Of a stretch of 64,000 bases of DNA, positions 1 to 64,000 are shown one piece after another (position 1 is the stretch's first letter; each line of letters starts with the position of its first letter). The stretch is from Halostella salina (GTDB lineage Archaea; Halobacteriota; Halobacteria; Halobacteriales; Natronoarchaeaceae). Under the pieces are notes generated by a model. That model had not been told where the DNA came from. It searched no databases and worked only from the letters and a program-made list of their open reading frames with translations. The DNA lies in contig NZ_RCIH01000005.1 of NCBI RefSeq assembly GCF_003675855.1, positions 62,001-126,000 on the forward strand, given 5' to 3'. A program made the translations under genes and the position numbers.

Positions 1-713
1 GACAGCGAGTCGTGTTCGGCGAGTTCGAACGTGCGCTCGAAGTCGCCCTCGCGGAGCGCGTCGCGGGCCTCGACGATCTGGTCGTGGATGTGGGCCAGCC
101 GGGACTCGAACATGTGGCTGTCGGCGGCCTCGCGGTGGGCCTGCTCGGTCTCCTTGTAGGACGGAACGAGGCCGATGACCGTCTTGACCTCGTCGTCGAG
201 CGGCGTCTCGATGCGCTCGGACCGGCAGTCCTCGTCGTTGAGGCCGGCGGAGAGGTGGGAGAAGCCGCCGGTGACCGACCGGGCCGCCGACGAGGAGCCG
301 CGGCGGGCAATGGTCGAGATCTCCGGGCGGGTCAGGTCCAGGTCGGCCGCCTCGGCCAGCGCCATCGCGGCCGCGGCAAAGCCCGAGGACGAGGAGCCCA
401 GCCCGACGTTCGAGGGGAAGGAGTTCTCGCTCTCGATCCGGACGGGGTAGACCGTGTGGGCGGCGTCGGAGCGGTCGCGGACCTCCTCGACGACGCGCTC
501 GACGCGTTCGTAGCCGTGTCCCTCCAGTTCCTCGCCGTCGACGACGAACGTGTCCTCGTCGTAGTCGATGTCGAACTCGACGGTCGTCTTCGTGTGGCTC
601 GGGGCCGTACAGACGCTGATGCTGTCGTGGTACGGGAGCCGCAGGCGTTCGTCGCGCATCCCGTGGTACTTCACGATGCCCTGGATCGGGTGCGCTTTCG
701 CGGTGGCTTTCAT
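1..713 (-). CDS. mvaD: Phosphomevalonate decarboxylase, N-terminal part (runs off the window)
   Basis: A GHMP-fold decarboxylase of the mevalonate route that supplies isopentenyl units for archaeal lipids. The ATG is at 711-713 on the reverse strand and the frame is open to the window edge, so the C terminus is missing. The product opens with MKATAKAHPIQGIVKYHGMR, carries the serine/glycine-rich phosphate loop VGLGSSSSGFAAAA near residues 103-116 and the second conserved stretch RRGSSSAARSVTGGF near residue 136. Both are typical of diphosphomevalonate decarboxylases. The Haloferax volcanii homologue was characterised as using mevalonate 5-phosphate, hence the name chosen; the substrate is inferred from lineage, not read from the sequence. 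Confidence 0.9.
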   Translation of the reverse strand, partial: MKATAKAHPIQGIVKYHGMRDERLRLPYHDSISVCTAPSHTKTTVEFDIDYDEDTFVVDGEELEGHGYERVERVVEEVRDRSDAAHTVYPVRIESENSFPSNVGLGSSSSGFAAAAMALAEAADLDLTRPEISTIARRGSSSAARSVTGGFSHLSAGLNDEDCRSERIETPLDDEVKTVIGLVPSYKETEQAHREAADSHMFESRLAHIHDQIVEARDALREGDFERTFELAEHDSL

Positions 714-863
714 ACGTCTCCCCGTGTAGCCGGCCCGCTTAAAATCCCCGGATGCGGACACTCGCCCCGGTGCGCCCGACGCCAGCACCGTCCCGCGGCG
801 CGTCGCGGCCACGGGGGCTCGCCTTTCGGATCGCTTAGTAGCGCGGGACCGTGAGACGGTCGC

Positions 864-1550
864 ATGGGAACGCCGCTCTCGCCGCGCGACGCGCAGGCCG
901 AGACAGTCATCGACCGTCTGGAGGAGGAGTACCCCGACAGCACCATCTCGCTGACCTTCTCGAACCGGCTCGAACTGCTGATCGCGGTAGTGCTCTCGGC
1001 ACAGTGCACCGACGAGCGGGTCAACGAGGCGACCGCCGACCTGTTCGAGGCGTTCGACGACGCCGAAGACTACGCCGCCGCCGACGAGGAGGAGATAAAC
1101 GGCTACATCGACTCGATCACCTACCACAACAGCAAGGCGGGGTACATCAGGGAGTCGGCCGAGATCATCGTCGAGGAGCACGACGGCGAGGTGCCGGACA
1201 CGATGAGCGAACTGACCGAACTCCCGGGCGTGGGCCGGAAGACGGCCAACGTCGTCCTCCAGCACGGCCACGACATCGTCGAGGGGATCGTCGTCGACAC
1301 GCACGTCCAGCGGATCAGTCGCCGCCTCGGGATCACCGAGGCGGAACGGCCCGAGGCCATCGAGCAGGACCTGCTCGACGTGGTGCCCGAGCGAAGCTGG
1401 CAGCAGTTCACCCACCTGCTCATCGACCACGGCCGGGCGGTCTGTACGGCGCGGAACCCGGACTGTGCAGACTGCGTGCTCGCGGACCTCTGTCCCTCGG
1501 AGCAGGGTGACAGCGAGGTCGACCTGGCGAGCGGCGAGCCGTGGGGGTAA
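864..1550 (+). CDS. nth: Endonuclease III (DNA glycosylase/AP lyase)
   Basis: A 228-residue HhH-GPD base-excision repair enzyme that removes oxidised pyrimidines and nicks abasic sites. The helix-hairpin-helix motif LPGVGRKTANVVL contains the catalytic lysine (about K126), the catalytic aspartate is in VDTHVQR (about D145), and the C terminus has the four-cysteine iron-sulfur loop C-X6-C-X2-C-X5-C at about C194, C201, C204 and C210. Length fits the bacterial and archaeal family. The ATG at 864 follows the divergent mvaD start by about 150 bases, which must hold both promoters. All key residues are intact, so activity is expected. Confidence 0.96.
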   Translation: MGTPLSPRDAQAETVIDRLEEEYPDSTISLTFSNRLELLIAVVLSAQCTDERVNEATADLFEAFDDAEDYAAADEEEINGYIDSITYHNSKAGYIRESAEIIVEEHDGEVPDTMSELTELPGVGRKTANVVLQHGHDIVEGIVVDTHVQRISRRLGITEAERPEAIEQDLLDVVPERSWQQFTHLLIDHGRAVCTARNPDCADCVLADLCPSEQGDSEVDLASGEPWG

Positions 1551-1638
1551 CCGTCGCGGACGAACGGCCGTCGCCTCGCGGAACCCGACCAAAACCATAA
1601 CCCGGAGGCCGGTCAACCCCCGTTCGGGGGTACGATCC

Positions 1639-1902
1639 ATGACAGACGACGACCGACCAGCGGAGCGTGACGACGAGAACCCACACGAACGGGACGTGAC
1701 GCTCGCACGCGAGAAGGACGAGGAAGACGACGACGAGGAAGCGAAGGCGGAAGCCGAGGAGAAACAGGCGGAGGCGCGTCGCCGCGCCGAAGAGGAGGCC
1801 AAGGAGCGCGACGTCGACGAGGGGTCGACGGCCCGCGAGGGCGACGCGGCCGAACAGGAGAACCCCGACAACCACCGCGACGAGGAGCCGTTCGAGAGCT
1901 GA
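1639..1902 (+). CDS. Small, highly charged hypothetical protein
   Basis: An 87-residue protein starting at the ATG at 1639, made almost entirely of Asp, Glu, Lys, Arg and Ala, with a central run rich in EE/EAKAE that should form one long charged helix. There are no cysteines, membrane segments or recognisable domain. It lies about 90 bases after nth on the same strand, and an AT-richer stretch (ccaaaaccataacccgg near 1588-1604) could be its own promoter. Codon use is like the neighbours. I do not recognise the family; it may be a haloarchaeal-specific cytosolic protein of low structure. Confidence 0.7.
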   Translation: MTDDDRPAERDDENPHERDVTLAREKDEEDDDEEAKAEAEEKQAEARRRAEEEAKERDVDEGSTAREGDAAEQENPDNHRDEEPFES

Positions 1903-1931
1903 CCCCCGTGGGCGAGTGACGACCCGGGCCG

Positions 1932-2414
1932 TCAGATGAAGCCGTACTTGACGACGTAGCGCGCGACCCCGAGGAGGTAGGCGACGATCCAGAAGAAGAC
2001 GTACCCGAACACGCCGATCCGGAGCCGCCGCCGCCAGTCGTCGGCGTTCTCGTGGAGGTCGGAGAGCGAGAGGTCCTGCTCGGGGTCGTCGTAGAGGTCG
2101 TGCTGTCGCTTCGCCTGGAGGATGCGGACGATGCCCGTCAGCGCGAACGTCAGCATCGCGTACGCCTGCAGGCCGAAGAAGGCGTGCGCGGCGGCGAACC
2201 CGCCGAGCTGGTCGAACAGCCGCGGCACCATCCAGACGACGACCGGGACCGTGTTCAGCGTCAGTCCGACGACGATGAACTTCAGGTGGTAGATCAGGAG
2301 GTCCCAGGTGACCGTCTCCGCGTCGATCATGACCCACGCGCCGTAGATGTAAAACGGGAAGCTCAGCGTGACCAGCGCGGCAGCGACGGTCGCGAGGGCG
2401 GGGTCCGACGCCAT
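1932..2414 (-). CDS. Four-helix membrane protein of unknown function
   Basis: A 160-residue protein whose ATG at 2412-2414 begins MASDPALATVAAALVTLSF. Hydrophobic segments near residues 5-27, 42-62, 74-97 and 130-152 predict four membrane spans, with a charged cytosolic stretch (about 98-125) between the third and fourth. The layout resembles cytochrome b561-like or quinol-oxidase accessory proteins in a loose way, but I see no clear heme-histidine pairs. It is divergent from the 2580 gene and close to the respiratory cluster, so a role at the membrane in electron transfer is possible but only a guess. Confidence 0.8.
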   Translation of the reverse strand: MASDPALATVAAALVTLSFPFYIYGAWVMIDAETVTWDLLIYHLKFIVVGLTLNTVPVVVWMVPRLFDQLGGFAAAHAFFGLQAYAMLTFALTGIVRILQAKRQHDLYDDPEQDLSLSDLHENADDWRRRLRIGVFGYVFFWIVAYLLGVARYVVKYGFI

Positions 2415-2579
2415 TGCTGGCCGTTGGGACGGCCCGGCGTTAAAGGACGTGATCCGTCCGCGGGTGGTCCGCGGCCGACCGAGCCACGGCGACGGCGGAC
2501 CGTCGCGTAGCATCGTCGGGCAGCACGACCGGAGTCCGGACGAAAACCGATAAACCCCTGCGGGTCCGACTGTCGGATA

Positions 2580-3455
2580 ATGGCCGACGCTCCATCGACG
2601 CCCGAGGAGGACGACGCTGCGCCGTCGACGGGCGGCGACGCCGACCCGCCGGACAGCGGTGACGGCGAGCGACCGGTCGAGGAACTCTCGGAGGCCGAAC
2701 TCCGCGAGCGCGTCGAGGCGGAGTACGACTTCGACGACTTCGGACCGGAACAGATGGCCGAGATGACGCCCGAGGAGTGGGACGCCGCCTTCGACGACGA
2801 CACGTGGATCACCGGCAGCGACCTGCTCGACCGGGTCGAGGCGGACCTCGCCACCCAGATCGCCGACCGGCAGGTGTTCGCCGTCCTCGAACGTGTCACT
2901 CAGGAGGGCGAGGAGCGACTGTTGGCGTACTCCGACGAGGGGTACGCGATGGTGTCCCCCGACGGCACCGTCGAGGGCTTTGGCACCGTCATGCGCGACG
3001 TGAAACCGACGGTCGCGCTCTGTTCGATGGAGAGCTACACCGTCCCCGAACCGCCAGAGGAGGGCGCGATGCTTCCCGACCCGGAGTCCGTCCCCGAGGG
3101 GAGCGGCGAACTGGGGAACCTGATGCTGCAGGTCATCGCGGCGATCCAGATCCTTGGCGGGGTCGTCCTGCTCGGCGGATGGGTGTTCGCTGACCTCTCG
3201 GGGATCGCGCTGGTCGCCGCGCTCGGCTTCTTCTTCGTCGGGGTCGTGCTGTTCACGACGGTGGCGAACGCACGCCTCTCCGACCGGTTCCGGGCCGAGG
3301 AGTACCGCGGTCGCCTGCGGTCGGTCGGTCTGGAGGCCGGCGAGCGGCCGGAGTTCCTGCCGATCGAGGACGGTGACGCCGACAGCCCCCCGACCGAAAC
3401 GGACGGGGACGACGCCGGGTCCGCCGAGCCGGGCGAGACGCCCGACGGACGCTGA
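2580..3455 (+). CDS. Haloarchaeal two-helix membrane protein with acidic termini
   Basis: A 291-residue protein with an extremely acidic N terminus (about residues 1-60, then 'YDFDDFGPEQMAEMTPEEW'), a folded middle domain, two adjacent membrane helices around residues 183-225 and an acidic tail. No catalytic motif is visible. It sits immediately before the halocyanin/cytochrome b operon with about 100 bases between, and the ATG directly follows a short AT-rich leader, so transcription is probably separate. I infer a conserved but unnamed haloarchaeal family that travels with the respiratory cluster; function is unknown. Confidence 0.8.
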   Translation: MADAPSTPEEDDAAPSTGGDADPPDSGDGERPVEELSEAELRERVEAEYDFDDFGPEQMAEMTPEEWDAAFDDDTWITGSDLLDRVEADLATQIADRQVFAVLERVTQEGEERLLAYSDEGYAMVSPDGTVEGFGTVMRDVKPTVALCSMESYTVPEPPEEGAMLPDPESVPEGSGELGNLMLQVIAAIQILGGVVLLGGWVFADLSGIALVAALGFFFVGVVLFTTVANARLSDRFRAEEYRGRLRSVGLEAGERPEFLPIEDGDADSPPTETDGDDAGSAEPGETPDGR

Positions 3456-3520
3456 CGACGGTGTCCGGAACGTCGTTCCCGGGACGAACGTGTACGGCCG
3501 TCGCGTCGTCTTCATCGGAG

Positions 3521-3530
3521 GCTTTAAGCG
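3521..3530 (+). promoter_or_regulatory. TATA box of the halocyanin/cytochrome bc operon
   Basis: The stretch gctttaagcg lies about 30 bases upstream of the ATG at 3555, preceded by a purine-rich cggag that could be a BRE. This spacing would put the transcription start within a few bases of the start codon, giving a leaderless or nearly leaderless mRNA, which is common in haloarchaea. Confidence 0.55.
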
Positions 3531-3554
3531 AACACAATCCTGATTCCAAACCGT

Positions 3555-4205
3555 ATGAACAGGCGGGACTTTCTGAAGACAGCCAGCGGCGTAACAGGCA
3601 CCGCCGCTGTCGCGAGTGCGGCGCCGCCGGCCGTCGCACAGGAAGGTGGTCAGGAGAACGAGACGACCACCGCCGGAAACGACACCTCCGGGAACGAATC
3701 CGCCGGGAACGAGACGGCCGGTGGCGGCGGAGCCGGTGGGGGTAGCGAGACGGTCCAGCTAACCGGCGACAACGTGTTCGACCCGGCAGAGCTGTACATC
3801 GCGCCGGGGACGACGGTGACGTTCGAGTGGACCGGCGGCAACCACAACATCATCGTCGACAGCCAGCCCTCCGACGCCAACTGGGAGGGCCATCAGCCGA
3901 TCGAGGGGCCGGGCACCACTCACGAGCACACGTTCGAGGTGCTGGGCGACTACAACTACTACTGCTCGCCCCACCAGTCGCTCGGCATGGAGGGCGTCAT
4001 CCACGTCACCGAGAGCGGCCAGAACCCGGCTGCCGCCGGCGGCGGCGGTGGCGGCGAGGTCGACCCCCACGAACTCGGCGTGCCGTTCCAGGCTCACTAC
4101 GTCGGGATCGCGACCCTGCTCGCGGTGTTCGTGTCACTGGTCTTCTCGTTCTACGTGCTGAAGTACGGTGAATCACCCCACGCCAGTAGCCCCAACAGGA
4201 AATAA
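3555..4205 (+). CDS. Halocyanin (type I blue copper protein), first copy
   Basis: A 216-residue membrane-anchored cupredoxin, exported by the Tat pathway: the N terminus has RRDFLKTASG followed by a hydrophobic run ending near AVAQ. A Gly/Asn/Thr-rich linker (about 30-64) leads to the plastocyanin-like domain, whose copper ligands are visible as H97, C137, H140 and M145 in NHNI and CSPHQSLGM. One C-terminal membrane helix near 183-202 anchors it outside. It is the first gene of the cytochrome bc cluster and lies 2 bases from the next start, so it probably takes electrons from the complex. Its copper domain is nearly identical at DNA level to the gene at 12774. Confidence 0.93.
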   Translation: MNRRDFLKTASGVTGTAAVASAAPPAVAQEGGQENETTTAGNDTSGNESAGNETAGGGGAGGGSETVQLTGDNVFDPAELYIAPGTTVTFEWTGGNHNIIVDSQPSDANWEGHQPIEGPGTTHEHTFEVLGDYNYYCSPHQSLGMEGVIHVTESGQNPAAAGGGGGGEVDPHELGVPFQAHYVGIATLLAVFVSLVFSFYVLKYGESPHASSPNRK

Positions 4206-4207
4206 CA

Positions 4208-4594
4208 ATGTCATCGCAAGGAAGCACCTACGGCGACATTCATCGCTACGAACCGGCTCGCGAGAGCACCGCGGCGGCGATAGCCATCGTGTTGCTGACC
4301 GTCGTCGAGGTCGTGTTCGTGGGGCTGTTCACGTACGGGATGGTCAACGGCTGGGGGTACTTCGAGACCGGGAACATGTATCTCGGCTTCACTCTCACCG
4401 TCATCTTCGTCGACCTGGCGTTCATCCTCCTGCTGTACCGCAAGGAGTTCCTCCCCGACGTGATGATCGTCAAGAAGCGCCGTCGCAAGTGGGAGGACCT
4501 GTACGTCCGCGAGGAGGACGCCGACGGTCGCGAGCTCGCCGGGAACGCCTGGGAGCACGTGAAACGCGCAGTGTACCCCTACTACAAGAAATAA
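4208..4594 (+). CDS. Small two-helix membrane protein of the cytochrome bc operon
   Basis: A 128-residue protein with membrane helices near residues 23-46 and 58-78 and a basic patch (VKKRRRKWEDL) right after the second, which by the positive-inside rule places the C terminus in the cytosol. It fits between halocyanin and Rieske genes with 2-base gaps on both sides, so it is surely co-transcribed. No cofactor-binding residues stand out. It is probably a structural subunit or assembly partner of the haloarchaeal bc complex; I do not recognise it by sequence. Confidence 0.88.
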   Translation: MSSQGSTYGDIHRYEPARESTAAAIAIVLLTVVEVVFVGLFTYGMVNGWGYFETGNMYLGFTLTVIFVDLAFILLLYRKEFLPDVMIVKKRRRKWEDLYVREEDADGRELAGNAWEHVKRAVYPYYKK

Positions 4595-4596
4595 TC

Positions 4597-5460
4597 ATGC
4601 CAGAGGACGAAGACAAGTACCCGGTCGAATCGGATCGTCGACGCTTCGTGAAAGGCGTCGTCGGCAGCGCGGCGCTCGCCGGCGTCGGGACGACGGGCGC
4701 TGCGGCCATCGACTCCACGACGAGCGCGGCCGGCGCGGGCGGCGGCACGACGACGTACATGGCGATCGAGAACACCGACGGGCCCGCCCCGCGCGGCATG
4801 CCGCAGATCCCCGTGGAGATAGAGGACGGCCAGCTGAAGGGCGTCTGGCCGGAAGTGAAAGAGCGGGAGCTCCAGTCCGGGGATACCATAAACATCGCCG
4901 AGACGCAGAACTTCAAGGACACCGGCCTCACCTACAGCAACCGGTGGTTCCAGTACTGTGGCGTCCAGTCGTACCCGGGACTCGCACCCGACGCCGACCA
5001 GGACAACTTCCTCCGGTACTCCGGGCAGCCGCCCGCCTCGTACGACTGGATGACCGAAGCGACCTCCGGCGGGGAAATCGTCCAGGTCTCGGACTTCGAC
5101 GACTACGAGAGCTACAGCGGCACCGGCATCGGCTCGGGCGGGCTCGGGAAGCCGGCGGTGGCGACCTGGCGCTCCCAGGACGTCGACACCGTCATCCCGG
5201 TCCAGATCATCCGCAGCCCGGTGATAGAGGAGATGGCACAGAACGACGAATGGCTGGCAGCGTCCACCGCACAGGGCTTTATGGCGTACCTGAACAAGTG
5301 TACGCACTTCTGCTGTGTGCCCGGCTGGAAAAGCCTCGAAAGCTCGGCGCAGTTCGGGGCGGAGGACGAGGTGTACTGCCAGTGCCACCAGTCGATATAC
5401 GACCCGTTCTCCCTCGTCGAACGGACGTTCACGGCGCTCCCGCGCCCGGAGGATGACTGA
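4597..5460 (+). CDS. Rieske iron-sulfur protein of a cytochrome bc complex
   Basis: A 287-residue 2Fe-2S protein. The chosen ATG at 4597 gives a Tat-like DRRRFVKGVVGSAALAG leader that also serves as membrane anchor. The Rieske boxes are CTHFCC (235-240) and CQCH (261-264): the ligands would be C235, H237, C261 and H264, with C240 and C263 as the disulfide pair. Box 1 has Cys where Gly is usual (CTHLGC), and box 2 lacks the usual CPCHGS proline and glycine. It transfers electrons from quinol at the Qo site towards halocyanin. It lies 3 bases before cytochrome b. The larger upstream open frame is not needed. Confidence 0.92.
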   Translation: MPEDEDKYPVESDRRRFVKGVVGSAALAGVGTTGAAAIDSTTSAAGAGGGTTTYMAIENTDGPAPRGMPQIPVEIEDGQLKGVWPEVKERELQSGDTINIAETQNFKDTGLTYSNRWFQYCGVQSYPGLAPDADQDNFLRYSGQPPASYDWMTEATSGGEIVQVSDFDDYESYSGTGIGSGGLGKPAVATWRSQDVDTVIPVQIIRSPVIEEMAQNDEWLAASTAQGFMAYLNKCTHFCCVPGWKSLESSAQFGAEDEVYCQCHQSIYDPFSLVERTFTALPRPEDD

Positions 5461-5463
5461 CCA

Positions 5464-6258
5464 ATGAGCCTCGAAAAGAAGGACGAACACGACCACGGCG
5501 CGTGGCTCAAGGAGAAGGACCTCTCGCCGATCGAGCGGGGGTTCCTCGTGACGCTGATCTGGCTGGACCAGCGGTTCCGGATCGTCGACTACCTCGAACT
5601 GCTGGAGAACCTGTACTACAAGGCCAACCTCCAGATGCCCAAGAGCCACACCGAGCAGTACAACCTCGACAACAAGTTCTGGTACTGGTACCCGCTGTAC
5701 TCGCTCGGCTTCTTCTCGACGATAGCGTACGTCGTCGCCGCAGTCAGCGGCGCGTTGCTCGGGTTCTACTACTCCCCGGCGACCGCCGGCGAGACGGCGG
5801 CGGCCTACGAGCAGGTCATCTTCATCATGACGGACCTGAACTTCGGATACATGCTCCGGAGCATCCACCGCTGGTCCGCACAGGTGATGACGGCCGCGGT
5901 GTTCCTGCACATGCTCCGCGTGTACTTCACCGGGGCGTACAAGGAACCCCGCGAGCTGAACTGGCTCATCGGCATCGTCCTGATCAGCCTGACGATGGTG
6001 TTCGGGTACACGGGCTACCTGCTCCCGTGGAACCAGCTGTCGTTCTGGGCCGGCCAGATCGGCGTCGAGATGAGCCTCTCGATACCGCTCATCGGACAGT
6101 GGGTCGCACAGCTACTGTTCGGCGGCTTCACGCTCGGGCAGGCCACGCTGCAACGGATGTACATCCTGCACGTGTTCTTCCTGCCCTTCGTCGTGACGAC
6201 GCTGATCGCGATCCACATCGGCATCGTCTGGATGCAGGGCATCGCGGAACCCCACTAA
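5464..6258 (+). CDS. Cytochrome b, N-terminal (b6-type) subunit
   Basis: A 264-residue diheme quinol-oxidising subunit with four core helices. The heme histidines form two pairs spaced as in cytochrome b6: H135 (RSIHRWSAQ) and H149 (VFLHMLR) in one helix, H236 (YILHVFF) and H251 (AIHIGIVW) in another. The quinone-site signature GYTGYLLPWNQLSFWA is at about 181-196. The length and lack of the C-terminal half show the split b6/subunit IV arrangement rather than a fused cytochrome b. It follows the Rieske gene by 3 bases and precedes the subunit IV-like gene by 4. Confidence 0.95.
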   Translation: MSLEKKDEHDHGAWLKEKDLSPIERGFLVTLIWLDQRFRIVDYLELLENLYYKANLQMPKSHTEQYNLDNKFWYWYPLYSLGFFSTIAYVVAAVSGALLGFYYSPATAGETAAAYEQVIFIMTDLNFGYMLRSIHRWSAQVMTAAVFLHMLRVYFTGAYKEPRELNWLIGIVLISLTMVFGYTGYLLPWNQLSFWAGQIGVEMSLSIPLIGQWVAQLLFGGFTLGQATLQRMYILHVFFLPFVVTTLIAIHIGIVWMQGIAEPH

Positions 6259-6262
6259 CACA

Positions 6263-7030
6263 ATGACCGACGACAACGAATCCACCGAAACGCGAACGGA
6301 CGGCAGCGGGCCGGGCATCGTCGCTCCCGACGACGAGGTGCCGACCTGGCAGGAGCGCAAGGAGCGCAAGCAGGGCCTGTCCCGCCTCACCTACGAGTAC
6401 TTCGAGCGCGCGCGCCGCGAGGACCAGGACCTCCGGCAGGAGTCGAGCTACGTCGAGCGCGACGTGCTCGGCTTCCCGACCTGGCCCCACGAACTCATCC
6501 GGAACCTCTCGCTGACGTTCTTCTTCGTGGGGATGATCCTGTTCCTCTCGGCGACGCTCCCGCCCGAGATGATGGCGGTCGCGGACCCGAGCACGACGCC
6601 GCCGATCATCCTGCCGGACTGGTATCTGTACTGGTCGTTCGGCCTGCTGAAGCTCGGCCCGCTCAACCCCGAACTGGCGATCCTCGGGGGCGACAAGCTG
6701 ATGGCCGACCGGACGTACGGCGTCGTCGCCAACCTCGTCGTGGTCGGTGCCATCGCCATCGTGCCGTTCCTCAACAAGGGGAGCGCCCGCCGGCCGGTCG
6801 AGCAGCCGTTCTGGGCCGGCATCGGCGTCATGGGCGTCACGTTCGCCATGACGATCAGCGCGCTGTCCATCAAGAACCTCCTCCCGATGGACTCGCACGT
6901 GTTGTTCGACATCACGTTCCTGCTCCCGCCGATCGCGGGGCTGATAACGTACGCGGTGCTGCGGTCGATGCGCGAGGGGTACATGTACGACCTGAACCGG
7001 CGGTACTACCGGCTGCGGCCGCCGAAGTAA
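6263..7030 (+). CDS. Cytochrome b, C-terminal (subunit IV-like) subunit
   Basis: A 255-residue partner of the b6-type subunit. An acidic cytosolic N terminus of about 75 residues precedes helices near 80-100, 148-170, 186-205 and 215-232. The motif ILPDWYLYWSFGLLKL matches the PEWY quinol-oxidation motif of subunit IV, with Asp for Glu. The long N-terminal extension (ERKERKQGLSRLTYEYFER) is not part of the standard fold. It is encoded directly after cytochrome b, so the two subunits are expected to be made in equal amounts. Confidence 0.92.
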   Translation: MTDDNESTETRTDGSGPGIVAPDDEVPTWQERKERKQGLSRLTYEYFERARREDQDLRQESSYVERDVLGFPTWPHELIRNLSLTFFFVGMILFLSATLPPEMMAVADPSTTPPIILPDWYLYWSFGLLKLGPLNPELAILGGDKLMADRTYGVVANLVVVGAIAIVPFLNKGSARRPVEQPFWAGIGVMGVTFAMTISALSIKNLLPMDSHVLFDITFLLPPIAGLITYAVLRSMREGYMYDLNRRYYRLRPPK

Positions 7031-7045
7031 CGGTCCCCTTTCTCG

Positions 7046-7372
7046 ATGTCCTCGCCAGAGACGGACGACGACGGTGTCGCGACCGACGAGCAGTCCTCGC
7101 GGGAGATCGAGGTCCCGATCCGGCTGTACAAGACGGTGACCGTGTTCTCGACGCTGTTTGCCATCACGGGCGTCATCCTCGGCTTCGTCCTGCTGGACAC
7201 GGCGACGAACCGCGCGACGGCGGATCTGGACGAGGTCAACGTGGTGGTCGCTATCGCCGGCCTCGCGTCGATCCTCGGCGGGGCCGGGGTGTACGCGTTC
7301 GCGACGCGGTTCCAGGCTCCGGGAATGGGAAACGCTAAAAACGACGACGACCAAGATATCGACAATGGCTGA
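7046..7372 (+). CDS. Small membrane protein of the bc operon
   Basis: A 108-residue protein with an acidic N terminus and two membrane helices at about 35-53 and 68-87, followed by a short hydrophilic tail. The ATG at 7046 is 15 bases after the subunit IV-like gene and its end overlaps the next gene by 8 bases, so it is part of the same operon. No cofactor ligands are apparent. Likely an accessory subunit of the bc complex by context alone. Confidence 0.85.
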   Translation: MSSPETDDDGVATDEQSSREIEVPIRLYKTVTVFSTLFAITGVILGFVLLDTATNRATADLDEVNVVVAIAGLASILGGAGVYAFATRFQAPGMGNAKNDDDQDIDNG

Positions 7373-7625
7373 CGAATTCGCGAAAGGACTCGGCATCCTC
7401 ACCGGCGCGGGCCTGGCGTGGATGGTCCTCGCCGGCTGGTTCAACACGCCCTCGTTCGAGGAGCAACAGCTCTCCGGTCCGGACCCGTCGAACCCGGACA
7501 TGTACACGGCGATCGCGCTGGAACTGAAGGACGCGCTGTTCTGGTTCGCCATCCTCGGTGCGCTGACGTTCTGGGTCGTCATCCCGATCGGCCGCGAACT
7601 GTACGCCGCGTACGCGGCGGAGTGA
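7365..7625 (+). CDS. Short two-helix membrane protein of the bc operon
   Basis: An 86-residue protein from the ATG at 7365, which lies inside the previous gene in another frame (8-base overlap, typical of translational coupling). Helices near residues 9-25 and 57-76 flank a small polar loop (SFEEQQLSGPDPSNPD). No conserved cofactor residues are seen. The overlap and position argue for a real gene despite the small size; a role in the bc complex is inferred from neighbours. Confidence 0.82.
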   Translation: MADEFAKGLGILTGAGLAWMVLAGWFNTPSFEEQQLSGPDPSNPDMYTAIALELKDALFWFAILGALTFWVVIPIGRELYAAYAAE

Positions 7626-7694
7626 CGGCGGCCGGTGCTTCTCGGGGGCGGGGAATTGGAAAAACACTAATGGCCCAATAACACAGGTTCACGT

Positions 7695-8132
7695 ATGGAT
7701 CCGTCATCGATGTTCGGCCCCATCGACGCTCTCAGCCGGTCGCAGGTGGAGTTCATCCTCCTCGGCCTGGTGATCGTCACCATGGTCACGCGCCTGCTCG
7801 CCCATCGCGCCCACGTCTCGCAGGCGCGTGACGGCGGCGCGGAGGCGATGAGCCGGTATCTGCCACACGAGATCGCCTCCGCCGTGCTCATCCTCGGCTC
7901 GTTTTACTACACCACCGTCGCGCGCCACGGCGGCATCGTGCTGTCGATGCTCGTCCTCGGGACCTTCCTCACCGACTTCTTCGAGTTCGAATCCCGGAAG
8001 GTCGAAGCCCGGAAGGACGGGGAACTGGAACGTCCGAAAGCCGCGGTGATCGGCTCGCTGTTCGTTCTCTCCTACGCCGCGTACCAGACGCTGTTCTACG
8101 TCATCGCGCCGGTCTGGAACAGCATCGTGTAG
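7695..8132 (+). CDS. Four-helix membrane protein at the end of the bc cluster
   Basis: A 145-residue protein starting MDPSSMFGPIDALSRSQVEF, with hydrophobic segments near 19-37, 58-75, 78-95 and 118-138. A charged loop around residues 97-115 (ESRKVEARKDGELERPK) separates helices 3 and 4. It lies 69 bases after the preceding small gene; the AT-rich ggaaaaacactaat at about 7658-7671 could be a separate promoter. It converges with the 8143 gene. I do not recognise its family and infer membrane respiration context only. Confidence 0.82.
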   Translation: MDPSSMFGPIDALSRSQVEFILLGLVIVTMVTRLLAHRAHVSQARDGGAEAMSRYLPHEIASAVLILGSFYYTTVARHGGIVLSMLVLGTFLTDFFEFESRKVEARKDGELERPKAAVIGSLFVLSYAAYQTLFYVIAPVWNSIV

Positions 8133-8142
8133 GCCGGGCGGC

Positions 8143-8877
8143 CTACCAAAACGCCGCGCTCTCCTCGACGACCGTGACCTCGATCCCCCCGTCCCGCGAG
8201 ACGTGCGTCGCGCCGTCGGTCGGGACGGGACCCTCGTCGCGGCCGTCGACGAGCAGGGACACGTCGCCCTCGTCGCGCTCGACCGACAGCGTCAGCGACT
8301 CGTCGGACAGGATCCACCCCTCGGCGTCGGTGACGAAGGGTGCGATCGGCGTCACCGAGACGACGCCGCGCTCCGGCGTCACCACGGGCCCGCCGGCAGC
8401 CGCGGCGTACCCGTGACTGCCCGCCGGAGTCGCGACCACGACGCCGTCGGCCCGGAACCCGTCGACGCGTCGGTCACCGCTGCGAACGGCGTACTCGGAG
8501 ATCCGTGCCGGCTCGCTGGTGACGAGCGTCACGTCGAAGACGGCGGGGACGGGGTCACGGTCGCCGACCCGCACCGAGAGCACGGGGCGTTCGACCGTCT
8601 CGCTCTCGCCGGCGACGACGGCGGCGACCGCCCGCCCGACGGCGTCGCGCGGGACCGACCGAACGCCGGGGCCGGCGTCGACCGGGAGGACGAGCGCGTC
8701 CGAGTTCGCCCGGACGAGGTCGACGACCGCGGCCCGACCGTCCGCGACGACGAGGTCGGCGTCCGCGACTCGGGCGTCGGTCCCGGCGGTCACCCGGCTG
8801 TCCGTCGCCCGCTCGACGGCCGCGGCGAGCGGATCGGGGGCCCCGCTGACGACCGCGACGGTCACGTCACCGACCAT
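8143..8877 (-). CDS. NAD kinase-like protein lacking active-site motifs
   Basis: A 244-residue protein whose C-terminal half is clearly the NAD/diacylglycerol kinase fold: FRADGVVVATPAGSHGYA, AGGPVVTPERG and VSVTPIAPF match the NADP-binding stretch of NAD kinases. The N-terminal half aligns in outline, but where active enzymes have GGDGT this one has VADGRAA, and the Asn-Glu motif is replaced by FDVTL. It is therefore unlikely to be a normal NAD kinase and may be a nucleotide-binding regulator or an enzyme with another substrate. It converges with the bc cluster and is downstream of the M28 peptidase gene, 60 bases away. Confidence 0.8.
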   Translation of the reverse strand: MVGDVTVAVVSGAPDPLAAAVERATDSRVTAGTDARVADADLVVADGRAAVVDLVRANSDALVLPVDAGPGVRSVPRDAVGRAVAAVVAGESETVERPVLSVRVGDRDPVPAVFDVTLVTSEPARISEYAVRSGDRRVDGFRADGVVVATPAGSHGYAAAAGGPVVTPERGVVSVTPIAPFVTDAEGWILSDESLTLSVERDEGDVSLLVDGRDEGPVPTDGATHVSRDGGIEVTVVEESAAFW

Positions 8878-8937
8878 TGGGCACCCGCACCATAGGCGAA
8901 GCGTGGCGTCCCGCGGGCAAAAGGCTACAGGTTTCGG

Positions 8938-10248
8938 TCACCCGTCGAACGGCCAGTCGCCCGTAATCTGCATCCCCTCGGCGAGGTTCTGGGCCTCCAG
9001 CGCCGCGACGATCTCGTCCTCGGACTTGCGCTCGATGGTGACGGCGTCGTCGGCGAGTTCGACGGCCAGTTCGGTCAGCAGGACGGCCTGTTCGCGGAGG
9101 TCGCGGGGGTCTAGCTTGTCTATCGTATCGGCGAACGTGTGTCCCCAGCCGCGCCCCTCGCCGTCGGTCTTGCTCGACACGTGGTAGCCGGGGACGCCGC
9201 GGCGGACGAACGGCCAGTGGTCGCTGTGGGGACCCATCTCCGGGATCGTCTCGATCGGGTGGTCGAACCGCTCGGCGACGGTCTCTGCCGCCTCCTCCAG
9301 CGCCTCGAACTCGTGGGTGTACGCCGACAACGTCCGCCCGCGCACGACGCCGTCGAGGTTGATCACGGCCCGGACGGCGTCGGTGTCGGCGCGTTCGGCC
9401 TCGTACCCTGACCCGACGAGCCCGACCTCCTCCGCGCCGAAGGCGACGAAGTGGACCCGCGTATCCAGTTCGTCCTCGCGGGCGGCGAGGGCGCGGGCGA
9501 CCTCGACGAGCATCGCGGTGCCCGCGCCGTTGTCCATCGCGCCCTCCGCGATGTCGTGGGCGTCGACGTGGCTCGTCACGAAGACGGCCTCGTCCGTGTC
9601 CGGACCGAGGTCCGCGTGGACGTTCCGGCTCGTCGCGTCGCCGGCCGCCGCGTCGACCGAGACGGTCACGTCGTCGCCCTCGAACCGTCGAGCGAGGCGC
9701 GCGCCGACCTCCTTCGAGACGCCCACTGCGGGGATCTCGCCGATCGGGTCGTCCTCGGTGCCGACGCTGCCGGTGGGAGGGAGACACCCCTCGACGTGGT
9801 TGCGGTAGACGAACGCGGCGGCCCCGTTCTCGACCGCGTGGTAGTACTTCTCCCGGCGGTGGACGTACCGGTCGTAGTAGTCCGGCGCGTCGCTTCGAAC
9901 CAGCACGACAGCGCCCGACAGGTCCGCGTCCGCGAAATCCTCGGGGAGGCCGTACTCGAGGTCGACCAGTTCCCCGGTCACCTCGCCCGAGGGGCTTCGC
10001 GGCAGGGCGATACAGTCCTGCTCCGTCCCGGACGCGCGGACGGCGCTGTCGCCCCGTTCCCACCCCTGGATATCGAACTCGTCGAGCCGGGCGTCCCGCG
10101 CGCCGACGCGGTCGAGCGCGTCGCGGGTCGCCTCGGCCGCCCGCCGTTCGCCCTCGCTGCCGGCCATCCGGTTGCCCTCGTCGACGAGCCGTTCGAGGTG
10201 GTCCCATCCGACATCGCTGGTGACGGTGTCACCGATCCACTCGCTCAT
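8938..10248 (-). CDS. M28-family zinc aminopeptidase
   Basis: A 436-residue di-zinc peptidase. All expected metal ligands can be found in order: His in TSHVDAHD, Asp in MDNGAGTAM, the Glu pair in FGAEEVGLVGS, Asp in INLDGVVRG and the last His in WGHTFADTID. A PA-like insert occupies the first half, between about residues 90 and 190. There is no signal peptide, so it is probably cytosolic, degrading peptides. The ATG at 10246-10248 faces the E1 alpha gene across a 200-base divergent promoter region. No defects seen. Confidence 0.92.
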   Translation of the reverse strand: MSEWIGDTVTSDVGWDHLERLVDEGNRMAGSEGERRAAEATRDALDRVGARDARLDEFDIQGWERGDSAVRASGTEQDCIALPRSPSGEVTGELVDLEYGLPEDFADADLSGAVVLVRSDAPDYYDRYVHRREKYYHAVENGAAAFVYRNHVEGCLPPTGSVGTEDDPIGEIPAVGVSKEVGARLARRFEGDDVTVSVDAAAGDATSRNVHADLGPDTDEAVFVTSHVDAHDIAEGAMDNGAGTAMLVEVARALAAREDELDTRVHFVAFGAEEVGLVGSGYEAERADTDAVRAVINLDGVVRGRTLSAYTHEFEALEEAAETVAERFDHPIETIPEMGPHSDHWPFVRRGVPGYHVSSKTDGEGRGWGHTFADTIDKLDPRDLREQAVLLTELAVELADDAVTIERKSEDEIVAALEAQNLAEGMQITGDWPFDG

Positions 10249-10350
10249 GCACCCCCATCCAGCGGGCCGCCGCCTAAGCGTTTCGTCTCGATCGACGGTT
10301 CGTTATTCGGCCGCCGGCTGAGCGCGTTAGAACTGACGTATCGATGGCTA

Positions 10351-10410
10351 TCTTATAAACCACAGCGTGGAAATCGAGCCTTCTGGCAATTATTGCGAGA
10401 GTTTATTACC
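10351..10410 (+). promoter_or_regulatory. AT-rich divergent promoter region with two TATA-like boxes
   Basis: Between the divergent M28 peptidase and E1 alpha genes two TATA-like elements stand out: tcttataaac at 10351-10360 and gtttattacc at 10401-10410. The second is about 40 bases before the ATG at 10449 and fits the E1 alpha gene; the first is nearly symmetric (ttataa) and could serve either direction. No clear operator palindrome is visible. Confidence 0.45.
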
Positions 10411-10448
10411 CCTCCTGCCGTGTAACCGATAGAACGTTGGTGATAGAT

Positions 10449-11513
10449 ATGCAGGCAGAAGCCGACATGGTGCGCGTGCTGGCCGACGACGACGCCCCCG
10501 AGGACACCGGCGTCGAACTGTCCGCCGACCTGGCCCGGGACCTCTACCGGACACAGGTGCTCGCGCGGCAGTTCGACCGGAAAGCCGTCAGCCTCCACCG
10601 GCAGGGCCGCATCGGGACGTACGCGCCGATGGAGGGACAGGAGGCCGCGCAGGTCGGCGCGGCGGCGGCGCTTGGCGACCGGGACTACTGCTTCCCGACG
10701 TACCGCGACCACGCGATGTATCTCCAGCGCGGCTACGACCTCGCCGAGGTCGTCCGGCACCTGCTCGGCGAGGGCAACTACGTCGACCGCTCCGACGACG
10801 ACGACGTGCGCACGTTCCCGCCGACGATCCCGATCGCCACGCAGCTACCGCACGCGGTCGGCATCGGGATGGCGTCGACGTACCGCGGCGACGACGCCGT
10901 CGCGCTGGCGAGTTTCGGCGACGGGGCGACCAGCGAGGGCGACTTCCACGAGGCGCTGAACATCGCGGGCGTGTTCGAGGCCCCCGTCGTGTTCTTCTGT
11001 CAGAACAACGGCTACGCGATCAGCGTCCCCACGGAGCGCCAGACCGCGACGGCCACCATCGCTGAGAAGGCCGACGCCTACGGCATCGAGGGGGTCCGCG
11101 TCGACGGCAACGACGTGGTCGCCGTCCACGAGGTCGTGAGCGAGGCGATCGAACGCGCCCGGTCCGGCGGCGGGCCGACGCTCGTCGAGGCGGTCACGTA
11201 CCGGCGCGGCCCCCACACCACGACGGACGACCCCACGAAGTACCGCGACGAGGACGACGTGCCGGCGCACGCGGAGCGCGACCCGATCGACCGCACCCGC
11301 GAGTATCTGGAGGCGACCCACGGCTGGAGCGACGCCGACGAGACGGCGCTCCGGGAGGCCGCCGATGCGGAGGTCGAGAACGCCGTCCAGGCGGCCGAAG
11401 ACGCCGACGGGCTCTCGCCGGACGCGATGTTCGAGCACGTGTTCGCCGACCAGCCCGCCCGGTACGAGCGCCAGCGGCAGGCGGTCCCGGACGACCCGGC
11501 CGTCGACCGCTGA
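10449..11513 (+). CDS. 2-oxoacid dehydrogenase E1 component, alpha subunit (orphan)
   Basis: A 354-residue thiamine-diphosphate enzyme subunit. The cofactor motif starts at GDG (157-159) and ends at NN (186-187) in CQNNGYAIS, and YAPMEGQEAAQVG plus PTYRDH are typical of E1 alpha of pyruvate and branched-chain 2-oxoacid dehydrogenases. The ATG at 10449 is preferred over TTG 10437 or GTG 10440 because it gives the usual leader spacing to the TATA element. No E1 beta, E2 or E3 gene is next to it, which is unusual; it must pair with a subunit encoded elsewhere or have another acceptor. Substrate cannot be told from the sequence. Confidence 0.88.
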   Translation: MQAEADMVRVLADDDAPEDTGVELSADLARDLYRTQVLARQFDRKAVSLHRQGRIGTYAPMEGQEAAQVGAAAALGDRDYCFPTYRDHAMYLQRGYDLAEVVRHLLGEGNYVDRSDDDDVRTFPPTIPIATQLPHAVGIGMASTYRGDDAVALASFGDGATSEGDFHEALNIAGVFEAPVVFFCQNNGYAISVPTERQTATATIAEKADAYGIEGVRVDGNDVVAVHEVVSEAIERARSGGGPTLVEAVTYRRGPHTTTDDPTKYRDEDDVPAHAERDPIDRTREYLEATHGWSDADETALREAADAEVENAVQAAEDADGLSPDAMFEHVFADQPARYERQRQAVPDDPAVDR

Positions 11514-11580
11514 CCGCAACCCCGGCACGGCGTCCCGGGAAACTGAAACTTTTTCCCCGTGCCCGCGAGAGGGGGAGAAC

Positions 11581-12645
11581 ATGCGGGAGACGCTCGCGGA
11601 GTGGCGGCCGGCCGTCGACAGCGCCATCGAGCGCGTCCTACCGCGCGAGATAGACGAGGCGTATCTCACGGAGTTTTTCGGGCCGGCGACGTACCGCTAC
11701 GACCCCGAGAGCATCCAGCGCGCGCTCGCCGACCCGGTGTGGGACCTGCTCGACCGGGGCGGGAAACGCTGGCGGCCGGTCGTCTTCCTCACGCTCGTCG
11801 AGGCGTTCGGCGAGGACCCCGAGGCGTTCCTGCCGTACGCCACTATTCCCGAGATACTCCACACCGGCACCATCATCGTCGACGACGTGGAGGACGGCGC
11901 GGCGAAGCGCCGCGGCGGGCCGGCCCTCCACCACGTGTACGGCGAGGACGTGGCGCTGAACGCGGGCAACGCGATGTACTTCCTGCCGCTGAAGATCATC
12001 ACGCACGACCCCGGCGACCTCCCGGCCGAGCGTCGGCTGGCGGCCTACGAGATGCTGATGTCGGAACTGAACCGCACGCATCTCGGGCAGGGGATGGACA
12101 TCCACTGGCACAACCAGCGCGAGGCGAACGTGGGCGTCGACGAGTATCTGGAGATGTGCGCGTGCAAGACCGGCTGTCTCGGCCGGATCGTCGCCCGGCT
12201 GGCGGCGATCGTCACGGGGCAGTCCGACCGGGTCGAGCGCCGCGTCGCCCGGTACGCCGAGGAGATGTCGGTCGCCTTCCAGATCGGCGACGACATCCTC
12301 GACGTGGAGCACTCCTTGGACCGCGCGGGCGCGTTCGGCAAGGAGTTCGGCAACGACGTCAGGGAAGGGAAAAAGACCCTGCTGGTCATCCGCGCGGTCC
12401 AGGAGGCCGACCCGGACGAGGCCGAGCGCCTCCAGTCGATCCTCGCCGCCGACGAGAACTCCGACGAGGAGGTCGAAACCGCGCTCTCGATCCTTGAGCG
12501 GACCGGAAGCGTCGACTACGCCCGCGAACGCGCGGTGGACCTGGCGGCAAGCGCCCGGAGCCACCTCGACGGACTCGGCCTCGAACCGGGGCCTGCGGCC
12601 ACCCTCGCCGATTTTACGGAGTTCGTGGTCGAACGCGACCGGTGA
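11581..12645 (+). CDS. Polyprenyl diphosphate synthase
   Basis: A 354-residue trans-prenyltransferase of the all-alpha isoprenoid synthase fold. It joins isopentenyl diphosphate to an allylic primer. The first aspartate-rich motif is DDVED (101-105), followed by KRRGGPALH; the second is GDDILDVE near residue 238; GGKRWRP (60-66) is the substrate-binding lysine/arginine motif. Chain length (C20 lipid precursor or longer menaquinone side chain) cannot be set by eye. It follows the E1 alpha gene by 67 bases, with a T-rich tgaaactttttcccc near 11544-11558 that could be a promoter or the end of the previous transcript. Confidence 0.92.
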   Translation: MRETLAEWRPAVDSAIERVLPREIDEAYLTEFFGPATYRYDPESIQRALADPVWDLLDRGGKRWRPVVFLTLVEAFGEDPEAFLPYATIPEILHTGTIIVDDVEDGAAKRRGGPALHHVYGEDVALNAGNAMYFLPLKIITHDPGDLPAERRLAAYEMLMSELNRTHLGQGMDIHWHNQREANVGVDEYLEMCACKTGCLGRIVARLAAIVTGQSDRVERRVARYAEEMSVAFQIGDDILDVEHSLDRAGAFGKEFGNDVREGKKTLLVIRAVQEADPDEAERLQSILAADENSDEEVETALSILERTGSVDYARERAVDLAASARSHLDGLGLEPGPAATLADFTEFVVERDR

Positions 12646-12773
12646 ACCCGGCCGCCGGACCGATCTCCGGGGGAGTGCCCGTGTCGGCGACCGCCGGCAC
12701 GGAACCACGACGGTCGGCGTGGTTCGATGGGGAAACCAAAGTATTCAGTACGGGGCATCCCCTAGCCCCGACC

Positions 12774-13421
12774 ATGACGAACGACGACGCGAACGGTTCG
12801 GTGTCCCGTCGGGGCTTTCTCAAGGCCGGCGTCGGCGCGACCGCCGTGTCCGCAGGAGCCGCCGCCACGACCGGCACGGCGGGTGCACAGGAGGGTAACG
12901 AAACCTCGGGCAACGGGACGACGACCGCCGGCAACGAAACGACGACGACCGGCAACGGCACCACCGGCGGTGGTGGTGGCGGTGGCGGAGGCGGCGGCAG
13001 CGAGACGGTCCAGCTGACCGGCGACAACGTGTTCGACCCGGCGGAGCTGTACATCGCGCCGGGGACGACGGTGACGTTCGAGTGGACCGGCGGCAACCAC
13101 AACATCGTCGTCGACAGCCAGCCCTCCGACGCCAACTGGGAGGGCCACCAGTCGATCGTGGGGCCGGGCAACACCCACGAGCACACGTTCGAGGTGCTGG
13201 GCGACTACAACTACTACTGCTCGCCCCACCAGTCGCTCGGCATGGAGGGCGTCATCCACGTCACCGAGGGCGGCGTGAACCCCAACGCCGGCGGGGGCGG
13301 ACCGACGCTGCCCACCAGCGCGATGACGATGGGCGTCGCCACGCTGGCGGCGATGGGCTCGACGCTGGCGCTCGCCTTCTTCTTCATCAAGTACGGCGGC
13401 GACTACGAGATGCCGGAGTAG
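12774..13421 (+). CDS. Halocyanin (type I blue copper protein), second copy
   Basis: A 215-residue Tat-exported, membrane-anchored cupredoxin starting at the ATG at 12774 (SRRGFLKAGVGATAVSAG leader). A Thr/Asn/Gly linker with an 11-glycine run leads to the same copper domain as the 3555 gene, with ligands in NHNI and CSPHQSLGM, then one C-terminal helix and the tail KYGGDYEMPE. Over 270 bases (12999-13268 against 3744-4013) I count only 8 differences by eye, while leader, linker and anchor are unrelated. It stands alone between polyprenyl synthase and trkA and may serve a different electron acceptor. Confidence 0.92.
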   Translation: MTNDDANGSVSRRGFLKAGVGATAVSAGAAATTGTAGAQEGNETSGNGTTTAGNETTTTGNGTTGGGGGGGGGGGSETVQLTGDNVFDPAELYIAPGTTVTFEWTGGNHNIVVDSQPSDANWEGHQSIVGPGNTHEHTFEVLGDYNYYCSPHQSLGMEGVIHVTEGGVNPNAGGGGPTLPTSAMTMGVATLAAMGSTLALAFFFIKYGGDYEMPE

Positions 13422-13467
13422 CCGGAACGGTAGCTTTTCACGCTCCGGTTGTCAACGGGTCGATCGA

Positions 13468-14157
13468 ATGTACATCATCGCCGTGGGGGCGGGAAGTATC
13501 GGGAGCCCGCTCATCGACGTCGCCACGACCGACGAGAACGAGGTGGTGGTGATCGAGCGGAACGAGGAGAAGGCGGACCGCGCGGCCCGCGAGTACGACT
13601 GCCTCGTCCTCCACGATGACGCCACGGAGATGTCGACGCTTGAGGACGCCGGGATCGACCGGGCGGACGCGCTCATCAGCACCACCGACCAGGACGCCAC
13701 GAACATCATGGTGTGTCTCCTGGCGAAGGAGCGCGACGTGCCGGCGATCGTCTCGGTGGTCCACAACCCGGAGCATATGAACCTGTTCCGCCGGATCGGC
13801 GTCAACACGATGGAGAACCCCCAGAGCCTCATCGCGGAGTACCTCTACCGGGCGGTCAAGCGCCCCTCGATCAAGGACTACATGCGCGTCGGCGACACCG
13901 CCGAGGTGTTCGAGATCACGGTCGACGAGGACGCGCCGATCGCGAACAAAACCCTGATCGAGGCGGACGAGGCCGGGCTGCTCCCCCACGGCGTCCTCGT
14001 CGTCGCGATCGAGCGCAACGGCGAAGCGGACCCGATCACCCCGCAGGGCGGCACGGAGGTCCACGCCGGCGACCTGCTGACGGTGTACTCGCAGGACGGC
14101 GCGACCCCGGACGTGACGGACGCGTTCGGCCACTACGAGGACCACGACTTCGCGTAG
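13468..14157 (+). CDS. trkA: TrkA-type potassium channel regulator, one RCK unit
   Basis: A 229-residue cytosolic regulator: N-terminal Rossmann domain (VGAGSIGSPLIDVA, acidic residue in VVVIERN, typical of NAD(H)-binding RCK_N) at about 1-130 and an RCK_C domain at about 137-222 ending in GDLLTVYSQ. It gates its membrane partner according to nucleotide state. Its TAG stop at 14155-14157 is directly followed by the trkH ATG at 14158, so the two are translated together. Being half the size of the two-repeat TrkA at 17273, it would need to form higher oligomers. Confidence 0.93.
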   Translation: MYIIAVGAGSIGSPLIDVATTDENEVVVIERNEEKADRAAREYDCLVLHDDATEMSTLEDAGIDRADALISTTDQDATNIMVCLLAKERDVPAIVSVVHNPEHMNLFRRIGVNTMENPQSLIAEYLYRAVKRPSIKDYMRVGDTAEVFEITVDEDAPIANKTLIEADEAGLLPHGVLVVAIERNGEADPITPQGGTEVHAGDLLTVYSQDGATPDVTDAFGHYEDHDFA

Positions 14158-15750
14158 ATGAGCCGCCATAGTTCGCGGGTTCCGGCGGCGCTGGCGACGA
14201 TAGCCCGCGACGTCGGGTCGCTGCTGCTGATCGAGGCGCTGCTGATGACGGTGACCGTCGTCGTCGCGCTCACGTTTCGTGAGTTCCACGCGGCGTTTTC
14301 GTTCCTGCTCGCCGGCGGCCTCACCGCCGCGGTCGGCGGCGGGGCGCGGCTCCGGTTCAGCGACGCGCCGGACCCCCGGATGAAACACGGGATGGTGATC
14401 GCCGCGGCCGGCTGGTTCGCCGTGGCGCTGTTCGGGGCGCTGGGGTTTCTCCTGACCGCGTACCTGACCCCCGAACAGGTCGCCGCGGGCTACGTGCCGG
14501 CGGGCGCGGAGTACTCGCAGTCGAGCCTCCGGTACTTCGAATCCCCGCTGCACGCCCTGTTCGAGAGCATGAGCGGGTGGACCGGGAGCGGGCTGACGAT
14601 GGCGGTCCACGAGCCGTCGCTGCCCTACGCCCTCCAGTGGTGGCGCTCGCTCATCCAGTGGGTCGGCGGCGTCGGCGTCATCGTGCTCACGGTGTCTATC
14701 CTCTCGCGTCCCGGTAGCGGGAGCTACGCCCTCTACCGGAGCGAAACCCGCGAGGAGAAGATCCACCCGAGCGTCGTCAGCACGGTTCGGACCGTCTGGA
14801 AGATATTCGTCGTCTACTCGGTCCTCTCGGTGCTCGCGCTGTTCGTGGCGATCTACTGGACGCAGGACCTCCCGCTGTTCGACGCGGCATGGCAGGCGCT
14901 CAACCACGCGATGACCGGGCTGGCGACCGGCGGGTTCAGCGTGACGGACAACTCGATCGCCACGTACGACTCACCGCTCATCGAGACGGTGCTGCTCCCG
15001 GTCATGACGCTCGGGGCCATCGCCTTCCCGATCCACTACGGCGTGCTGAACGGCCGCGACCCGCGCCTGCTCCTCTCGGACCTCCAGACCCGCTGGCTGT
15101 TCGTGCTGCTCGGTGCCGGCGTCGTCGTCCTCTCGGCCCAGAACGCACTCGTCGACCCGATTTCCGCGGCGGCGTTCGACGGGTCGTCCGACGCGGTCCG
15201 GGACTCGACGTTCCAGTGGATCAGCGCGCTCACCTGCACCGGGTTCCAGTCGGCACCCATCGGCGAGTGGAGTCCCGGCGGCAAGCTCGTCGTGAGCGTC
15301 GCGATGGTGATCGGCGGCGCGGCAGGGTCGACAGTCGGCGGTATCAAGATCGTTCGCGCGTACACCGTCGCGCGGGGCATCCGCTGGCAGTTCTCGCGCG
15401 TGTTCCTGCCCCAGTCCGCGGTCGTCAACGCCCGCCTCGGCGACCGGGTCCTTGACCGCGGCGAGATGGAACGGGAGTTCAGCGAGGCGGCCATCGTCAC
15501 GCTCCTCTGGGTCATCCTGCTGGTCGCGAGCAGTCTCGCCCTGGTCAACGCCACCGGTGCCGACTACGCGAGCGCGCTGTTCGAGGTGGCGAGCGCCCAG
15601 GGCAACGTCGGCCTCTCGACCGGGATCACCGGTCCGGATATGCCCGCCGTCGCGGAGGGGATGTTCGTCCTCAACATGTGGGTCGGCCGCCTGGAGATCA
15701 TCCCGGTGCTCGTGTTCGCCCGGTCGGTCCTCTACGGGCTGGAACCCTAG
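14158..15750 (+). CDS. trkH: TrkH-type potassium transporter membrane subunit (copy 1)
   Basis: A 530-residue ion-conducting subunit made of four M1-P-M2 repeats. The pore loops are visible as SGWTGSGLT, MTGLATGGFSV, LTCTGFQSAP and AQGNVGLSTG, each with the filter glycine. Conserved GSTVGGIKIVR links to the third repeat. It imports K+ (possibly Na+-coupled or passive) under control of the adjacent trkA. It ends with TAG at 15748-15750, overlapping the end of the opposite trkH by four bases (ctag). The first filter, TGSG, differs from the TTTG of the second copy, suggesting different ion preference or affinity. Confidence 0.94.
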   Translation: MSRHSSRVPAALATIARDVGSLLLIEALLMTVTVVVALTFREFHAAFSFLLAGGLTAAVGGGARLRFSDAPDPRMKHGMVIAAAGWFAVALFGALGFLLTAYLTPEQVAAGYVPAGAEYSQSSLRYFESPLHALFESMSGWTGSGLTMAVHEPSLPYALQWWRSLIQWVGGVGVIVLTVSILSRPGSGSYALYRSETREEKIHPSVVSTVRTVWKIFVVYSVLSVLALFVAIYWTQDLPLFDAAWQALNHAMTGLATGGFSVTDNSIATYDSPLIETVLLPVMTLGAIAFPIHYGVLNGRDPRLLLSDLQTRWLFVLLGAGVVVLSAQNALVDPISAAAFDGSSDAVRDSTFQWISALTCTGFQSAPIGEWSPGGKLVVSVAMVIGGAAGSTVGGIKIVRAYTVARGIRWQFSRVFLPQSAVVNARLGDRVLDRGEMEREFSEAAIVTLLWVILLVASSLALVNATGADYASALFEVASAQGNVGLSTGITGPDMPAVAEGMFVLNMWVGRLEIIPVLVFARSVLYGLEP

Positions 15751-17276
15751 CTCCGCCAGTAGCCGGAGGTCAGCAGGACCAGCACCGGGATGATCTCCAG
15801 CCGCCCGATCCACATCAGCCCGACCATCAGGAGCTTCGACGTGGTCGGGAAATCGAGGTAGCTCCCCATGGGGCCGACCATCCCGAGCCCCGGACCGATG
15901 TTCCCCAGGGTCGCCGCCGACGCCGTCAGTGCCTCGATCACCGCGAGGTCAAGCCCCACCCGCGCGGCGTCGACGGCGATCAGGAGCGCGCCGATCAAAA
16001 ACAGGGCGAAGTAGAGCAGCGTGAACGCGTAGATTCCTCGGAGTGCGCGCTCGTCCAGCGCCCGGCCGGCGAGGCGGACCGGCCGGACCGCCTCGGGGTG
16101 GACCGTCGTGAACAGCTCACGCCGGATCGACTTGAGGATCACGAGCCAGCGGACGATCTTTATCCCGCCGCCGGTCGACCCGGCGCTCCCGCCGACGAAC
16201 ATGGCGAACACGAGCACGTACTGTGCTGGCCCGCTCCAGACCTCGAAATCCATACTCGCGTAGCCGGTCGTCGTGACGATCGAGACGGCCTGAAACGTAG
16301 CGTGCCGGAGCGAGGACTCCAGGTTACCGGCGACCGGGAACGGGTTGTCGGGACCGACGAGGTTCGGGCCGGTAAACAGGATCACCGCCCCCAGCGCCGA
16401 GACGACCCCGATCGCTCCGGCGTACGTGCGGAACTCGCTGTCGCCGAGGAGGTTCGACGGCTCGCCCCGGAGGACGTGCCAGAACAGCGCGAAGTTCGTC
16501 CCGGCGGCGATCATAAACGGGATGATGACCCACTGGACGACCGCGGAGAACGCCTCGATGCTGCGTGCCTCCGGGGAGAACCCGCCGGTCGGCATCGTTG
16601 TCAGCGGATGGGCGACCGCGTTGTAGAACGTCATGTTCGGCGCGTGACCCCCCATGTGGAGTCCGTACAGGAGGACGAATTCCAACACGGTGAAGCCCAG
16701 ATAGACGAGCCACAGCACCCGCGCCGTCTCGGCGATCCGCGGCGTGAGCTTCTCGATGCCCGGACCGGGGGCTTCGGCGTCCATCAGCTGTGCGCCCCCG
16801 ACGGAGAGTTCGGGGAGGATCGCGACCGCGAGGACGACGATCCCCATCCCACCGAGCCACTGGGTCTGCTGTCGCCAGATCATCAGCGCCCGGGAGTGCG
16901 TGTCGAAGGAGATGTCGCCCATCACGGTCGCCCCGGTGGTCGTGAAGCCGCTCATGCTCTCGAACAGGGCGTTCGCCGGGGCGGCGACGGTCCCCTCCCC
17001 CGCGATCAGGTAGGGGACGGCCCCGACGATGGCGACCGCCAACCAGGTAAGGCCGACCATCAGAAAGCCCTCGCGCGCGCCGAGGTCCGGGTCGGGATCG
17101 AGCCGTTCCAGCGCGGTCCCGGCCGTCACCGCGAGGAGGATTGTCGCGCCGAACGTGAGCAGCCCCTCACCGTACCACGCCGCGGTCGCGAGCGGGAGCA
17201 CCAGTGCGACGGCCAGATACTTGACGACGGTCCCCACGAGGCTGAGGCTCGCCCGCCAGTCGACCCGGACGTTCAT
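15747..17276 (-). CDS. trkH: TrkH-type potassium transporter membrane subunit (copy 2)
   Basis: A 509-residue paralogue of the convergent gene, with pore loops SGFTTTGATV, TTMPTGGFSPE, VTTTGYASMD and AATLGNIGPGLG and the same GSTGGGIKIVR motif. About ten hydrophobic segments are seen. The ATG at 17274-17276 overlaps the stop of the upstream trkA (ATGA), a sign of coupled translation. The gene is arranged tail to tail with copy 1. Together the two pairs give the cell duplicate K+ uptake, as expected for an organism that balances salt with internal potassium. Confidence 0.94.
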   Translation of the reverse strand: MNVRVDWRASLSLVGTVVKYLAVALVLPLATAAWYGEGLLTFGATILLAVTAGTALERLDPDPDLGAREGFLMVGLTWLAVAIVGAVPYLIAGEGTVAAPANALFESMSGFTTTGATVMGDISFDTHSRALMIWRQQTQWLGGMGIVVLAVAILPELSVGGAQLMDAEAPGPGIEKLTPRIAETARVLWLVYLGFTVLEFVLLYGLHMGGHAPNMTFYNAVAHPLTTMPTGGFSPEARSIEAFSAVVQWVIIPFMIAAGTNFALFWHVLRGEPSNLLGDSEFRTYAGAIGVVSALGAVILFTGPNLVGPDNPFPVAGNLESSLRHATFQAVSIVTTTGYASMDFEVWSGPAQYVLVFAMFVGGSAGSTGGGIKIVRWLVILKSIRRELFTTVHPEAVRPVRLAGRALDERALRGIYAFTLLYFALFLIGALLIAVDAARVGLDLAVIEALTASAATLGNIGPGLGMVGPMGSYLDFPTTSKLLMVGLMWIGRLEIIPVLVLLTSGYWRS

Positions 17277-18610
17277 AGCAGGGACGACACCTCGTCGAGC
17301 ACCTCGGTGTCGACGAAGACGACGACGTGGTCGCCCGGATGGACGACCGTGTCGCCCCGGGGCGTGATGAACGCGCCGTCGCGCGTGATCGCGCCGACGA
17401 CGACGCCCTCCGGGAACTCCGTCGCAGCCTCGTGGATCTCGGTGTCGGCGAGCACGCTGTCGCGATCGACCTCGATCTCGAGCACCTCGGCGCGGTCGGC
17501 CTCGATCATCGCGACGTTCTCGGTCTGTTCCTCGTAGGTGAACCGGGTGATCTCCTCGGCGGTCACCTCCCGCGGGTTGACCGCCACGTCGATGCCGACG
17601 GTCTCGAACAGGTCGACGTACTCGGCGGCGTTGACGACCGCGATGGTCCGCGCACAGCCGATCCGACGGGCCAGAAGCGAGACGAGCAGGTTCTTCTCGT
17701 CGCTGTCCAGCGTCGCTACGACGAGGTCGGCCTCGTCGACGTGCTCCCGGTCGAGGAACTCCCGGTCGGTCGCGTCGCTCTCCAGAACGATGGTTTCCGG
17801 GAGGTCCTCCGCGAGTTCGCGCGCCCGGTCGGGGTCGTGTTCGATGAGCCGGGGGGCGATCCCGCGCTCCTCGAACAGCCGTGCCGTCTGGTACCCGATC
17901 TCGCCGCCGCCGACGATGACCACCTCGTTGGCCTCCGAGAGCGTCGGGTCCGGAGTCAGCGCCGCGGCGAACCCGCGGACGCTCTCGGGACTCCCGATGA
18001 CGACGACGCGGTCGCCGGCCTCGATCGTCGTGTCGCCGGTCGGGATCGTCACGTCGTCGTCCCGCAGGATGGCGGCGAAGGTGAGCGACTCGAAGCGGTC
18101 GGCCTCCCGAACGGACTGGTCGGCGATCGGGCTGTCCGCCGCGATGCCGAACTCCGCCATGCTGACGATTCCGTCGGCGAACGTGCCCACGTCCTGCGCA
18201 CCCGGGAGTCCGGCGATCCGGACGATGCTCTCGGCGGTCAGGAGGTTGACGCTGACCATGAAGTCGACGCCGAAGACGCCCTCGGAGCGCTCCCAGGTGC
18301 GGAGGAGGGAGGTCTTCTTGACGCGTGCGATGGTGAACACGTCCCCGAGCGTCTTGGCCGTCGAGCAGGCGACGATGTTCGTCTCGTCGTTGTCCGTGCT
18401 GGCGATCACCATGTCGGCGTCGGCGACGCGAGCCTCCTGTAGGGTCTCCAGCGACGTGCCGTCGCCCTCGATGGCGAGCACGTCCAGTTCGTAGGTCAGC
18501 GACTCGACGCGGTCGGGGTCCCGGTCGACGACGACCACGTCGTGTGACGCCGAGAGGCTCGCGGCGATACTCGACCCGACTTCGCCAGCGCCGACGACGA
18601 TCACTCGCAC
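17273..18610 (-). CDS. trkA: TrkA-type potassium channel regulator, two RCK units
   Basis: A 445-residue regulator with two tandem RCK_N-RCK_C units. The first begins VRVIVVGAGEVGSSIAASL with DRDPDRV as nucleotide-ribose acidic site; the second begins at about residue 223 with VVIVGGGEIGYQTARLF and IEHDPDRA. The start is taken as GTG at 18608-18610 because it sits exactly at the beginning of the Rossmann motif; the open frame continues upstream but would overlap the 18667 gene. The stop overlaps the trkH ATG. It controls the copy 2 TrkH channel. Confidence 0.93.
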   Translation of the reverse strand: MRVIVVGAGEVGSSIAASLSASHDVVVVDRDPDRVESLTYELDVLAIEGDGTSLETLQEARVADADMVIASTDNDETNIVACSTAKTLGDVFTIARVKKTSLLRTWERSEGVFGVDFMVSVNLLTAESIVRIAGLPGAQDVGTFADGIVSMAEFGIAADSPIADQSVREADRFESLTFAAILRDDDVTIPTGDTTIEAGDRVVVIGSPESVRGFAAALTPDPTLSEANEVVIVGGGEIGYQTARLFEERGIAPRLIEHDPDRARELAEDLPETIVLESDATDREFLDREHVDEADLVVATLDSDEKNLLVSLLARRIGCARTIAVVNAAEYVDLFETVGIDVAVNPREVTAEEITRFTYEEQTENVAMIEADRAEVLEIEVDRDSVLADTEIHEAATEFPEGVVVGAITRDGAFITPRGDTVVHPGDHVVVFVDTEVLDEVSSLL

Positions 18611-18666
18611 GGTACGGTCCTCCGGGGCATTTGCCGAATCGTGTCGTGGGGGCACCAAGTGGTTTT

Positions 18667-19191
18667 CTATCCGTCCGGTGCGGTGTGAATCCGCAGGTCG
18701 ACCGACCGCCGCTGGCCTTCGAGGTCCGCGACGATCCGCTCGACGATCGCCTCGGCCTCCGTTCGGAGCTTCGGTTTCAGCTTCTCGACCACCCAGTCGA
18801 AGGAGACGAACCGCGGCAGTCCGAGCCCGCCCCGGGCGGAGTCGACGTCGACCTGAATCCGGAGGACGACGCGGCTCGCCGTCTCCGCGTCCGGCGGCGC
18901 TTCGTCGGCCGCCTCCTCGACCTCCCACGCCCCTGCCGCGTCGACATCTTTCACGAGTTTCCAGTCGATCCGTTCGGGCGGCTCCGCCGCGACGACCCGC
19001 GACCGTGCGGTGTAGGTCAGCTTCCACCAGGCGAACTCCAGGTCGTACTCCGTGCCGGGCGATCCGTCGCCGTGGCGGCGCACCTCCCGCAGATGCTCGG
19101 AGTAGTTCGCGTACCGGGGGAAGTCGACGAGAAAGTCGTACACCTCCTCGGGCGGGAGGTGGACCAGCGTGCTCAGTTCGACGGTTTCCAC
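18667..19191 (-). CDS. SRPBCC (START-like) family protein
   Basis: A 174-residue protein starting METVELSTLVHLPPEEVYDFL, the typical first strand and helix of polyketide cyclase/dehydrase-type SRPBCC folds, with 'FPRYANYSEHLREV' after it and a long C-terminal helix (VVEKLKPKLRTEAEAIVERI). These form a hydrophobic cup that binds lipids or other small hydrophobic molecules. No signal peptide. It lies 56 bases upstream of trkA on the same strand and may be in its transcript, but no functional link to potassium uptake is evident. Confidence 0.85.
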   Translation of the reverse strand: METVELSTLVHLPPEEVYDFLVDFPRYANYSEHLREVRRHGDGSPGTEYDLEFAWWKLTYTARSRVVAAEPPERIDWKLVKDVDAAGAWEVEEAADEAPPDAETASRVVLRIQVDVDSARGGLGLPRFVSFDWVVEKLKPKLRTEAEAIVERIVADLEGQRRSVDLRIHTAPDG

Positions 19192-19294
19192 GCCCGACGT
19201 TACGACGCTCGGACCGTAAGCGTTTGTGTCGTCGATCGACTCCTCCCGGTGCGAGTCCGTATTCTACTTGGCAGCGGGGATCCCACCGCTACGT

Positions 19295-20026
19295 ATGCAC
19301 CGTGACGTGCTGATCGTCGGCGGCGGCGTGGCCGGGCTGTCGGCCGGCATCTTCACCGCCCGCGCCGGCCTCGACACGCTCGTCGTCTCGGAGGGCGAGT
19401 CGATCCTCGAACGCAACGCGCACCTGGAGAACTACCCCGGATTCCCGGCCGGGGTCGACGCCCGCCTGCTGCTGCGGATGACCCGCGAGCAGGCCGAACG
19501 CGCCGGCGTCGGGTTCGCGACCGGCCGCGTGACGGACCTCTCCCGCGCCGACGGCGACGGCTTCGTCGTCACGACGGCCGACGGGGACCGGTACACGGCG
19601 GACCACGTGGTCGCCGCGTCGTGGTCCGACGCGTCCTATCTCCGCGACATCGACGTGGGCGTCGTCGACCGCGGGAGCAAGGCGTTCGCGGACGTGGAAT
19701 CTGGCGGCCGAACTGCTGTCGACGGCGTGTACGCCGCCGGCCGCCTCGCGGACGAGCCACATCAGGCGGTCGTCTGTGCCGGCCACGGCGCGAAGGTCGG
19801 CCTGGCCGTCGTCCACGACTCCGACGCGAACCACTACCACGACTGGACGACGCCCGAGGGCTACTTCACCGGCCGGGACCGCGACGTGCCGCCGAACTGC
19901 GAGGAGATCGACGACGCCGAGCGCCGGGAGCGCGAGCGCGAGAGCCGCGAACTGCTCCGGGAGTATCTCGCCGAACCGCTGGACGACGAGCCGACGATGC
20001 ACCCGAGCGTCGCAGACGAGAAGTAA
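19295..20026 (+). CDS. Shortened thioredoxin reductase-like flavoprotein
   Basis: A 243-residue FAD protein beginning at the ATG at 19295. The dinucleotide motif GGGVAGLSAGIFTARAG and NYPGFP match the FAD domain of thioredoxin reductases, and VDGVYAAGRLADEPHQAV matches their C-terminal FAD-contact motif. The NADPH-binding domain between these two halves, and the CxxC redox pair, are absent: the protein passes from VVAASW straight to the C-terminal FAD part. It is about 70-80 residues shorter than full enzymes and has an added charged tail (ERRERERESRELLREYL). Its electron donor and acceptor are unknown. Confidence 0.85.
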   Translation: MHRDVLIVGGGVAGLSAGIFTARAGLDTLVVSEGESILERNAHLENYPGFPAGVDARLLLRMTREQAERAGVGFATGRVTDLSRADGDGFVVTTADGDRYTADHVVAASWSDASYLRDIDVGVVDRGSKAFADVESGGRTAVDGVYAAGRLADEPHQAVVCAGHGAKVGLAVVHDSDANHYHDWTTPEGYFTGRDRDVPPNCEEIDDAERRERERESRELLREYLAEPLDDEPTMHPSVADEK

Positions 20027-20076
20027 CCGGGTCGAGCCCTGACGTTTTAACCCCCGGCGCGCCCAACCGGGAGGCG

Positions 20077-21267
20077 ATGCTCTCGGGAGTCAACGTCGCG
20101 CTCGGGGTCACCGGCTCCATCGCGGCGGTCAAGACCGTCGAACTCGCCCACGAGCTGCGCCGCCGGGGGGCGAGCGTCCGCGCCGTCATGACCGACAGCG
20201 CGCGGGGGATCGTCCACCCGTGGGCCGTCGAGTTCGCCACCGGGAACGACGTGGTCACGGAGATCACCGGCGACGTGGAACACGTCGCGCTCTGCGGCCG
20301 GGAGGGGTGGGCCGACGTTCTCCTGATAGCGCCCGCGACGGCCAACACCGTCGGGAAGGTCGCCGCTGCGATCGACGACACGCCGGTCACCACCTGCGCG
20401 ACGACGGCGCTCGGCGCTGACGTGCCGGTCGTCGTCGCGCCGGCGATGCACGAGCCGATGTACGACCACCCCGGCGTGCTCGAGGCAATCGACCGCGTCG
20501 AGTCGTGGGGCGTCGACTTCGTCGACCCCCGGATCGAGGAGGGGAAGGCGAAGATCGCGACCGAGGATTCCATCGCCCTCGCCGTCGCGCGGGCCGCGGG
20601 CGACGACGCCCTCGCCGGCGAGCACGTCGTCGTGACGAGCGGCGCGACCGCCGAGGCGATCGACCCGGTGCGCGTGCTGACGAACCGGTCGTCCGGCCGA
20701 ACCGGTCGCGCCGTCGCCTGCGCCTGCCACGCCCGCGGCGCGGACGTGACGCTCGTCCACGCGGCGGTCGGCCCGCGGGCCGTCTCCGACGACGGCGTCG
20801 CGGGCGACCTCGCGTTCGCCGACGTGCGCGAGGTCGAGCGCACCGCCGACCTGCTGGACGCGACGCTCGACGCGGCGGCCGACGCGGACGCGCTCGTCGC
20901 CGCGGCCGCAGTCGCGGACTACACGGTCGAGGCGCGCGACGAGAAGATCCGGTCGGGCGGCACGCTCTCCCTCGACTTCGAACCCACGCCGAAGGTGATC
21001 GACGAGGTGCGCGCCGCGAATCCGGACCTCCCGATCGTCGGATTCAAAGCCGAGACGGGGGGCGACGATGACGCGATGGTCGCGGCCGCCCGCGAGACGC
21101 TCGACCGCGCCGGCCTCGCGTTCGTCGTCGCCAACGACGCGGGCGTGATGGGGGAAAGCGAGACGCGCGCGCTGGTCGTGCGCGCGGACGACGCGTCACC
21201 GTTTGAGGGCAGTAAGGCCGGCTTAGGCGAGCGCGTCGCCGAGGAACTGGTGACGGAGCTGGCGTAG
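20077..21267 (+). CDS. coaBC: Bifunctional phosphopantothenoylcysteine synthetase/decarboxylase
   Basis: A 396-residue coenzyme A biosynthesis enzyme from the ATG at 20077. The N-terminal flavin domain (CoaC, about 1-175) has GVTGSIAAVKTVEL, the catalytic His in VEHVALC, APATANTVGK and PAMHEPMY (the more familiar bacterial form is PAMN). The C-terminal domain (CoaB, about 185-390) has GATAEAIDPVRVLTNRSSG and GFKAETG. It converts 4'-phosphopantothenate plus cysteine to 4'-phosphopantetheine in two steps. It lies 50 bases after the flavoprotein gene on the same strand. No defects are seen. Confidence 0.95.
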   Translation: MLSGVNVALGVTGSIAAVKTVELAHELRRRGASVRAVMTDSARGIVHPWAVEFATGNDVVTEITGDVEHVALCGREGWADVLLIAPATANTVGKVAAAIDDTPVTTCATTALGADVPVVVAPAMHEPMYDHPGVLEAIDRVESWGVDFVDPRIEEGKAKIATEDSIALAVARAAGDDALAGEHVVVTSGATAEAIDPVRVLTNRSSGRTGRAVACACHARGADVTLVHAAVGPRAVSDDGVAGDLAFADVREVERTADLLDATLDAAADADALVAAAAVADYTVEARDEKIRSGGTLSLDFEPTPKVIDEVRAANPDLPIVGFKAETGGDDDAMVAAARETLDRAGLAFVVANDAGVMGESETRALVVRADDASPFEGSKAGLGERVAEELVTELA

Positions 21268-21331
21268 CGGGAGCGGTGCGGTGGCGGGGTGGGAGGACGA
21301 GCGGTTCACCGGGCGCGACCGGCGGGGAGCG

Positions 21332-21418
21332 CCCGGCGTTTTTGGCCGAGCTTTTTGCCGGGAGGGTGCCCGCAGCGGGCCGCAGGCCCGCGAGGACACC
21401 CGACCGGGAAAAAGGTCG
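21332..21418. terminator. Hairpin and T-tracts between convergent genes
   Basis: The gap between coaBC and the opposite 21422 gene contains a 7-base stem with 3-base loop (GCGGGCC at 21375-21381 with GGCCCGC at 21385-21391), nested in GGGTG/CACCC arms (21364-21368 with 21397-21401). T-runs on the plus strand near 21340 and 21351 and an A-run near 21409-21413 (T-run on the minus strand, flanked by CGACC/GGTCG) suggest transcription stops here in both directions. Confidence 0.55.
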
Positions 21419-21421
21419 TCG

Positions 21422-21829
21422 CTAGACGTACCGGGAGTGTGGCACCGGCGAGTTCCCCTCGAACCCGGTGTCGCGGCCGAACACGCGGAGTCGGCCGGTC
21501 CCGACGAGGTCGCCGATCCAGCCGTAGGAGAGGTGTTCGTAGTGGCGGCGGTGGGCCGGGAGGGCGTCCTGTTCGAACTGCTCGGCCGTGGAGTTGGGGA
21601 CCCAGCGGACGACCGCGCCCTCGGGCGTCAGTTCGAGCACTTCGAACCCCTCGAACTCGCGGCCGGCGGGGTCGTCCCAGTACCAGAAGTCGCCTTCGTC
21701 GATCCGGAACCCGCGGTCCGCGCGGGCGTCGGGGTGGGGGCGGTCGTAGCGGACGGAGACGGCTGTGGCGAGGCGGAAGTCGTCCGCGAACGTTGCGTCG
21801 TGTGGTTCGGCGATCGTTACGGCGACCAT
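21422..21829 (-). CDS. Hypothetical protein
   Basis: A 135-residue soluble protein starting MVAVTIAEPHDATFADDF. It is rich in aromatic and acidic residues (FRIDEGDFWYWDDPAG, FEGFEVLELTPEGAVVRWV) and looks mainly beta, with one histidine-rich helix (LPAHRRHYEHLSYGWI). No cysteines, membrane segments or known motif. Codon use and acidity match the neighbours. It is transcribed away from the antiporter operon, and converges with coaBC. I do not recognise it. Confidence 0.72.
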   Translation of the reverse strand: MVAVTIAEPHDATFADDFRLATAVSVRYDRPHPDARADRGFRIDEGDFWYWDDPAGREFEGFEVLELTPEGAVVRWVPNSTAEQFEQDALPAHRRHYEHLSYGWIGDLVGTGRLRVFGRDTGFEGNSPVPHSRYV

Positions 21830-21941
21830 GTGTTCGCTAAGGAGCGGTTACTCCCCGACGGCTTTAGGCGATCTTGCGGCCTGGACGCCGAGTACTTACC
21901 AGTTGCTCACGGTCGGTCACCGGGCATCGTCCGCCGGTCAC

Positions 21942-21966
21942 ACCCGGTAAGAGCGGCTTACCGGGT
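21942..21966. promoter_or_regulatory. Perfect 10-base inverted repeat upstream of the antiporter promoter
   Basis: ACCCGGTAAG at 21942-21951 and CTTACCGGGT at 21957-21966 are perfect reverse complements with a 5-base spacer. The element is 50 bases upstream of the strong TATA box at 22016 and in a stretch without genes. The related words cggtcac occur twice just before it (near 21914 and 21935). It could be an operator for a dimeric regulator of the antiporter operon, or an RNA hairpin of an unseen upstream transcript. Confidence 0.5.
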
Positions 21967-22015
21967 CGTTCGACGGGGGATGGACGGCGGCGGCGTCGCG
22001 CCCGCGGCGCGCGGC

Positions 22016-22029
22016 AGATATAAAAATAG
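22016..22029 (+). promoter_or_regulatory. TATA box of the Mrp antiporter operon
   Basis: The AT stretch agatataaaaatag stands out in a GC-rich context, preceded by a GC-rich purine/cytosine stretch. A start site 22-27 bases downstream would fall near 22045-22052, about 20 bases before the leader ORF at 22069 and about 65 before the mnhE start. Confidence 0.7.
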
Positions 22030-22068
22030 TTTTCCATCGGGTCGGTAAGGGTACAACGAGTAGCGACC

Positions 22069-22116
22069 ATGCAACCGAGACAGACCAGTCGGGCGGTCGA
22101 CGCGGGGGACGAATGA
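22069..22116 (+). CDS. Possible 15-codon leader peptide overlapping mnhE
   Basis: A short frame ATG...TGA that encodes MQPRQTSRAVDAGDE. Its TGA at 22114-22116 overlaps the mnhE ATG at 22113 in the ATGA configuration that couples the rest of this operon. It is the first ATG after the TATA box, so ribosomes that start near the 5' end would translate it first and could re-initiate at mnhE. The peptide has no attenuator-like run of one amino acid. Too short to be sure that it is translated. Confidence 0.4.
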   Translation: MQPRQTSRAVDAGDE

Positions 22117-23165
22117 CCGAGGAGCCGAGCGCTCGGATCCTGGTTCCGGTCGGCGAGTCGATCACGCTCCGGAACACCGTGGCGTACGCGGTTCGCGAGG
22201 CGGCCGACCGCGCGGCAGCCGGCGAGGCCGCAACGGTCCACTTCGTCTACCCGGTCACCGGGCGCGTGGTCGACCCGGCCGAGTTCGACGACCCCGAGTC
22301 GCTGCTGGACCGCGTCGAGGTGTGGGCGCGGGAGGACCTCGGGGACGACTCGCCGGACGTCGAGATAGAGACGGCGCTCCGGGCGAGCGACGTGTATCTC
22401 TTCAGCCCCGTCGATTACGCCCGGACGCTGCTGGAGTACGCGGACGAACGGAACCTCGACCGGATCATCGTCGACCCCGAGTACACGCCCGCGGGGAGCG
22501 CGCCGATGGTCCGTCCCCTGGAGTACGAGCTGTCGCGGTCCGAACTGACGATAGAGGAAGCGCCGGTCGACCGGCCGACGCGGCGCACGCGGCTCGTCCG
22601 CGGGGGCGGGCTGGCGAAGTTCGCCACCGTGTTCGGCGCGTCCTTTCTCTTCTACAACCTGCTCGGCGGGTTCACCGGGGCGTTCGACTACGTGACGGGG
22701 GCGTTCAGCGCTCTCGTCACCGCGGCGCTTCTCTCCGGGATCTCGCTGAAGACGGCCCCCGGACGGAGAGCGCCCGCCCGGATTCTGCGGTTCCTCGTCT
22801 ACGTGCCCTACCTCCTCTGGGAGATCGCGAAGGCGAACATCGAGATGGCGTACGTCGTCCTCCACCCGAAGCTCCCGATAGACCCCGAGATGGTGGAGTT
22901 CGAGGCGGCGGTCTGGGGCGACCTGCCCGTGACGACGCTCGCGAACAGCATCACGCTGACGCCCGGGACGCTGACCGTCGACGTGAGCCGGCGCGAGTTC
23001 CACGTCCACGCGCTGACGAAATCGACGCGTGACGGCCTGCTCGACGGCGCGCTCGAACGGGCCGTCCGGTTCGTCTTCTACGGACGCGAGGCGGCGGCCA
23101 TCGCCAGCCCGGCGGAACGACGCGAGGGGGAGACGGCCGACGAGACGGAGGTGAGCGACGAGTGA
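22113..23165 (+). CDS. mnhE: Mrp antiporter subunit E with N-terminal Usp-like domain
   Basis: A 350-residue fusion. Residues about 8-150 resemble the universal stress protein fold (ARILVPVGESITLRNTVAYA, then LLEYADERNLDRIIVDPEY), followed by a basic linker (RPTRRTRLVRG) and a MnhE-type domain with two to three membrane helices and the conserved ARILRFLVYVPYLLWEIAKAN and ANSITLTPGTLTVDV. Bacterial MnhE is only about 160 residues, so the soluble domain is an addition, probably a cytosolic nucleotide-binding sensor. It opens the operon and overlaps mnhF by four bases. Confidence 0.9.
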   Translation: MTEEPSARILVPVGESITLRNTVAYAVREAADRAAAGEAATVHFVYPVTGRVVDPAEFDDPESLLDRVEVWAREDLGDDSPDVEIETALRASDVYLFSPVDYARTLLEYADERNLDRIIVDPEYTPAGSAPMVRPLEYELSRSELTIEEAPVDRPTRRTRLVRGGGLAKFATVFGASFLFYNLLGGFTGAFDYVTGAFSALVTAALLSGISLKTAPGRRAPARILRFLVYVPYLLWEIAKANIEMAYVVLHPKLPIDPEMVEFEAAVWGDLPVTTLANSITLTPGTLTVDVSRREFHVHALTKSTRDGLLDGALERAVRFVFYGREAAAIASPAERREGETADETEVSDE

Positions 23166-23449
23166 CCGCCGCGTCCGGGCTGGTCGCGGACGTGCTGGTC
23201 GCCGCTGCCGGAGCCTTCGCCACCCTCACCGCCGTCGTCCTCTACCGGGTGGCGAAGGGACCGACGATGCAGGACCGGGTCATCGCCGTCAACGTCATCG
23301 GCTCCAACACCGTCGTCATCATCGCGCTGCTGGCGGCGGCGTTCGGGGAGCCGGGCTTCCTCGACGTGGCGCTGATCTACGCCCTGCTCAACTTCCTGAT
23401 GAGCATCGCCATCTCCAAGTTCACCGTCGAGCGTGGGGGGATCATATGA
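23162..23449 (+). CDS. mnhF: Mrp antiporter subunit F
   Basis: A 95-residue membrane protein with three helices. The motif VLYRVAKGPTMQDRVIAVNVIGSN (quoted in part: KGPTMQDRVIAVN) is the signature of MnhF/MrpF. Translation begins at GTG 23162, overlapping the mnhE stop (GTGA). It is one of the small hydrophobic subunits needed for assembly of the Na+/H+ antiporter. Length matches the family. Confidence 0.92.
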   Translation: MTAASGLVADVLVAAAGAFATLTAVVLYRVAKGPTMQDRVIAVNVIGSNTVVIIALLAAAFGEPGFLDVALIYALLNFLMSIAISKFTVERGGII

Positions 23450-23763
23450 CGCCGACCGAGATCGCCGTCGTCGTCCTCGCGGCCGGCGGCGTGTTCTTCG
23501 GCCTGGTCGCGGCCGTCGGCCTGCTCCGACTGCCGGACCTGTACACCCGGACCCACGCCGCCTCGAAGAGCGACACGCTCGGCGCGGTGCTCGCGCTCGG
23601 CGCTGCCGCGCTGGCGTTCGACGCCGGCGTCCCCACCGTCAAGATCGCACTGCTGCTCCTCTTTATGTTCATCACGAACCCGACCGCCGCCCACGCGATC
23701 ACCCGGGCGGCGTACGACCAGGAGATCGAACCGTGGACCGCCGACGAGGAGGGGGAGGGCTGA
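23446..23763 (+). CDS. mnhG: Mrp antiporter subunit G
   Basis: A 105-residue three-helix protein. AAVGLLRLPDLYTRTHAASK and MFITNPTAAHAI are the hallmark MnhG/MrpG motifs. The ATG at 23446 overlaps the mnhF stop by four bases and the next gene starts within its own TGA. An acidic tail (DEEGEG) is typical of halophilic proteins. It is a structural subunit of the antiporter in the cytoplasmic membrane. Confidence 0.93.
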   Translation: MTPTEIAVVVLAAGGVFFGLVAAVGLLRLPDLYTRTHAASKSDTLGAVLALGAAALAFDAGVPTVKIALLLLFMFITNPTAAHAITRAAYDQEIEPWTADEEGEG

Positions 23764-24296
23764 TGGTGTCGGCGCTGGAGGTCGCGACGCTCGTGTTCGT
23801 CCTCGGGACGGCCCTGACGGCCGCGCTGCTCCGGGACGTGCTCGGCGCGATCATCGCCTTCGCCGCGTACAGCCTCGGCGTCTCGATCCTGTGGGTGTTC
23901 CTGCAGGCCCCCGACGTGGCGCTGACCGAGGCGGCGGTCGGGGCGGGCGTGATGACGATCCTGTTCCTGCTGACCATCGTCCGGACGGTACGGCCCCCGA
24001 CGGACGACCTGCTCGAATCGGTCGGCTGGCGCGGCGTCGCGGCCGGCGGCGCGCTGTCGACCCTGCTGCTCGTGACCGTCCCGTCGCTGCCGGCCATCGG
24101 GAGCGACTCGCCGGTGACGACCGGCGAGGTGACGGCGTACTACCTCGAAAACGCATACGCCGACACGCACGTCGAAAACGCCGTGACGGCGGTGCTGGCG
24201 GCCTACCGCGGCTTCGACACGCTCGGCGAGGCTGTGGTCGTGTTCGCCGCCGGCGTCGCCGTGCTCGTCGTCCTGCGACAGGAGGAGTTCGTATGA
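23763..24296 (+). CDS. Mrp/Mbh-type antiporter subunit (DUF4040/MbhD-like)
   Basis: A 177-residue membrane protein. The N-terminal 85 residues (LRDVLGAIIAFAAYSLGVSI, APDVALTEAAVGAGV) match the small MbhD/MnhA C-terminal module; the C-terminal part (about 90-177) has an extra helix pair and an extracellular loop and corresponds to the MbhE-like module. In many bacteria these lie at the end of the large MnhA polypeptide; here they are a separate gene. It overlaps mnhG by one base and mnhB by four. Confidence 0.87.
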   Translation: MVSALEVATLVFVLGTALTAALLRDVLGAIIAFAAYSLGVSILWVFLQAPDVALTEAAVGAGVMTILFLLTIVRTVRPPTDDLLESVGWRGVAAGGALSTLLLVTVPSLPAIGSDSPVTTGEVTAYYLENAYADTHVENAVTAVLAAYRGFDTLGEAVVVFAAGVAVLVVLRQEEFV

Positions 24297-24751
24297 GCTA
24301 CGAGGACCAGATCCCCTACGTCGAGAGCACCATCATCATGACCACCGTCCGCGTCGTCGCGCCGTTCGTGCTGACGCTCGGGCTGTTCGTCATGTTCCAC
24401 GGCGCGGGGTCGGCCGGGGGCGGCTTCCAGGGCGGGGTCGTCGTCGGCTCCGTCATCCTGATGCTCGCCTTTGCCTTCGGCATCGAGGCCGTCCGGGACT
24501 GGATCAACCCCGCTGCGGTCCTCGGCGTCATCGGACTCGGCGTCGGCACCTTCGTCGCCATCGGCCTCGGGTCGGTGGCGCTGGGCGGCGCGTTCCTGGA
24601 GTACGGGCGCTACGGCTCGCTCACCGTCGTGAAATACAGCATCGAACTCGTCGAACTCGGCATCGGCGCGATCGTCACCGGCGTCGTCGTCGGGCTGTTC
24701 TTCCTGATCGCCGGCGGGTACGCCGACGCGGAGGAGGAGGGATCGGCATGA
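24293..24751 (+). CDS. mnhB: Mrp antiporter subunit B
   Basis: A 152-residue four-helix protein with FVMFHGAGSAGGGFQGGVV, the glycine-rich signature of MnhB domains (usually GHxxPGGGFQGG). ATG 24293 overlaps the previous stop. It is a core hydrophobic subunit of the antiporter. The acidic tail AEEEGSA is cytosolic by the last-helix orientation. No alterations noticed apart from the GHGxP variant. Confidence 0.92.
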   Translation: MSYEDQIPYVESTIIMTTVRVVAPFVLTLGLFVMFHGAGSAGGGFQGGVVVGSVILMLAFAFGIEAVRDWINPAAVLGVIGLGVGTFVAIGLGSVALGGAFLEYGRYGSLTVVKYSIELVELGIGAIVTGVVVGLFFLIAGGYADAEEEGSA

Positions 24752-25125
24752 CGGAGGTTGGTATGATAGACCTGCTACTCACTCGCTACAACTACGTCGC
24801 CGTCGCCCTGTTGCTCGGCATCGGCGTGTACATGATGATCGAGAACGCGAACCTGGTGAAGAAGGTCATCGGGATGAACGTGTTCCAGACCGGCATCTTC
24901 CTGTTTTTCATCACCACGGCGTACGTCGACGGCGGCAATCCGCCGCTCGTCAAGGGCGGACAGGTCGGCGAGTACGCCAGCCCGCTTCCTCACGTCCTCA
25001 TCCTGACGGCCATCGTCGTCGGCGTGAGCCTCACCGCGGTGGCGCTCGCGCTGATCGTCCGGATCTACGCGGAGTACGGCACGCTGAACGAAAACGTGCT
25101 CCGGGAGGTGCGCGCCGATGAGTGA
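24748..25125 (+). CDS. mnhC: Mrp antiporter subunit C (NuoK-like)
   Basis: A 125-residue NuoK/MnhC protein: LLLGIGVYMMIENANLVKKVIGMN contains the helix-1/helix-2 boundary motif and DPLPHVLILTAIVVG-like PLPHVLILTAIVVGVSLTA is the conserved third helix. The glutamate in MMIEN corresponds to a buried carboxylate of NuoK. ATG 24748 overlaps the mnhB stop; ATG 24763 (MIDLL) is an alternative five codons later. It lines the ion path between the large subunits. Confidence 0.93.
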   Translation: MTEVGMIDLLLTRYNYVAVALLLGIGVYMMIENANLVKKVIGMNVFQTGIFLFFITTAYVDGGNPPLVKGGQVGEYASPLPHVLILTAIVVGVSLTAVALALIVRIYAEYGTLNENVLREVRADE

Positions 25126-26680
25126 CGTGCCGGCGCTGCTGGTCGCGGTGCCAATCGTGGCCGGGGTCGTCGCGCTGGTCGTCGGACAGTGGCGTGACCG
25201 GGCCGCATGGGCCGTCGCGCTGGTCGCGTCCGCCGCGCAGGTCGTGCTGGCCGGTTCGCTCGCGACGACGGTGTTCCGCGACGGGACGGTGTCGTACGAG
25301 GTGGGGAACTTCGCCGCGCCGTACGGCATCGAACTCGTCGTCGACGGGCTGTCGGCGTCGGTGGCGGTGCTGGTCGCCGTCGTCGCGCTGGGCGTCCTCG
25401 TCTACTCGCGGGTTTCGGGGCCGCATACGCCCGCCTTCCACGCCGAGTACCTCCTGCTCGTCGCCGGCCTCTCCGGGATGAGCATCACCGGCGACGTGTT
25501 CAACCTGTACGTCTTCCTGGAGATCACCGGGCTGGCCGCCTACGCGCTGGTCGCCTCGGGCGACGGCGGCCGTGCGGCCGTCGGCGCGCTGAAGTACCTC
25601 ATCGTCGGCACCGTCGGCGCGTCGCTGTACCTGCTCGGCGTCGGCTACGCGTTCGTCGCCACCGGCACGCTGAACATGGCCGACATGTCCGCGAAGCTCG
25701 CCGAGGTCGGGTACGCCGACCCGCTGGTCCTTGCCGCCTTCGGCCTCATCGTGACGGGGCTGGCGGTCAAGTCGGCTATCTTCCCGCTGCACACCTGGCA
25801 GCCGGAGGCGTACGCCGGCGCGCCCGACAGCGTCAGCGCGTTCATCTCCGCGCTGGTGTCGACGGTGTCGGCGTACGCCATCGCGCGGCTGGTCGTCTCG
25901 GTGTTCACCGTCGACTTCCTCCGCGCGAACCCGGTCGCACAGGACCTGGTCGTCGCGCTCGCCGGCGTCAGCGTCGTCGCCGGGAGCGCGCTCGCGGTGA
26001 CCCAGAGCGAGATCAAGCGGATGCTCGCGTACTCCTCGGTGTCGCAGTTCGGCCTCGTCGTCGCCGCGTTCGCGCTGGCGACGGAGTCGGCGTTCGTCGG
26101 GGGTACCATTCACCTGCTCGGCCACGCCGTGATGAAGGGCGGCCTGTTCATGGCCGCCGGCGCGGTCGCCGCGGCGACGGGCGCGCGGACCGTCTCGGAG
26201 TACCGCGGGCTGGCCAGTCGCCGGCCGGTGCTGGCCGGCTCCTTCGCCGTCCTCGCGCTCGCGATGGTCGGCGTCCCGCCGGCGGTCGGCTTCGTCGGCA
26301 AGTGGTACATCGCGCTGGCGGCGGTCGAGGCCGAGGCGTGGTCCATCGCCGTCGTCATCCTCGTCAGCACGCTGCTGACGCTGGCGTACTTCGCCCGGGT
26401 GATAGAGCGGATGTACTTCGCAAGCGCCCCGGCGGCGACCGCGGCCGACGAGGCCACCGAGCCGACGCCCGACGCGGCGGTCGTCGACGGCGGCGACGGG
26501 CCGCTCTCCGGACGCGGGTCACCACGCTCCGACGGCGGTGCTGACGGGCCCTTCGCCCTCACGCCGGGCGTCGTCGCGCTGGTCGTCGTCGTCACGGTCA
26601 CGTCGGTCGCGCTCGGCTTCGTCGCGACCGAGTACGCACAGTTGCTAGAACAGACCCTCCCCCCACTCCTCTCACCATGA
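25118..26680 (+). CDS. mnhD: Mrp antiporter subunit D (proton-conducting)
   Basis: A 520-residue, about 14-helix antiporter-like subunit. The TM5 glutamate is in YVFLEITGLAAYALV, the TM7 lysine in AVKSAIFPLHTW, and the TM12-type stretch is GSFAVLALAMVGVPPAVGF. At the TM8 lysine position, SALVSTVSAYAIAR has Thr where relatives have Lys (…LTKVGVYA). It couples proton and cation movement. A hydrophilic Asp/Gly-rich loop (about 445-475) lies before the last helix. The GTG/ATG start at 25118 overlaps mnhC by eight bases. Confidence 0.92.
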   Translation: MSDVPALLVAVPIVAGVVALVVGQWRDRAAWAVALVASAAQVVLAGSLATTVFRDGTVSYEVGNFAAPYGIELVVDGLSASVAVLVAVVALGVLVYSRVSGPHTPAFHAEYLLLVAGLSGMSITGDVFNLYVFLEITGLAAYALVASGDGGRAAVGALKYLIVGTVGASLYLLGVGYAFVATGTLNMADMSAKLAEVGYADPLVLAAFGLIVTGLAVKSAIFPLHTWQPEAYAGAPDSVSAFISALVSTVSAYAIARLVVSVFTVDFLRANPVAQDLVVALAGVSVVAGSALAVTQSEIKRMLAYSSVSQFGLVVAAFALATESAFVGGTIHLLGHAVMKGGLFMAAGAVAAATGARTVSEYRGLASRRPVLAGSFAVLALAMVGVPPAVGFVGKWYIALAAVEAEAWSIAVVILVSTLLTLAYFARVIERMYFASAPAATAADEATEPTPDAAVVDGGDGPLSGRGSPRSDGGADGPFALTPGVVALVVVVTVTSVALGFVATEYAQLLEQTLPPLLSP

Positions 26681-28482
26681 CTGACCCATCGCTCAGACCG
26701 CTCGCCGCGGTTCTCGCGGCCGCGCTCCCCATCGTCGCCATCGTCGCGTCGCACCGCCGGCCGAACGTCCGCGAGGGGTGGTCCGTCGCGGCCGCCCTCG
26801 CCACCTTCGGGATCGTCGCGAGCATGGTCCCCGGAGTGCTCGACGGGGCCGTCTACGTCACGAACCTCGGGACGTTCGTGTTCGGCGTGGACTTCGCGCT
26901 CCGGGCCGACGCGCTCGGCGTGCTGTTCGCCCTGCTGGCGAGCTTCCTGTGGGTCGTCACGACGTTCTACAGCGTCGGCTACATGCGGGGGCTGGACGAG
27001 CACTCGCAGACGCGCTACTTCGCCTCGTTCGCGGCCAGCGTGGCGGCGGCGGTCGGCGTCGCCTTCGGCGCGAACCTGCTCGTCCTGTTCGTGTTCTACG
27101 AACTGCTGACGGTCGCCACGTACCCGCTGGTCACCCACGACGAGGACGCCGAGGCCCGCGCCGCCGGCCGGAAGTACCTCACCTACACGTTCGGCGGCGG
27201 CGTCGCGGTGCTCGCCGGCACCATCCTCGTCTACTGGCTGACCGGCACGGTCGCGTTCTCGCCCGGCGGGATCGAGGGGCTCGCGACCGCAAACGAGCTG
27301 TACGCCCGCGCGGCGTTCGCGCTGCTGGCCGGCGGTTTCGGCGTCAAGGCGGCGCTGATGCCGGCCCACTCCTGGCTGCCCGACGCGATGGTCGCGCCGA
27401 CGCCCGTCTCCGGCCTGCTCCACGCGGTCGCGGTCGTCAAGAGCGGCGTGTTCGGCGTCGCCCGCGTCGTCCTCGACGTGTTCGGCCCGGGGACGGTTGC
27501 GGACCTGGGCGTCGGCGTCGCGCTGGCCGCGGTCGCCGCGTTCACGCTGCTCGTGGCGAGCATCATCGCGCTCCGGCAGGACAACCTCAAACGGCGGCTC
27601 GCCTACTCGACGGTAAGCCAGCTGTCGTACATCGTGCTCGGCCTCGGCGTCGGCGCGTACGACGCCTCGGGGCTGGCGCTGACCGGCGGGCTGCTCCACA
27701 TCCCCGCCCACGCGTTCATGAAGCTCACCCTGTTCTTCTGTGCCGGCGCGATCCACGTCGAGACCCACACCGACGACATCAGCGACATGGCCGGGATCGG
27801 CCGGCGGATGCCGCTGACGATGGCGGCGTTCGGCGTCGCCAGCCTCGGGATGGCCGGCATCCCGCTGCTCGCGGGCTTCGTCAGCAAGTGGTACCTGTTG
27901 CTCGGGAGCGTCGAGGCCGGGTACGCCGTCTTCGCGGTCGCCCTGCTCGTCTCGGGCGTGCTGAACATCGCGTACTTCTGGCCGGTCGTCTACCAGGCGT
28001 TCTTCCAGACGGCCGACGACTCCGACGCAAAGCCCGTCATCGAGAACCCCTTCGGCGGCGCGACGCCGGCGGCAACCGGCCACGGCGACGCCGCCCGGAC
28101 CGACGGCGGGTCGGCCGACGACGGTCCGGTCCGCGAGGACGACGAGACGTACGCGGTCGACCGCAACCCGAGCGACCACGTCGACGACGCGAGCGCGGAC
28201 GCCGGCGAGATGGACGACGCGCCCGGATCCGCCGACGCGACGGCGGACGACCACCACGGCTACGAGGCACACGACGACAAGGACCCCGACCACCACAACG
28301 AGCACCACGGCGGGCCGCCGGCCGGCGGCTGGGAGCGCCGGGGCTTCGGCGATGAGAGCACCTGGTTCATGCTCGGCCCCATCTCGACGGCGGCGCTGGG
28401 CGCGATACTGCTCGGGGTCGTCCCGCACGCGGCGGTGTTTCTGGAGATCGTCGACCTGATCGTGACGGGGGTGCTGGGCTGA
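26677..28482 (+). CDS. Second proton-conducting antiporter-like subunit with His/Asp-rich loop
   Basis: A 601-residue NuoL/M/N-fold protein. It keeps the whole set of channel residues: TM5 Glu in FYELLTVATYP, TM7 Lys in GVKAALMPAHSWLPDA and TM8 Lys in AVVKSGVFGVAR. Between the penultimate and last helices it has an unusual hydrophilic insert of about 115 residues (about 445-560), rich in Asp, Ala and His (ADDHHGYEAHDD, DHHNEHHGG). It may bind divalent metal or simply be halophilic solvent-exposed sequence. It overlaps its neighbours by four and one bases. Confidence 0.9.
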   Translation: MTDPSLRPLAAVLAAALPIVAIVASHRRPNVREGWSVAAALATFGIVASMVPGVLDGAVYVTNLGTFVFGVDFALRADALGVLFALLASFLWVVTTFYSVGYMRGLDEHSQTRYFASFAASVAAAVGVAFGANLLVLFVFYELLTVATYPLVTHDEDAEARAAGRKYLTYTFGGGVAVLAGTILVYWLTGTVAFSPGGIEGLATANELYARAAFALLAGGFGVKAALMPAHSWLPDAMVAPTPVSGLLHAVAVVKSGVFGVARVVLDVFGPGTVADLGVGVALAAVAAFTLLVASIIALRQDNLKRRLAYSTVSQLSYIVLGLGVGAYDASGLALTGGLLHIPAHAFMKLTLFFCAGAIHVETHTDDISDMAGIGRRMPLTMAAFGVASLGMAGIPLLAGFVSKWYLLLGSVEAGYAVFAVALLVSGVLNIAYFWPVVYQAFFQTADDSDAKPVIENPFGGATPAATGHGDAARTDGGSADDGPVREDDETYAVDRNPSDHVDDASADAGEMDDAPGSADATADDHHGYEAHDDKDPDHHNEHHGGPPAGGWERRGFGDESTWFMLGPISTAALGAILLGVVPHAAVFLEIVDLIVTGVLG

Positions 28483-30302
28483 TGGTCGAGTTCGCGTTCA
28501 CCGCAGTCCCGCCCGCCGTGCCCGTCCTCGCCGTCGCGCTGCTGCTCCCGCTGCTCTCGCGTCGGGTCGGCCACGCGCTCGGCGCGCTGACCGCGGCCGG
28601 CGTGATGGGCTGGACGTACCTCGTCCCGGCGGGGGCGTATCTCGGCCCGGAGCTGACGTTCCTCGGCTTCGACGCCGTGCTGTTCAACGTCGACCCGTTC
28701 TCGCGGCTGATGGGCGTCGTCTTCGGTCTCATCGGGGCCGCGGCGGTCGTCTACTCGTACTACAGCGACGCCGAGAACGTCCAGACCGCGTACGCGCTCA
28801 CCTACGTCGGCTCCAGCCTCGGCGCGGTGTTCGCGGGCGACTGGCTCACGCTGATCTTCTTCTGGGAGCTGATGGCCGTCACCAGCACGCTGCTGGTGTG
28901 GCACCACGGCGGGAAGGCGGTGCGCGCCGGCTTCCGCTACGCCCTGCTGCACGGCATCGGCGGGAGCCTGCTGATGGCCGCCATCGTCTGGCACTACGCG
29001 GAGGTCGGGACGTTCCTCTTTGCCTCGGTGCCGGGCGGCCCGGCGGTGGCCGGTATCACGGCCGGCCTGCCCGCGGCGCTCGCGGCGCTGGGCATCGGCG
29101 TCAACGTCGGCTTCATCGGTCTGCACGCGTGGCTGCCGGACACGTACCCGCGGCCCCACGTCGCGGCGAGCGTGTTCCTCTGCGTGTACACCACCAAGAC
29201 CGGCGTGTACGGGATGTACCGCGCCTTCCCCGAGGGCCACATCTGGATCGCGTACATGGGCGGCGCGATGGCCGTCTTCGGCGCGACATTCGCGCTGTTC
29301 CAGAACGACATGCGCCGCCTGCTCTCCTACCACATCCAGTCGCAGGTCGGCTACATGGTCGCCGGCGTCGGCATCGGCGGCGCGCTCGCCCAGTCCGGCG
29401 CGTTCGCCCACGTGTTCAACCACATCCTCTACAAGGGGCTGCTGTTCATGACGGCCGGCGTGGTCGTCTACCGCACCGGCCGGGAGAACCTGAAGAAGCT
29501 CGGCGGCCTCGCCCGGCAGATGCCGGTCACCGCCGGCGCGTTCACCGTCGCGGCGCTGTCGATCGCCGGCTTCCCGGGGTTCAACGGGTTCGTCAGCAAG
29601 GGGATCGTCATCTCCGCGAGCCACTACGACTTCGCGAAGGGTCCCCTCCCGATCGGCGACTTCTACACGCTGGAGTGGCTGCTCCTGCTCGGCGGCGTCG
29701 GCACGTTCATGTCGTTCATCAAGTTCGGCTACTACGCCTTCTTCCACGGCGAGTACGACGGCAGCGTGGCCGACGCCAACCGTGGGCAGAGCGTCGCCAT
29801 GCTCGCCGTGGCCGCACTCTGCGTGTTCTACGGGCTCGTCCCGGGCGCGCTGTTCTCACTGCTTCCCTTCGACGTGACCGACGGCGCGGTCGTCGCCCAC
29901 GTCTACAAGACCTACACCGTCGGCCACGTCGTCGAGGGGGTCGCGCTCGCCGTCGCCGGGCTGGTCGGGTTCTACGCGGCGAAGAAGCCGCTGTCGAAGC
30001 TCGGCCGCGTCCCCGACATCGACGCGCTGTACGGACCGCTGTCGTTCTACGGCACGCGCGGCCTCGTCCGCGGCGTCACGGAGACGTACGCCGCGGTCGA
30101 CCGGGCCGCCGTCGCCGCGGCGAACGCCGCGATGGCCACCGCGCGGGACCCCCGGCGGCTCACCCGTCGTCTCCCCGGCGGCACCGCGGAACTCGGGTTC
30201 GGCGAGGACACCGAGCACGTCCCGATGGACACGACCGTCGGCACCAGCGTCCTCATCCTCACCGTCGTCGTCGCGCTGGCGCTGGTCGTCCTGTTCGCGT
30301 AG
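28482..30302 (+). CDS. Third proton-conducting antiporter-like subunit
   Basis: A 606-residue NuoL/MnhA-fold membrane protein. TM5 Glu is in FFWELMAVTSTLLV and TM8 Lys in VYTTKTGVYGMYR, but the usual TM7 lysine is Asn: GVNVGFIGLHAWLPDTY aligns with the GVKxAxxPLHxWLPD of relatives. The rest (FNHILYKGLLFMTAGVV, SIAGFPGFNGFVSKG) is well conserved. It is the last gene of the operon; its ATG overlaps the previous TGA. The last helix (about 585-606) ends the protein. Role as antiporter subunit is secure, its own ion conduction is doubtful. Confidence 0.9.
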   Translation: MVEFAFTAVPPAVPVLAVALLLPLLSRRVGHALGALTAAGVMGWTYLVPAGAYLGPELTFLGFDAVLFNVDPFSRLMGVVFGLIGAAAVVYSYYSDAENVQTAYALTYVGSSLGAVFAGDWLTLIFFWELMAVTSTLLVWHHGGKAVRAGFRYALLHGIGGSLLMAAIVWHYAEVGTFLFASVPGGPAVAGITAGLPAALAALGIGVNVGFIGLHAWLPDTYPRPHVAASVFLCVYTTKTGVYGMYRAFPEGHIWIAYMGGAMAVFGATFALFQNDMRRLLSYHIQSQVGYMVAGVGIGGALAQSGAFAHVFNHILYKGLLFMTAGVVVYRTGRENLKKLGGLARQMPVTAGAFTVAALSIAGFPGFNGFVSKGIVISASHYDFAKGPLPIGDFYTLEWLLLLGGVGTFMSFIKFGYYAFFHGEYDGSVADANRGQSVAMLAVAALCVFYGLVPGALFSLLPFDVTDGAVVAHVYKTYTVGHVVEGVALAVAGLVGFYAAKKPLSKLGRVPDIDALYGPLSFYGTRGLVRGVTETYAAVDRAAVAAANAAMATARDPRRLTRRLPGGTAELGFGEDTEHVPMDTTVGTSVLILTVVVALALVVLFA

Positions 30303-30356
30303 GCGACCGCGCCGCGTTCGGCGGCGTTTATACCCCTGCGGCCACCACGGACTACC

Positions 30357-30704
30357 ATGTTCGACGACTCCGGGGAGGGTGACGAGGACCCGCTCGGGAT
30401 GGAGGAAGGCCCGCCGCCCGAGGAGGAACTGGGTCCCGACGTCCCCGCCGTCGAGGGGCCGGACGACCCCTCGGTCGATATTCCATCGGTGGACGCCGAC
30501 TCGGACGACGTGCCCGGCGACCTGAAAGCCATGTTCTGGACGCTCGTGTTGCTGGCCAACGGTGCCGTGTTGGCGGTCAGCCTCGGCCTCATGTTCATCG
30601 GGTTCCGCGGGAACTGGGACCTGGGCGGCCGGCTCGTCATCGCGGGCGGGCTGATCGTGGTCCTCGGCTGGCGGGTCCACCAGCGCTACGAGCGCCGCGA
30701 CTGA
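30357..30704 (+). CDS. Small membrane protein with acidic N terminus
   Basis: A 115-residue protein: about 60 residues of Asp/Glu/Pro-rich disordered sequence (EEGPPPEEELGPDVPAVEG) followed by two helices (about 61-82 and 87-104) and a short basic end (HQRYERRD). It starts 54 bases after the antiporter operon with a TATA-like gcgtttatacccc just upstream (about 30324-30336), so it may be transcribed alone. No recognisable function. Confidence 0.8.
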   Translation: MFDDSGEGDEDPLGMEEGPPPEEELGPDVPAVEGPDDPSVDIPSVDADSDDVPGDLKAMFWTLVLLANGAVLAVSLGLMFIGFRGNWDLGGRLVIAGGLIVVLGWRVHQRYERRD

Positions 30705-30813
30705 TACGATCGGTTGCCTGCCATGGCCGACCGTCACCGGCCTCCGGAAACGGGTTCAACCGGCCGTCCGACGACGCGCCGTCGATTTGTTTCATGCGTT
30801 TCACACGTCGGGA

Positions 30814-30827
30814 TTATCTTATATAGG
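30814..30827 (+). promoter_or_regulatory. TATA box for the 30909 regulator
   Basis: The stretch ttatcttatatagg is the most AT-rich part of the 200-base gap between 30704 and 30909. A start site about 25 bases downstream leaves a 5' leader of roughly 55-60 bases before the ATG at 30909, longer than is usual for haloarchaeal mRNAs, leaving room for regulation in the leader. Confidence 0.6.
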
Positions 30828-30908
30828 AGGAAGGACTGGTCGGCGGTATGGGAGGTCGCGTGGTCAGGTCGACACCGTGCCCTGACCAGCGGCGTCACGA
30901 CAGTACAT

Positions 30909-31517
30909 ATGGCAAGCGCAACGACCAGTGACGGGACGGAGACGGGAAGCGGAGCGTCCGAAACCGGGGAGCCCCTCTCGAAGACGGAGATATTCGACGT
31001 GCTGCGGAACCAGCGGCGGCGGTTCGTCCTGCAGTACCTGAAGCGAAACGAGACGCCCGTCGAACTGGGCGATCTGGCGACACAGGTCGCCGCCTGGGAG
31101 TACGACACCACGACCGACGGGGTGACCTCCGCACAGCGCAAGCGGGTGTACACGACCCTCCAGCAGACCCACCTTCCGAAGATGGACCAGGTGGGGATCG
31201 TCGCGTACGACGCCGACGAGGGCACCATCGAGCGCACCGACGCCACCGCCGAACTCACGGTGTATCTGGAGATCGTTCCCGGCAACGAGTTCGCGTGGCG
31301 GGAGCTGTACCTCTCGCTGGGCGCGGTCAGCTGTGCGCTGGTCGCCGCGCTCTGGGGTGACGTGTACCCCCTGACGGCCGTCTCGGACCTGGCCTGGGCG
31401 ACGGTCATCTCCGTCGTGGTGACCGTCGCGGCGGTCGCCCACCTCTACCACGAGCGGCACATGCGGCTCGGCGAGCAGGAGGCCCCGCCGGAACTCGACT
31501 ACGATGCGGACGAGTAG
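30909..31517 (+). CDS. Winged-helix protein with two C-terminal membrane helices
   Basis: A 202-residue protein. Residues about 25-120 form a winged helix-turn-helix of the haloarchaeal kind that starts [22 protein letters not shown] and continues with [21 protein letters not shown]. Two helices near 143-160 and 165-182 then anchor it in the membrane, ending in a His/Glu-rich tail. Such proteins are thought to be membrane-bound transcription regulators, though a DNA target is not known. The ATG at 30909 is preferred to the longer frame because the extra upstream codons precede the TATA box. Confidence 0.85.
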
Positions 31518-31569
31518 CACCGCCGGCACACATCCAGTATCTTTTTCCGGGCGGTCGAGTACCCCCAAT

Positions 31570-32136
31570 ATGGATCAGTTACGGCGGTCGCTGCTGGACG
31601 CCCCGATCATCGAGAAGGACGGGTACCACTACTTCGTACACCCCATCAGCGACGGGGTTCCGATGCTCGAACCGGGACTGCTCCGCGAGATCGTCATCAA
31701 GCTCATCCGGAAGGCGGACCTGGAGGACGTCGACAAGATCGTCACGCCGGCCGCGATGGGCATTCACATCAGCACCGCCGTCTCGCTGATGACCGACATC
31801 CCGCTCGTGGTCATCCGGAAGCGCCAGTACGGCCTCGACGGCGAGGTCGCGCTGTTCCAGGAGACCGGGTACTCCGAGTCCGAGATGTACATCAACGACG
31901 TCGACGAGGGCGACCGCGTGCTCGTCCTCGACGACGTGCTCTCGACCGGCGGCACGCTCAAGGCGATCCTCGGGTCGCTGGAGGACATCGGCGCGGACGT
32001 CTGTGACACCGTCGCCGTCATCAAGAAGGCCGGCCCGAACGAACTCGACGACACGGCCTACGACGTGAAGACGCTGATCAACGTCGACGTGCAGGACGGC
32101 GACGTCGTCATCGTCGACGAGAACGGCGACGGGTAG
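31570..32136 (+). CDS. hpt: Purine phosphoribosyltransferase (HGPRTase-like)
   Basis: A 188-residue type I phosphoribosyltransferase of purine salvage. The PRPP-binding motif is [17 protein letters not shown] (about 117-133), and the N-terminal hood ([15 protein letters not shown]) and [13 protein letters not shown] are typical of archaeal adenine/hypoxanthine-guanine enzymes. It attaches adenine, hypoxanthine or guanine to PRPP; which base cannot be told here. ATG 31570 follows an AT-rich gtatctttttcc at about 31538-31549 that could be its promoter. Cytosolic, complete. Confidence 0.9.
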
Positions 32137-32242
32137 GCGGCGGCAAGGCCGCGTCCGACGGTAGCTGTTTCCGGGCGTTCAGGTGTCGGCAAGCCCACAG
32201 CCGTGCGTGGCACTTACCTGCCTCACGGTGGTAGTACGGGCG

Positions 32243-32929
32243 ATGACATCGGTACTGTTCGTCGTCAGTGAGCAGGGGTACTGGGGAGAGGAGTGCGCGA
32301 CGCCGTTCCGCGAACTCGCCGACAGAAACGTCGACATCGACGTGGCGACGCCCAGCGGCAACAAGCCGGTCGTCGACGACCGCTCGGTCGACCCCGACGA
32401 GGTCGGCGAGGAGACGGTCGACGCGGTGATGGAGGTCCACCGTGACGACCGGATGATCAACCCGAAGCCGATAGCGACCGCGAACGCCGACCTGTACGAC
32501 GCGGTCGTGTTCCCCGGCGGTCACGGCACCGAGTGGGACGTGAACCAGGACCGCCACGCCCGCGCGCTGCTCCGCGAGACCGTCGCCGGCGACGACGGCG
32601 TCGCGCTGGTCGTCTGCCACGCCGTCGGCATCCTCGCCTTCACGCGCGACGAGGACGGCGAGTTCCTCGTCGACGGCCGCGACGTGACCGGCTTCCCGAA
32701 CGCGTGGGAGGAGGGGATCGTCGACGAGCACGACAACATGCCCGACGGCCGAAAGCTGCCATACTGGGTCGAGGACGAGGTGAAAGCCGCCGGCGCGAAC
32801 TGGGACGCCGAACTCGACGCCGACGAGAGCGTCACGACCGACGGCGACCTGATCACCGCTCGCGGTCCCGGCTCGTCGGACGCCGCCGCGACCGCGCTGA
32901 TCGAGCGCCTCGGCGTGACCGCGGACTGA
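32243..32929 (+). CDS. DJ-1/PfpI family protein
   Basis: A 228-residue class I glutamine amidotransferase-like protein. The nucleophile elbow is LVVCHAVGIL with Cys near residue 129, and the acidic partner is in the N-terminal SEQGYWGEE. FPGGHGTEWDV is the usual glycine turn. The long form with PNAWEEG...PYWVEDEV belongs to the Hsp31/glyoxalase III-like branch, which handles reactive aldehydes such as methylglyoxal; this might connect it with the mgsA gene at 36328. The chosen ATG at 32243 matches the first beta strand MTSVLFVVSE. Confidence 0.87.
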   Translation: MTSVLFVVSEQGYWGEECATPFRELADRNVDIDVATPSGNKPVVDDRSVDPDEVGEETVDAVMEVHRDDRMINPKPIATANADLYDAVVFPGGHGTEWDVNQDRHARALLRETVAGDDGVALVVCHAVGILAFTRDEDGEFLVDGRDVTGFPNAWEEGIVDEHDNMPDGRKLPYWVEDEVKAAGANWDAELDADESVTTDGDLITARGPGSSDAAATALIERLGVTAD

Positions 32930-32955
32930 CAGCGACCGCCGCGACGAGCGGCCAA

Positions 32956-33615
32956 TCACGCCGACAGGACCGACCTGACGAGTTTCGCCTCGGCCTTCCG
33001 GAGATGTTCAGCCGCGGTGCTGGGGGCGCAGTCCAGCGCGTCGGCGACGGCTTCCTGCCCCGCCGTCCGCGGGACCTCGTAGTAGCCGAGCGCCAGCCCG
33101 GCCGCGACGGCCTCGTGCTGGCGGTCGCTGAGCCGCGTCTCGGCCAGCATCGGGATCCCGCCGAGGCCGCCGACCGACTCGACGGTTAGTTCGACGGGTG
33201 ACGGCACCGCCTCCAGCATCGCCTGGACCACGTCGCTCGGGCCGAACATCGACAGCGTGGCGCTGCCGTCGGCGCGGTACACCACCGGCGGCACGACGAC
33301 GACTTCCGCGTACGTGAGCGGCGCGAACAGCTCGCGCGACGCCTCGGTCAGTTCGTCCCGGATATACGCGTAGAAGCCGCCGTCGCCGGCCGGCTCCAGT
33401 TCGTAGGCGACGACCGGATCGACGGCCCCGACGGCGTTGTCGAAAGCGTCCACGTCGCCCTCGACGTAGTGGAGGATCCCGAGCGTATCCCCGGTGAAGT
33501 TCCAGTTCATCGCCGTCGCGCGCTCGACGAACGGCGCGTTCGCGAGCAGGCCGTACATCGGGTGGACCTCGGCCTCGCGGCCGTCCGCCGTCATCGTCAC
33601 CCGGACGTGTTGCAT
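32956..33615 (-). CDS. Bat-type HTH_10 transcription regulator
   Basis: A 219-residue regulator with an N-terminal sensor-like domain (about 1-150) and a C-terminal helix-turn-helix: LSDRQHEAVAAGLALGYYEV followed by ALDCAPSTAAEHLRKAEAKL, the signature of the bacterio-opsin activator family. Its ligand is unknown. Its ATG at 33613-33615 is divergent from the epimerase-like gene at 33700; the gap has an AT-rich ctaacttaaaacccc near 33633-33647 that may serve one or both. Complete, and typical in size. Confidence 0.9.
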   Translation of the reverse strand: MQHVRVTMTADGREAEVHPMYGLLANAPFVERATAMNWNFTGDTLGILHYVEGDVDAFDNAVGAVDPVVAYELEPAGDGGFYAYIRDELTEASRELFAPLTYAEVVVVPPVVYRADGSATLSMFGPSDVVQAMLEAVPSPVELTVESVGGLGGIPMLAETRLSDRQHEAVAAGLALGYYEVPRTAGQEAVADALDCAPSTAAEHLRKAEAKLVRSVLSA

Positions 33616-33699
33616 ACCGGCGGCACCCCGCCGACTAACTTAAAACCCCCGAGCGATTCCGGCAGCAGCTGTTCGGCGGTGCGTCGCCTACGGCCCTGT

Positions 33700-34506
33700 A
33701 TGGTTCGAACGTTGCTCACCGGCGCGACCGGAACGCTCGGCCGGGGGCTGCGCCCGCGACTGCGTGAACTGGGGCATACTGTCCGCGCGGCGAGCCGGTC
33801 GCCGCCGGACGACGCCGACGGCGACTGGGTGACACTCGACCTGGCCACGAGCGAGGGAATCGACGCGGCGGTCGCGGACGCCGACGTCGTCGTTCACGCG
33901 GCGACCGCGCCGCGGGGCGATTCCGAAGCAGTCGACGTCACGGGGACCGAACGCCTGCTCGACGCCGCCGCCGACGCGGGTGTGTCGAACTTCCTCTACG
34001 TCTCCATCGTCGGGATCGACGAGATACCGTACTCGTACTACGAACACAAGCTGGCGGCAGAGCGCGCTGTCGAATCGAGCGACGTGCCCGCGACCGTTCT
34101 CCGCGCGACGCAGTTCCACTCGTTCCTCGACGGCGTCCTCGGAGCCGTCTCGCGGCTCCCGGTCTGGCCGCTGCCGACCCGGATGCAGCTCCAGCCGGTC
34201 GCCGTCGACGAGGTGGCGGAGGCGGTCGCGGAGCACGCGACGCCCCACGCGGGCGGGCGCGTGCCACCCATCGGCGGTCCCGAGGTGCGAACGCTCGGCG
34301 AGCTAGCGCGGGCGTACCGCGATGCGAGAGGGCTCCGGCGACCGGTCGTCCGCCTGCCTCTCCCCGGTGCCGTCGCTTCCGGCTTCCGCGCCGGCGACGC
34401 GACGTGTCCGGACCGTGCGGTGGGAACGACCACGTGGGAGGCGTGGCTCGCGGACCGGTACGGTGACGCTCCCGAGAGCGTGGACGCGACCGGGGCGACG
34501 CCGTGA
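33700..34506 (+). CDS. NAD(P)-binding epimerase/NmrA-like protein
   Basis: A 268-residue atypical short-chain dehydrogenase. The ATG at 33700 starts MVRTLLTGATGTLGRGLRPRL, containing the GxxGxxG dinucleotide motif. ASRS supplies an NADP-type basic residue. The catalytic YxxxK is weak: SYYEHKLAAERAV gives Y-x-x-x-K (YYEHK). The C-terminal half has the NmrA-like pattern PVAVDEVAEAVAEH. It may be an oxidoreductase or a redox-sensing regulator. It is divergent from the HTH_10 gene, so the regulator might control it. The tRNA-associated repeat region begins right after its stop. Confidence 0.86.
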   Translation: MVRTLLTGATGTLGRGLRPRLRELGHTVRAASRSPPDDADGDWVTLDLATSEGIDAAVADADVVVHAATAPRGDSEAVDVTGTERLLDAAADAGVSNFLYVSIVGIDEIPYSYYEHKLAAERAVESSDVPATVLRATQFHSFLDGVLGAVSRLPVWPLPTRMQLQPVAVDEVAEAVAEHATPHAGGRVPPIGGPEVRTLGELARAYRDARGLRRPVVRLPLPGAVASGFRAGDATCPDRAVGTTTWEAWLADRYGDAPESVDATGATP

Positions 34507-34575
34507 CTGCGGTGACTGTCGGTTCTACGTAGCTCGGGGTTCGGGGAGAGCTGTCACTCGAACCCAGCGCGAGTC

Positions 34576-34710
34576 GCAGGAGGTAGATCTGAACAACGCG
34601 AAACGCTCGCTTCGCTCGCGTTTCTCTCGTTCAAACTACCACACGCTACGCTGCGACTTCACGAGACGCTCGGCGATAAAACGCCTCGCTAGGAGGTGAA
34701 GTCGCGAGAA
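34576..34710. repeat. tRNA-derived structured repeat, unit A
   Basis: The unit starts with ggaggtagatctgaac, a slightly changed copy of the tRNA-Met 3' end found at 34859. Two hairpins follow. The first is GGTAG..GAAC (34582-34594) with GTTCAAACTACC (34629-34640), enclosing GAAACGC/GCGTTTC (34600-34606, 34618-34624) and a CGCTCGCTTCGCTCG core. The second is a perfect 10-base stem, GCGACTTCAC (34653-34662) with GTGAAGTCGC (34696-34705), with ctcggcgataaaacgcctcg at 34669-34688 in its loop. No coding frame is plausible. Confidence 0.75.
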
Positions 34711-34857
34711 GTAGCGGGAGGTAGATTTGAACCACGGGAACGTCGCTCGCTACGCTCGCTCGTTCCCAGGTGCAAATCTACTCCGTTCGATGTTTGCCGA
34801 ACCCAGCAGTCACTCGGCGATGAAACGCCTCGTTCGGAAGTTGGTTCGGCAAAAGTA
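34711..34857. repeat. tRNA-derived structured repeat, unit B
   Basis: The unit starts with agcgggaggtagatttgaac at 34713-34732, identical to the end of the tRNA gene at 34859-34878. Its first hairpin pairs GTAGATTTG (34721-34729) with CAAATCTAC (34773-34781), enclosing GGGAACG/CGTTCCC (34736-34742, 34761-34767). Its second is a perfect 11-base stem, TTTGCCGAACC (34793-34803) with GGTTCGGCAAA (34843-34853), with ctcggcgatgaaacgcctcg (34813-34832) in the loop. The loop is shared with unit A but the stem sequence is entirely different, so pairing rather than sequence is conserved. Confidence 0.78.
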
Positions 34858-34932
34858 TAGCGGGAGGTAGATTTGAACTACCGGTCTGCGGGTTATGAGC
34901 CCGCCGGAATCTCCTGGCTATCCCATCCCGCT
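34858..34932 (-). tRNA. Initiator tRNA-Met (CAT)
   Basis: A 75-base gene read on the minus strand. The acceptor stem pairs AGCGGGA with TCCCGCT and has discriminator A; CCA is not encoded. The anticodon loop CTCATAA carries CAT, flanked by GCGGG/CCCGC, which ends in the three G-C pairs typical of initiator tRNAs. The T-arm is GGTAG-TTCAAAT-CTACC. The first pair is A-T rather than G-C, also an archaeal initiator feature. A T-rich tactttt directly after the 3' end (minus strand, 34851-34857) probably ends transcription. Confidence 0.93.
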
Positions 34933-34992
34933 ACATCTCCGTAACGCGGTTCGCTAGTTAAGGGTTGTGATTCGGTAGCCGTATGGGAGTTT

Positions 34993-35454
34993 CTACCGCC
35001 CAGTGCCGACCTGCCAGGTAAAGAGGCTCTCGGCGATGTAGTTGACGACCATCCCCGCGAGGATGCCCACGAGGTTCGCCGCGAGGAACCACAGGTCGAC
35101 GCCGAACAGCCCAAGGGTCACGTCGAAGTTTCGGTACACCTGCGAGAACACGGCCGTCGCGACCAGCACGCCGCCGGCGCGGACGAGGTTCGACGTGAGA
35201 AAGCGCCGGAGCAGCGGTCCCGCGCCGGGCGCGCCCTCCTCGGCGAACGTCCAGCGCTCGTTTATCAGGAACATCACGATTATCGCCGTCTCCGCGCCGG
35301 CCAGTTTGGCGGGCTCCGGGGCGACGCCGAACTGGAGGAGCGTCCCGAGGACGGCGTTGTCACACACCGCGCCGACCGCGCCGACCGAGGCGAACTGGCC
35401 GAACCGGACGCCGGAGAGGAGCGCCCGGATACGGGGGCGGATGGCGTCCAGCAT
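34993..35454 (-). CDS. GtrA-family membrane protein
   Basis: A 153-residue four-helix protein. RFGQFASVGAVGAVCDNAVL and FLINERWTFAEEG are the GtrA signatures (first helix and the xNFxxxRxWVF-like loop, here NERWTF). GtrA proteins are thought to help move polyprenyl-phosphate-linked sugars across the membrane. The start is 2 bases after the stop of the glycosyltransferase gene, so they form an operon and likely one pathway of surface glycan or glycoprotein assembly. The tRNA gene follows 60 bases downstream. Confidence 0.9.
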   Translation of the reverse strand: MLDAIRPRIRALLSGVRFGQFASVGAVGAVCDNAVLGTLLQFGVAPEPAKLAGAETAIIVMFLINERWTFAEEGAPGAGPLLRRFLTSNLVRAGGVLVATAVFSQVYRNFDVTLGLFGVDLWFLAANLVGILAGMVVNYIAESLFTWQVGTGR

Positions 35455-35456
35455 GG

Positions 35457-36236
35457 TCAGTCGTTGTCGACGGGGAGGCGGTCGACGAGTGCGCTGGGGC
35501 CGTCGCGGTCCGGCGTCGACGCCGTGACGCCGGACCCGTCACGGAGGCGGCGGGCACGCCGGCGCGACCGGAGGAGCGCCCGGGCGAGTTCCACGGTGGT
35601 GCCAAGCGTCGAGACGGTCGAGTCGGGCATGTCCCGCCAGGTGACGGGCACCTCGACGATCCGCAGGTCGAGCGCGGCGGCGACGGCGACCAGCTCCACG
35701 TCCCAGGCGAACCCGGGTTCGTACAGGTGGGTGCGGACCGCGCGCCACGCGTCGCGGGTGAGCGCCTTCGCGCCGCACTGGAAGTCGTAGAGGTCGACGC
35801 CGAGGACCCGCCGGGCGACCCATGCGAAGGCGTCGCCGAGGCGGCGGCGCGCCATGGTCTGGTGGCTTCGCACGTCGGCATCGGGATGGCGGCGGGAGCC
35901 GGCGGCGAGGTCAGCGTCGCCGGCCCGGACAGGCGCGACCACGTCGGCCACCGAGTCGGCGGGCGTGCTCCCGTCGGCGTCGGCGAAGGCGAGCAGGTCG
36001 GTGTCGAGCTGTTCGAACCCGCAGGTGATCGCGCCGCCCTTGCCGCGGCGGCCGTCGACCGCGTTGACCGTCGCCGGCAGGTCGGCGAGCGCCGTCCGCG
36101 TCTCGGGGGTGGGGTCGTCGAGTTCGATCCGGATCGCGGCCGGGTCGAGGCGCTCGCGGAGGTCCCCGACGTACGTCCGCAGGGCGTTGCGGTCGGGGTG
36201 GTACGCCGGCACGACGATGCCGAGGGACGGGGCCAT
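35457..36236 (-). CDS. Family 2 glycosyltransferase (dolichol-phosphate sugar synthase-like)
   Basis: A 259-residue GT-A glycosyltransferase. SLGIVVPAYHPDRNALRTYV is the nucleotide-sugar-binding start, FADADGSTPADSV holds the metal-binding DxD-type motif, and DFQCGAKALTRDAWRAV and AWDVELVAVA are typical of dolichyl-phosphate mannose/glucose synthases. It lacks C-terminal membrane helices, so its GtrA neighbour may supply the membrane part. It would charge a polyprenyl phosphate with one sugar. The ATG at 36234-36236 is divergent from mgsA; ccattttact on the minus strand near 36260 could be the TATA box. Confidence 0.9.
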   Translation of the reverse strand: MAPSLGIVVPAYHPDRNALRTYVGDLRERLDPAAIRIELDDPTPETRTALADLPATVNAVDGRRGKGGAITCGFEQLDTDLLAFADADGSTPADSVADVVAPVRAGDADLAAGSRRHPDADVRSHQTMARRRLGDAFAWVARRVLGVDLYDFQCGAKALTRDAWRAVRTHLYEPGFAWDVELVAVAAALDLRIVEVPVTWRDMPDSTVSTLGTTVELARALLRSRRRARRLRDGSGVTASTPDRDGPSALVDRLPVDND

Positions 36237-36327
36237 CTACCTACCGAAGGTGGCCCGGGCGAGTAAAATGGTTCGGAACCGTCCGGTCGGGCCGAAAGCA
36301 TATCGGCCGGCCGGCCGACCTATCGGT

Positions 36328-36699
36328 ATGACGCGCGTAGCGCTCATCGCCCACGACGACGAGAAACCGGAGATGATAGACCTGGTGACCGACTACCGGG
36401 AGACCCTCGAATCGTTCGACCTGCTCGCCACCGGAACGACTGGCGGGCGGATCGTCGAGGAGACCGATCTGGAGCTAGAGCGCAAGCAGTCGGGGCCGCT
36501 GGGCGGCGACATGACGATCGGCGCGGAGGTCGTCGAGGGACGGGTCGACGGCATCGTGTTCCTCAGGGATCCGCTAACCGCACAGCCCCACGAGCCGGAT
36601 ATCTCCGCGCTGTTGCGGATCTGCGACGTGCACGACACGCCGCTGGCGACGACCCGAACGGCCGCCGAGTACGTACTGGAGGGGCTGGCGAGGGAGTGA
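36328..36699 (+). CDS. mgsA: Methylglyoxal synthase
   Basis: A 123-residue enzyme that converts dihydroxyacetone phosphate to methylglyoxal and phosphate. From the ATG at 36328 it reads MTRVALIAHDDEKPEMIDLV; the phosphate-binding and catalytic parts are visible in LLATGTTG, SGPLGGDMTIGAEV (the GGD aspartate) and RDPLTAQPHEPDISALLR (Asp, His and Asp of the active site), then PLATTRTAAEYVL. Length is slightly shorter than the 150 residues of E. coli. It is a bypass of lower glycolysis; in haloarchaea it may respond to phosphate shortage. Stands alone. Confidence 0.93.
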   Translation: MTRVALIAHDDEKPEMIDLVTDYRETLESFDLLATGTTGGRIVEETDLELERKQSGPLGGDMTIGAEVVEGRVDGIVFLRDPLTAQPHEPDISALLRICDVHDTPLATTRTAAEYVLEGLARE

Positions 36700-36785
36700 C
36701 GCCGGACCGCGCGTCGGGGACAGTCCGAGCGCGGAGCGACGCGAGGAGAAAGCGTTTACACCAAGGAATTCCTTTCCGGGCGTAG

Positions 36786-39518
36786 ATGGACATCGTCGCC
36801 GCCCTCTCGTGGATCCTCGCGTACGTCGCGCTCGGGGCGGTCGCCGCGACGCCGTTCGTCGGCGTCCGCCGCGACCTGTCCGGCGACGGCGCGCTCGCGC
36901 TGACGCTCGCGGCGACGATCGCGGCGGGCGGCGCGTACTGGGTCGGCCTGACGCGGTTCGACTGGCCGGCCGTCCTGGCGACGGTTGCCGTCGTCGTGGT
37001 CTGTGCTGCGGGCAGGGTCTGGAAGGCGATCCGGGGGTCGCCCGGATTCGGCTGGAAACGATACGTTCTCCGGGCGACCGTCGGTCTCGCCGTGGCGGTG
37101 GCGGCCGCCACGCGCCTCGGTACGTGGCCGGACGTTGTCGCTGCCCGGTACATCCTCGGACTACAGGCCGAGTACGTCGCCGTCTGGTGGACGGCGTTCG
37201 TCAGCCTCGGCGCGGTCACGCTGCCGATGGCCGGCCTCCTGTTCGACCGCTTCGACGACCACGGTGCCGGCGTCGCGCTCCCACTGGCCCTCGGGACGCT
37301 CGGCGTCGTCGGGTTCTGGGTCGGCCACCTCTCGTTCGGCCCGGTCGCACTCGCCGCGGGACTGGCGGTCATCGGCGTCGGAACGGCGGTCGCGCTCCGG
37401 CGCGGCGCACGCGTCGACCTGGGAGCCTACGCCGAGGTCGTCGTCGTATTCACGCTCGCGTTCGGCCTGCTCGTGGCGCTCCGGGGCGTGGACCCTTCGA
37501 TCACGCCGGGGGGCGGCGAGAAGTTCCTCGACTTCGGCCTCCTCAAGTCCCTGCTCCGGGGCACGACGCTCCCGCCGGCGGATATGTGGTTCGCCGGCGA
37601 ACCGGTGCAGTACTACTACGGGGGCCATATGCTCGCCGCGCTCCTGACGGAACTCACCGGCACGCCGGCGCGCTACGCGTACAACCTCGCGCTCGCCGGC
37701 GTGTACGGGACGCTCGCGGCGACCGCGTACGGGTTCGCCCGCGCGGTGGCGGCCGAGCGCGGGCGCTCCGGGCGGACGGCCGGCGCGTTCGCCGCGGTGT
37801 TCGTCGCCGTCGCCAGCAACCTCTCGACGCCGCTGCGCCTGCTCGTGTACTACCTGCCCGACTGGGCCGGGAGCCGGCTCGCCGACCTCGCCAGCCTGGC
37901 GGTCGACCAGCGCCCGAGCGTCGCCGCCGGTCCCGACGCCTTCTACTACTGGCCGGCGTCGCGGGTCATCGACCGGCGAGTGGTCGACGGTCAGCAGTGG
38001 CACTACATCACCGAGTTCCCCTTCTTCGCGTTCCGGAACGGCGACCTCCACGCCCACATGCTGAGCATGCCCTTTCTCCTGCTCGCCGCCGCCGTCCTGT
38101 TCCAGTACTGGCTCACCCCCGAGGACGAGCGCCGTCGCAGGCGGGCGATCGTCTTCCTCGTCGTGCCGGCGCTCGCCGGATTTATCGCCGTCGTCAACAC
38201 GTGGACGTTCCCCACGGTGGCCGGGCTGACCTGGCTCGTCGCGACCTTTGCTCCCGCCTCCCCCGCCACGCTGTTCCCCTCGCGCGTCGAAACGGCGGTC
38301 CGGGAGTACGGCTCGCCGTCCCGGTTACACGCCGAGGCGGCGCGGACCGGAGCGGCGCTCGGCGTCGGTGTCGCCGTCGCCGCCCTCGGCGTCCTCTTCG
38401 CGCTCCCCTTCTTCGCCGGTACCGCGAGCGGCCGGGGGCTGGGCGTCTTCCCCGCGAACCGGAGCGACGCCGTCGGACTGCTCGTCGTCCACGGGGCGTT
38501 TCTCGCCATCTCGGTCGCGCACCTGCTCTCCCGGGACAGCGTGCCCGACGCCGCCCCGAAACTGCTCGCGCTCTCGGTCGTCGCCCTCGCTATCGTCTCC
38601 GTGCCCCTCGGGTTCGCCGCCGTGGCGCTGTTCGTGCCGGTACTGGCGCTCGCCTGGCTCCTGCTCCGGACGGGCGACGACGCCGGCTTCGAGACGGTGC
38701 TGCTCGTCGGCGTCCTCGGGCTCGTGACCGCCGTGGAGTTCGCCTACGTCGTCGAGCAGGCCGGTCCCGGGCGGATGAACACGGTGTTCAAGGTGTACAC
38801 GCAGATGTGGGTGCTGTGGGGGGTCGCCGCCGGCGTGATGCTCGCCGACCGCGCGCCCCTCGGGGCGGTGCTCCGCGGCGCGTGGACGCGAACCGGCACC
38901 GTCTTCGCGGCCGTCGAACGGCGCTTCGGGGTCGGCCGCCGTGCGGACGGCGGCCGTCGCTCCGACCGCACCGTCAGGGTGGGTACCGGCGGCGCGGTCG
39001 CGTCGCTCGTCGCCGTGCTCCTGCTCGCGTCGCTGTCGCTGTACGGCGGGTTCGTGGCGACGAACCAGTTCGAGAACGGGACGGCGAACGCGACGCTCGA
39101 CGGCACCGCGTACGTGGCGGACCGGCACCCGGTGGAGGCGGAGATGATCGCCTGGCTCGACGCCCGCGAGGGCCAGCCACACATCGTCTCCGCGCCGGGC
39201 ACGAAGATCTACCGCTGGGTGAACGCGCCGTCGAGCCTCACCGGGCTCCCGACCGTTGCCGGCTGGAACCACGAGGTCGGCTACCGCGGGGTGGAACCGT
39301 ACCAGCGCCGCGTGGCCGACGTACAGGCGATCTACACGGGGTCGACCGAGGAACGCGCCGACCTACTCCGGCAGTACGACGTACGCTACATCTACATGGG
39401 ACCGACGGAACGGCAGCGCTACGGGGCCCGGAATCTGGACGCCGAGCCGGGGATATCGGTCGCGAAGGAGAGTCCGTTCATCGCTATCTACCGGGTCAAC
39501 AGCTCCGAACTCGCCTAG
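36786..39518 (+). CDS. DUF2298-type large membrane protein (putative glycosyltransferase)
   Basis: A 910-residue protein with some 18-20 membrane helices. The stretch PVQYYYGGHMLAALLTEL, with three tyrosines, and RNGDLHAHMLSMPFLLL mark the archaeal/Chloroflexi 'YYY' family (DUF2298). An acidic residue pair after TM1-2 and the multi-span fold suggest a lipid-linked sugar-using transferase, but this is unproven. The final 130 residues after the last helix form an extracytoplasmic domain (YVADRHPVEAEMIAWLD...). Its ATG follows an AT-rich gcgtttacaccaagg at about 36751-36765. It overlaps the end of the 39515 gene by four bases. Confidence 0.87.
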   Translation: MDIVAALSWILAYVALGAVAATPFVGVRRDLSGDGALALTLAATIAAGGAYWVGLTRFDWPAVLATVAVVVVCAAGRVWKAIRGSPGFGWKRYVLRATVGLAVAVAAATRLGTWPDVVAARYILGLQAEYVAVWWTAFVSLGAVTLPMAGLLFDRFDDHGAGVALPLALGTLGVVGFWVGHLSFGPVALAAGLAVIGVGTAVALRRGARVDLGAYAEVVVVFTLAFGLLVALRGVDPSITPGGGEKFLDFGLLKSLLRGTTLPPADMWFAGEPVQYYYGGHMLAALLTELTGTPARYAYNLALAGVYGTLAATAYGFARAVAAERGRSGRTAGAFAAVFVAVASNLSTPLRLLVYYLPDWAGSRLADLASLAVDQRPSVAAGPDAFYYWPASRVIDRRVVDGQQWHYITEFPFFAFRNGDLHAHMLSMPFLLLAAAVLFQYWLTPEDERRRRRAIVFLVVPALAGFIAVVNTWTFPTVAGLTWLVATFAPASPATLFPSRVETAVREYGSPSRLHAEAARTGAALGVGVAVAALGVLFALPFFAGTASGRGLGVFPANRSDAVGLLVVHGAFLAISVAHLLSRDSVPDAAPKLLALSVVALAIVSVPLGFAAVALFVPVLALAWLLLRTGDDAGFETVLLVGVLGLVTAVEFAYVVEQAGPGRMNTVFKVYTQMWVLWGVAAGVMLADRAPLGAVLRGAWTRTGTVFAAVERRFGVGRRADGGRRSDRTVRVGTGGAVASLVAVLLLASLSLYGGFVATNQFENGTANATLDGTAYVADRHPVEAEMIAWLDAREGQPHIVSAPGTKIYRWVNAPSSLTGLPTVAGWNHEVGYRGVEPYQRRVADVQAIYTGSTEERADLLRQYDVRYIYMGPTERQRYGARNLDAEPGISVAKESPFIAIYRVNSSELA

Positions 39519-39781
39519 ACGGAGAGGTCGCCTTTCGCCTTGATCACGTCCAGCGCCTCGGCCTCGACGCGGTCGACGTCGAGCCAGTGGGGGATGTACT
39601 CCCGCTTCTGGAACGCCTCGCGCTCGTCCTCGGTGCCGATGATACACCAGAGCTGGACCTCTTCGGGGCCGTGCCAGTCCCCGTTCCGGTTGATCTGGAA
39701 GACGACCTGCTCCTCGCCGTCGTAGTCGATGATGGCGTCCTTCCGGATGTCGGGGTCGCCCGAGACGATGAGTCGCTTCAT
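39515..39781 (-). CDS. Conserved haloarchaeal small protein
   Basis: An 88-residue soluble protein beginning MKRLIVSGDPDIRKDAIIDY at the ATG 39779-39781. It is a beta-rich sequence (EEQVVFQINRNGDWHGPEE, VQLWCIIGTEDERE) ending in a charged helix (DVDRVEAEALDVIKAKGDL). It resembles a conserved family in haloarchaea often called HAH_0734-like; I recall the name but cannot check it. No catalytic residues are evident. It converges with the DUF2298 gene, and the longer frame upstream is not credible because of composition. Confidence 0.8.
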   Translation of the reverse strand: MKRLIVSGDPDIRKDAIIDYDGEEQVVFQINRNGDWHGPEEVQLWCIIGTEDEREAFQKREYIPHWLDVDRVEAEALDVIKAKGDLSV

Positions 39782-39825
39782 GCCAGCGGCTTCGGAAGAG
39801 ACGCAATTAAGCGCTTCGAAGGCCC

Positions 39826-41118
39826 TCACTCCGCGCGCTTCGCCAGCGCCGCGCCGGCGACGTACAGCGGCGTGCCTGCGGCGGCAACGGCCGGCGTGAT
39901 CGTCACGAGATACGCGAACATGAGCCCGTGGTTGAACCCGACCAGGTCGACCATTGACGCCACGAAGAGCCCGTAGACGGCCGTCGCGGCGACTACCCCG
40001 AACTCCTGGCGGTGCCTCTCGGCTGCGAGCCGGCCGATCGGAAACAACGACCCAACGGCTAGCAGGAGTAGCGGGAACGACAGTTCCCGCGGGTACAGCC
40101 CGAGGATCCACCCGTCGGTCAACACCGCTCCCACTGTCGTCCCAACGAGAAGGGCGAGCAGACTCGTCGCTGCGAACACAGCCGGCTGCGGTGTCCGTTC
40201 AGCGCGTCGCCACCGGACGACTGCGACCAGCGGAACGGCGTAGAGGCCCGCCAGGGCTATGCCGATCTGCGTCAGGCTCCCGAGAGCCGATGCACCGACG
40301 GGAAGCCCCCCGACGAGTACGAGCGAACCGCCGATCGCTGCAACCGGACTTATCCGCTCGTCGAGACCTGCATGCTGAACGATCCGGGTCAGCACGAGTA
40401 CGGCGAGCCCGAAGCCGAACGCGGGGAGCAGCACGAACCTGCCGAGATTGCCGAGCACGGTCGGGAGCGCCAGGTCGGCGAGCGCTAGCCAGGTAGCGAT
40501 CCACGCGTCAGCCCCGCCCCCGTCGGCGAGCGCGACGAGCGTCGATCCGGGTAGGTAGTCGCCGCTCCAGACCACCGCACGCCCGTCCACCGTCGCGTCT
40601 CCGGGACTGGCGGTCACGGTGGTCCCGTCGGGGCCGCGGAGGACGAACGGGTCGGCGTTCGCGTGGGCCGACGCGCCCCAGTCGGGGCGGTAGAGCGTGT
40701 CAACGACCAGAACGCCGTGACGGCGCTCTGCGAAGCCGGGCGTCTCGAACGTCACGACGACTGTCTGGCCCGACCGCTCCGCGGAGACGTTCTCTGGGTC
40801 GAGGTCCAGCCGCCAGTGGTCAAACGCCGTCTCGACCGCCCGGTCGAGGCGACTCCCGTTGAGGCGCTCGCTCGTGCCGCCTTCCACCCGGGTCCGCGCG
40901 GTCCAGCGGGCGCTCCCGTTCTCCGCCAGCGCGACCTCGACCTCGCTGTCGACCGTGGAAACCGTCACCCCCTCGTCCTCGCCGGCGTACTCGAACGTAT
41001 GTCCGCAGACGGGACAGAGCGGCGTCGCCGGCGCACTGGCTCCTGCGGGCGTCGCCACTCCTGCGGCGAGCAGCCCGGAAAGCACGACTACGACGAGGAG
41101 CGCGGATCGGAAGCGCAT
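39826..41118 (-). CDS. Membrane protein with N-terminal zinc-knuckle-like ectodomain
   Basis: A 430-residue protein from the ATG at 41116-41118. A cleavable signal (MRFRSALLVVVVLSGLLAAG) is followed by CPVCGHTFEYAGEDEGV, a CxxC knuckle, then an extracytoplasmic beta-rich domain (about 45-205), and seven to eight membrane helices from about 215 to the end. The ectodomain has repeated acidic strands (VSTVDSEVEVALAENGSARW). No known family comes to mind. The promoter on the minus strand may be the caaagtattcaag stretch at 41142-41154. It could be a receptor or a cell-surface assembly factor. Confidence 0.82.
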   Translation of the reverse strand: MRFRSALLVVVVLSGLLAAGVATPAGASAPATPLCPVCGHTFEYAGEDEGVTVSTVDSEVEVALAENGSARWTARTRVEGGTSERLNGSRLDRAVETAFDHWRLDLDPENVSAERSGQTVVVTFETPGFAERRHGVLVVDTLYRPDWGASAHANADPFVLRGPDGTTVTASPGDATVDGRAVVWSGDYLPGSTLVALADGGGADAWIATWLALADLALPTVLGNLGRFVLLPAFGFGLAVLVLTRIVQHAGLDERISPVAAIGGSLVLVGGLPVGASALGSLTQIGIALAGLYAVPLVAVVRWRRAERTPQPAVFAATSLLALLVGTTVGAVLTDGWILGLYPRELSFPLLLLAVGSLFPIGRLAAERHRQEFGVVAATAVYGLFVASMVDLVGFNHGLMFAYLVTITPAVAAAGTPLYVAGAALAKRAE

Positions 41119-41247
41119 CGAAGCAGAGCTCCCTCCGACCTCTTGAATACTTTGTCCAAGAAATTTGAGGTGGGAACTAATCCGGCTGTCATCGGGAGCA
41201 ACACACTCCATCGGACCCCGGACCGGTACCCCGCCGCCCCGAACCAA

Positions 41248-41260
41248 ACGGGTTTTAAAC
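41248..41260 (+). promoter_or_regulatory. TATA box of the ribosomal protein operon
   Basis: The AT-rich word gggttttaaacgc sits about 40 bases before the rpl44e ATG at 41294. A start site near 41280 would give a leader of about 15 bases. The gap upstream to 41118 has no other TATA-like element on the plus strand. Confidence 0.6.
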
Positions 41261-41293
41261 GCCGGTGCGTAACTGCCCGTAAGGTAGATATCC

Positions 41294-41575
41294 ATGGAGA
41301 TGCCTCGACGCTTCAACACGTACTGTCCGCACTGTAACGAACACAACGAACACGAGGTCGAGAAGGTCCGCGGCGGCCGCTCGACCGGGATGAAGTGGGA
41401 CGACCGCAAGCAGAAGGAAGGCTCGAAGGGGATCGGGAACCGCGGTCGGTTCTCCAAGGTGCCCGGCGGCGACAAGCCCACCAAGAAGACGGACCTCAAG
41501 TACCGCTGCGGCGACTGCGGTCAGGCTCACCTCCGCGAGGGATGGCGCGCCGGCCGACTCGAACTCACCGACTAA
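41294..41575 (+). CDS. rpl44e: Large-subunit ribosomal protein eL42 (L44e)
   Basis: A 93-residue ribosomal protein with a four-cysteine zinc ribbon: C-x2-C in [11 protein letters not shown] near residues 11-14 and C-x2-C in [10 protein letters not shown] near 72-75. The basic middle ([18 protein letters not shown]) contacts 23S rRNA near the E site. ATG 41300 (MPRRF) is a possible alternative start and closer to the usual N terminus. It opens the operon with S27e, 4 bases later. Confidence 0.96.
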
Positions 41576-41579
41576 ACCA

Positions 41580-41753
41580 ATGGCAGGAAGCTTCCACACC
41601 GTCCGCTGTCCGGACTGCGAGAACGAACAGACCGTCTTCGAGAAGGCCTCGACCGAAGTGTCGTGTGCCGTCTGCGGGCACACGCTCGCGCGACCCACCG
41701 GCGGGAAGGCCGACTACGAGGGCGAAGTGATCGAGACCGTCGAAGCACGATGA
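41580..41753 (+). CDS. rps27e: Small-subunit ribosomal protein eS27 (S27e)
   Basis: A 57-residue zinc-ribbon protein of the 30S subunit. It starts [20 protein letters not shown] at the ATG 41580 and has cysteine pairs CPDC and CAVC, about 18 residues apart, that bind zinc. [16 protein letters not shown] is the well-conserved core. Its stop TGA at 41751-41753 overlaps the eIF2 alpha ATG at 41750. It is too short to have a separate promoter; the operon order is the usual archaeal one. Confidence 0.95.
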
Positions 41754-42550
41754 AGTTCAGCGGCTGGCCCGAGAACGGCGAACTCGTCGTCGGCAAGATC
41801 GACGAGATAGAGGACTTCGGCGTGTTCGTCGACCTGGAGGAGTACGAGGACAAGCGCGGCCTCATCCACATCAGCGAGGTCGCGAGCGGCTGGATCAAGA
41901 ACGTCCGCGACCACGTCCGCGAGGGCCAGACCGTCGTCTGCAAAGTGCTCGACGTCGACCGCGACTCCCAGCAGATAGACCTCTCGCTGAAGGACGTCAA
42001 CGACCACCAGCGCTCCGACAAGATCCAGGAGTGGAAAAACGAGCAGAAGGCCGACAACTGGATGGAGCTGGCCTTCGGCGAGGACATCGACGACGAGACG
42101 TACGGCACGGTCGCCAACGAGCTGCTCGCCGTGCACGGTAGCCTCTACGACGGCTTCGAGCAGGCCGCCATCCACGGCGAGGAGGCCCTGGCGGACACGG
42201 ACCTCGACGACGACGAGGTCGCCGCCATCGTCGAGACGGCCCGCGAGAACGTGTCGGTCCCGTACGTCAACGTGACCGGCTACGTCGACCTGGAGTGCCC
42301 CGACGGCGACGGCGTCGACTCGATCAAGGAGGCGCTGCAGGCCGCCGAGGGGAACGGCGAGGTCCCCGAGGAGGTCGACCTCGAAGTGACCTACGTCGGC
42401 GCGCCGGAGTACCGGATCCGTGTGCGCGCGCCCAACTACAAGACCGCCGAATCCCAGCTGGAGGAAAGCGCCGCCCGCGCCGCGGACCGCATCGCGGAAC
42501 TCGGCGGGACCGGCGAGTTCCACCGCGACCGTCGCACCGACGAGGAATGA
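41750..42550 (+). CDS. eif2a: Translation initiation factor aIF2, alpha subunit
   Basis: A 266-residue subunit of the GTP-dependent factor that brings initiator tRNA-Met to the ribosome. It begins at ATG 41750 with the S1/OB domain (about 10-85: [51 protein letters not shown]), followed by the helical middle domain and the alpha-beta C domain ([18 protein letters not shown] to end). Its substrate tRNA is encoded in this window at 34858. The start overlaps rps27e. No unusual residues. Confidence 0.95.
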
Positions 42551-42629
42551 CCGTGTTCGCTCTCACTGGTCACCGGGTATCGCCGGGGGCGGTGCGGGCG
42601 ACCACTGGTGGTCGGCGGGAGCGACCACG

Positions 42630-42812
42630 ATGAAATCCGACATCCGGGTGTGTTCGGCCTGGGACGACGAACACGACCGCCCGGTGTACACGCTCTCCGA
42701 CTCCTGTCCCGACTGCGGCGCGGACGCCGTCAACTCCGCGCCAGCCCCGTTCGATCCTGCTGACCCGTACGGCGAGTACCGACGCGCTCTTAAGCGGCGC
42801 GCCCGCGAGTAA
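42630..42812 (+). CDS. nop10: H/ACA RNA-protein complex protein Nop10
   Basis: A 60-residue component of the pseudouridine-making H/ACA particle. It starts at the ATG 42630; VYTLSDSCPDCGADAVNSAP and PFDPADPYGEYRRALKRR are the family signature, linking it to the Cbf5 catalytic subunit. The N-terminal zinc ribbon is reduced: only Cys8, then CPDC, remain, with a Trp at the place near the usual second cysteine. It follows aIF2 alpha by 79 bases and precedes the PAC2 gene by 5. Confidence 0.93.
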   Translation: MKSDIRVCSAWDDEHDRPVYTLSDSCPDCGADAVNSAPAPFDPADPYGEYRRALKRRARE

Positions 42813-42817
42813 GCCGT

Positions 42818-43621
42818 ATGGACGAACTCGACATCGAGACCGTCGCCGAGGCCGACCTGTCGGACCCGGTGCTCGTCGAGGGCCTGCCCGGCGTCGGCCA
42901 CGTCGGCAAGCTCGCGGCCGAGCATCTGGTCGAGGAGTTCGACAGCACGCTGGTTCGGCGGGTGTACTCCGAGCATTTCCCGCCGCAGGTCGACATCGAC
43001 GACGAGGGCGTCGCGGCGCTGACCTGCGCCGAGTTCCACGCCATCGAAGCCGAGAGCGTCGCGTCCGAGAATGCGGACGACGGTGAGGACGGCGACGCCC
43101 GGGATCTGCTCGTGCTCACCGGCGACCACCAGGCGCAGGACAACGTCGGCCACTACCGGCTCGCGTCGGCGTTTCTCGACGTGGCCGAGTCGTTCGGCGT
43201 CGACGAGGTGTACTCGCTCGGCGGCGTGCCGACCGGCGAACTCATCGAGGAGTACGACGTGCTCGGCGCGGCCGCGAACGACGGCCTCGTCGAGGACCTG
43301 GAGGCGATCGGCGTCGAGTTCCGCGAGGACGAGCCGGCCGGCGGCATCGTCGGCGTCAGCGGCCTCCTGCTGGGTCTGGGCCGACGGCGCGAGTTCGACG
43401 CCGCCTGCCTGATGGGCGAGACGAGCGGCTACCTCGTCGACCCCAAGAGCGCGCGGGCGGTGCTGGAGACGCTGGAGGACCTGCTCGGCTTCGAGGTGGA
43501 TTACGAGTCCCTGGAGGAGCGCGCCGACGAGATGGAGGACGTGATCAACAAGATCCAGGAGATGGAACAGCAGCAGTCGATGGACGTGCCGACGGACGAG
43601 GACCTGCGGTATATCGGCTGA
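42818..43621 (+). CDS. PAC2-family proteasome assembly chaperone
   Basis: A 267-residue protein of the ATP-grasp-adjacent PAC2 group, thought to help proteasome assembly. LVEGLPGVGHVGKLAAEHLV is the conserved start, followed by YSEHFPPQV, LLVLTGDHQAQ and LGGVPTGEL; VGVSGLLLGLGRR and GETSGYLVDPKSARAVL complete the pattern. A coiled C-terminal helix (EEMEDVINKIQEMEQQQ) is present. It is the last gene of the conserved information operon, 5 bases from nop10. Confidence 0.92.
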   Translation: MDELDIETVAEADLSDPVLVEGLPGVGHVGKLAAEHLVEEFDSTLVRRVYSEHFPPQVDIDDEGVAALTCAEFHAIEAESVASENADDGEDGDARDLLVLTGDHQAQDNVGHYRLASAFLDVAESFGVDEVYSLGGVPTGELIEEYDVLGAAANDGLVEDLEAIGVEFREDEPAGGIVGVSGLLLGLGRRREFDAACLMGETSGYLVDPKSARAVLETLEDLLGFEVDYESLEERADEMEDVINKIQEMEQQQSMDVPTDEDLRYIG

Positions 43622-43651
43622 AGCAGCCGAGATCGGCTCCTTTTCGCGGCG

Positions 43652-44134
43652 TCAGAACCCGATCGTCTGCCCGCCGAGTTCGAGGCTGAGCTGCGGGATC
43701 CGGTAGATGACCAGGTAGGCGGCGACGAGTTCCACGGCCGTCACGACGACCGTCGCCAGTTCGGAGTGCTTGCTGCTGACGGCGACGCCGATCGGCAGGC
43801 CGTACTCCTGTGAGTACGGGTAGAACAGCGCGATGCCGCGCTTGCTCCCCGCAACGTCGAGCACGTAGTGGGTGAGGATGCCGATCCAGACGAACTCCAG
43901 GTTGCCGAAGTAGTAGGGGAACGCGACGAACGCCCCGAGCACGAGGAAGTTGTGGAGCGTCTTGCGGTGCTTGCCGAACGCGGTGTCGACGTCCGGGAAC
44001 AGCGCGCCGAGCACGACCGGCACGCCGACCTCGGCGATGGTGATGAACGTCTGCTCGTCGCCGGCCGGTTCGAGCAGGTAGCCGAGTCCGATGCTCAGGA
44101 GTATCGCGTTGAGGACGTGTCCTCGTTTGTTCAT
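43652..44134 (-). CDS. YdjM-type metal-dependent membrane hydrolase-like protein
   Basis: A 160-residue protein with about four helices. The start MNKRGHVLNAILLSIGLGYL at 44132-44134 is preferred; the frame could extend ten codons further. It has the family's HVLN-like first histidine, LFPDVDTAFGKHRKTLHNF and ILTHYVLDVAGSK; these His/Asp groups form the metal site. In bacteria, YdjM-type proteins are inner-membrane hydrolases of unknown substrate. It converges with the PAC2 gene (30-base gap). Unknown physiological role. Confidence 0.87.
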   Translation of the reverse strand: MNKRGHVLNAILLSIGLGYLLEPAGDEQTFITIAEVGVPVVLGALFPDVDTAFGKHRKTLHNFLVLGAFVAFPYYFGNLEFVWIGILTHYVLDVAGSKRGIALFYPYSQEYGLPIGVAVSSKHSELATVVVTAVELVAAYLVIYRIPQLSLELGGQTIGF

Positions 44135-44224
44135 ATCGGTACTCCGAGGCTCGGACCGGACCGGCACAAGGTTTTCCCTTGGCGGCGGGCCGCCCGGTCG
44201 GTCAGGCGTGTTCCCGGCCGCGGC

Positions 44225-44722
44225 CTACCCGTCGAGTTCCGCGAGCAGGTCGCCGAGCGCGCGGTCGACCGTCGCCTCGCGGACCGCAGCGCGGTCGCCG
44301 TCGAACTCGTGGCGCGTGGCGGTGGCGTACGACGACTCGGTCCCCCACTCGCCGGCGTAGGCGACGCCGATGTAGACGGTGCCCACTGGCGTCTCCTCGG
44401 TGCCGCCCGACGGGCCGGCGACGCCGGTCGTCGAGACGCCCCACGTCGCGTCCGTGCGGTCCCGGACGCCCCGGGCCAGCTCGCGGGCGACGGCCGCGCT
44501 CACCGCGCCTCGCTGGTCCAGCGACTCGCGGGTGACGCCGAGCAGGCGGCGCTTGAGGTCGTTGTCGTACGCGACGACCGTCCCGAGGTAGTAGTCGCTC
44601 GCGCCGGGGACGGCCGTAATCCGCCCGCCGACGAGACCGCCGGTGCAGGATTCGGCCGTCGCGACGGTCCCGCCGGCGTCGCGCAGTCGGTCGCCGAGTC
44701 GCGTGGCGATGTCGTCGCTCAT
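44225..44722 (-). CDS. Nicotinamide-nucleotide amidase (CinA C-terminal domain)
   Basis: A 165-residue protein equal to the C-terminal domain of CinA, without the N-terminal domain of competence-damage proteins. AESCTGGLVGGRITAVPG, YDNDLKRRLLGV, GAVSAAVARELARGV and GVAGPSGGTEETPVGTVYIG match the PncC deamidase. It recycles NMN to nicotinic acid mononucleotide. The ATG at 44720-44722 is directly followed upstream by a non-coding, AT-richer region. Stand-alone versions are usual in archaea. Confidence 0.92.
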   Translation of the reverse strand: MSDDIATRLGDRLRDAGGTVATAESCTGGLVGGRITAVPGASDYYLGTVVAYDNDLKRRLLGVTRESLDQRGAVSAAVARELARGVRDRTDATWGVSTTGVAGPSGGTEETPVGTVYIGVAYAGEWGTESSYATATRHEFDGDRAAVREATVDRALGDLLAELDG

Positions 44723-45272
44723 GGTCGCCCCCACGGCCCGCGGGCAGTTAACTGTCCGGCGCGGGACACGCCGACCAAAACGTACACCTGCCCGGTGCCG
44801 GATCGTGGCGTATGGAGTACGAGACGTAGTTGATACCTCCGAGGTAGAAATTCGGCAGTTGTTCCAGTATACTACAGGAGTTGATAGGCTATACTCATCT
44901 CCCAATGAGGGAAAAGTATCTCCAAATCGCTCAAACCAATGTTCGTGATGCGGCAAACAAGCACGGAGCAAGTCCGAAGTAGCCGAACTACGAGCAGGTT
45001 TCCCGTCCTGCCAAGGGACGACCTTTCAGCCGAACCCCCAGTACCCCTACACGGATTCATTGACTAACCAACCATGGATACAACCAGCGTGGTGTTGGGG
45101 AGGTCGATGATGTTTCCATACGCTCGGATCGAGCAGGTGAAATTGCGAGGCTATCGGATTGTAGAAACGGTTCAGATTTCACCATGCCGATGGGGTTCTG
45201 AATAACGCTCCGGGACAACACTAACTTTAGGACGGGTTCAGTAGATAGCTACAGCCGACGACGCTACAAGTT
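44723..45272. other. Lower-GC gap at the left edge of an atypical island
   Basis: About 550 bases without a convincing gene. From about 44816 base composition shifts: runs such as gttgataggctatactcatctcc and the later acaacactaactttagg are unlike the rest. A minus-strand frame around 44811-45010 (LPHHEHWFERFGDTFPSLG) is open but has no proper start, and might be a fragment of a decayed gene. A weak TATA-like actttagg near 45222 could serve the 45273 gene. Confidence 0.5.
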
Positions 45273-45713
45273 ATGAGAGATGAACTGCGGAAAGGATTAG
45301 CTGCCACGCGGCCGTTCCTATTATCTCATCATGCCCCCGAGGAACGGGATAGATGCCACGAACTGAATTTCTTTAGCCGGCAGATCTATCTTTGCGCACG
45401 TTGTTCCGGTATCTATCCGGGGATCCTGTTGGCGTTGATGTATCCATTTCAATTAGCGAGTGTCCCTGTGATTGCCCTGCTACCATTACCTGCACTCATT
45501 GACTGGGCAATCACTTCGTTTGGGAAAACGAACGGCAGTAACGTTATTCGAACTGTCACGGGGGTGTTACTGGGATTCGGATACGGAATGGCACTCAGAC
45601 GACTATTGCTGGAATTGGAAACACGCATTCTGATCATTGGTGTTGTGTATGCGACTGTTGCTATACTCCTGATAGCCATTGAAAGATCATCCGAGCGTGA
45701 ACCAACTATTTAA
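45273..45713 (+). CDS. DUF2085-like membrane protein
   Basis: A 146-residue protein with three or four helices after a cysteine-containing start: CHELNFFSRQIYLCARCSGIYPG fits the DUF2085 pattern (CHR.. ..CARCxGxYxG) with Cys pairs that may bind a metal. The rest (PVIALLPLPALIDWAITSFGKTNGSN) includes the family's D-W and G-x-N. Codons are less GC-rich than in neighbours, which suggests transfer. It is 30 bases before the next gene, so the pair may be one transcript. Function unknown. Confidence 0.82.
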   Translation: MRDELRKGLAATRPFLLSHHAPEERDRCHELNFFSRQIYLCARCSGIYPGILLALMYPFQLASVPVIALLPLPALIDWAITSFGKTNGSNVIRTVTGVLLGFGYGMALRRLLLELETRILIIGVVYATVAILLIAIERSSEREPTI

Positions 45714-45742
45714 GGCTCGTAAGTCAACCGTCCTCTATTGAG

Positions 45743-46180
45743 ATGAAACACTGTATCAATTGTGGGGGAGAAATCAATGACAATGCCGAAGTATGTACAA
45801 ACTGTGGGGTGAATCAATCAACAGATCTCGAAGGTCGCCATAAGGACCGTGCTGAGGATGAAAAATATTGCGTTGAGTGCGGCGAGCTAATATATAAACA
45901 AGCAGAGATCTGTCCGGAGTGCGGCGTAAAGCAACCGTCTACATACGAATCGGATTCTGATAGCGAACAAGTTGCGGCAGGCATCCTAGCGATTCTCCTC
46001 GGGGGAATCGGTGTCCACAAGTTCTATCAAGGAAACACGAAAAACGGAATCATTTATTTGTGCTTCTTTTGGACGGGTATCCCTGCTCTTCTCGGGTTAG
46101 TAGAGGGGATTCTCATTCTAGTAGCTGAAGAGGACGAATACGAAGAGAAATACGCTGACGGCAGTATACTTGGGAAATGA
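45743..46180 (+). CDS. Double zinc-ribbon protein with TM2 domain
   Basis: A 145-residue protein with two zinc ribbons: CINCGGEINDNAEVCTNCGV (residues 4-23) and CVECGELIYKQAEICPECGV (about 43-62), each with two CxxC pairs. A TM2 domain follows (about 75-132): GGIGVHKFYQGNTKNG and a two-helix hairpin ending LVEGILIL. Such proteins are widespread in archaea and often have unknown signalling functions. GC content is low in its third positions compared with the flanks. It is co-directional with the DUF2085-like gene. Confidence 0.87.
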   Translation: MKHCINCGGEINDNAEVCTNCGVNQSTDLEGRHKDRAEDEKYCVECGELIYKQAEICPECGVKQPSTYESDSDSEQVAAGILAILLGGIGVHKFYQGNTKNGIIYLCFFWTGIPALLGLVEGILILVAEEDEYEEKYADGSILGK

Positions 46181-46192
46181 AGCAGTCTACTC

Positions 46193-46531
46193 TCAGTAGT
46201 AGCAACTGATCAAACCGACGGCATCTGCCTCTGCGCCCCCACTCAATTCAGTTCGGATTTCAACAGATCGAAATGGTCCGTAGTGGCCCACCGTACACAC
46301 TAATGCGCTTGGCTCCGCCCATTCAGCTTGGTTCAGTTCATATCTGAATTGATACTCGGACCCTTCGATATGGCTCTCCAGTTCCAACCCGACGACCTCG
46401 CTCGCGGGTACATCGTTAAGAATCTGTTTGGCGGACGACCTTGCTTGTTGTTCAGTAGGTCGCATATCGTGATGCAGCACCCCGTAAATCATAAAATTCT
46501 TGGTCGTATGTGTGGGTACATAAGTCGCCAT
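46193..46531 (-). CDS. Orphan hypothetical protein
   Basis: A 112-residue protein starting MATYVPTHTTKNFMIYGVLH; MIYGV at about 46490 is an alternative start. Alternating polar/hydrophobic strands (SEVVGLELESHIEGSEYQF, ALVCTVGHYGPFRSVEIRT) suggest a small beta-rich fold. There is no motif or membrane segment that I can identify. It is in the lower-GC island, convergent with the zinc-ribbon gene, and less acidic than usual for a halophile, supporting recent gain. Coding status moderately sure. Confidence 0.58.
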   Translation of the reverse strand: MATYVPTHTTKNFMIYGVLHHDMRPTEQQARSSAKQILNDVPASEVVGLELESHIEGSEYQFRYELNQAEWAEPSALVCTVGHYGPFRSVEIRTELSGGAEADAVGLISCYY

Positions 46532-46623
46532 CTGGGGATAAATGCCACGGTCAGGCGGATGGGAAAGCGGTTTGGCGCTTCTGGGCCTTGGTGGGGTATG
46601 AACTGGAGGTCGATTAAATCTCT

Positions 46624-47769
46624 ATGAATCTTGATTACGAGACGCCGCTGTTCTTCAGGGTCATGGAGTACGCGGCCGACGCCGGCGAGAGCGACCGCGA
46701 GTGGCCGGCGGTCGGCGACGCCGCCGCTGGCGAGGTGATCGACATGGTGTCGGGCAACCCCGACTGGGGGCCACCGGAGGCGCTTCGGGAGGGTCTGCGG
46801 GAGTACGCCGACCTCGGAGCCGACGCCTTCCAGTATCCGCCCAGCGAGGGCCTGCTGGAACTGCGTGAGGAGATCGCCGCGCGGCGAAACGTCGACACCG
46901 AGCAGGTCGTCGTCACCAACGGCGCGGGCGAGGCGAACTACCTGGCGATGGCGGCCGCGCTCGAGGTGGCCGACGGCGACGAGGTGATCCTCACGGACCC
47001 CGTCTACCCGTACTACCCCGGCAAGACGAACATGCTCGGCGCGGACGCGACGTTCGTCCCGACCGAGGACGACGGCCGACTCGACCCCGCGGCCGTCCGC
47101 GAGCGGGCGAGCGAGGAGACCGCGCTGATCGTCGTCAACACGCCGAACAACCCCACCGGCGCGGTGTACGACGAGGCGACGGTGCGCGAACTCGTGGCGG
47201 TCGCCGAGGACCACGAGGCGACGCTGCTCTGCGACGAGGTGTACGACCACTTCGACTTCTCCGGCCGCTTCGAGAGCGCGCTGACGATCGACTCGGACCA
47301 CCGGATCGTCACGAACGCGTTCTCGAAATCGATGGCGATCACCGGGCTCCGCGTCGGCTACGCCGTCTTCCCGCCGGGGATAGTCGACCGGGCCAAGAGC
47401 CGGCACATGCTCGTCAACGTCGCCGGCAGCCGCCCCGCGCAGTACGCCGTGCTCAAGGCGCTCCGGGAGACCCCGCCGGAGTACTACGCCCGGAACCGGG
47501 AGACGATGGCCGAGCGCGTCGACACCTTTACCGACGCGCTGGACGAGGCCGGTGCCGAGTACACCCGCCCCGACGGCGCGTTCTACGTCATGGCGCGGTT
47601 CGACGGCTTCCCCGGCACGCTGGACAACGTGTTCCAGCTGATCGACGAGGCCGGCGTCGCGGGGATGCCCGGCGAGGCGTTCGGCACGGCCCGCGAGGAC
47701 TGGATCCGATTCGCGCTGGTGACGCCACAGGTCGAGGCCGCGGCGGCGCGACTGGCCGAGTACTTCTGA
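46624..47769 (+). CDS. Class I/II aminotransferase
   Basis: A 381-residue fold-type I PLP enzyme. The cofactor lysine is in TNAFSKSMAITGLRVGYA (about residue 238); NNPTGAVYD and LLCDEVYDHFDF supply the PLP-contacting Asn and Asp, and the C-terminal Arg for the substrate carboxylate is in WIRFALV. It begins at ATG 46624. The amino donor is unspecified; the family includes aspartate, alanine and aromatic transaminases. It directly follows the island and has normal high-GC codon use. No defects. Confidence 0.92.
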   Translation: MNLDYETPLFFRVMEYAADAGESDREWPAVGDAAAGEVIDMVSGNPDWGPPEALREGLREYADLGADAFQYPPSEGLLELREEIAARRNVDTEQVVVTNGAGEANYLAMAAALEVADGDEVILTDPVYPYYPGKTNMLGADATFVPTEDDGRLDPAAVRERASEETALIVVNTPNNPTGAVYDEATVRELVAVAEDHEATLLCDEVYDHFDFSGRFESALTIDSDHRIVTNAFSKSMAITGLRVGYAVFPPGIVDRAKSRHMLVNVAGSRPAQYAVLKALRETPPEYYARNRETMAERVDTFTDALDEAGAEYTRPDGAFYVMARFDGFPGTLDNVFQLIDEAGVAGMPGEAFGTAREDWIRFALVTPQVEAAAARLAEYF

Positions 47770-47805
47770 CGGGGCGGATGTGCCCGGGTTCGGGCCAACG
47801 TTTAT

Positions 47806-47817
47806 ATCGGCGACCTC
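47806..47817 (+). promoter_or_regulatory. TATA box of the coiled-coil gene
   Basis: The word acgtttatatcg lies 20 to 25 bases before the ATG at 47832, in a short gap after the aminotransferase stop. The spacing would make the mRNA leaderless or nearly so, as in other strong haloarchaeal promoters in this window. Confidence 0.55.
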
Positions 47818-47831
47818 GGTCGTTGTACGCA

Positions 47832-49022
47832 ATGCCCGAACCCATCGTGACTGGGCTGCTCGCCCTCGCGGTCGCCCTCTCGCTCGGGTCCCTCGGACTG
47901 GCGTTCCGGACGCGAAGCCGACTGAGCGGAGCCGCCGACGCCGACCGCGTCGACGAACTCGACGCTCGCCTCGCGGACGCGGAGCGCGACGACGACACCG
48001 CGGACGCCGTCGCCGAACTCCGAGCGACGGTCGACGACCTTCAGTCGACTGTGACCGACCTCTCGGAGCGCGTCGACCGGATCGACGACGCGCCCGCGCG
48101 ACTCGACGCCGTCGAGGAGCGCGTGACGACGGTCGAGGACGCCGACGCGTCGGACCGACTCGACGAGGTCGCCGAAACGACGGCGGCGCTCGAACGCCGC
48201 GTGGACGCGCTCGACGACCGGCTCGCGGCGGCCGAGGACGGAGCGGACGACGACGCCGTCGCCGACCTCCGCGACCGCGTGGACACGCTCGGTGACCGGA
48301 TAACAGCGGTCGACGACCGGATCGACACGGTGGACGAGCGCGTCCCCGAAGACGGCGCGGCGTCCGCGGCACGGGTCGACTCGCTGACCGACCGCGTCGA
48401 CGCCGCCGAAGCGACCGCGACCGCGGCCAGCGACGACGCGGAAGCCGCCTCGGAGCGGGCCGAGACGGCGGCTGCCCGCGCCGATGCCACGACGGAGCGG
48501 CTGGACGACCTGCAAGCAACAGTCGACGACCTGCAGTCCGGCGTCGCCGACCTCCGTGCCGACGCCGACGACCTTCGTGATCGAATCGATGCCGAAACCA
48601 CTGATCTGGACGCGCGCCTCTCGTCGGTCGAGGACGACGCCGGGAGCGCGGACGACGCCGTCGCCGACCTCCGCGATCGCGTGGACGCGCTCGACGACCG
48701 GGTGGACGAGGCCGCGGCGACCGCCCGCGCCGCTGCGGCGTCCGGCTCCGACGGCGGGGGCGATTCGGCCGACGCCGAGCGAGTCGACCGGATGGAGAAG
48801 ACGATGCTGGAGCTCCGGACGGAGGTGTCGGCGCTGGACGAGCGGCTGGATGACCTGCAAGCCGCGGTCGACGGTGACGCCGGCGGGAGTGACGGGGGCA
48901 GTGACGACGGCGACGACGACCTCGACGCGCAGTTCCGCGAGCTGCTGGAGGAGTCCGACGACGACCCGCTGTCCGGGTCGGGCGGCCCGACGGTGACCCG
49001 CGAGTCGGACCTCGACGAGTAA
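47832..49022 (+). CDS. Membrane-anchored coiled-coil protein with internal repeats
   Basis: A 396-residue protein: one N-terminal helix (about residues 5-25: VTGLLALAVALSLGSLGLAF) then more than 300 residues of heptad-like, Asp/Arg/Ala-rich helix with repeated units such as AVADLRDRVDTLGDR and AVADLRDRVDALDDR, and a low-complexity tail (DGDAGGSDGGSDDGDDD). It resembles chemoreceptor or SMC-type coils in composition only; no ATPase or signalling part is present. ATG 47832. It lies 38 bases before the Get3-like ATPase on the same strand, so co-expression is likely. Function unknown. Confidence 0.85.
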   Translation: MPEPIVTGLLALAVALSLGSLGLAFRTRSRLSGAADADRVDELDARLADAERDDDTADAVAELRATVDDLQSTVTDLSERVDRIDDAPARLDAVEERVTTVEDADASDRLDEVAETTAALERRVDALDDRLAAAEDGADDDAVADLRDRVDTLGDRITAVDDRIDTVDERVPEDGAASAARVDSLTDRVDAAEATATAASDDAEAASERAETAAARADATTERLDDLQATVDDLQSGVADLRADADDLRDRIDAETTDLDARLSSVEDDAGSADDAVADLRDRVDALDDRVDEAAATARAAAASGSDGGGDSADAERVDRMEKTMLELRTEVSALDERLDDLQAAVDGDAGGSDGGSDDGDDDLDAQFRELLEESDDDPLSGSGGPTVTRESDLDE

Positions 49023-49060
49023 CCGACGGGTACACAAGCGTCCGCTGGCTACGCGGACGC

Positions 49061-50128
49061 ATGGATTCTATCGACGTGGAGCCGGTCGACGAGGTCGACG
49101 AGGAGGCGTCGGTCGACCGGACGGCGCGGTCGCTCGACCCGAGCGCGGAGTACGTCCTCTACGGCGGGAAAGGCGGCGTCGGCAAGACGACGATGGCCGC
49201 CGCGACGGGGCTGGCCAGCGCCGAGGGCGGGACGACCACGCTCGTCGTCTCGACCGACCCGGCGCACTCGCTGTCGGACACGTTCGAGACGGACGTGCCG
49301 CCCCGCCCGACGCGCATCCGTGACGAGGTGCCGCTGTACGCCGCCGAGATCGACCCGGACGCCGCCATCGAGGACGGCTCCGCGGCCTTCGCCGAGGGCG
49401 AGGGACCGATGGGCGGGCTCGGGGAACTGCTCGGCGGCGAGGGCGGCCCGATGGAGTCGCTGCTGGGCGGCGCGATGCCCGGCGCGGACGAGGCCGCCGC
49501 GATGCAGACGCTCATGGAGTATCTGGACGACGACCGGTTCGACCGCGTCGTCGTCGACACCGCGCCGACCGGCCACACGCTCCGCCTGCTGGAACTGCCC
49601 GACGTGATGGACACGATGGTCGGCCGAATGCTCTCCCTCCGCGAGCGCCTCGGCGGGATGATGGACGGCCTCAAGGGGATGTTCGGCGGCGCGAGCGAGG
49701 CGGAGGTCGACGAGGGTATCGACGACCTGCGGCGACTGAGCGACCGGATCGAGCGCCTCCGGGCGACGCTCCGGGACCCCGACCGGACGGACTTCCGGGT
49801 CGTCATGGTGCCCGAGGAGATGAGCGTCGTCGAGTCCGAGCGCCTGTTAGACCAGCTCCGGGAGTTCGAGATCCCCGTCGGCACCGTCGTCGTCAACAAG
49901 GTGATGGAGGACCTCGCGGACGTGACCGACGACGTGGACGCCTCGCGGTTCGTCTCGCCGAACCTGGACACCTGCGAGTTCTGCCAGCGCCGCTGGGACG
50001 TGCAGCAGGACGCGCTGGCGGCTGCACAGGACGTGTTCCGCGGCCACGAGGTCCGGCGCGTGCCGCTCTTTGCCGACGAAGTCCGCGGCGAGGAAATGCT
50101 CCGGATCGTGGCGGCCTGCCTGGAGTAG
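49061..50128 (+). CDS. ArsA/Get3-type ATPase
   Basis: A 355-residue SIMIBI ATPase. The deviant P-loop is YGGKGGVGKTTMAAATG (about 34-50), switch I is STDPAHSLSDTF and switch II FDRVVVDTAPTGHTLRLL. A CxxC pair in CEFCQRRWDVQQ near residue 308 matches the zinc-binding Cys that dimerise Get3. A Met/Gly-rich part (LGGMMDGLKGMFGG) would form the hydrophobic groove for tail-anchored protein helices. In archaea this is the likely role; arsenite pumping is the alternative, but no arsB is near. Starts at ATG 49061. Confidence 0.92.
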   Translation: MDSIDVEPVDEVDEEASVDRTARSLDPSAEYVLYGGKGGVGKTTMAAATGLASAEGGTTTLVVSTDPAHSLSDTFETDVPPRPTRIRDEVPLYAAEIDPDAAIEDGSAAFAEGEGPMGGLGELLGGEGGPMESLLGGAMPGADEAAAMQTLMEYLDDDRFDRVVVDTAPTGHTLRLLELPDVMDTMVGRMLSLRERLGGMMDGLKGMFGGASEAEVDEGIDDLRRLSDRIERLRATLRDPDRTDFRVVMVPEEMSVVESERLLDQLREFEIPVGTVVVNKVMEDLADVTDDVDASRFVSPNLDTCEFCQRRWDVQQDALAAAQDVFRGHEVRRVPLFADEVRGEEMLRIVAACLE

Positions 50129-50137
50129 GCCGGCCCG

Positions 50138-51289
50138 CTACAGTTGCAGTTCGGTCACCAGCAGCGGATACGCCCGGTACCGGATCGTCGCCCTGGCGAA
50201 CGCTTCCAGTTGCCGCGCCCCCTCCGGAACGCCGTCCCGAGCGGTCAGCAGCTCGCCGCTGTCGGAGAGTGCGAGGAACAGCCGGTCACCTTCGGCGAGG
50301 GGCTCGGATAGCTGCCCCTCGCCGCGCCCCCGACGGTCGGACAGCGCGGTCCGGGCATCCGCCGATATCTCGGTCCCGTTGACCATCTCCAGTTCGACCG
50401 CCCGGCCGTCGGACGTCAGTCCGCGTTCGAACCGAACGCCCTCCTCGCGCGCCGTGTCGGCCCACTCCGGTTCCGGGACGGTCGTGTCCCCGACGCTCCC
50501 GACGGCCAGCACGGCGTCCTGCCGGACGGTGTCACTCCCCCGAGCGACGCTGATGTCGTAACCGACCTCCCGGACGTAGCCCGACTGGGTGACCGTGATC
50601 CGCGCCTCGACCTCGCTTACGCTCTCGCCGGGGGCGACCTGCAGCAGCGCGTTCTCGTCGGCGATGCCGGTCGCCTCGTACGTCACGGCGTATCCCGACG
50701 GGCCTTCGACGACCTCCAGTGCCTCGCCCCAGGCCGCCCCGTTCAGCAGGCCCCGGAAGCGGCGTAGCTCCGCGAGCTCGCGCGGCTGCGGCGACTCGTT
50801 GTCGATCCGGTACCGTTCCTCGAACCCGGCCGCCATCTGCACGTACGCGACCGATTCGTCGTCCGGGGACCAGAGCGACTCCGTCAGGTCCCCGCTCTCG
50901 ATCGTTCCCGCGATGCCGTCCGAGCCGATCTTCTTCGTCATGGTCTCCGTCGCGGAGAAGCCGGGGAGCTCCCGGGTGATCTCACCCTCGACCGTCAGCG
51001 TCCCGGCTCCGGTCAGCGTCGACTCGTGGGTCCCGAACAGCGTCGTGCCGTCGACGCCGTCCCGGCTCGCGCCGGCGGGATACTCGAACTCGTCCAGCGT
51101 CGGCCCCGGATCCGCGGTCGTCTCCGTTGCAGTCGCGGTTTCCGTGTCCGTATCCGTGTCCGTGTCCGCGTCGGTCGCCGTCTCCGTACCGTCGGACCCA
51201 CTGCCCCCGGTACACCCGGCGAGCGCGGCGCTCAGCGCAACACCCGAACTCAGTACGTGCCGACGCGAAACCGTCCGTTCGTTTACCAT
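50138..51289 (-). CDS. Tat-exported lipoprotein of unknown function
   Basis: A 383-residue protein with a twin-arginine leader and lipobox: MVNERTVSRRHVLSSGVALS and SAALAGCTGG with the lipidated Cys near residue 26. A Thr/Asp repeat region (DTDTDTDTET) is followed by a beta-rich ectodomain (about 60-383) that resembles outer-membrane-type carrier (LolA-like) domains only loosely. It is anchored outside. The start lies by an AT-rich 51297-51325 stretch (ataattatcctataaaa) that holds its promoter. Haloarchaea have many such lipoproteins; ligand unknown. Confidence 0.86.
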   Translation of the reverse strand: MVNERTVSRRHVLSSGVALSAALAGCTGGSGSDGTETATDADTDTDTDTETATATETTADPGPTLDEFEYPAGASRDGVDGTTLFGTHESTLTGAGTLTVEGEITRELPGFSATETMTKKIGSDGIAGTIESGDLTESLWSPDDESVAYVQMAAGFEERYRIDNESPQPRELAELRRFRGLLNGAAWGEALEVVEGPSGYAVTYEATGIADENALLQVAPGESVSEVEARITVTQSGYVREVGYDISVARGSDTVRQDAVLAVGSVGDTTVPEPEWADTAREEGVRFERGLTSDGRAVELEMVNGTEISADARTALSDRRGRGEGQLSEPLAEGDRLFLALSDSGELLTARDGVPEGARQLEAFARATIRYRAYPLLVTELQL

Positions 51290-51421
51290 ATCTGGGTAGT
51301 ACCGATATAATTATCCTATAAAAAATCACCAGTTCGGAGCAAGCGGTGAGTGTGTATCACATCGAAATAAATGAAATAATTCTTAAATTTTAGGTCCGTC
51401 GCTCGCCTCCGACGGCGGCCG

Positions 51422-52753
51422 CTACTCCACGACAAGCGCGCGCAGATCGTTGAGGTTCGTCCCGGTCGCTCCAGTCTGGAGCAGCGCGTCGCGGTCGTCG
51501 AGGTAGGTGCAGGCGTCGTTGTCGGCGAGCGCGGCCCGGGCGTCGTCGGGGTCCTCGACCGTTCCTCCGTCGACCACCGCCCCCGCCGCGTCCGTCGCGC
51601 CGTCGATGCCGTCCGTGTCGACGGCGGCGACCGCGACCCCGTCCGCTGAACCGCCGACGAGTTCGAGCGCGGCGCTCAGCGCGAACTCCTGGTTGGGGCC
51701 GCCCTCGCCGTCGCCGCGGACGGTCACGGTCGTCTCGCCGCCGGAGAGGATCACCGCGGGCGGCGAGACGGGGTCGCCGGTCGAGCGCGCCTCCTCGGCG
51801 ACCGCGACGTGCGTCTTCGCCGCTTCCCGCGCCTCGCCGCGGACCCGGGCGGAGAGCACCAGCGGCTCGTACCCTCGCTCGCGCGCGGCGTCGCGGGCCG
51901 CGTGGAGGGCGGTGCGGGCGTCCGCGACGACGTGAGTCGTCACGCGGTCGAAGGCGGGATCGTCCGGTCCCGGCGTCTCCGGAACGCCGCCGGCAGCGCC
52001 GCGTTCGAGGTGCTCGCGGACGCTCGCCGGCGCGTCGATACCGTAGCGGTCGAGCACGCCGAGCGCCCCGTCGAACGTCGACGCGTCCGGCGCGGTCGGG
52101 CCGCTGGCGACCACGCTCGGGTCGTCGCCGACCACGTCGCTGAACAGCAGCGAGACGACCGTCGCCGGGGCCGCGCGGCGGGCCAGTCGACCCCCTTTCA
52201 GCGCCGAGAGGTGTTTCCGGACGGCGTTGATCTCGCCGATGTCCGCACCGCTGGCCAGCAGCGCGTCGGTGACCGACTGGAGGTCACTCAGAGTCACCTC
52301 ACCGGCCGGGGCCGGCAGGAGCGCGCTCCCGCCGCCCGTTATCGCGGCGAGCACGAGCGTCCGCTCGCCGGCGTCGTCCGCGGCAGCAAGTACGTCGCGT
52401 GCGCCGGCGACCCCGCGCTCGCTCGGGACCGGGTGGTCACCCTCGCGGACGGTCACGCGCTCGGTTGCTGCCGGGTCGTCCGTCACCACGACGCCGCCGT
52501 CGATCCGGTCGCCGAGGACCGCCTCCAGCGCCGCCGCGACGTGCCCGGCCGCGTTGCCGCCGCCGAGGACGAGCACCTCGTCGTAGTCGCCGAGGTCGTA
52601 CGTCCGATCGTCGACCCGGAGCGCATCGCCGTCGACCGAGACGGCGTTCCGGACGACCGTTCGCGGGTGGCCCGCCTCGATCCCGGCCTCGACGCAGGCC
52701 AGCGCGGCGTCGCGGGCGGGCGTCGTCGCGAGCGCGTCGCGGCGCTCGATCAC
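51422..52753 (-). CDS. Glycerate 2-kinase (GckA-type)
   Basis: A 443-residue MOFRL/DUF4147 family kinase, GTG start at 52751-52753. GGGNAAGHVAAALEAVL is the N-terminal nucleotide-binding stretch; AAITGGGSALLPAP and EINAVRKHLSALKGGRLA the conserved centre; LSGGETTVTVRGDGEGGPNQEFALSAAL the MOFRL domain. It phosphorylates glycerate, feeding glyoxylate or sugar catabolism into glycolysis. The GTG overlaps the stop of the SDR gene (GTGA), so they are translated together. No defects noticed; the start could not be longer. Confidence 0.9.
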   Translation of the reverse strand: MIERRDALATTPARDAALACVEAGIEAGHPRTVVRNAVSVDGDALRVDDRTYDLGDYDEVLVLGGGNAAGHVAAALEAVLGDRIDGGVVVTDDPAATERVTVREGDHPVPSERGVAGARDVLAAADDAGERTLVLAAITGGGSALLPAPAGEVTLSDLQSVTDALLASGADIGEINAVRKHLSALKGGRLARRAAPATVVSLLFSDVVGDDPSVVASGPTAPDASTFDGALGVLDRYGIDAPASVREHLERGAAGGVPETPGPDDPAFDRVTTHVVADARTALHAARDAARERGYEPLVLSARVRGEAREAAKTHVAVAEEARSTGDPVSPPAVILSGGETTVTVRGDGEGGPNQEFALSAALELVGGSADGVAVAAVDTDGIDGATDAAGAVVDGGTVEDPDDARAALADNDACTYLDDRDALLQTGATGTNLNDLRALVVE

Positions 52754-53652
52754 GACCGGACGCCCGCAACCTTCGACACCAGCCGGTAGGCGGCGTCGCG
52801 CCACTTCGCCGGGAGGATCCCGGCGTAGCCGAGCAGGTTTGCGAACGGGCCGACCGGGTAGCGTGCCTCCGGCTCGGTCGAACTCGCGGCGTTCAGGACT
52901 ACCTCGGCGACGCGCCGGGGCGGGACGGAGGCCGGGCCGCCCCCGCCGATGGCGGCGGTGTCGTCCAGGATCTTGTACAGCGAGGCGTACGCGTCCGTCC
53001 GGTCCAGTTCCTCGACCTCGTCCTCCACGCGGTCGCCGAACTGCGTCTCGACCGGGCCCGGTTCGACGAGCGCAACGTCCACGTCGAACGACTCGACCTC
53101 CGCGCGGAGCGCGTCGCTCATCGCCTCCAGCGCGAACTTCGACCCGCAGTAGACGCCGCTCCCGGGGTAGGAGACGCGTCCGGCGAGGCTGGAGACGTTG
53201 ACGATGGTGCCGTCGCCCCGCTCGCGCATGTGGGGGAGGACCGCCCGCGAGAGCCGATGGGGACCGTACACGTTCACGTCGAACTGCCGGTGTACGTCCT
53301 CGACCGGCACGTCCTCGACCGGCCCCATCTGGGCGTAGCCGGCGTTGTTCACGAGGCAGTCGATCCGGCCGGTGTCCGCGACGATCTGCTCGACAACCGC
53401 CTCGACCTGCTCGTCGTCGGTCACGTCCAGCGCGGCCGTCTCGCAGCCGGCCTCGGCCAGGTCCGCAACGTCGTCGGGGTCCCGCGAGGTGGCGTACACC
53501 TGCCACCCCTCGTCGAGGAACGCCTTCGCGGTCGCCCGCCCGATGCCGGAGGAACAGCCGGTGATGAGGACCGTCTTTGCACAGCCGCTCGACTCGTCTG
53601 CCGCGTCGTCGGCCTCCGCCGCGACGGCGTCGTCCGTGGCCGCGTCTGTCAT
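52750..53652 (-). CDS. Short-chain dehydrogenase/reductase
   Basis: A 300-residue classical SDR. After an acidic extension of about 25 residues, CAKTVLITGCSSGIGRATAKA has the TGxxxGIG nucleotide motif, NNAGYAQ is the NNAG motif, and the catalytic set is S (IVNVSSLAG), Y and K (YCGSKFALEA). It oxidises or reduces a small alcohol or ketone with NAD(P)(H). Because the gene is coupled with glycerate kinase, a glycerate or hydroxypyruvate-related substrate is conceivable, but the sequence does not show this. Confidence 0.9.
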   Translation of the reverse strand: MTDAATDDAVAAEADDAADESSGCAKTVLITGCSSGIGRATAKAFLDEGWQVYATSRDPDDVADLAEAGCETAALDVTDDEQVEAVVEQIVADTGRIDCLVNNAGYAQMGPVEDVPVEDVHRQFDVNVYGPHRLSRAVLPHMRERGDGTIVNVSSLAGRVSYPGSGVYCGSKFALEAMSDALRAEVESFDVDVALVEPGPVETQFGDRVEDEVEELDRTDAYASLYKILDDTAAIGGGGPASVPPRRVAEVVLNAASSTEPEARYPVGPFANLLGYAGILPAKWRDAAYRLVSKVAGVRS

Positions 53653-53721
53653 GGTCGAGGTGTCGACCGCGGGACAGTAAAGCTAGCCGGTTCCGGCGCA
53701 TTCGACGGGGGTCGTCGGTCG

Positions 53722-54489
53722 TCAGCGCACCTGCGATTTGACCTCGTCGGCGTAGGCGTCGGCGAGCCGCGTCGGTTCGGGGAGCTTGTACTCCCCGCCG
53801 AGTCCGAGGGTCAGATCGGCCGCCGTCTCGGCGTCGACGCGGTGGCCGGGGCTGACGTACAGCGGGTTGATCGAGGTCGACCCCGAATCGTACTGCCGGG
53901 ACTGGACGGCGTAGCCGATCACCGTGCCGTCCGGGGCGTCCACGTCGCCGTCGGCCTCGACGGCGACGCGCGCGCCCTCCGGGAGCCCGTCGACCGAGGA
54001 CCGCGGCCGGCCACAGAGCAGGCTCTTGGCGACGCCGACGCTGGGCAGGTCGAGACAGACGCCGATGTGCGTCGCCAGCCCGGCCTGCCGGAAGTGGATC
54101 CGGCCGCTCCCGTCGAACAGCGCGAGGTCGGGCGTCGCGTCCAGTTCCTCGAAGGCGGCGAGGATCGACCGACCCTCGCGGAACGACAGCAGGCCGGGGA
54201 TGTAGGGTATCTCCAGCGGCGTGACGGCGTGGGTGCGCTCGATGACCTCGCCGTCCCGCATCGCGACGACGGCGCTCACCGCGCGCTCGTCGAGAAACGC
54301 CTGGTCGACGCCGACGACCGTCGGCGGCTCCGCGCCGGGTGTCGCCAGCGGCCCCTCGGTGACGGTCGCGGGATCGAAGGGGAGGCCGTTCTTGAACGCG
54401 GCGTCGGCGGCGATGTCGCGCTGGAGCGACTCCATCTCCGCGCGGGAGAGCGCGGCGTCGGGGACGTACTCCGGGCGGACCGGCTCCAT
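53722..54489 (-). CDS. nfi: Endonuclease V (deoxyinosine repair)
   Basis: A 255-residue repair nuclease that cuts one base 3' of deoxyinosine. The ATG at 54487-54489 gives MEPVRPEYVPDAALSRAEM. Metal ligands are D in TVVGVDQAFLDE, E in IPGLLSFREGRSI and D in LALFDGSGRIHFR; GVCLDLPSVGVAKSLLCG is the recognition helix. The first base overlaps the stop of the rhomboid gene (TGATG), coupling them. Complete, and within the family's usual length of 220-260. Confidence 0.94.
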   Translation of the reverse strand: MEPVRPEYVPDAALSRAEMESLQRDIAADAAFKNGLPFDPATVTEGPLATPGAEPPTVVGVDQAFLDERAVSAVVAMRDGEVIERTHAVTPLEIPYIPGLLSFREGRSILAAFEELDATPDLALFDGSGRIHFRQAGLATHIGVCLDLPSVGVAKSLLCGRPRSSVDGLPEGARVAVEADGDVDAPDGTVIGYAVQSRQYDSGSTSINPLYVSPGHRVDAETAADLTLGLGGEYKLPEPTRLADAYADEVKSQVR

Positions 54490-55439
54490 CAGAACGGGCC
54501 GCGACCGCGGCCGGGACCGCCGGGGCCGCCCGGCCCACCGCCGCCGCCGAAGCGCATCCGGTTGGGCGTGCTGACGCCCTTGTTCTTGACGTGCTGGCCG
54601 TAGGTCAGCCCGACCGCGAGCCCGACGAGGTGGGCGGCGTTCGCCACGTTCGCGCCGGCCAGGCTCGGCCCGATGATGCCGAGCACGCTGATCACCGCGT
54701 AGAAGCCCGTGATGACCCAGATGGGCACGGGGACGAGGAAGTACAGCAGGACGCGCATGTCGGGGTTGAGCACCGTCAGCACGCCCATGATCGCCAGCCC
54801 CGCGCCGCTTGCCCCGACGACGCCGCCGCCGACCCCGACGCCCTGGAACAGCTGGAGCAGGATCTGGGCCAGTCCGGCGGCCATCCCGCTGCCCAGGAAC
54901 AGCAGCGTGAAGTTCCGCGACCCGACGTAGCGCTCGACGTGCTGGCCGAAGAAGTAGACGACGATGCTGTTGACGGCGATGTGGCCGAAGCCGCCGTGGG
55001 CGAACACCGACGTGACCCACGTCCAGACGTACTCGGGGTGCTGGGGCGTCAGTACGAAGATGCTGCGGTAGAGCTCGAACTCCGGGGTCCCGGCGAAGTT
55101 GACTGCCGGACCGAGGACCGTCTGTGCGATCAGCTGGAGCGCGAACGTGATCCACATCAGCCCGAGGAAGACGAACGTCATGTTCCCCCGGAAGTAGCCC
55201 AGCGGGCCGCCGACGCCGGTGTTCAGACCGATGCGGTCAGTGAGACCGCCCGAACTCCCCTCGTCGCGGACGCTGTCGTCGAAGCCGCTGTCGAACACGC
55301 CGTCCGGGTCCCCCCAGTCCTCCAGCCCCGGACAGCCGTGATTCTCCGGCAGACGGTGCTCGGCGCAGTACGTGCCACCGCAGTGCCGGCAGTTGTACGG
55401 CATGTTCTCGTCCTTGCCACACTGGTCGCACGTCGCCAT
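54489..55439 (-). CDS. Rhomboid intramembrane protease with AN1-type zinc finger
   Basis: A 316-residue fusion from the ATG at 55437-55439. Residues 1-35 (CDQCGKDENMPYNCRHCGG, CAEHRLPENHGC) match an AN1 zinc finger. Six to seven helices follow, with the catalytic dyad serine in GASGAGLAIMG and histidine in NAAHLVGLAVGL, and the H-x3-N of TM2 in GHIAVNSIVVYFFG. The C terminus is Gly/Pro/Arg-rich. It cleaves membrane proteins within the bilayer; the finger may bind substrates or ubiquitin-like proteins. The family is known in haloarchaea. Confidence 0.92.
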   Translation of the reverse strand: MATCDQCGKDENMPYNCRHCGGTYCAEHRLPENHGCPGLEDWGDPDGVFDSGFDDSVRDEGSSGGLTDRIGLNTGVGGPLGYFRGNMTFVFLGLMWITFALQLIAQTVLGPAVNFAGTPEFELYRSIFVLTPQHPEYVWTWVTSVFAHGGFGHIAVNSIVVYFFGQHVERYVGSRNFTLLFLGSGMAAGLAQILLQLFQGVGVGGGVVGASGAGLAIMGVLTVLNPDMRVLLYFLVPVPIWVITGFYAVISVLGIIGPSLAGANVANAAHLVGLAVGLTYGQHVKNKGVSTPNRMRFGGGGGPGGPGGPGRGRGPF

Positions 55440-55574
55440 TGCCACGTCCTTCGGGTGGCCCCCCAATGGGGCTTTTGGTCGGCGAGGTGGCCGGGACGGC
55501 TCCGGTCCCCGGCAGTCACAGGACCGAACGGTCGCGTCGGGACGCTTTTGCCGGTCGCGGTCCGATAGTTTGCC

Positions 55575-56015
55575 GTGCAAGAGTACGAGCGAAAACAGCT
55601 CCTCGCGAAGATCGAGCGCGAGGGGGCGACCGTGGGCGCGGCGATCCCCGACCGCATCACGGTCCAGGGCGAGGAGATCGACCTGCAGGAGTTCGTCTTC
55701 GAGATCAAGCGACGGGACACGGTACCGCCGGGGGAGCGAGAGCGCGTCGAACAGGCGAAGAAGAACCTCCGCCGCGAGCGCCTCCAGCGCAAGCAGACCC
55801 TCGAAGCCGGCGAGGTGAGCTACGAGGAGGGCGAGGAACTCGTCCGGGCGATAATCGGCATCGAGCGCGCACTGAACGCCCTGGAGAGCCTCTCACCGAC
55901 CGACATCGAGCGCGAGGAGGAGGTCCAGGAGATGACCGACCGCAAGCGCTGGATGAACTTCCTGCAGAAGGCGCTCGGCAAGAAGGACGCCTCCACCGGG
56001 GGACCGGGGCTATGA
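55575..56015 (+). CDS. Conserved haloarchaeal hypothetical protein
   Basis: A 146-residue charged, mostly helical protein that begins at GTG 55575 (MQEYERKQLLAKIEREGATV). The first half has a small beta turn (IPDRITVQGEEIDLQEFVFE), the second long basic/acidic helices (RERVEQAKKNLRRERLQRK). No metal-binding or catalytic motif is evident. Its TGA overlaps the polX ATG at 56012 in the ATGA arrangement, linking it to DNA repair by context. A direct role is not known. I recall a family name DUF5788, unverified. Confidence 0.82.
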   Translation: MQEYERKQLLAKIEREGATVGAAIPDRITVQGEEIDLQEFVFEIKRRDTVPPGERERVEQAKKNLRRERLQRKQTLEAGEVSYEEGEELVRAIIGIERALNALESLSPTDIEREEEVQEMTDRKRWMNFLQKALGKKDASTGGPGL

Positions 56016-57754
56016 ACGACGAGGTCGCCGACCGGTTCGAGGAGATGGCGGACCTGCTCGCGGCGAAAGGGGTCGACTACAAACCCCGCGCCTACCGCCG
56101 CGCCGCCGAGAACATCCGGGAGTTCCCGCGCCCGATCGACGAACGTGCGATACAGGGGCCGGACGCGGTCGAGGTGATCGACGGCGTCGGCGAGGCGCTC
56201 GCCGAGAAGGTCGTCGAGTACGTCGAGACCGGCGAGATAGCGGAACTGGAGGCGCTTCGCGACGAACTCCCGGTCGAGATGGACGCGCTGACGCGGGTCG
56301 AGGGGGTCGGCCCGAAGACGGTTGGGGACCTGTACGAGGCGCTCGGGATCCGGACCCTCGACGACCTCGAACGGGCCGCTCGCGAGGGGGAAATCCGCGA
56401 GGTCAAGGGGTTCGGGGAGAAGACGGAGGCGAACATCCTCGACAACGTCGACTTCGCCCGGCAGGCGACCGAGCGCCAGCGGATCGGGGAGGCCAGACCG
56501 CTCGCCGACGAGGTGCTCGACCTGCTCGACGGGGTCGGACCGGTCCAGAGGGCCGAGGTCGCAGGCTCGCTCCGCCGCTGGCGCGAGACGATCGGGGACG
56601 TGGACGTGCTGGCCGCGAGCGACGACGCCGGGGCGGTCGTCGACGCCTTCACCGACTGGGAGCGCGCCGACGAGACCATCGAAGCCGGAACGATCAAGGC
56701 CAGCGTCCGCGCCGACGGCGTCAGGGTCGACCTCCGCGTTGTCACCCCCGCCGAGTTCGGCAGCGCGCTCCAGTACTTCACGGGGAGCAAGGACCACAAC
56801 GTCCGCCTGCGGAACTACGCGATCGACCGCGACATGAAGCTGAACGAGTACGGCGCGTTCGACGTGAGCGAGCTAGACGGGAAGGGGGACGACCAGCGCG
56901 CCGGCGAGCGCGTCGCCGGCGAAACCGAGACGGGGATGTACGGGGCGCTCGACCTCCCGTGGATCCCGCCGGAACTCCGCGAGGACACCGGGGAGATCGC
57001 GGCCGCGGAAGCGGGCGACCTCCCCGATCTCGTCGCGGTCGACGACGTCCGCGGCGACCTCCACACCCACACGATCTGGTCCGACGGGACCACCTCGATC
57101 GAGCCGATGGTCGAGGCCGCGGCCGAGCGCGGCTACGACTACCACTGCGTCACCGACCACGCGACCGGCCCGGGGATGGTCGGCGGCGTCGGGCTCACCG
57201 ACGAGGAACTCCGGGACCAGATCGACGCGGTCCGCGAGGTGGCCGCGGAGGCTCCGATCGACGTGTTCGCCGGCGTCGAGGCGAACGTCGACGCTGAGGG
57301 CAGGATCAGCGTCGCGGACGACGTGCTGGCCGACCTCGACATCGTCGTCGCCTCGCCACACAGCGCGCTCGACCAGCCCGAGGACGCGGCGACCGAGCGG
57401 CTGGTCGCCGCCGTCGAGCATCCCGAGGTCGACGTGCTGGGCCACCCGAGCGGCCGGAAGATCAACCGCCGGAGCGGCCTCGACTTCGACGCGACGGTCG
57501 TCGCCGAGGCGGCGGCCGCCGCGGGCACCGCGCTCGAAGTGAACGCGAACCCGGCTCGTCTCGACCTGCGGGACGACGCCGTCAGGACCGCCGTCGAGGC
57601 CGGCGCTCCGGTCGCGGTGAACACGGACGCTCACAGCCCTGCCGAGTTCGACCTGATCCGCTACGGCGTCCACACCGCCCGGCGCGGCTGGGCGGAGGCC
57701 GCCGACGTGGTCAACACCCGCGACGCCGACGGCCTCCGTGACTTTCTGGGCTAA
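56012..57754 (+). CDS. polX: Family X DNA polymerase with PHP domain
   Basis: A 580-residue repair polymerase. Helix-hairpin-helix motifs (DGVGEALAEKVVEYVE; VEGVGPKTVGDLYEALG) lead to the polymerase-beta fold, where the catalytic aspartates are in GSLRRWRETIGDVDVLA and RVDLRVV. The C-terminal PHP domain (about 345-580) has DLHTHTIWSDG, YHCVTDHA and later Asp/His, giving a metal nuclease for 3'-5' proofreading. This is the common bacterial/archaeal PolX layout. It overlaps both neighbours by a few bases, in one transcript with 55575 and 57754. Confidence 0.94.
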   Translation: MNDEVADRFEEMADLLAAKGVDYKPRAYRRAAENIREFPRPIDERAIQGPDAVEVIDGVGEALAEKVVEYVETGEIAELEALRDELPVEMDALTRVEGVGPKTVGDLYEALGIRTLDDLERAAREGEIREVKGFGEKTEANILDNVDFARQATERQRIGEARPLADEVLDLLDGVGPVQRAEVAGSLRRWRETIGDVDVLAASDDAGAVVDAFTDWERADETIEAGTIKASVRADGVRVDLRVVTPAEFGSALQYFTGSKDHNVRLRNYAIDRDMKLNEYGAFDVSELDGKGDDQRAGERVAGETETGMYGALDLPWIPPELREDTGEIAAAEAGDLPDLVAVDDVRGDLHTHTIWSDGTTSIEPMVEAAAERGYDYHCVTDHATGPGMVGGVGLTDEELRDQIDAVREVAAEAPIDVFAGVEANVDAEGRISVADDVLADLDIVVASPHSALDQPEDAATERLVAAVEHPEVDVLGHPSGRKINRRSGLDFDATVVAEAAAAAGTALEVNANPARLDLRDDAVRTAVEAGAPVAVNTDAHSPAEFDLIRYGVHTARRGWAEAADVVNTRDADGLRDFLG

Positions 57755-58203
57755 TGCGGCTCCTCCTCGACGCGATGTGTGGCGGCGTCCGGTCCCACCT
57801 CCGGATGTGTGGCTACGACGCCGCGTACGCGCTCGACCGCGGGGTCGAGGACGATGACGCCCTCCTGCGGATCGCCAGCGACGAGGACCGGACGCTGGTC
57901 ACTCGCGATAGGAGCCTCGCCGGTCGCGCCGACGACGCGATCTCGCTCGGTTCGACCGACACCGACGAACAGCTACGGGCACTCGCCGCCGGACTGGACC
58001 TCTCGCTCGACGACGACCCATCGCGCTGTGGCGCGTGCAACGGGGCGCTCGAACCGACCGAGGTCGGGACCCCCGACTACGCGCCGGACCCGTCCGAGGA
58101 GTCGGTCTGGCGGTGCCGGGACTGCGGGCAGTGCTTCTGGACGGGCAGTCACTGGGACCGCGTCGCGGAGACGCTGGCGGCGGTCGAGGAATCGAGCGGC
58201 TAG
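57754..58203 (+). CDS. Mut7-C RNase-domain protein
   Basis: A 149-residue PIN-like Mut7-C protein. MRLLLDAMCGGV with its Asp and LVTRDRSLAGRA form the acidic RNase-like site; the C-terminal treble-clef-like module has Cys pairs C-x2-C (CGACNG) and C-x2-C-x2-C (CRDCGQC). It is proposed to cut RNA, based on the nematode Mut-7 relation. The ATG overlaps the polX stop (TAATG). Its end overlaps the convergent gene by four bases. Cytosolic. Confidence 0.88.
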   Translation: MRLLLDAMCGGVRSHLRMCGYDAAYALDRGVEDDDALLRIASDEDRTLVTRDRSLAGRADDAISLGSTDTDEQLRALAAGLDLSLDDDPSRCGACNGALEPTEVGTPDYAPDPSEESVWRCRDCGQCFWTGSHWDRVAETLAAVEESSG

Positions 58204-59162
58204 TTGTTCGGCTCCCACTGGTCGCAGGCTTCCATGTCGTCCATGCGCTCGCCGTGGTAGCCACAGTAGGGCTGCATCCCGCGACCCGTCCGGACGTACT
58301 CGAAGTGCTCGCAGTTGCCGCAGTACGTGTCCGTCAGTTCCGTCGGCGACGGCCCGTCGTCCATCACTTCGCCGTCGTCCTGTCGACCGTCCAGCGGCGA
58401 CGTGATGTCGCTGGCCGCCGAGCCGCCGTCGCTCGCCGGGCCGGGCGTTCCGCCCGATCCTCCGGTCGCCGGCTCGGCGACGGACCCGGACGCTCCGCCG
58501 GACGCCGTGGTCTCCCCGCGGCTGGACCCGGCGGATCTGCCCGTCTGGGTCGACCCCTTGTCGGGACGGTTCGTCTGCGTCTCCACCTCGCCGTCCGGCG
58601 TCTCGCCGAAGGTGCCGATGCTGCCGAACCCCTCGCCCAGTTCGGAGCGGTCGACCTCGATAACCTTCGTCTCGCCCTGTTTCGTCACCTCCATCCGGAC
58701 GGTGCCGCCGGGGTCGTTGCGCCGCTTGAACGTAGCGATCCCGGCGAACAGGCAGCCGATGAGCGTGATCACGCCGAGGAAGTACACCGCGGTCACGACG
58801 AACGTCAGGTCGCGCCCGTACCCGGCCCAGTGGTCGGGGTACGCGTACCAGAACAGCGCGACGCCGAGCGCCGTGACGCTCGCGCCGATGGCCGCCGCCG
58901 CCCGGATCCGCGTCTCGGCGGGGAGCACGGTGAACACCCCGAGGACGACCGTCGGGAACCCGACGCCGCCGAGCACCCCGGCGACGAGCCGGCTCCCGAA
59001 CCGGTCGACGCCCGCGGCGGCGAGCACGCCCGTCGTGGCGACCACCATGCCGACGACGGCCAGCGCCGCACCGACGAGGAACAGCCCCGTCCCGAGATAC
59101 AGGCGGCGAACGCTCTGTACCTCCCCGACGTGCCCCTCGTACACCTCTTCGAGACTCGTCAT
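58200..59162 (-). CDS. Four-helix membrane protein with C-terminal cysteine domain
   Basis: A 320-residue protein from the ATG at 59160-59162. Four helices occupy about 20-145; residues 150-285 are a Gly/Ser/Thr-rich, disordered cytosolic linker. The C terminus has a compact cysteine module (YCGNCEHFEYVRTG..MQPYCGYHGERM..CDQW) resembling small zinc-binding domains found at the ends of haloarchaeal proteins. Function is not known; it may be a membrane-bound regulator or scaffold. It converges with the Mut7-C gene. Confidence 0.85.
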   Translation of the reverse strand: MTSLEEVYEGHVGEVQSVRRLYLGTGLFLVGAALAVVGMVVATTGVLAAAGVDRFGSRLVAGVLGGVGFPTVVLGVFTVLPAETRIRAAAAIGASVTALGVALFWYAYPDHWAGYGRDLTFVVTAVYFLGVITLIGCLFAGIATFKRRNDPGGTVRMEVTKQGETKVIEVDRSELGEGFGSIGTFGETPDGEVETQTNRPDKGSTQTGRSAGSSRGETTASGGASGSVAEPATGGSGGTPGPASDGGSAASDITSPLDGRQDDGEVMDDGPSPTELTDTYCGNCEHFEYVRTGRGMQPYCGYHGERMDDMEACDQWEPNN

Positions 59163-59294
59163 GTCACCCCTTTGCGGGGCCTCACACAAAACACTACGTC
59201 AGACATCGGGCGGTCGGCGGCGAGGACCGCGGCCGCCGGCGGCAGGTCGCTCGCAAGCGAAAGGACTAATCGCGGCGCTTCCGAACGCCCGGGT

Positions 59295-59588
59295 ATGGCT
59301 GACGACGACGAGGAAACCGAGGAAGCGCCCGCCGTCGAACTCGGCGAGGGCGAGTCCGTCGAGGGCGCGCCGATTGCCCGCGTCGCCTCGCGGCTGACCT
59401 GGCCGAAGGAGCGCAGCGAGATCGAACGCCAGGAGGGCGACGCGGTCATCCGGACGCCGGACGGCCCGACGACGCTCGCCGACGTGCTCCCCGAGACGGA
59501 CACGACGTACTTCGACCGCCGGCAGGAGTTCGTCGACGAGGTCGAGGCCGTCGTCGGGACCGGCCCCGTCGCAACCGCAGACGAGTGA
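59295..59588 (+). CDS. Small acidic haloarchaeal protein
   Basis: A 97-residue soluble protein beginning at ATG 59295. An acidic N-terminus (DDDEETEEAPAVELGEGES) is followed by a compact part: VEGAPIARVASRLTWPKERSEI, DAVIRTPDGPTTLADVLP and DTTYFDRRQEFVDEVEAVVG, which resemble a conserved small-protein family in haloarchaea (DUF5789-like, from memory). No motif of function is clear. Its stop is followed after one base by the GTG of the CPBP-like gene. Confidence 0.82.
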   Translation: MADDDEETEEAPAVELGEGESVEGAPIARVASRLTWPKERSEIERQEGDAVIRTPDGPTTLADVLPETDTTYFDRRQEFVDEVEAVVGTGPVATADE

Positions 59589-59589
59589 C

Positions 59590-60267
59590 GTGAACGTCGA
59601 CGCCGTCCGCCGCTACGCGGTCGACCTCTCCTGGGTGCAGAAGTCGCTGCTTTTCGGGGCGCTCGTCACCGCGGTCTGGATGTACGGCGTCGAACCGGGC
59701 CTCGACAACCGCGTGGTGTTCGACACGCTCGTGTTCATCGTCGGGCCGCTCGCGCTCGGCCTCTCCCACGGTCGGCGGATCGGCTGGCGCGTCGACCGGA
59801 CCGCCCTCCGCAACACCGTTTTGCTCGCCGCCTTCGTCCTCCCCTTCTACCTCGTCGGGTCGTCGCTCCCGACGATCCGGGCGTTCTATCCGATCTGGGA
59901 GACCAGTACAGCGCCCGGGGAGTTCGTCCCGCACGCGATAAAGCTGTTCACGCTTGCTGTAGCTGCGGAGACCTACTATCGCGGCCTACTCTGTGTCGGC
60001 GTCAGCGAGATCGGGTTCAAGAGCGTGTTCATCAGCCCGGTGGTCTACGCCCTGCATCACTTCCACAAGCCGCCGATCGAGTTCGTCCTCTCGGGCCCGA
60101 CGGACGTGCTGTTCGGCGCGGTCGACTACAAGAGCAACTCCATCCTCCCCTCCGTGGTCGCCCACGGCGCGGGCCTCGTCCTGCTGGACTGGCTCGTCCT
60201 CCACCCGCCGCTGTTGCCGCCGGAGACGGTCGTCCGGTGGCTCCGCTGGATCCCGCTTCCGCTGTGA
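59590..60267 (+). CDS. CPBP-family membrane protein with altered active site
   Basis: A 225-residue protein with about six helices and GTG start at 59590. The CAAX-protease/bacteriocin-processing pattern is seen as AAETYYRGLL, where EExxxR is usual, then YALHHFHKPP and VVAHGAGLVLLDW. The first glutamate of EExxxR, part of the catalytic metal site, is Ala. The other histidines are kept. It may be an inactive relative or have a shifted site. Membrane-located; target unknown. It is paired with the small acidic gene before it. Confidence 0.8.
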   Translation: MNVDAVRRYAVDLSWVQKSLLFGALVTAVWMYGVEPGLDNRVVFDTLVFIVGPLALGLSHGRRIGWRVDRTALRNTVLLAAFVLPFYLVGSSLPTIRAFYPIWETSTAPGEFVPHAIKLFTLAVAAETYYRGLLCVGVSEIGFKSVFISPVVYALHHFHKPPIEFVLSGPTDVLFGAVDYKSNSILPSVVAHGAGLVLLDWLVLHPPLLPPETVVRWLRWIPLPL

Positions 60268-60322
60268 CCCGCGTCCGTTGTTCGCCGGTGAGATTTAGAG
60301 GTCGGCGTTACAACGTTCGGCC

Positions 60323-60760
60323 ATGAGCCTGCCCATCGACCCGGCCGAGATCGACCCCGAGGAGTACGGCGAGGAGCAGACGACGCTGGAGATGGACCAC
60401 GAGGCGGCCGTCGAACACGTCCGCGAGACGTTCACCGACGCCGGTTTCGGCATTCCGGTGGAGTTCTCGCCCTCGGAACTGCTCAACGAGAAGGTCGACG
60501 CCGACCGCGACCCCTACTACGTCCTCGGCGCGTGCAACCCCGAGATGGCCGACCGCGCGCTGGACGAGACGCCACGGATCGGCGGCCTGTTCCCCTGCAA
60601 CGTGATCGTCTGGGAGGAAGAGCCGGGCGTCCAGCAGGTGTACCACGTCAGCATCATGCGGATCGCCCGCCTGCTTGGGATGGCTCCCGACAACGAGGCG
60701 TGGGCCGACATCGTCGCCGACACCGGCGAACTCGTCGACGAGGCGTTCGGAAACCTCTAA
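60323..60760 (+). CDS. DUF302-family protein
   Basis: A 145-residue soluble protein of the DUF302 fold. The diagnostic sequence DPYYVLGACNPEMADRALD and GGLFPCNVIVWEEEPG include two conserved cysteines, and MDHEAAVEHVRETFTDAGF is the N-terminal helix. Function is not established; members occur with sulfur or redox genes. It begins ATG 60323, following an AT-richer gagatttagaggtcgg (about 60290-60305). It converges with the FAD-Rieske gene, with only 7 bases between. Confidence 0.88.
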   Translation: MSLPIDPAEIDPEEYGEEQTTLEMDHEAAVEHVRETFTDAGFGIPVEFSPSELLNEKVDADRDPYYVLGACNPEMADRALDETPRIGGLFPCNVIVWEEEPGVQQVYHVSIMRIARLLGMAPDNEAWADIVADTGELVDEAFGNL

Positions 60761-60767
60761 CTCGCGG

Positions 60768-62315
60768 TTATTTCTCTTCGCCATCGGGGCGGGATAGGTC
60801 CTCGTTCGCCGGGCCGTCCAGCACCTCTCCCTCGTAGGTGAACCGGGACCCGTGACACGGGCAGTCCCAGGACTTTTCGCCGTCGTTCCACTCCAGCAGG
60901 CAGCCCATGTGCGGACAGACGGCCGACACGCGGTGGTCCTCGCCGTCGGCGTCGCGGTACGTCCCGACCACCCGGCCGCCGTCGCGCGACACCGTCGCGT
61001 CCCCGGGCGACAGCGTGACGACCCCCGTCAGCGGTTTTGTCGCCCAGTCCCCGACGAACTCACGGGCCACCTTTGCGTTCTCGGAGATGACCTCCCGCGC
61101 CGACGCCGCGGGGTCGAACCGCATCGGGTCGAACACCTCGGCCCAGGGGCTCTCGCCCTCGACGATCAGGTCCGAGAGGAGCATCCCGGCGACCGTCCCG
61201 CCGGTCATCCCCCAGCCGCCGAAGCCGGTGGCGATGTAGAGGTGCTCCGTTCCGGGGCCGAGACGCCCGACGAACGGCACGCGGTCCGCGGTGCGGTAGT
61301 CCTGGGTCGACCAGCGGTACGCGATCCCGTCGATGTCGAACCGCTTGCGGGCCTCGCTGGCGAGTTCGCGGTAGCGGTCCGCAGTGCTGCCGCCCTGACC
61401 GGTCTTGTGGTTCTGCCCGCCGACGAACACGAACTCCCCGTCGTCGCCGGCATGGGTCCGGACCGAGAAGTACGGTTCCTCGTCGCGGTAGTACATCCCC
61501 TCCGGCGGGGTCCCGTTCAGGCGGGCCGCCAGCACGTACGACCGCTTCGGGTACTGGCGGGCGAAGTACCCTGCCCTGTCGAACGCGGGGAAGTGCGTGG
61601 CGACCACCACGTCGTCCGCGCGGACCGTACCGCGCTCCGTCTCGACGCGGCACGGATCGCCGTCCGACACGTCCGTGACGCGGGTGTGTTCAAACACGTC
61701 GCTCCCGTCGCCCGGCAGGTCCTCCACGAGTTCGAGCAGGTACTTCCGCGGGTGAAACTGCGCCTGGTCATCGAAGCGGACCGCGCACTCGACGTCGTAC
61801 GGCAGCGGCGTCGCCTCGACGAACTCGGCCGGGAGGCCGGCGCGTCTCGCCGCCACCGCCTCCCTGCGAACGTCCCGGCGCTTCCCGTCGTCGGCAACGT
61901 ACGTGTACGCCGGCCGCCGCTGGAAGTCACAGTCGATGGTCCTGTTCTCGACGCGAGTCGCGATCTCCTCGATCGCCGCCTCGTTCGCCTCGGCGTACAG
62001 TCGGGCCGTTTTGGTGTCGAATGCGGTGCGCAGGTGGTCGTAGATCAGCCCGTGCTGGGAGGTGACCTTCGCCGTCGTGTGGCCGGTGACGGCCTCGACG
62101 ACGCGGTCGGCTTCGAGCAGCGCGACCGACTGCCCGGCCTCCTGTAGCTGCGTCGCCGTCGTGATGCCGGCGATGCCGCCACCGACGACGGCGACATCCG
62201 CCCGCAGGTCGCCATCGAGCGGGTCGAACTCGGTCGCCGGCGTCGTGTCGAGCCAGCGGGATCGCGGCGCTCCCGGGAGTGATTCGACCGTCGCGGCGTC
62301 CTCGTTCGTGTCCAT
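60768..62315 (-). CDS. FAD-dependent oxidoreductase with C-terminal Rieske domain
   Basis: A 515-residue DAO-type flavoenzyme. The FAD motif is VAVVGGGIAGITTATQL (about 40-56) and the second flavin contact is GTEHLYIATGFGGWGMT. The C-terminal 90 residues hold a 2Fe-2S Rieske domain with CPHMGC and CPCHGS, the canonical boxes. This layout is common in soil and marine prokaryotes and oxidises unknown amine-like compounds. The start MDTNEDAATVES (62313-62315) is preferred; an ATG 11 codons further upstream (62346-62348) is possible. Confidence 0.92.
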   Translation of the reverse strand: MDTNEDAATVESLPGAPRSRWLDTTPATEFDPLDGDLRADVAVVGGGIAGITTATQLQEAGQSVALLEADRVVEAVTGHTTAKVTSQHGLIYDHLRTAFDTKTARLYAEANEAAIEEIATRVENRTIDCDFQRRPAYTYVADDGKRRDVRREAVAARRAGLPAEFVEATPLPYDVECAVRFDDQAQFHPRKYLLELVEDLPGDGSDVFEHTRVTDVSDGDPCRVETERGTVRADDVVVATHFPAFDRAGYFARQYPKRSYVLAARLNGTPPEGMYYRDEEPYFSVRTHAGDDGEFVFVGGQNHKTGQGGSTADRYRELASEARKRFDIDGIAYRWSTQDYRTADRVPFVGRLGPGTEHLYIATGFGGWGMTGGTVAGMLLSDLIVEGESPWAEVFDPMRFDPAASAREVISENAKVAREFVGDWATKPLTGVVTLSPGDATVSRDGGRVVGTYRDADGEDHRVSAVCPHMGCLLEWNDGEKSWDCPCHGSRFTYEGEVLDGPANEDLSRPDGEEK

Positions 62316-62381
62316 GGAAGTCCCGGAGACGACTGGCGCGCCTCCCACGGTGGTCGACGCCGACGCGGAAAAGCGTCGACC

Positions 62382-63638
62382 TCAGAAGTCCGACAGCGTC
62401 GCCTGCAACCCCGCCACCATCTCCGATTTGCGGCGGAGCGCGCCGAGCGAGACGGGTAGTTGCTCGGCGACGGCGGACACTGCCGCGTGGAACGTCTCGG
62501 CCTCGCCGCGCTCGCCGTCGAACGCGTTGCGGATGCTCTCGCGGATCTGCCAGACGCCCACCGGTGCCCAGTAGTCGTCGGACACCTCGCGGAGCACGAG
62601 ACATTTCGCCTGGCGGCCGATCGACTCCAGGTGTTCGAGGACGCCGAGCCGCGAGGCGTAGTACGCGCCGGCGGTCTCGTCCACGTAGCCGGTCCGACCC
62701 TCGAACCCCTCCGCGGCGCTGGCCATCCACACGTCGCCCTCGGGGTCGGGGTTCCAGATGCTGCCCGGCGCTTTCATCTCGACGAGTTCGAACTCCCACT
62801 GCCCCGGCGCGAGGACGACCCAGTAGCGGTTCCCCATGTACTCGTTCTCCCAGACCTGTGGCGTGTCGATGCTCGGCGCGTTGCGGATCCGTCCCCGGAG
62901 GTACTGGCCGACGGTGTCGTCGACGGCGGTGATGGACCAGCGCGTCGGGACGAGCCGCCGGTTCTCCCCGCGGCCGAGCGCGCCGGCCGAGAGGATCGTG
63001 TTGATCTCGTACACGTCGAACCCGCGGCGGTAGAGGTAGGTCATCGCGCCCTGTGCCTGCCAGTCGTCGTCCTCCAGCGTCTTTTCGACGGCGCGGGGGA
63101 CGTGGGGGTTCTCGGTGAGATCGACCGACTCGGCGCTGGCGTTCGGCCCGGTCGGCGTGGCCACGCCCTCGCCTACGTCGAAGTCGATCTCCGGGCGGTC
63201 GTCCAGCCCGATCTCCACGTCGACCGGGCGGTCCGCGATGGCGACCTCGCGCTGGGTGCCGACGAAGCCGTCCCACACGTCGTTTACGTCGACGCTGGAG
63301 CGGCGGCGGGAGTTGAGCAGGTTGGTGCGCCGCTGGAACACGTCGTCGATGCCGTAGCGCTGGCTGTACCAGTCCGCGTCGGTGACGAACTCCTCGGCCT
63401 CGGTCTCGTGGCCGACCGGGGAGAGCAGGCCGGTCGAGACGCTCGGGTAGTTCGATCGACCGACGAAGATGGAGGGCGCGGTGCTCCCGAACAGCGCGTC
63501 GCCCTGCACCGTCTCCTCGAACCGGGACTCGAACCCCTCCAGATAGTCCGTGATCTCGTAGGACTTCTCCTCGGCGAGCCGACGCCTCCGGGCGTCCTCG
63601 TCGGGTTCGAGGTCCTCGATGAACTCGTCGAGCCGCAT
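62382..63638 (-). CDS. nreA: Archaeal DNA repair protein NreA
   Basis: A 418-residue protein of the Nre family. The conserved parts include SIFVGRSNYPSVSTGLLSPV, NLLNSRRRSSVDV, RRLVPTRWSITAVDD and YVDETAGAYYASRLGVLEHL. The very C terminus, LQATLSDF, fits the PCNA-interacting (PIP) motif Qxx(L)xxF, a feature described for NreA of Haloferax volcanii, where the protein helps repair mitomycin C damage. I see no cysteine zinc finger at the N terminus. The ATG is at 63636-63638, followed upstream by about 230 bases without a gene and then TFB. Confidence 0.92.
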   Translation of the reverse strand: MRLDEFIEDLEPDEDARRRRLAEEKSYEITDYLEGFESRFEETVQGDALFGSTAPSIFVGRSNYPSVSTGLLSPVGHETEAEEFVTDADWYSQRYGIDDVFQRRTNLLNSRRRSSVDVNDVWDGFVGTQREVAIADRPVDVEIGLDDRPEIDFDVGEGVATPTGPNASAESVDLTENPHVPRAVEKTLEDDDWQAQGAMTYLYRRGFDVYEINTILSAGALGRGENRRLVPTRWSITAVDDTVGQYLRGRIRNAPSIDTPQVWENEYMGNRYWVVLAPGQWEFELVEMKAPGSIWNPDPEGDVWMASAAEGFEGRTGYVDETAGAYYASRLGVLEHLESIGRQAKCLVLREVSDDYWAPVGVWQIRESIRNAFDGERGEAETFHAAVSAVAEQLPVSLGALRRKSEMVAGLQATLSDF

Positions 63639-63867
63639 TCGTCGGCGGTAGGGGAGCCGCGGCTATGAACCTTGCGAGCAGGCGGCGCTGTCGGAGCACG
63701 GGGCGGACACGCCGCACAATCGCGAACCGCCCCGCGGTAGCGGTCAGGTCACAGCGGCCCTGGCCGCGCTATCACACCTAAAGGCTCGGACCGGCCAAGC
63801 GGGAACGCGAGCTGGAATTCGCGTCGGCAGTCGCTCGGGAACTGAAGAAACCGTGAGGGAAGGGGCG

Positions 63868-64000
63868 TTAGCTGTGGATGCCCATCGCTTCGATCTGCTC
63901 CTGATACCGGTTGCGGATGGTGACTTCGGTCACCTGCGCCACGTCGGCGACCTCGCGCTGGGTCTTCTTCTCGTTACACAGCAGCGACGCGGCGTAGATC
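63868..64000 (-). CDS. tfb: Transcription initiation factor TFB, C-terminal end (partial)
   Basis: The last 43 codons of a gene on the minus strand that runs off the right edge. The translation [39 protein letters not shown] matches the end of the second cyclin repeat of TFB (the archaeal TFIIB), which contacts the BRE and TBP. Stop TAA at 63868-63870. Haloarchaea have many TFB copies; this fragment does not tell which. The gap between it and nreA (63639-63867) has only GC-rich sequence; the tccgtg-like features are not convincing. Confidence 0.88.

Follow-up and report, generated by a model that had tools for sequence, protein, structure and literature searches.

The nearest known case to the sequences described here is a repeat behind the tyrosine tRNA genes of Escherichia coli (tyrT-tyrV / rttR-tpr; rtT, Rfam RF00391). 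Like the haloarchaeal units, the rtT units stand in tandem behind the tRNA, and the 3' end of this tRNA is copied at the end of each unit. The rtT repeat is confined to one locus and one isotype, consists of nearly identical units of about 178 bp and is annotated as RNA, whereas the haloarchaeal units are seen behind about 20 isotypes and possess freely diverging arms. To our knowledge, the product of rtT is known and its role unclear. Integrons offer a second point of comparison: their cassette arrays likewise consist of modules joined at a short core (G/TTC in the haloarchaeal units). In their attC sites structure is conserved over sequence, as it is in the units; a pair of inverted cores lies at the foot of the attC hairpin, and the proximal copies are the best preserved.

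Haloarchaea themselves harbor several relevant types of elements. Haloarchaeal integrative elements (IGEs; pleolipovirus-like, with SNJ2-type integrases) use the tRNA 3' end as att site, which is restored by the copy they carry (PMC7921747, PMC8371274). Such tRNA-targeted IGEs are far larger than the units, possess an integrase, and contain neither palindromic units nor tandem gene-less arrays. The PATE, SMR and MITE sequences of Haloquadratum are short, non-autonomous haloarchaeal repeats, too; PATEs are palindromic and SMR-A is about 110 bp long, but anchoring to tRNA genes is not among the traits described for them (PMC3119063). A MITE or IS200-IS605 derivative would share its ends with a transposon of the genome and be expected at scattered insertion sites. 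The haloarchaeal matches to the units are located almost exclusively at tRNA 3' ends. Finally, 11 partial tRNAs, several of them adjoining a full tRNA, were recorded in Haloferax gibbonsii LR2-5; the accessible part of that report treats them as remnants and mentions neither units nor hairpins nor inverted copies (PMC7921747).

The array behind the initiator tRNA gene of Halostella salina

The window, i.e. the whole analyzed stretch of 64,000 nucleotides from Halostella salina, contains an initiator tRNA gene followed by two tandem units. Each unit has the same order: a trailer hairpin with freely varying arms (hairpin I), the T-loop segment in inverted orientation (X'), a second hairpin (hairpin II), and a direct copy of tRNA nucleotides T54-73 (X). 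The features are as follows.

34858..34932, minus strand: initiator tRNA-Met (CAT) gene, anchor of the array (ARAGORN; Rfam RF00005, 58.5 bits)
34858..34877, minus strand: X, the copied segment, tRNA T54 to nucleotide 73 (TTCAAATCTACCTCCCGCTA), limits set from 180 units
34712..34857, minus strand: unit B, tRNA-proximal, 146 bp
34793..34853, minus strand: hairpin I of unit B, conserved loop at 34813-34832 between perfect arms of 11 bp (34843-34853 / 34793-34803)
34771..34780, minus strand: X' of unit B, inverted T-loop segment (TAGATTTGCA)
34736..34768, minus strand: hairpin II of unit B, tip GCGTAGC
34712..34731, minus strand: X copy of unit B, matching the tRNA at 20/20 positions, with G53 at 34732
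34574..34711, minus strand: unit A, distal, 138 bp
34653..34705, minus strand: hairpin I of unit A, conserved loop at 34669-34688 between perfect arms of 10 bp (34696-34705 / 34653-34662)
34629..34640, minus strand: X' of unit A, degenerate (GGTAGTTTGAAC)
34594..34628, minus strand: hairpin II of unit A, tip GCGAAGC
34574..34593, minus strand: X copy of unit A, 17/20 identical to the tRNA; array terminus

Units B and A fill the 284 bp downstream of tRNA-Met (towards lower window coordinates) with a repeat spacing of 138 and 146. An earlier note on this DNA had claimed two tandem units after the tRNA 3' end, with a copy of this end that is exact in B and altered in A; both claims are borne out by the measured lengths and identities. 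Its description is right in all essential points; its end point falls about 2 bp short of the array terminus at 34574. The perfect but mutually unrelated stems of 10 and 11 bases reported there are confirmed by their sequences, TTTGCCGAACC/GGTTCGGCAAA for the 11-bp outer stem of unit B and GCGACTTCAC/GTGAAGTCGC for the 10-bp outer stem of unit A. In both units, the 5' arm of hairpin I begins very close to the end of the tRNA. The loop word CGAGGCGTTT(C/T)ATCGCCGAG, noticed earlier as common to the two units, is present in both; the window thus holds two occurrences, where 0.05 would be expected. The GAGCGNAGCGAG tip of hairpin II is likewise far more frequent in the window than by chance. When the array is folded, a check proposed in the earlier note, it scores far better than shuffled sequences (z = -6.4). 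In an Rfam search of the window, tRNA alone was above threshold and RF00391 was absent at the gathering score; against the entire Halostella salina genome, the best hit of the RF00391 model reached 16.7 bits (cut-off 45) and lies elsewhere in the genome.

Distribution within the genome and across Halobacteria

The units are one case of a phenomenon that extends over the Halobacteria. The earlier note missed its scale: half of all tRNA genes in Halostella salina and the majority of genera within the class are concerned. Out of 43 tRNA genes analyzed in Halostella salina, 22 have their own T54-73 segment repeated downstream (15 or more of 20 positions matching, within 220 bp) and one has such a copy upstream. 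The match is at least 18/20 in 19 of the 22 downstream copies, and the isotypes concerned include Arg, Lys, Gly, Met, Thr, Val, Gln, Tyr, Glu, Asp, Ser and Leu. Two further haloarchaeal genomes possess copies behind 15 of 30 and 11 of 30 tRNA genes, with none upstream in either; over the three genomes, the resident tRNA is the best-fitting isotype for the copy in 47 of 48 cases. The corresponding number for a non-haloarchaeal control genome of the same phylum is one in 29 tRNA genes. Among 92 distinct initiator-tRNA loci of Halobacteria, 61 have at least one downstream copy and 22 at least two, while no upstream copy occurs at any of the 92.

The exact loop word is restricted to the tRNA-Met array within the Halostella salina genome, and the unit architecture is independent of this word. 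A search for the word in other haloarchaeal genomes, as suggested in the earlier note, was productive: an exact scan of 84,980 species genomes revealed it in Halorussus, Halosimplex, Halostella, Halorientalis, Haloarcula, Halogeometricum, Halogranum and other genera, the haloarchaeal matches being almost all located directly behind tRNA genes. Another 41 stretches with the loop word are bacterial; none lies near a tRNA, and they are therefore considered chance matches and were rejected as relatives. A signature of hairpin II, GATTTGAA-N26-56-TTCAAATC, is present in 46 of 53 Halobacteria with up to 17 occurrences per genome, compared to 16 of 242 other genomes of the phylum, which always contain a single one; the same pattern reversed, as a control, hardly occurs. 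A tRNA gene lies beside each of the 15 testable haloarchaeal hits of this signature and beside none of four others.

Two observations concern tRNA-like genes. Several haloarchaea possess a tRNA-like gene (GGAAGGGTGGCTCAGTGGTAGAGC ... GGCTTCGCGTGGTTCAAATCCCGCCCCTTCC) whose anticodon region is hypervariable and shows no clear anticodon. As a tRNA it reaches 43-48 bits; it has the same hairpin units behind it and is located at L025 917-997, L028 about 1539-1618 (minus strand), L035 158-243, L059 2940-3044, L013 1205-1304 and L008 1092-1189. Furthermore, the Haloarcula halophila plasmid NZ_CP119561.1 (L384, 1-2499) contains 17 tRNA-like genes, which represent many isotypes and form a tight array, among them a split tRNA-Cys-like sequence; a gene for a TROVE-domain protein lies just past this array.

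Unit anatomy and repeat limits

Haloarchaeal units are 65-189 bp long (median 133 bp). The direct repeat starts sharply at G53/T54 in all isotypes and genomes. Over 180 units, identity to the tRNA falls from 99% at G53 to about 60% over positions 50-52 and to 16% one position further upstream, and on the other side it drops at once from 94% at nucleotide 73 to 53%; identity within the 20-nt X is inflated by the way units were selected, but the drop in the flanks is free of that bias. The limit at G53/T54 is the sole place where all tRNA genes have GTTC in common. At exactly this position, between G53 and T54, the tRNA-Cys-like gene of the Haloarcula halophila plasmid is split by a hairpin pair of the unit type. 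A T-run follows directly after the tRNA.

X' is present (at least 8 of 10 positions) in 179 of 224 units; in the first set, it was found in 112 of 146 units compared to six of 146 with shuffled segments. Double changes that leave X' paired occur at nine positions, against 0.9-2.8 expected, and at ten in the larger set. As to whether X' tracks the copy or the tRNA, these counts are only suggestive, as the anti-T segment was chosen as the best match to either. Ahead of X', the complement of tRNA nucleotides 70-73 appears in 39 of 179 units and in 10 in the control, a weak trend; in the stretch that separates hairpin I from X', the gapped scores for a complementary acceptor end differ little between the own tRNA and other tRNAs. 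The tip of hairpin II conforms to (G/A)CGNAG(C/T), with N free, in 78 of 163 hairpins and in nine after shuffling.

Re-examination of rtT in E. coli MG1655 (L491, 1286700-1288200) reveals that its units also contain the tRNA 3' end in inverted form, GGGGAAGGAT; paired with the direct copy ATCCTTCCCC, it encloses a hairpin domain. The plan X-I-X'-II-X hence exists in bacteria, at one locus. The rtT sequence does not fold better than its shuffles (z = -0.97), though the pairing of X' with X is present.

DNA palindrome or RNA stem

Stem covariation, another check proposed earlier, is strong. The arms of hairpins with the loop word form 8.66 of 10 pairs with their own partner and 5.90 when partners are swapped, no shuffle reaches 6.3, and all four base pairs occur at nearly every position. 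The mismatches are more informative about the level at which pairing is kept. The 1226 stem pairs of hairpin I include 11 G.T and 16 A.C, and the stems of hairpin II eight G.T and 14 A.C; the tRNA stems of the same loci contain 79 G.T and two A.C (Fisher p = 3e-10 for hairpin I vs tRNA stems; a further value for the contrast between hairpins and tRNA stems is 2e-14). Selection for RNA on either strand would favor one of the two wobbles. Neither is favored, which argues for DNA palindromes, kept or born as such, rather than selected RNA. The part of the earlier claim of selection for structure that stands is that pairing is not accidental; selection at the RNA level is not supported by these counts. 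DNA mini-hairpins with a GNA loop and G-C closure are extraordinarily stable, whichever base (A, G, C or T) stands at N (PMC4686876), and the GNA-type tips of hairpin II fit palindromes at the DNA level.

Gain, loss and exchange of units

Comparison of close relatives shows that the arrays change by whole units. One locus (L150) contains exactly one 130-bp unit, with the direct repeat GTAGTTCAAATCTACCTCCCGCTA, which is missing from close relatives in the same genus (L131 and L132); the flanks are 94-96% and about 88-96% identical. A second pair of filled and empty sites is given by L161 and L167, and four relatives in another genus differ in unit content and order. These pairs could also be explained by losses, because recombination between repeats of 20-24 bp deletes a unit exactly. 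In the most revealing case, Haloferax gibbonsii, the strains LR2-5 and ARA6 (plasmids pHGLR2 and pHG2) possess entirely different tRNA-proximal units, while the upstream flank is 99.3% identical and the second units and downstream flanks are nearly identical; the exchange of the first unit runs exactly from the tRNA end to the T54 copy. Apart from plasmids, our strain comparison is based on one complete genome per species. The initiator-tRNA array of pHGLR2 is one of the arrays analyzed here, and the partial tRNAs recorded in this strain are probably the same phenomenon (PMC7921747).

Among 57 multi-unit arrays, the proximal copy is better preserved in 27 and the farthest in six (p = 0.0003), as predicted by growth at the tRNA-proximal end. 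Ordinary unequal recombination acts as well: the tRNA-Ser(tga) array (L412) of one genome (G015) consists of five units, of which units 3 and 4, counted from 0, are near-copies of units 1 and 2, a block duplication. At L127/L128 and L016, tandem tRNA-Asp genes lie 0.5-0.8 kb apart, each with its own unit behind it, as if tRNA and unit had been duplicated jointly.

Hairpins are also shared between isotypes. In genome G015, hairpin I behind tRNA-Leu(tag) and tRNA-Val(gac) is 94% identical over 68 nt, beginning with the first base after nucleotide 73, and the X and X' on either side fit each own tRNA. Val and Ile tRNAs have a common hairpin II at 95% identity or more, and the Gly and Lys tRNAs of Halostella salina share a hairpin II (90% over 48 nt). 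The hairpins have hence moved, with X and X' either adjusted to the gene at the new site or copied from it. Plain insertion of a cassette at T54 would import the acceptor end of the donor; the own-tRNA flanks are therefore the strongest hint against the insertion of a finished cassette, and the Leu/Val case weakens the cassette model that we otherwise prefer.

Origin of the units

The units look like a large family of mobile or recombination-made DNA cassettes that has so far not been described; in the open-access literature, a description of them was not found. We tentatively prefer the interpretation, at slightly less than even probability, that they are gene-less DNA cassettes which pile up at the T-loop by site-specific, integron-like recombination combined with homologous recombination. 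Cassettes would enter and leave at the universally conserved G53-TTC site, and one recombinase cutting at G53/T54 could serve all tRNA genes. This enzyme, probably of the tyrosine class, would read palindromic or folded DNA and not sequence, as the integron integrase reads attC. The tRNA gene would be left intact by the X copy that the cassette carries, and homologous recombination between X copies would subsequently duplicate, delete and shuffle units. The cassettes are probably useless to the cell and may persist because their insertion restores the tRNA.

Several traits of attC recur in the haloarchaeal units, namely inverted core boxes at the foot (X' in 179/224 units), covarying arms and, as in integron arrays, best-preserved proximal copies. 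Since X and X' alternate along the array, every hairpin is framed by inverted cores, like an attC hairpin. The core is GTTCAAATC (GTTCRANTC) as compared to GTTRRRY in the integron R box, and the limit of the units at G53/T54 is compatible with an integron-type cut at G/TT. Unlike integrons, the haloarchaeal arrays have no adjoining integrase gene, their cassettes are gene-less, and they are anchored on tRNA genes. No recombinase could be linked to the arrays: none of the ten PF00589 hits in the genome lies at the tRNA-Met array, and about 43 kb separate this array from the nearest integrase gene on the contig. In the searches made, the units were seen neither as circles nor in a viral or mobile plasmid form, the loop motif was not present in viral contigs, and no unit was detected in phages. 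An origin from viruses or plasmids was also sought by means of the hairpin II pattern. Many viral contigs match it, but those checked look like chance matches (only three of them exceed 53% G+C, and none contains the G+C-rich hairpin or a tRNA), so that this candidate was rejected.

The main rival is fold-back (snap-back) DNA synthesis at the tRNA 3' end, by which the trailer and the T-loop segment would be copied inverted and back. Homologous recombination between X copies would then multiply and rearrange the resulting self-templated palindromes, without a dedicated enzyme. It explains better than the cassette model why X' fits the resident tRNA even where the hairpin is common to another isotype, and it agrees with the complement of nucleotides 70-73 ahead of X' and with the block duplication in the tRNA-Ser array. 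Near-perfect stems in which A.C defects are as numerous as G.T are also what is expected from palindromes that were born perfect and decay. Yet loop words and hairpin II motifs recur over genera and isotypes and so are not local copies, and a limit at G53/T54 that is equal in all isotypes and genomes is too regular for random template switching; on the fixed limit and the recurrent tips this explanation fares worse, and we consider it unlikely. We assign a distinctly low probability to a structured RNA made by tRNA read-through and selected for pairing as RNA, like the rtT RNA of the E. coli tyrosine tRNA operon. Strong covariation of the arms, a fold much better than that of shuffled sequence and the same X'-hairpin-X plan in the annotated rtT RNA speak for this option, which the earlier note had raised, but G.T is no more frequent than A.C in the unit stems, in marked contrast to the tRNA stems. 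Moreover, archaeal transcription is expected to stop at a T-run such as the one directly behind the tRNA, the units are patchily present in sister genomes, and Rfam yields no match above threshold except tRNA.

The earlier note had further suggested att scars, i.e. attR remnants of proviruses or plasmids that repeatedly integrated at tRNA genes and were deleted from them. The classical role of tRNA 3' ends as att sites (PMC8371274) points in this direction, as do the duplicated tRNA ends left by haloarchaeal integrative elements (PMC7921747), and a direct repeat that spans T54-73 with precise empty sites. However, a regular unit size and an inverted X' in most units are unlike deletion scars, and 65-189 bp leave no space for genes or an integrase. 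The hairpins recur behind many isotypes, some being common to several of them, and the searches revealed neither a virus with these hairpins nor, in the many genomes that have them, a full-length parent element. The tie to the tRNA 3' end holds, as does the remark that scars leave the hairpins unexplained, whereas an origin as scars is very improbable; the note's other option, an unknown element, is supported. That one tRNA tail was duplicated in tandem by chance, which the note had named as the outcome that would overturn its reading, has practically no probability left. Unequal duplication does happen in some arrays, but the unit occurs in other genomes, its stems covary, and the class-wide distribution, the anatomy and the controls already refute this explanation.

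A more far-reaching reading seems possible, if somewhat doubtful: as a new class of DNA element, gene-less palindromic cassettes would dock at the universally conserved T-loop (G53-TTC) of any tRNA gene and gain direct and inverted flanks matched to it, moved either by a structure-reading recombinase or by fold-back synthesis, with rtT of E. coli as a bacterial outpost of this process. There is a fair chance that the process behind the units is new.

Implications

For genome annotation, the interpretation proposed here serves as a warning that tRNA fragments behind tRNA genes are not necessarily signs of integrated viruses. If the proposed interpretation is right, a changing array exists at one third to one half of the tRNA genes in the surveyed archaeal genomes, apparently dismissed until now as 'partial tRNAs', and the long-known, odd rtT repeats of E. 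coli would fall within a wider process. The arrays would then provide strain-level markers, and Haloferax a ready system for finding the enzyme. They would represent an archaeal parallel to the cassette arrays of integrons.
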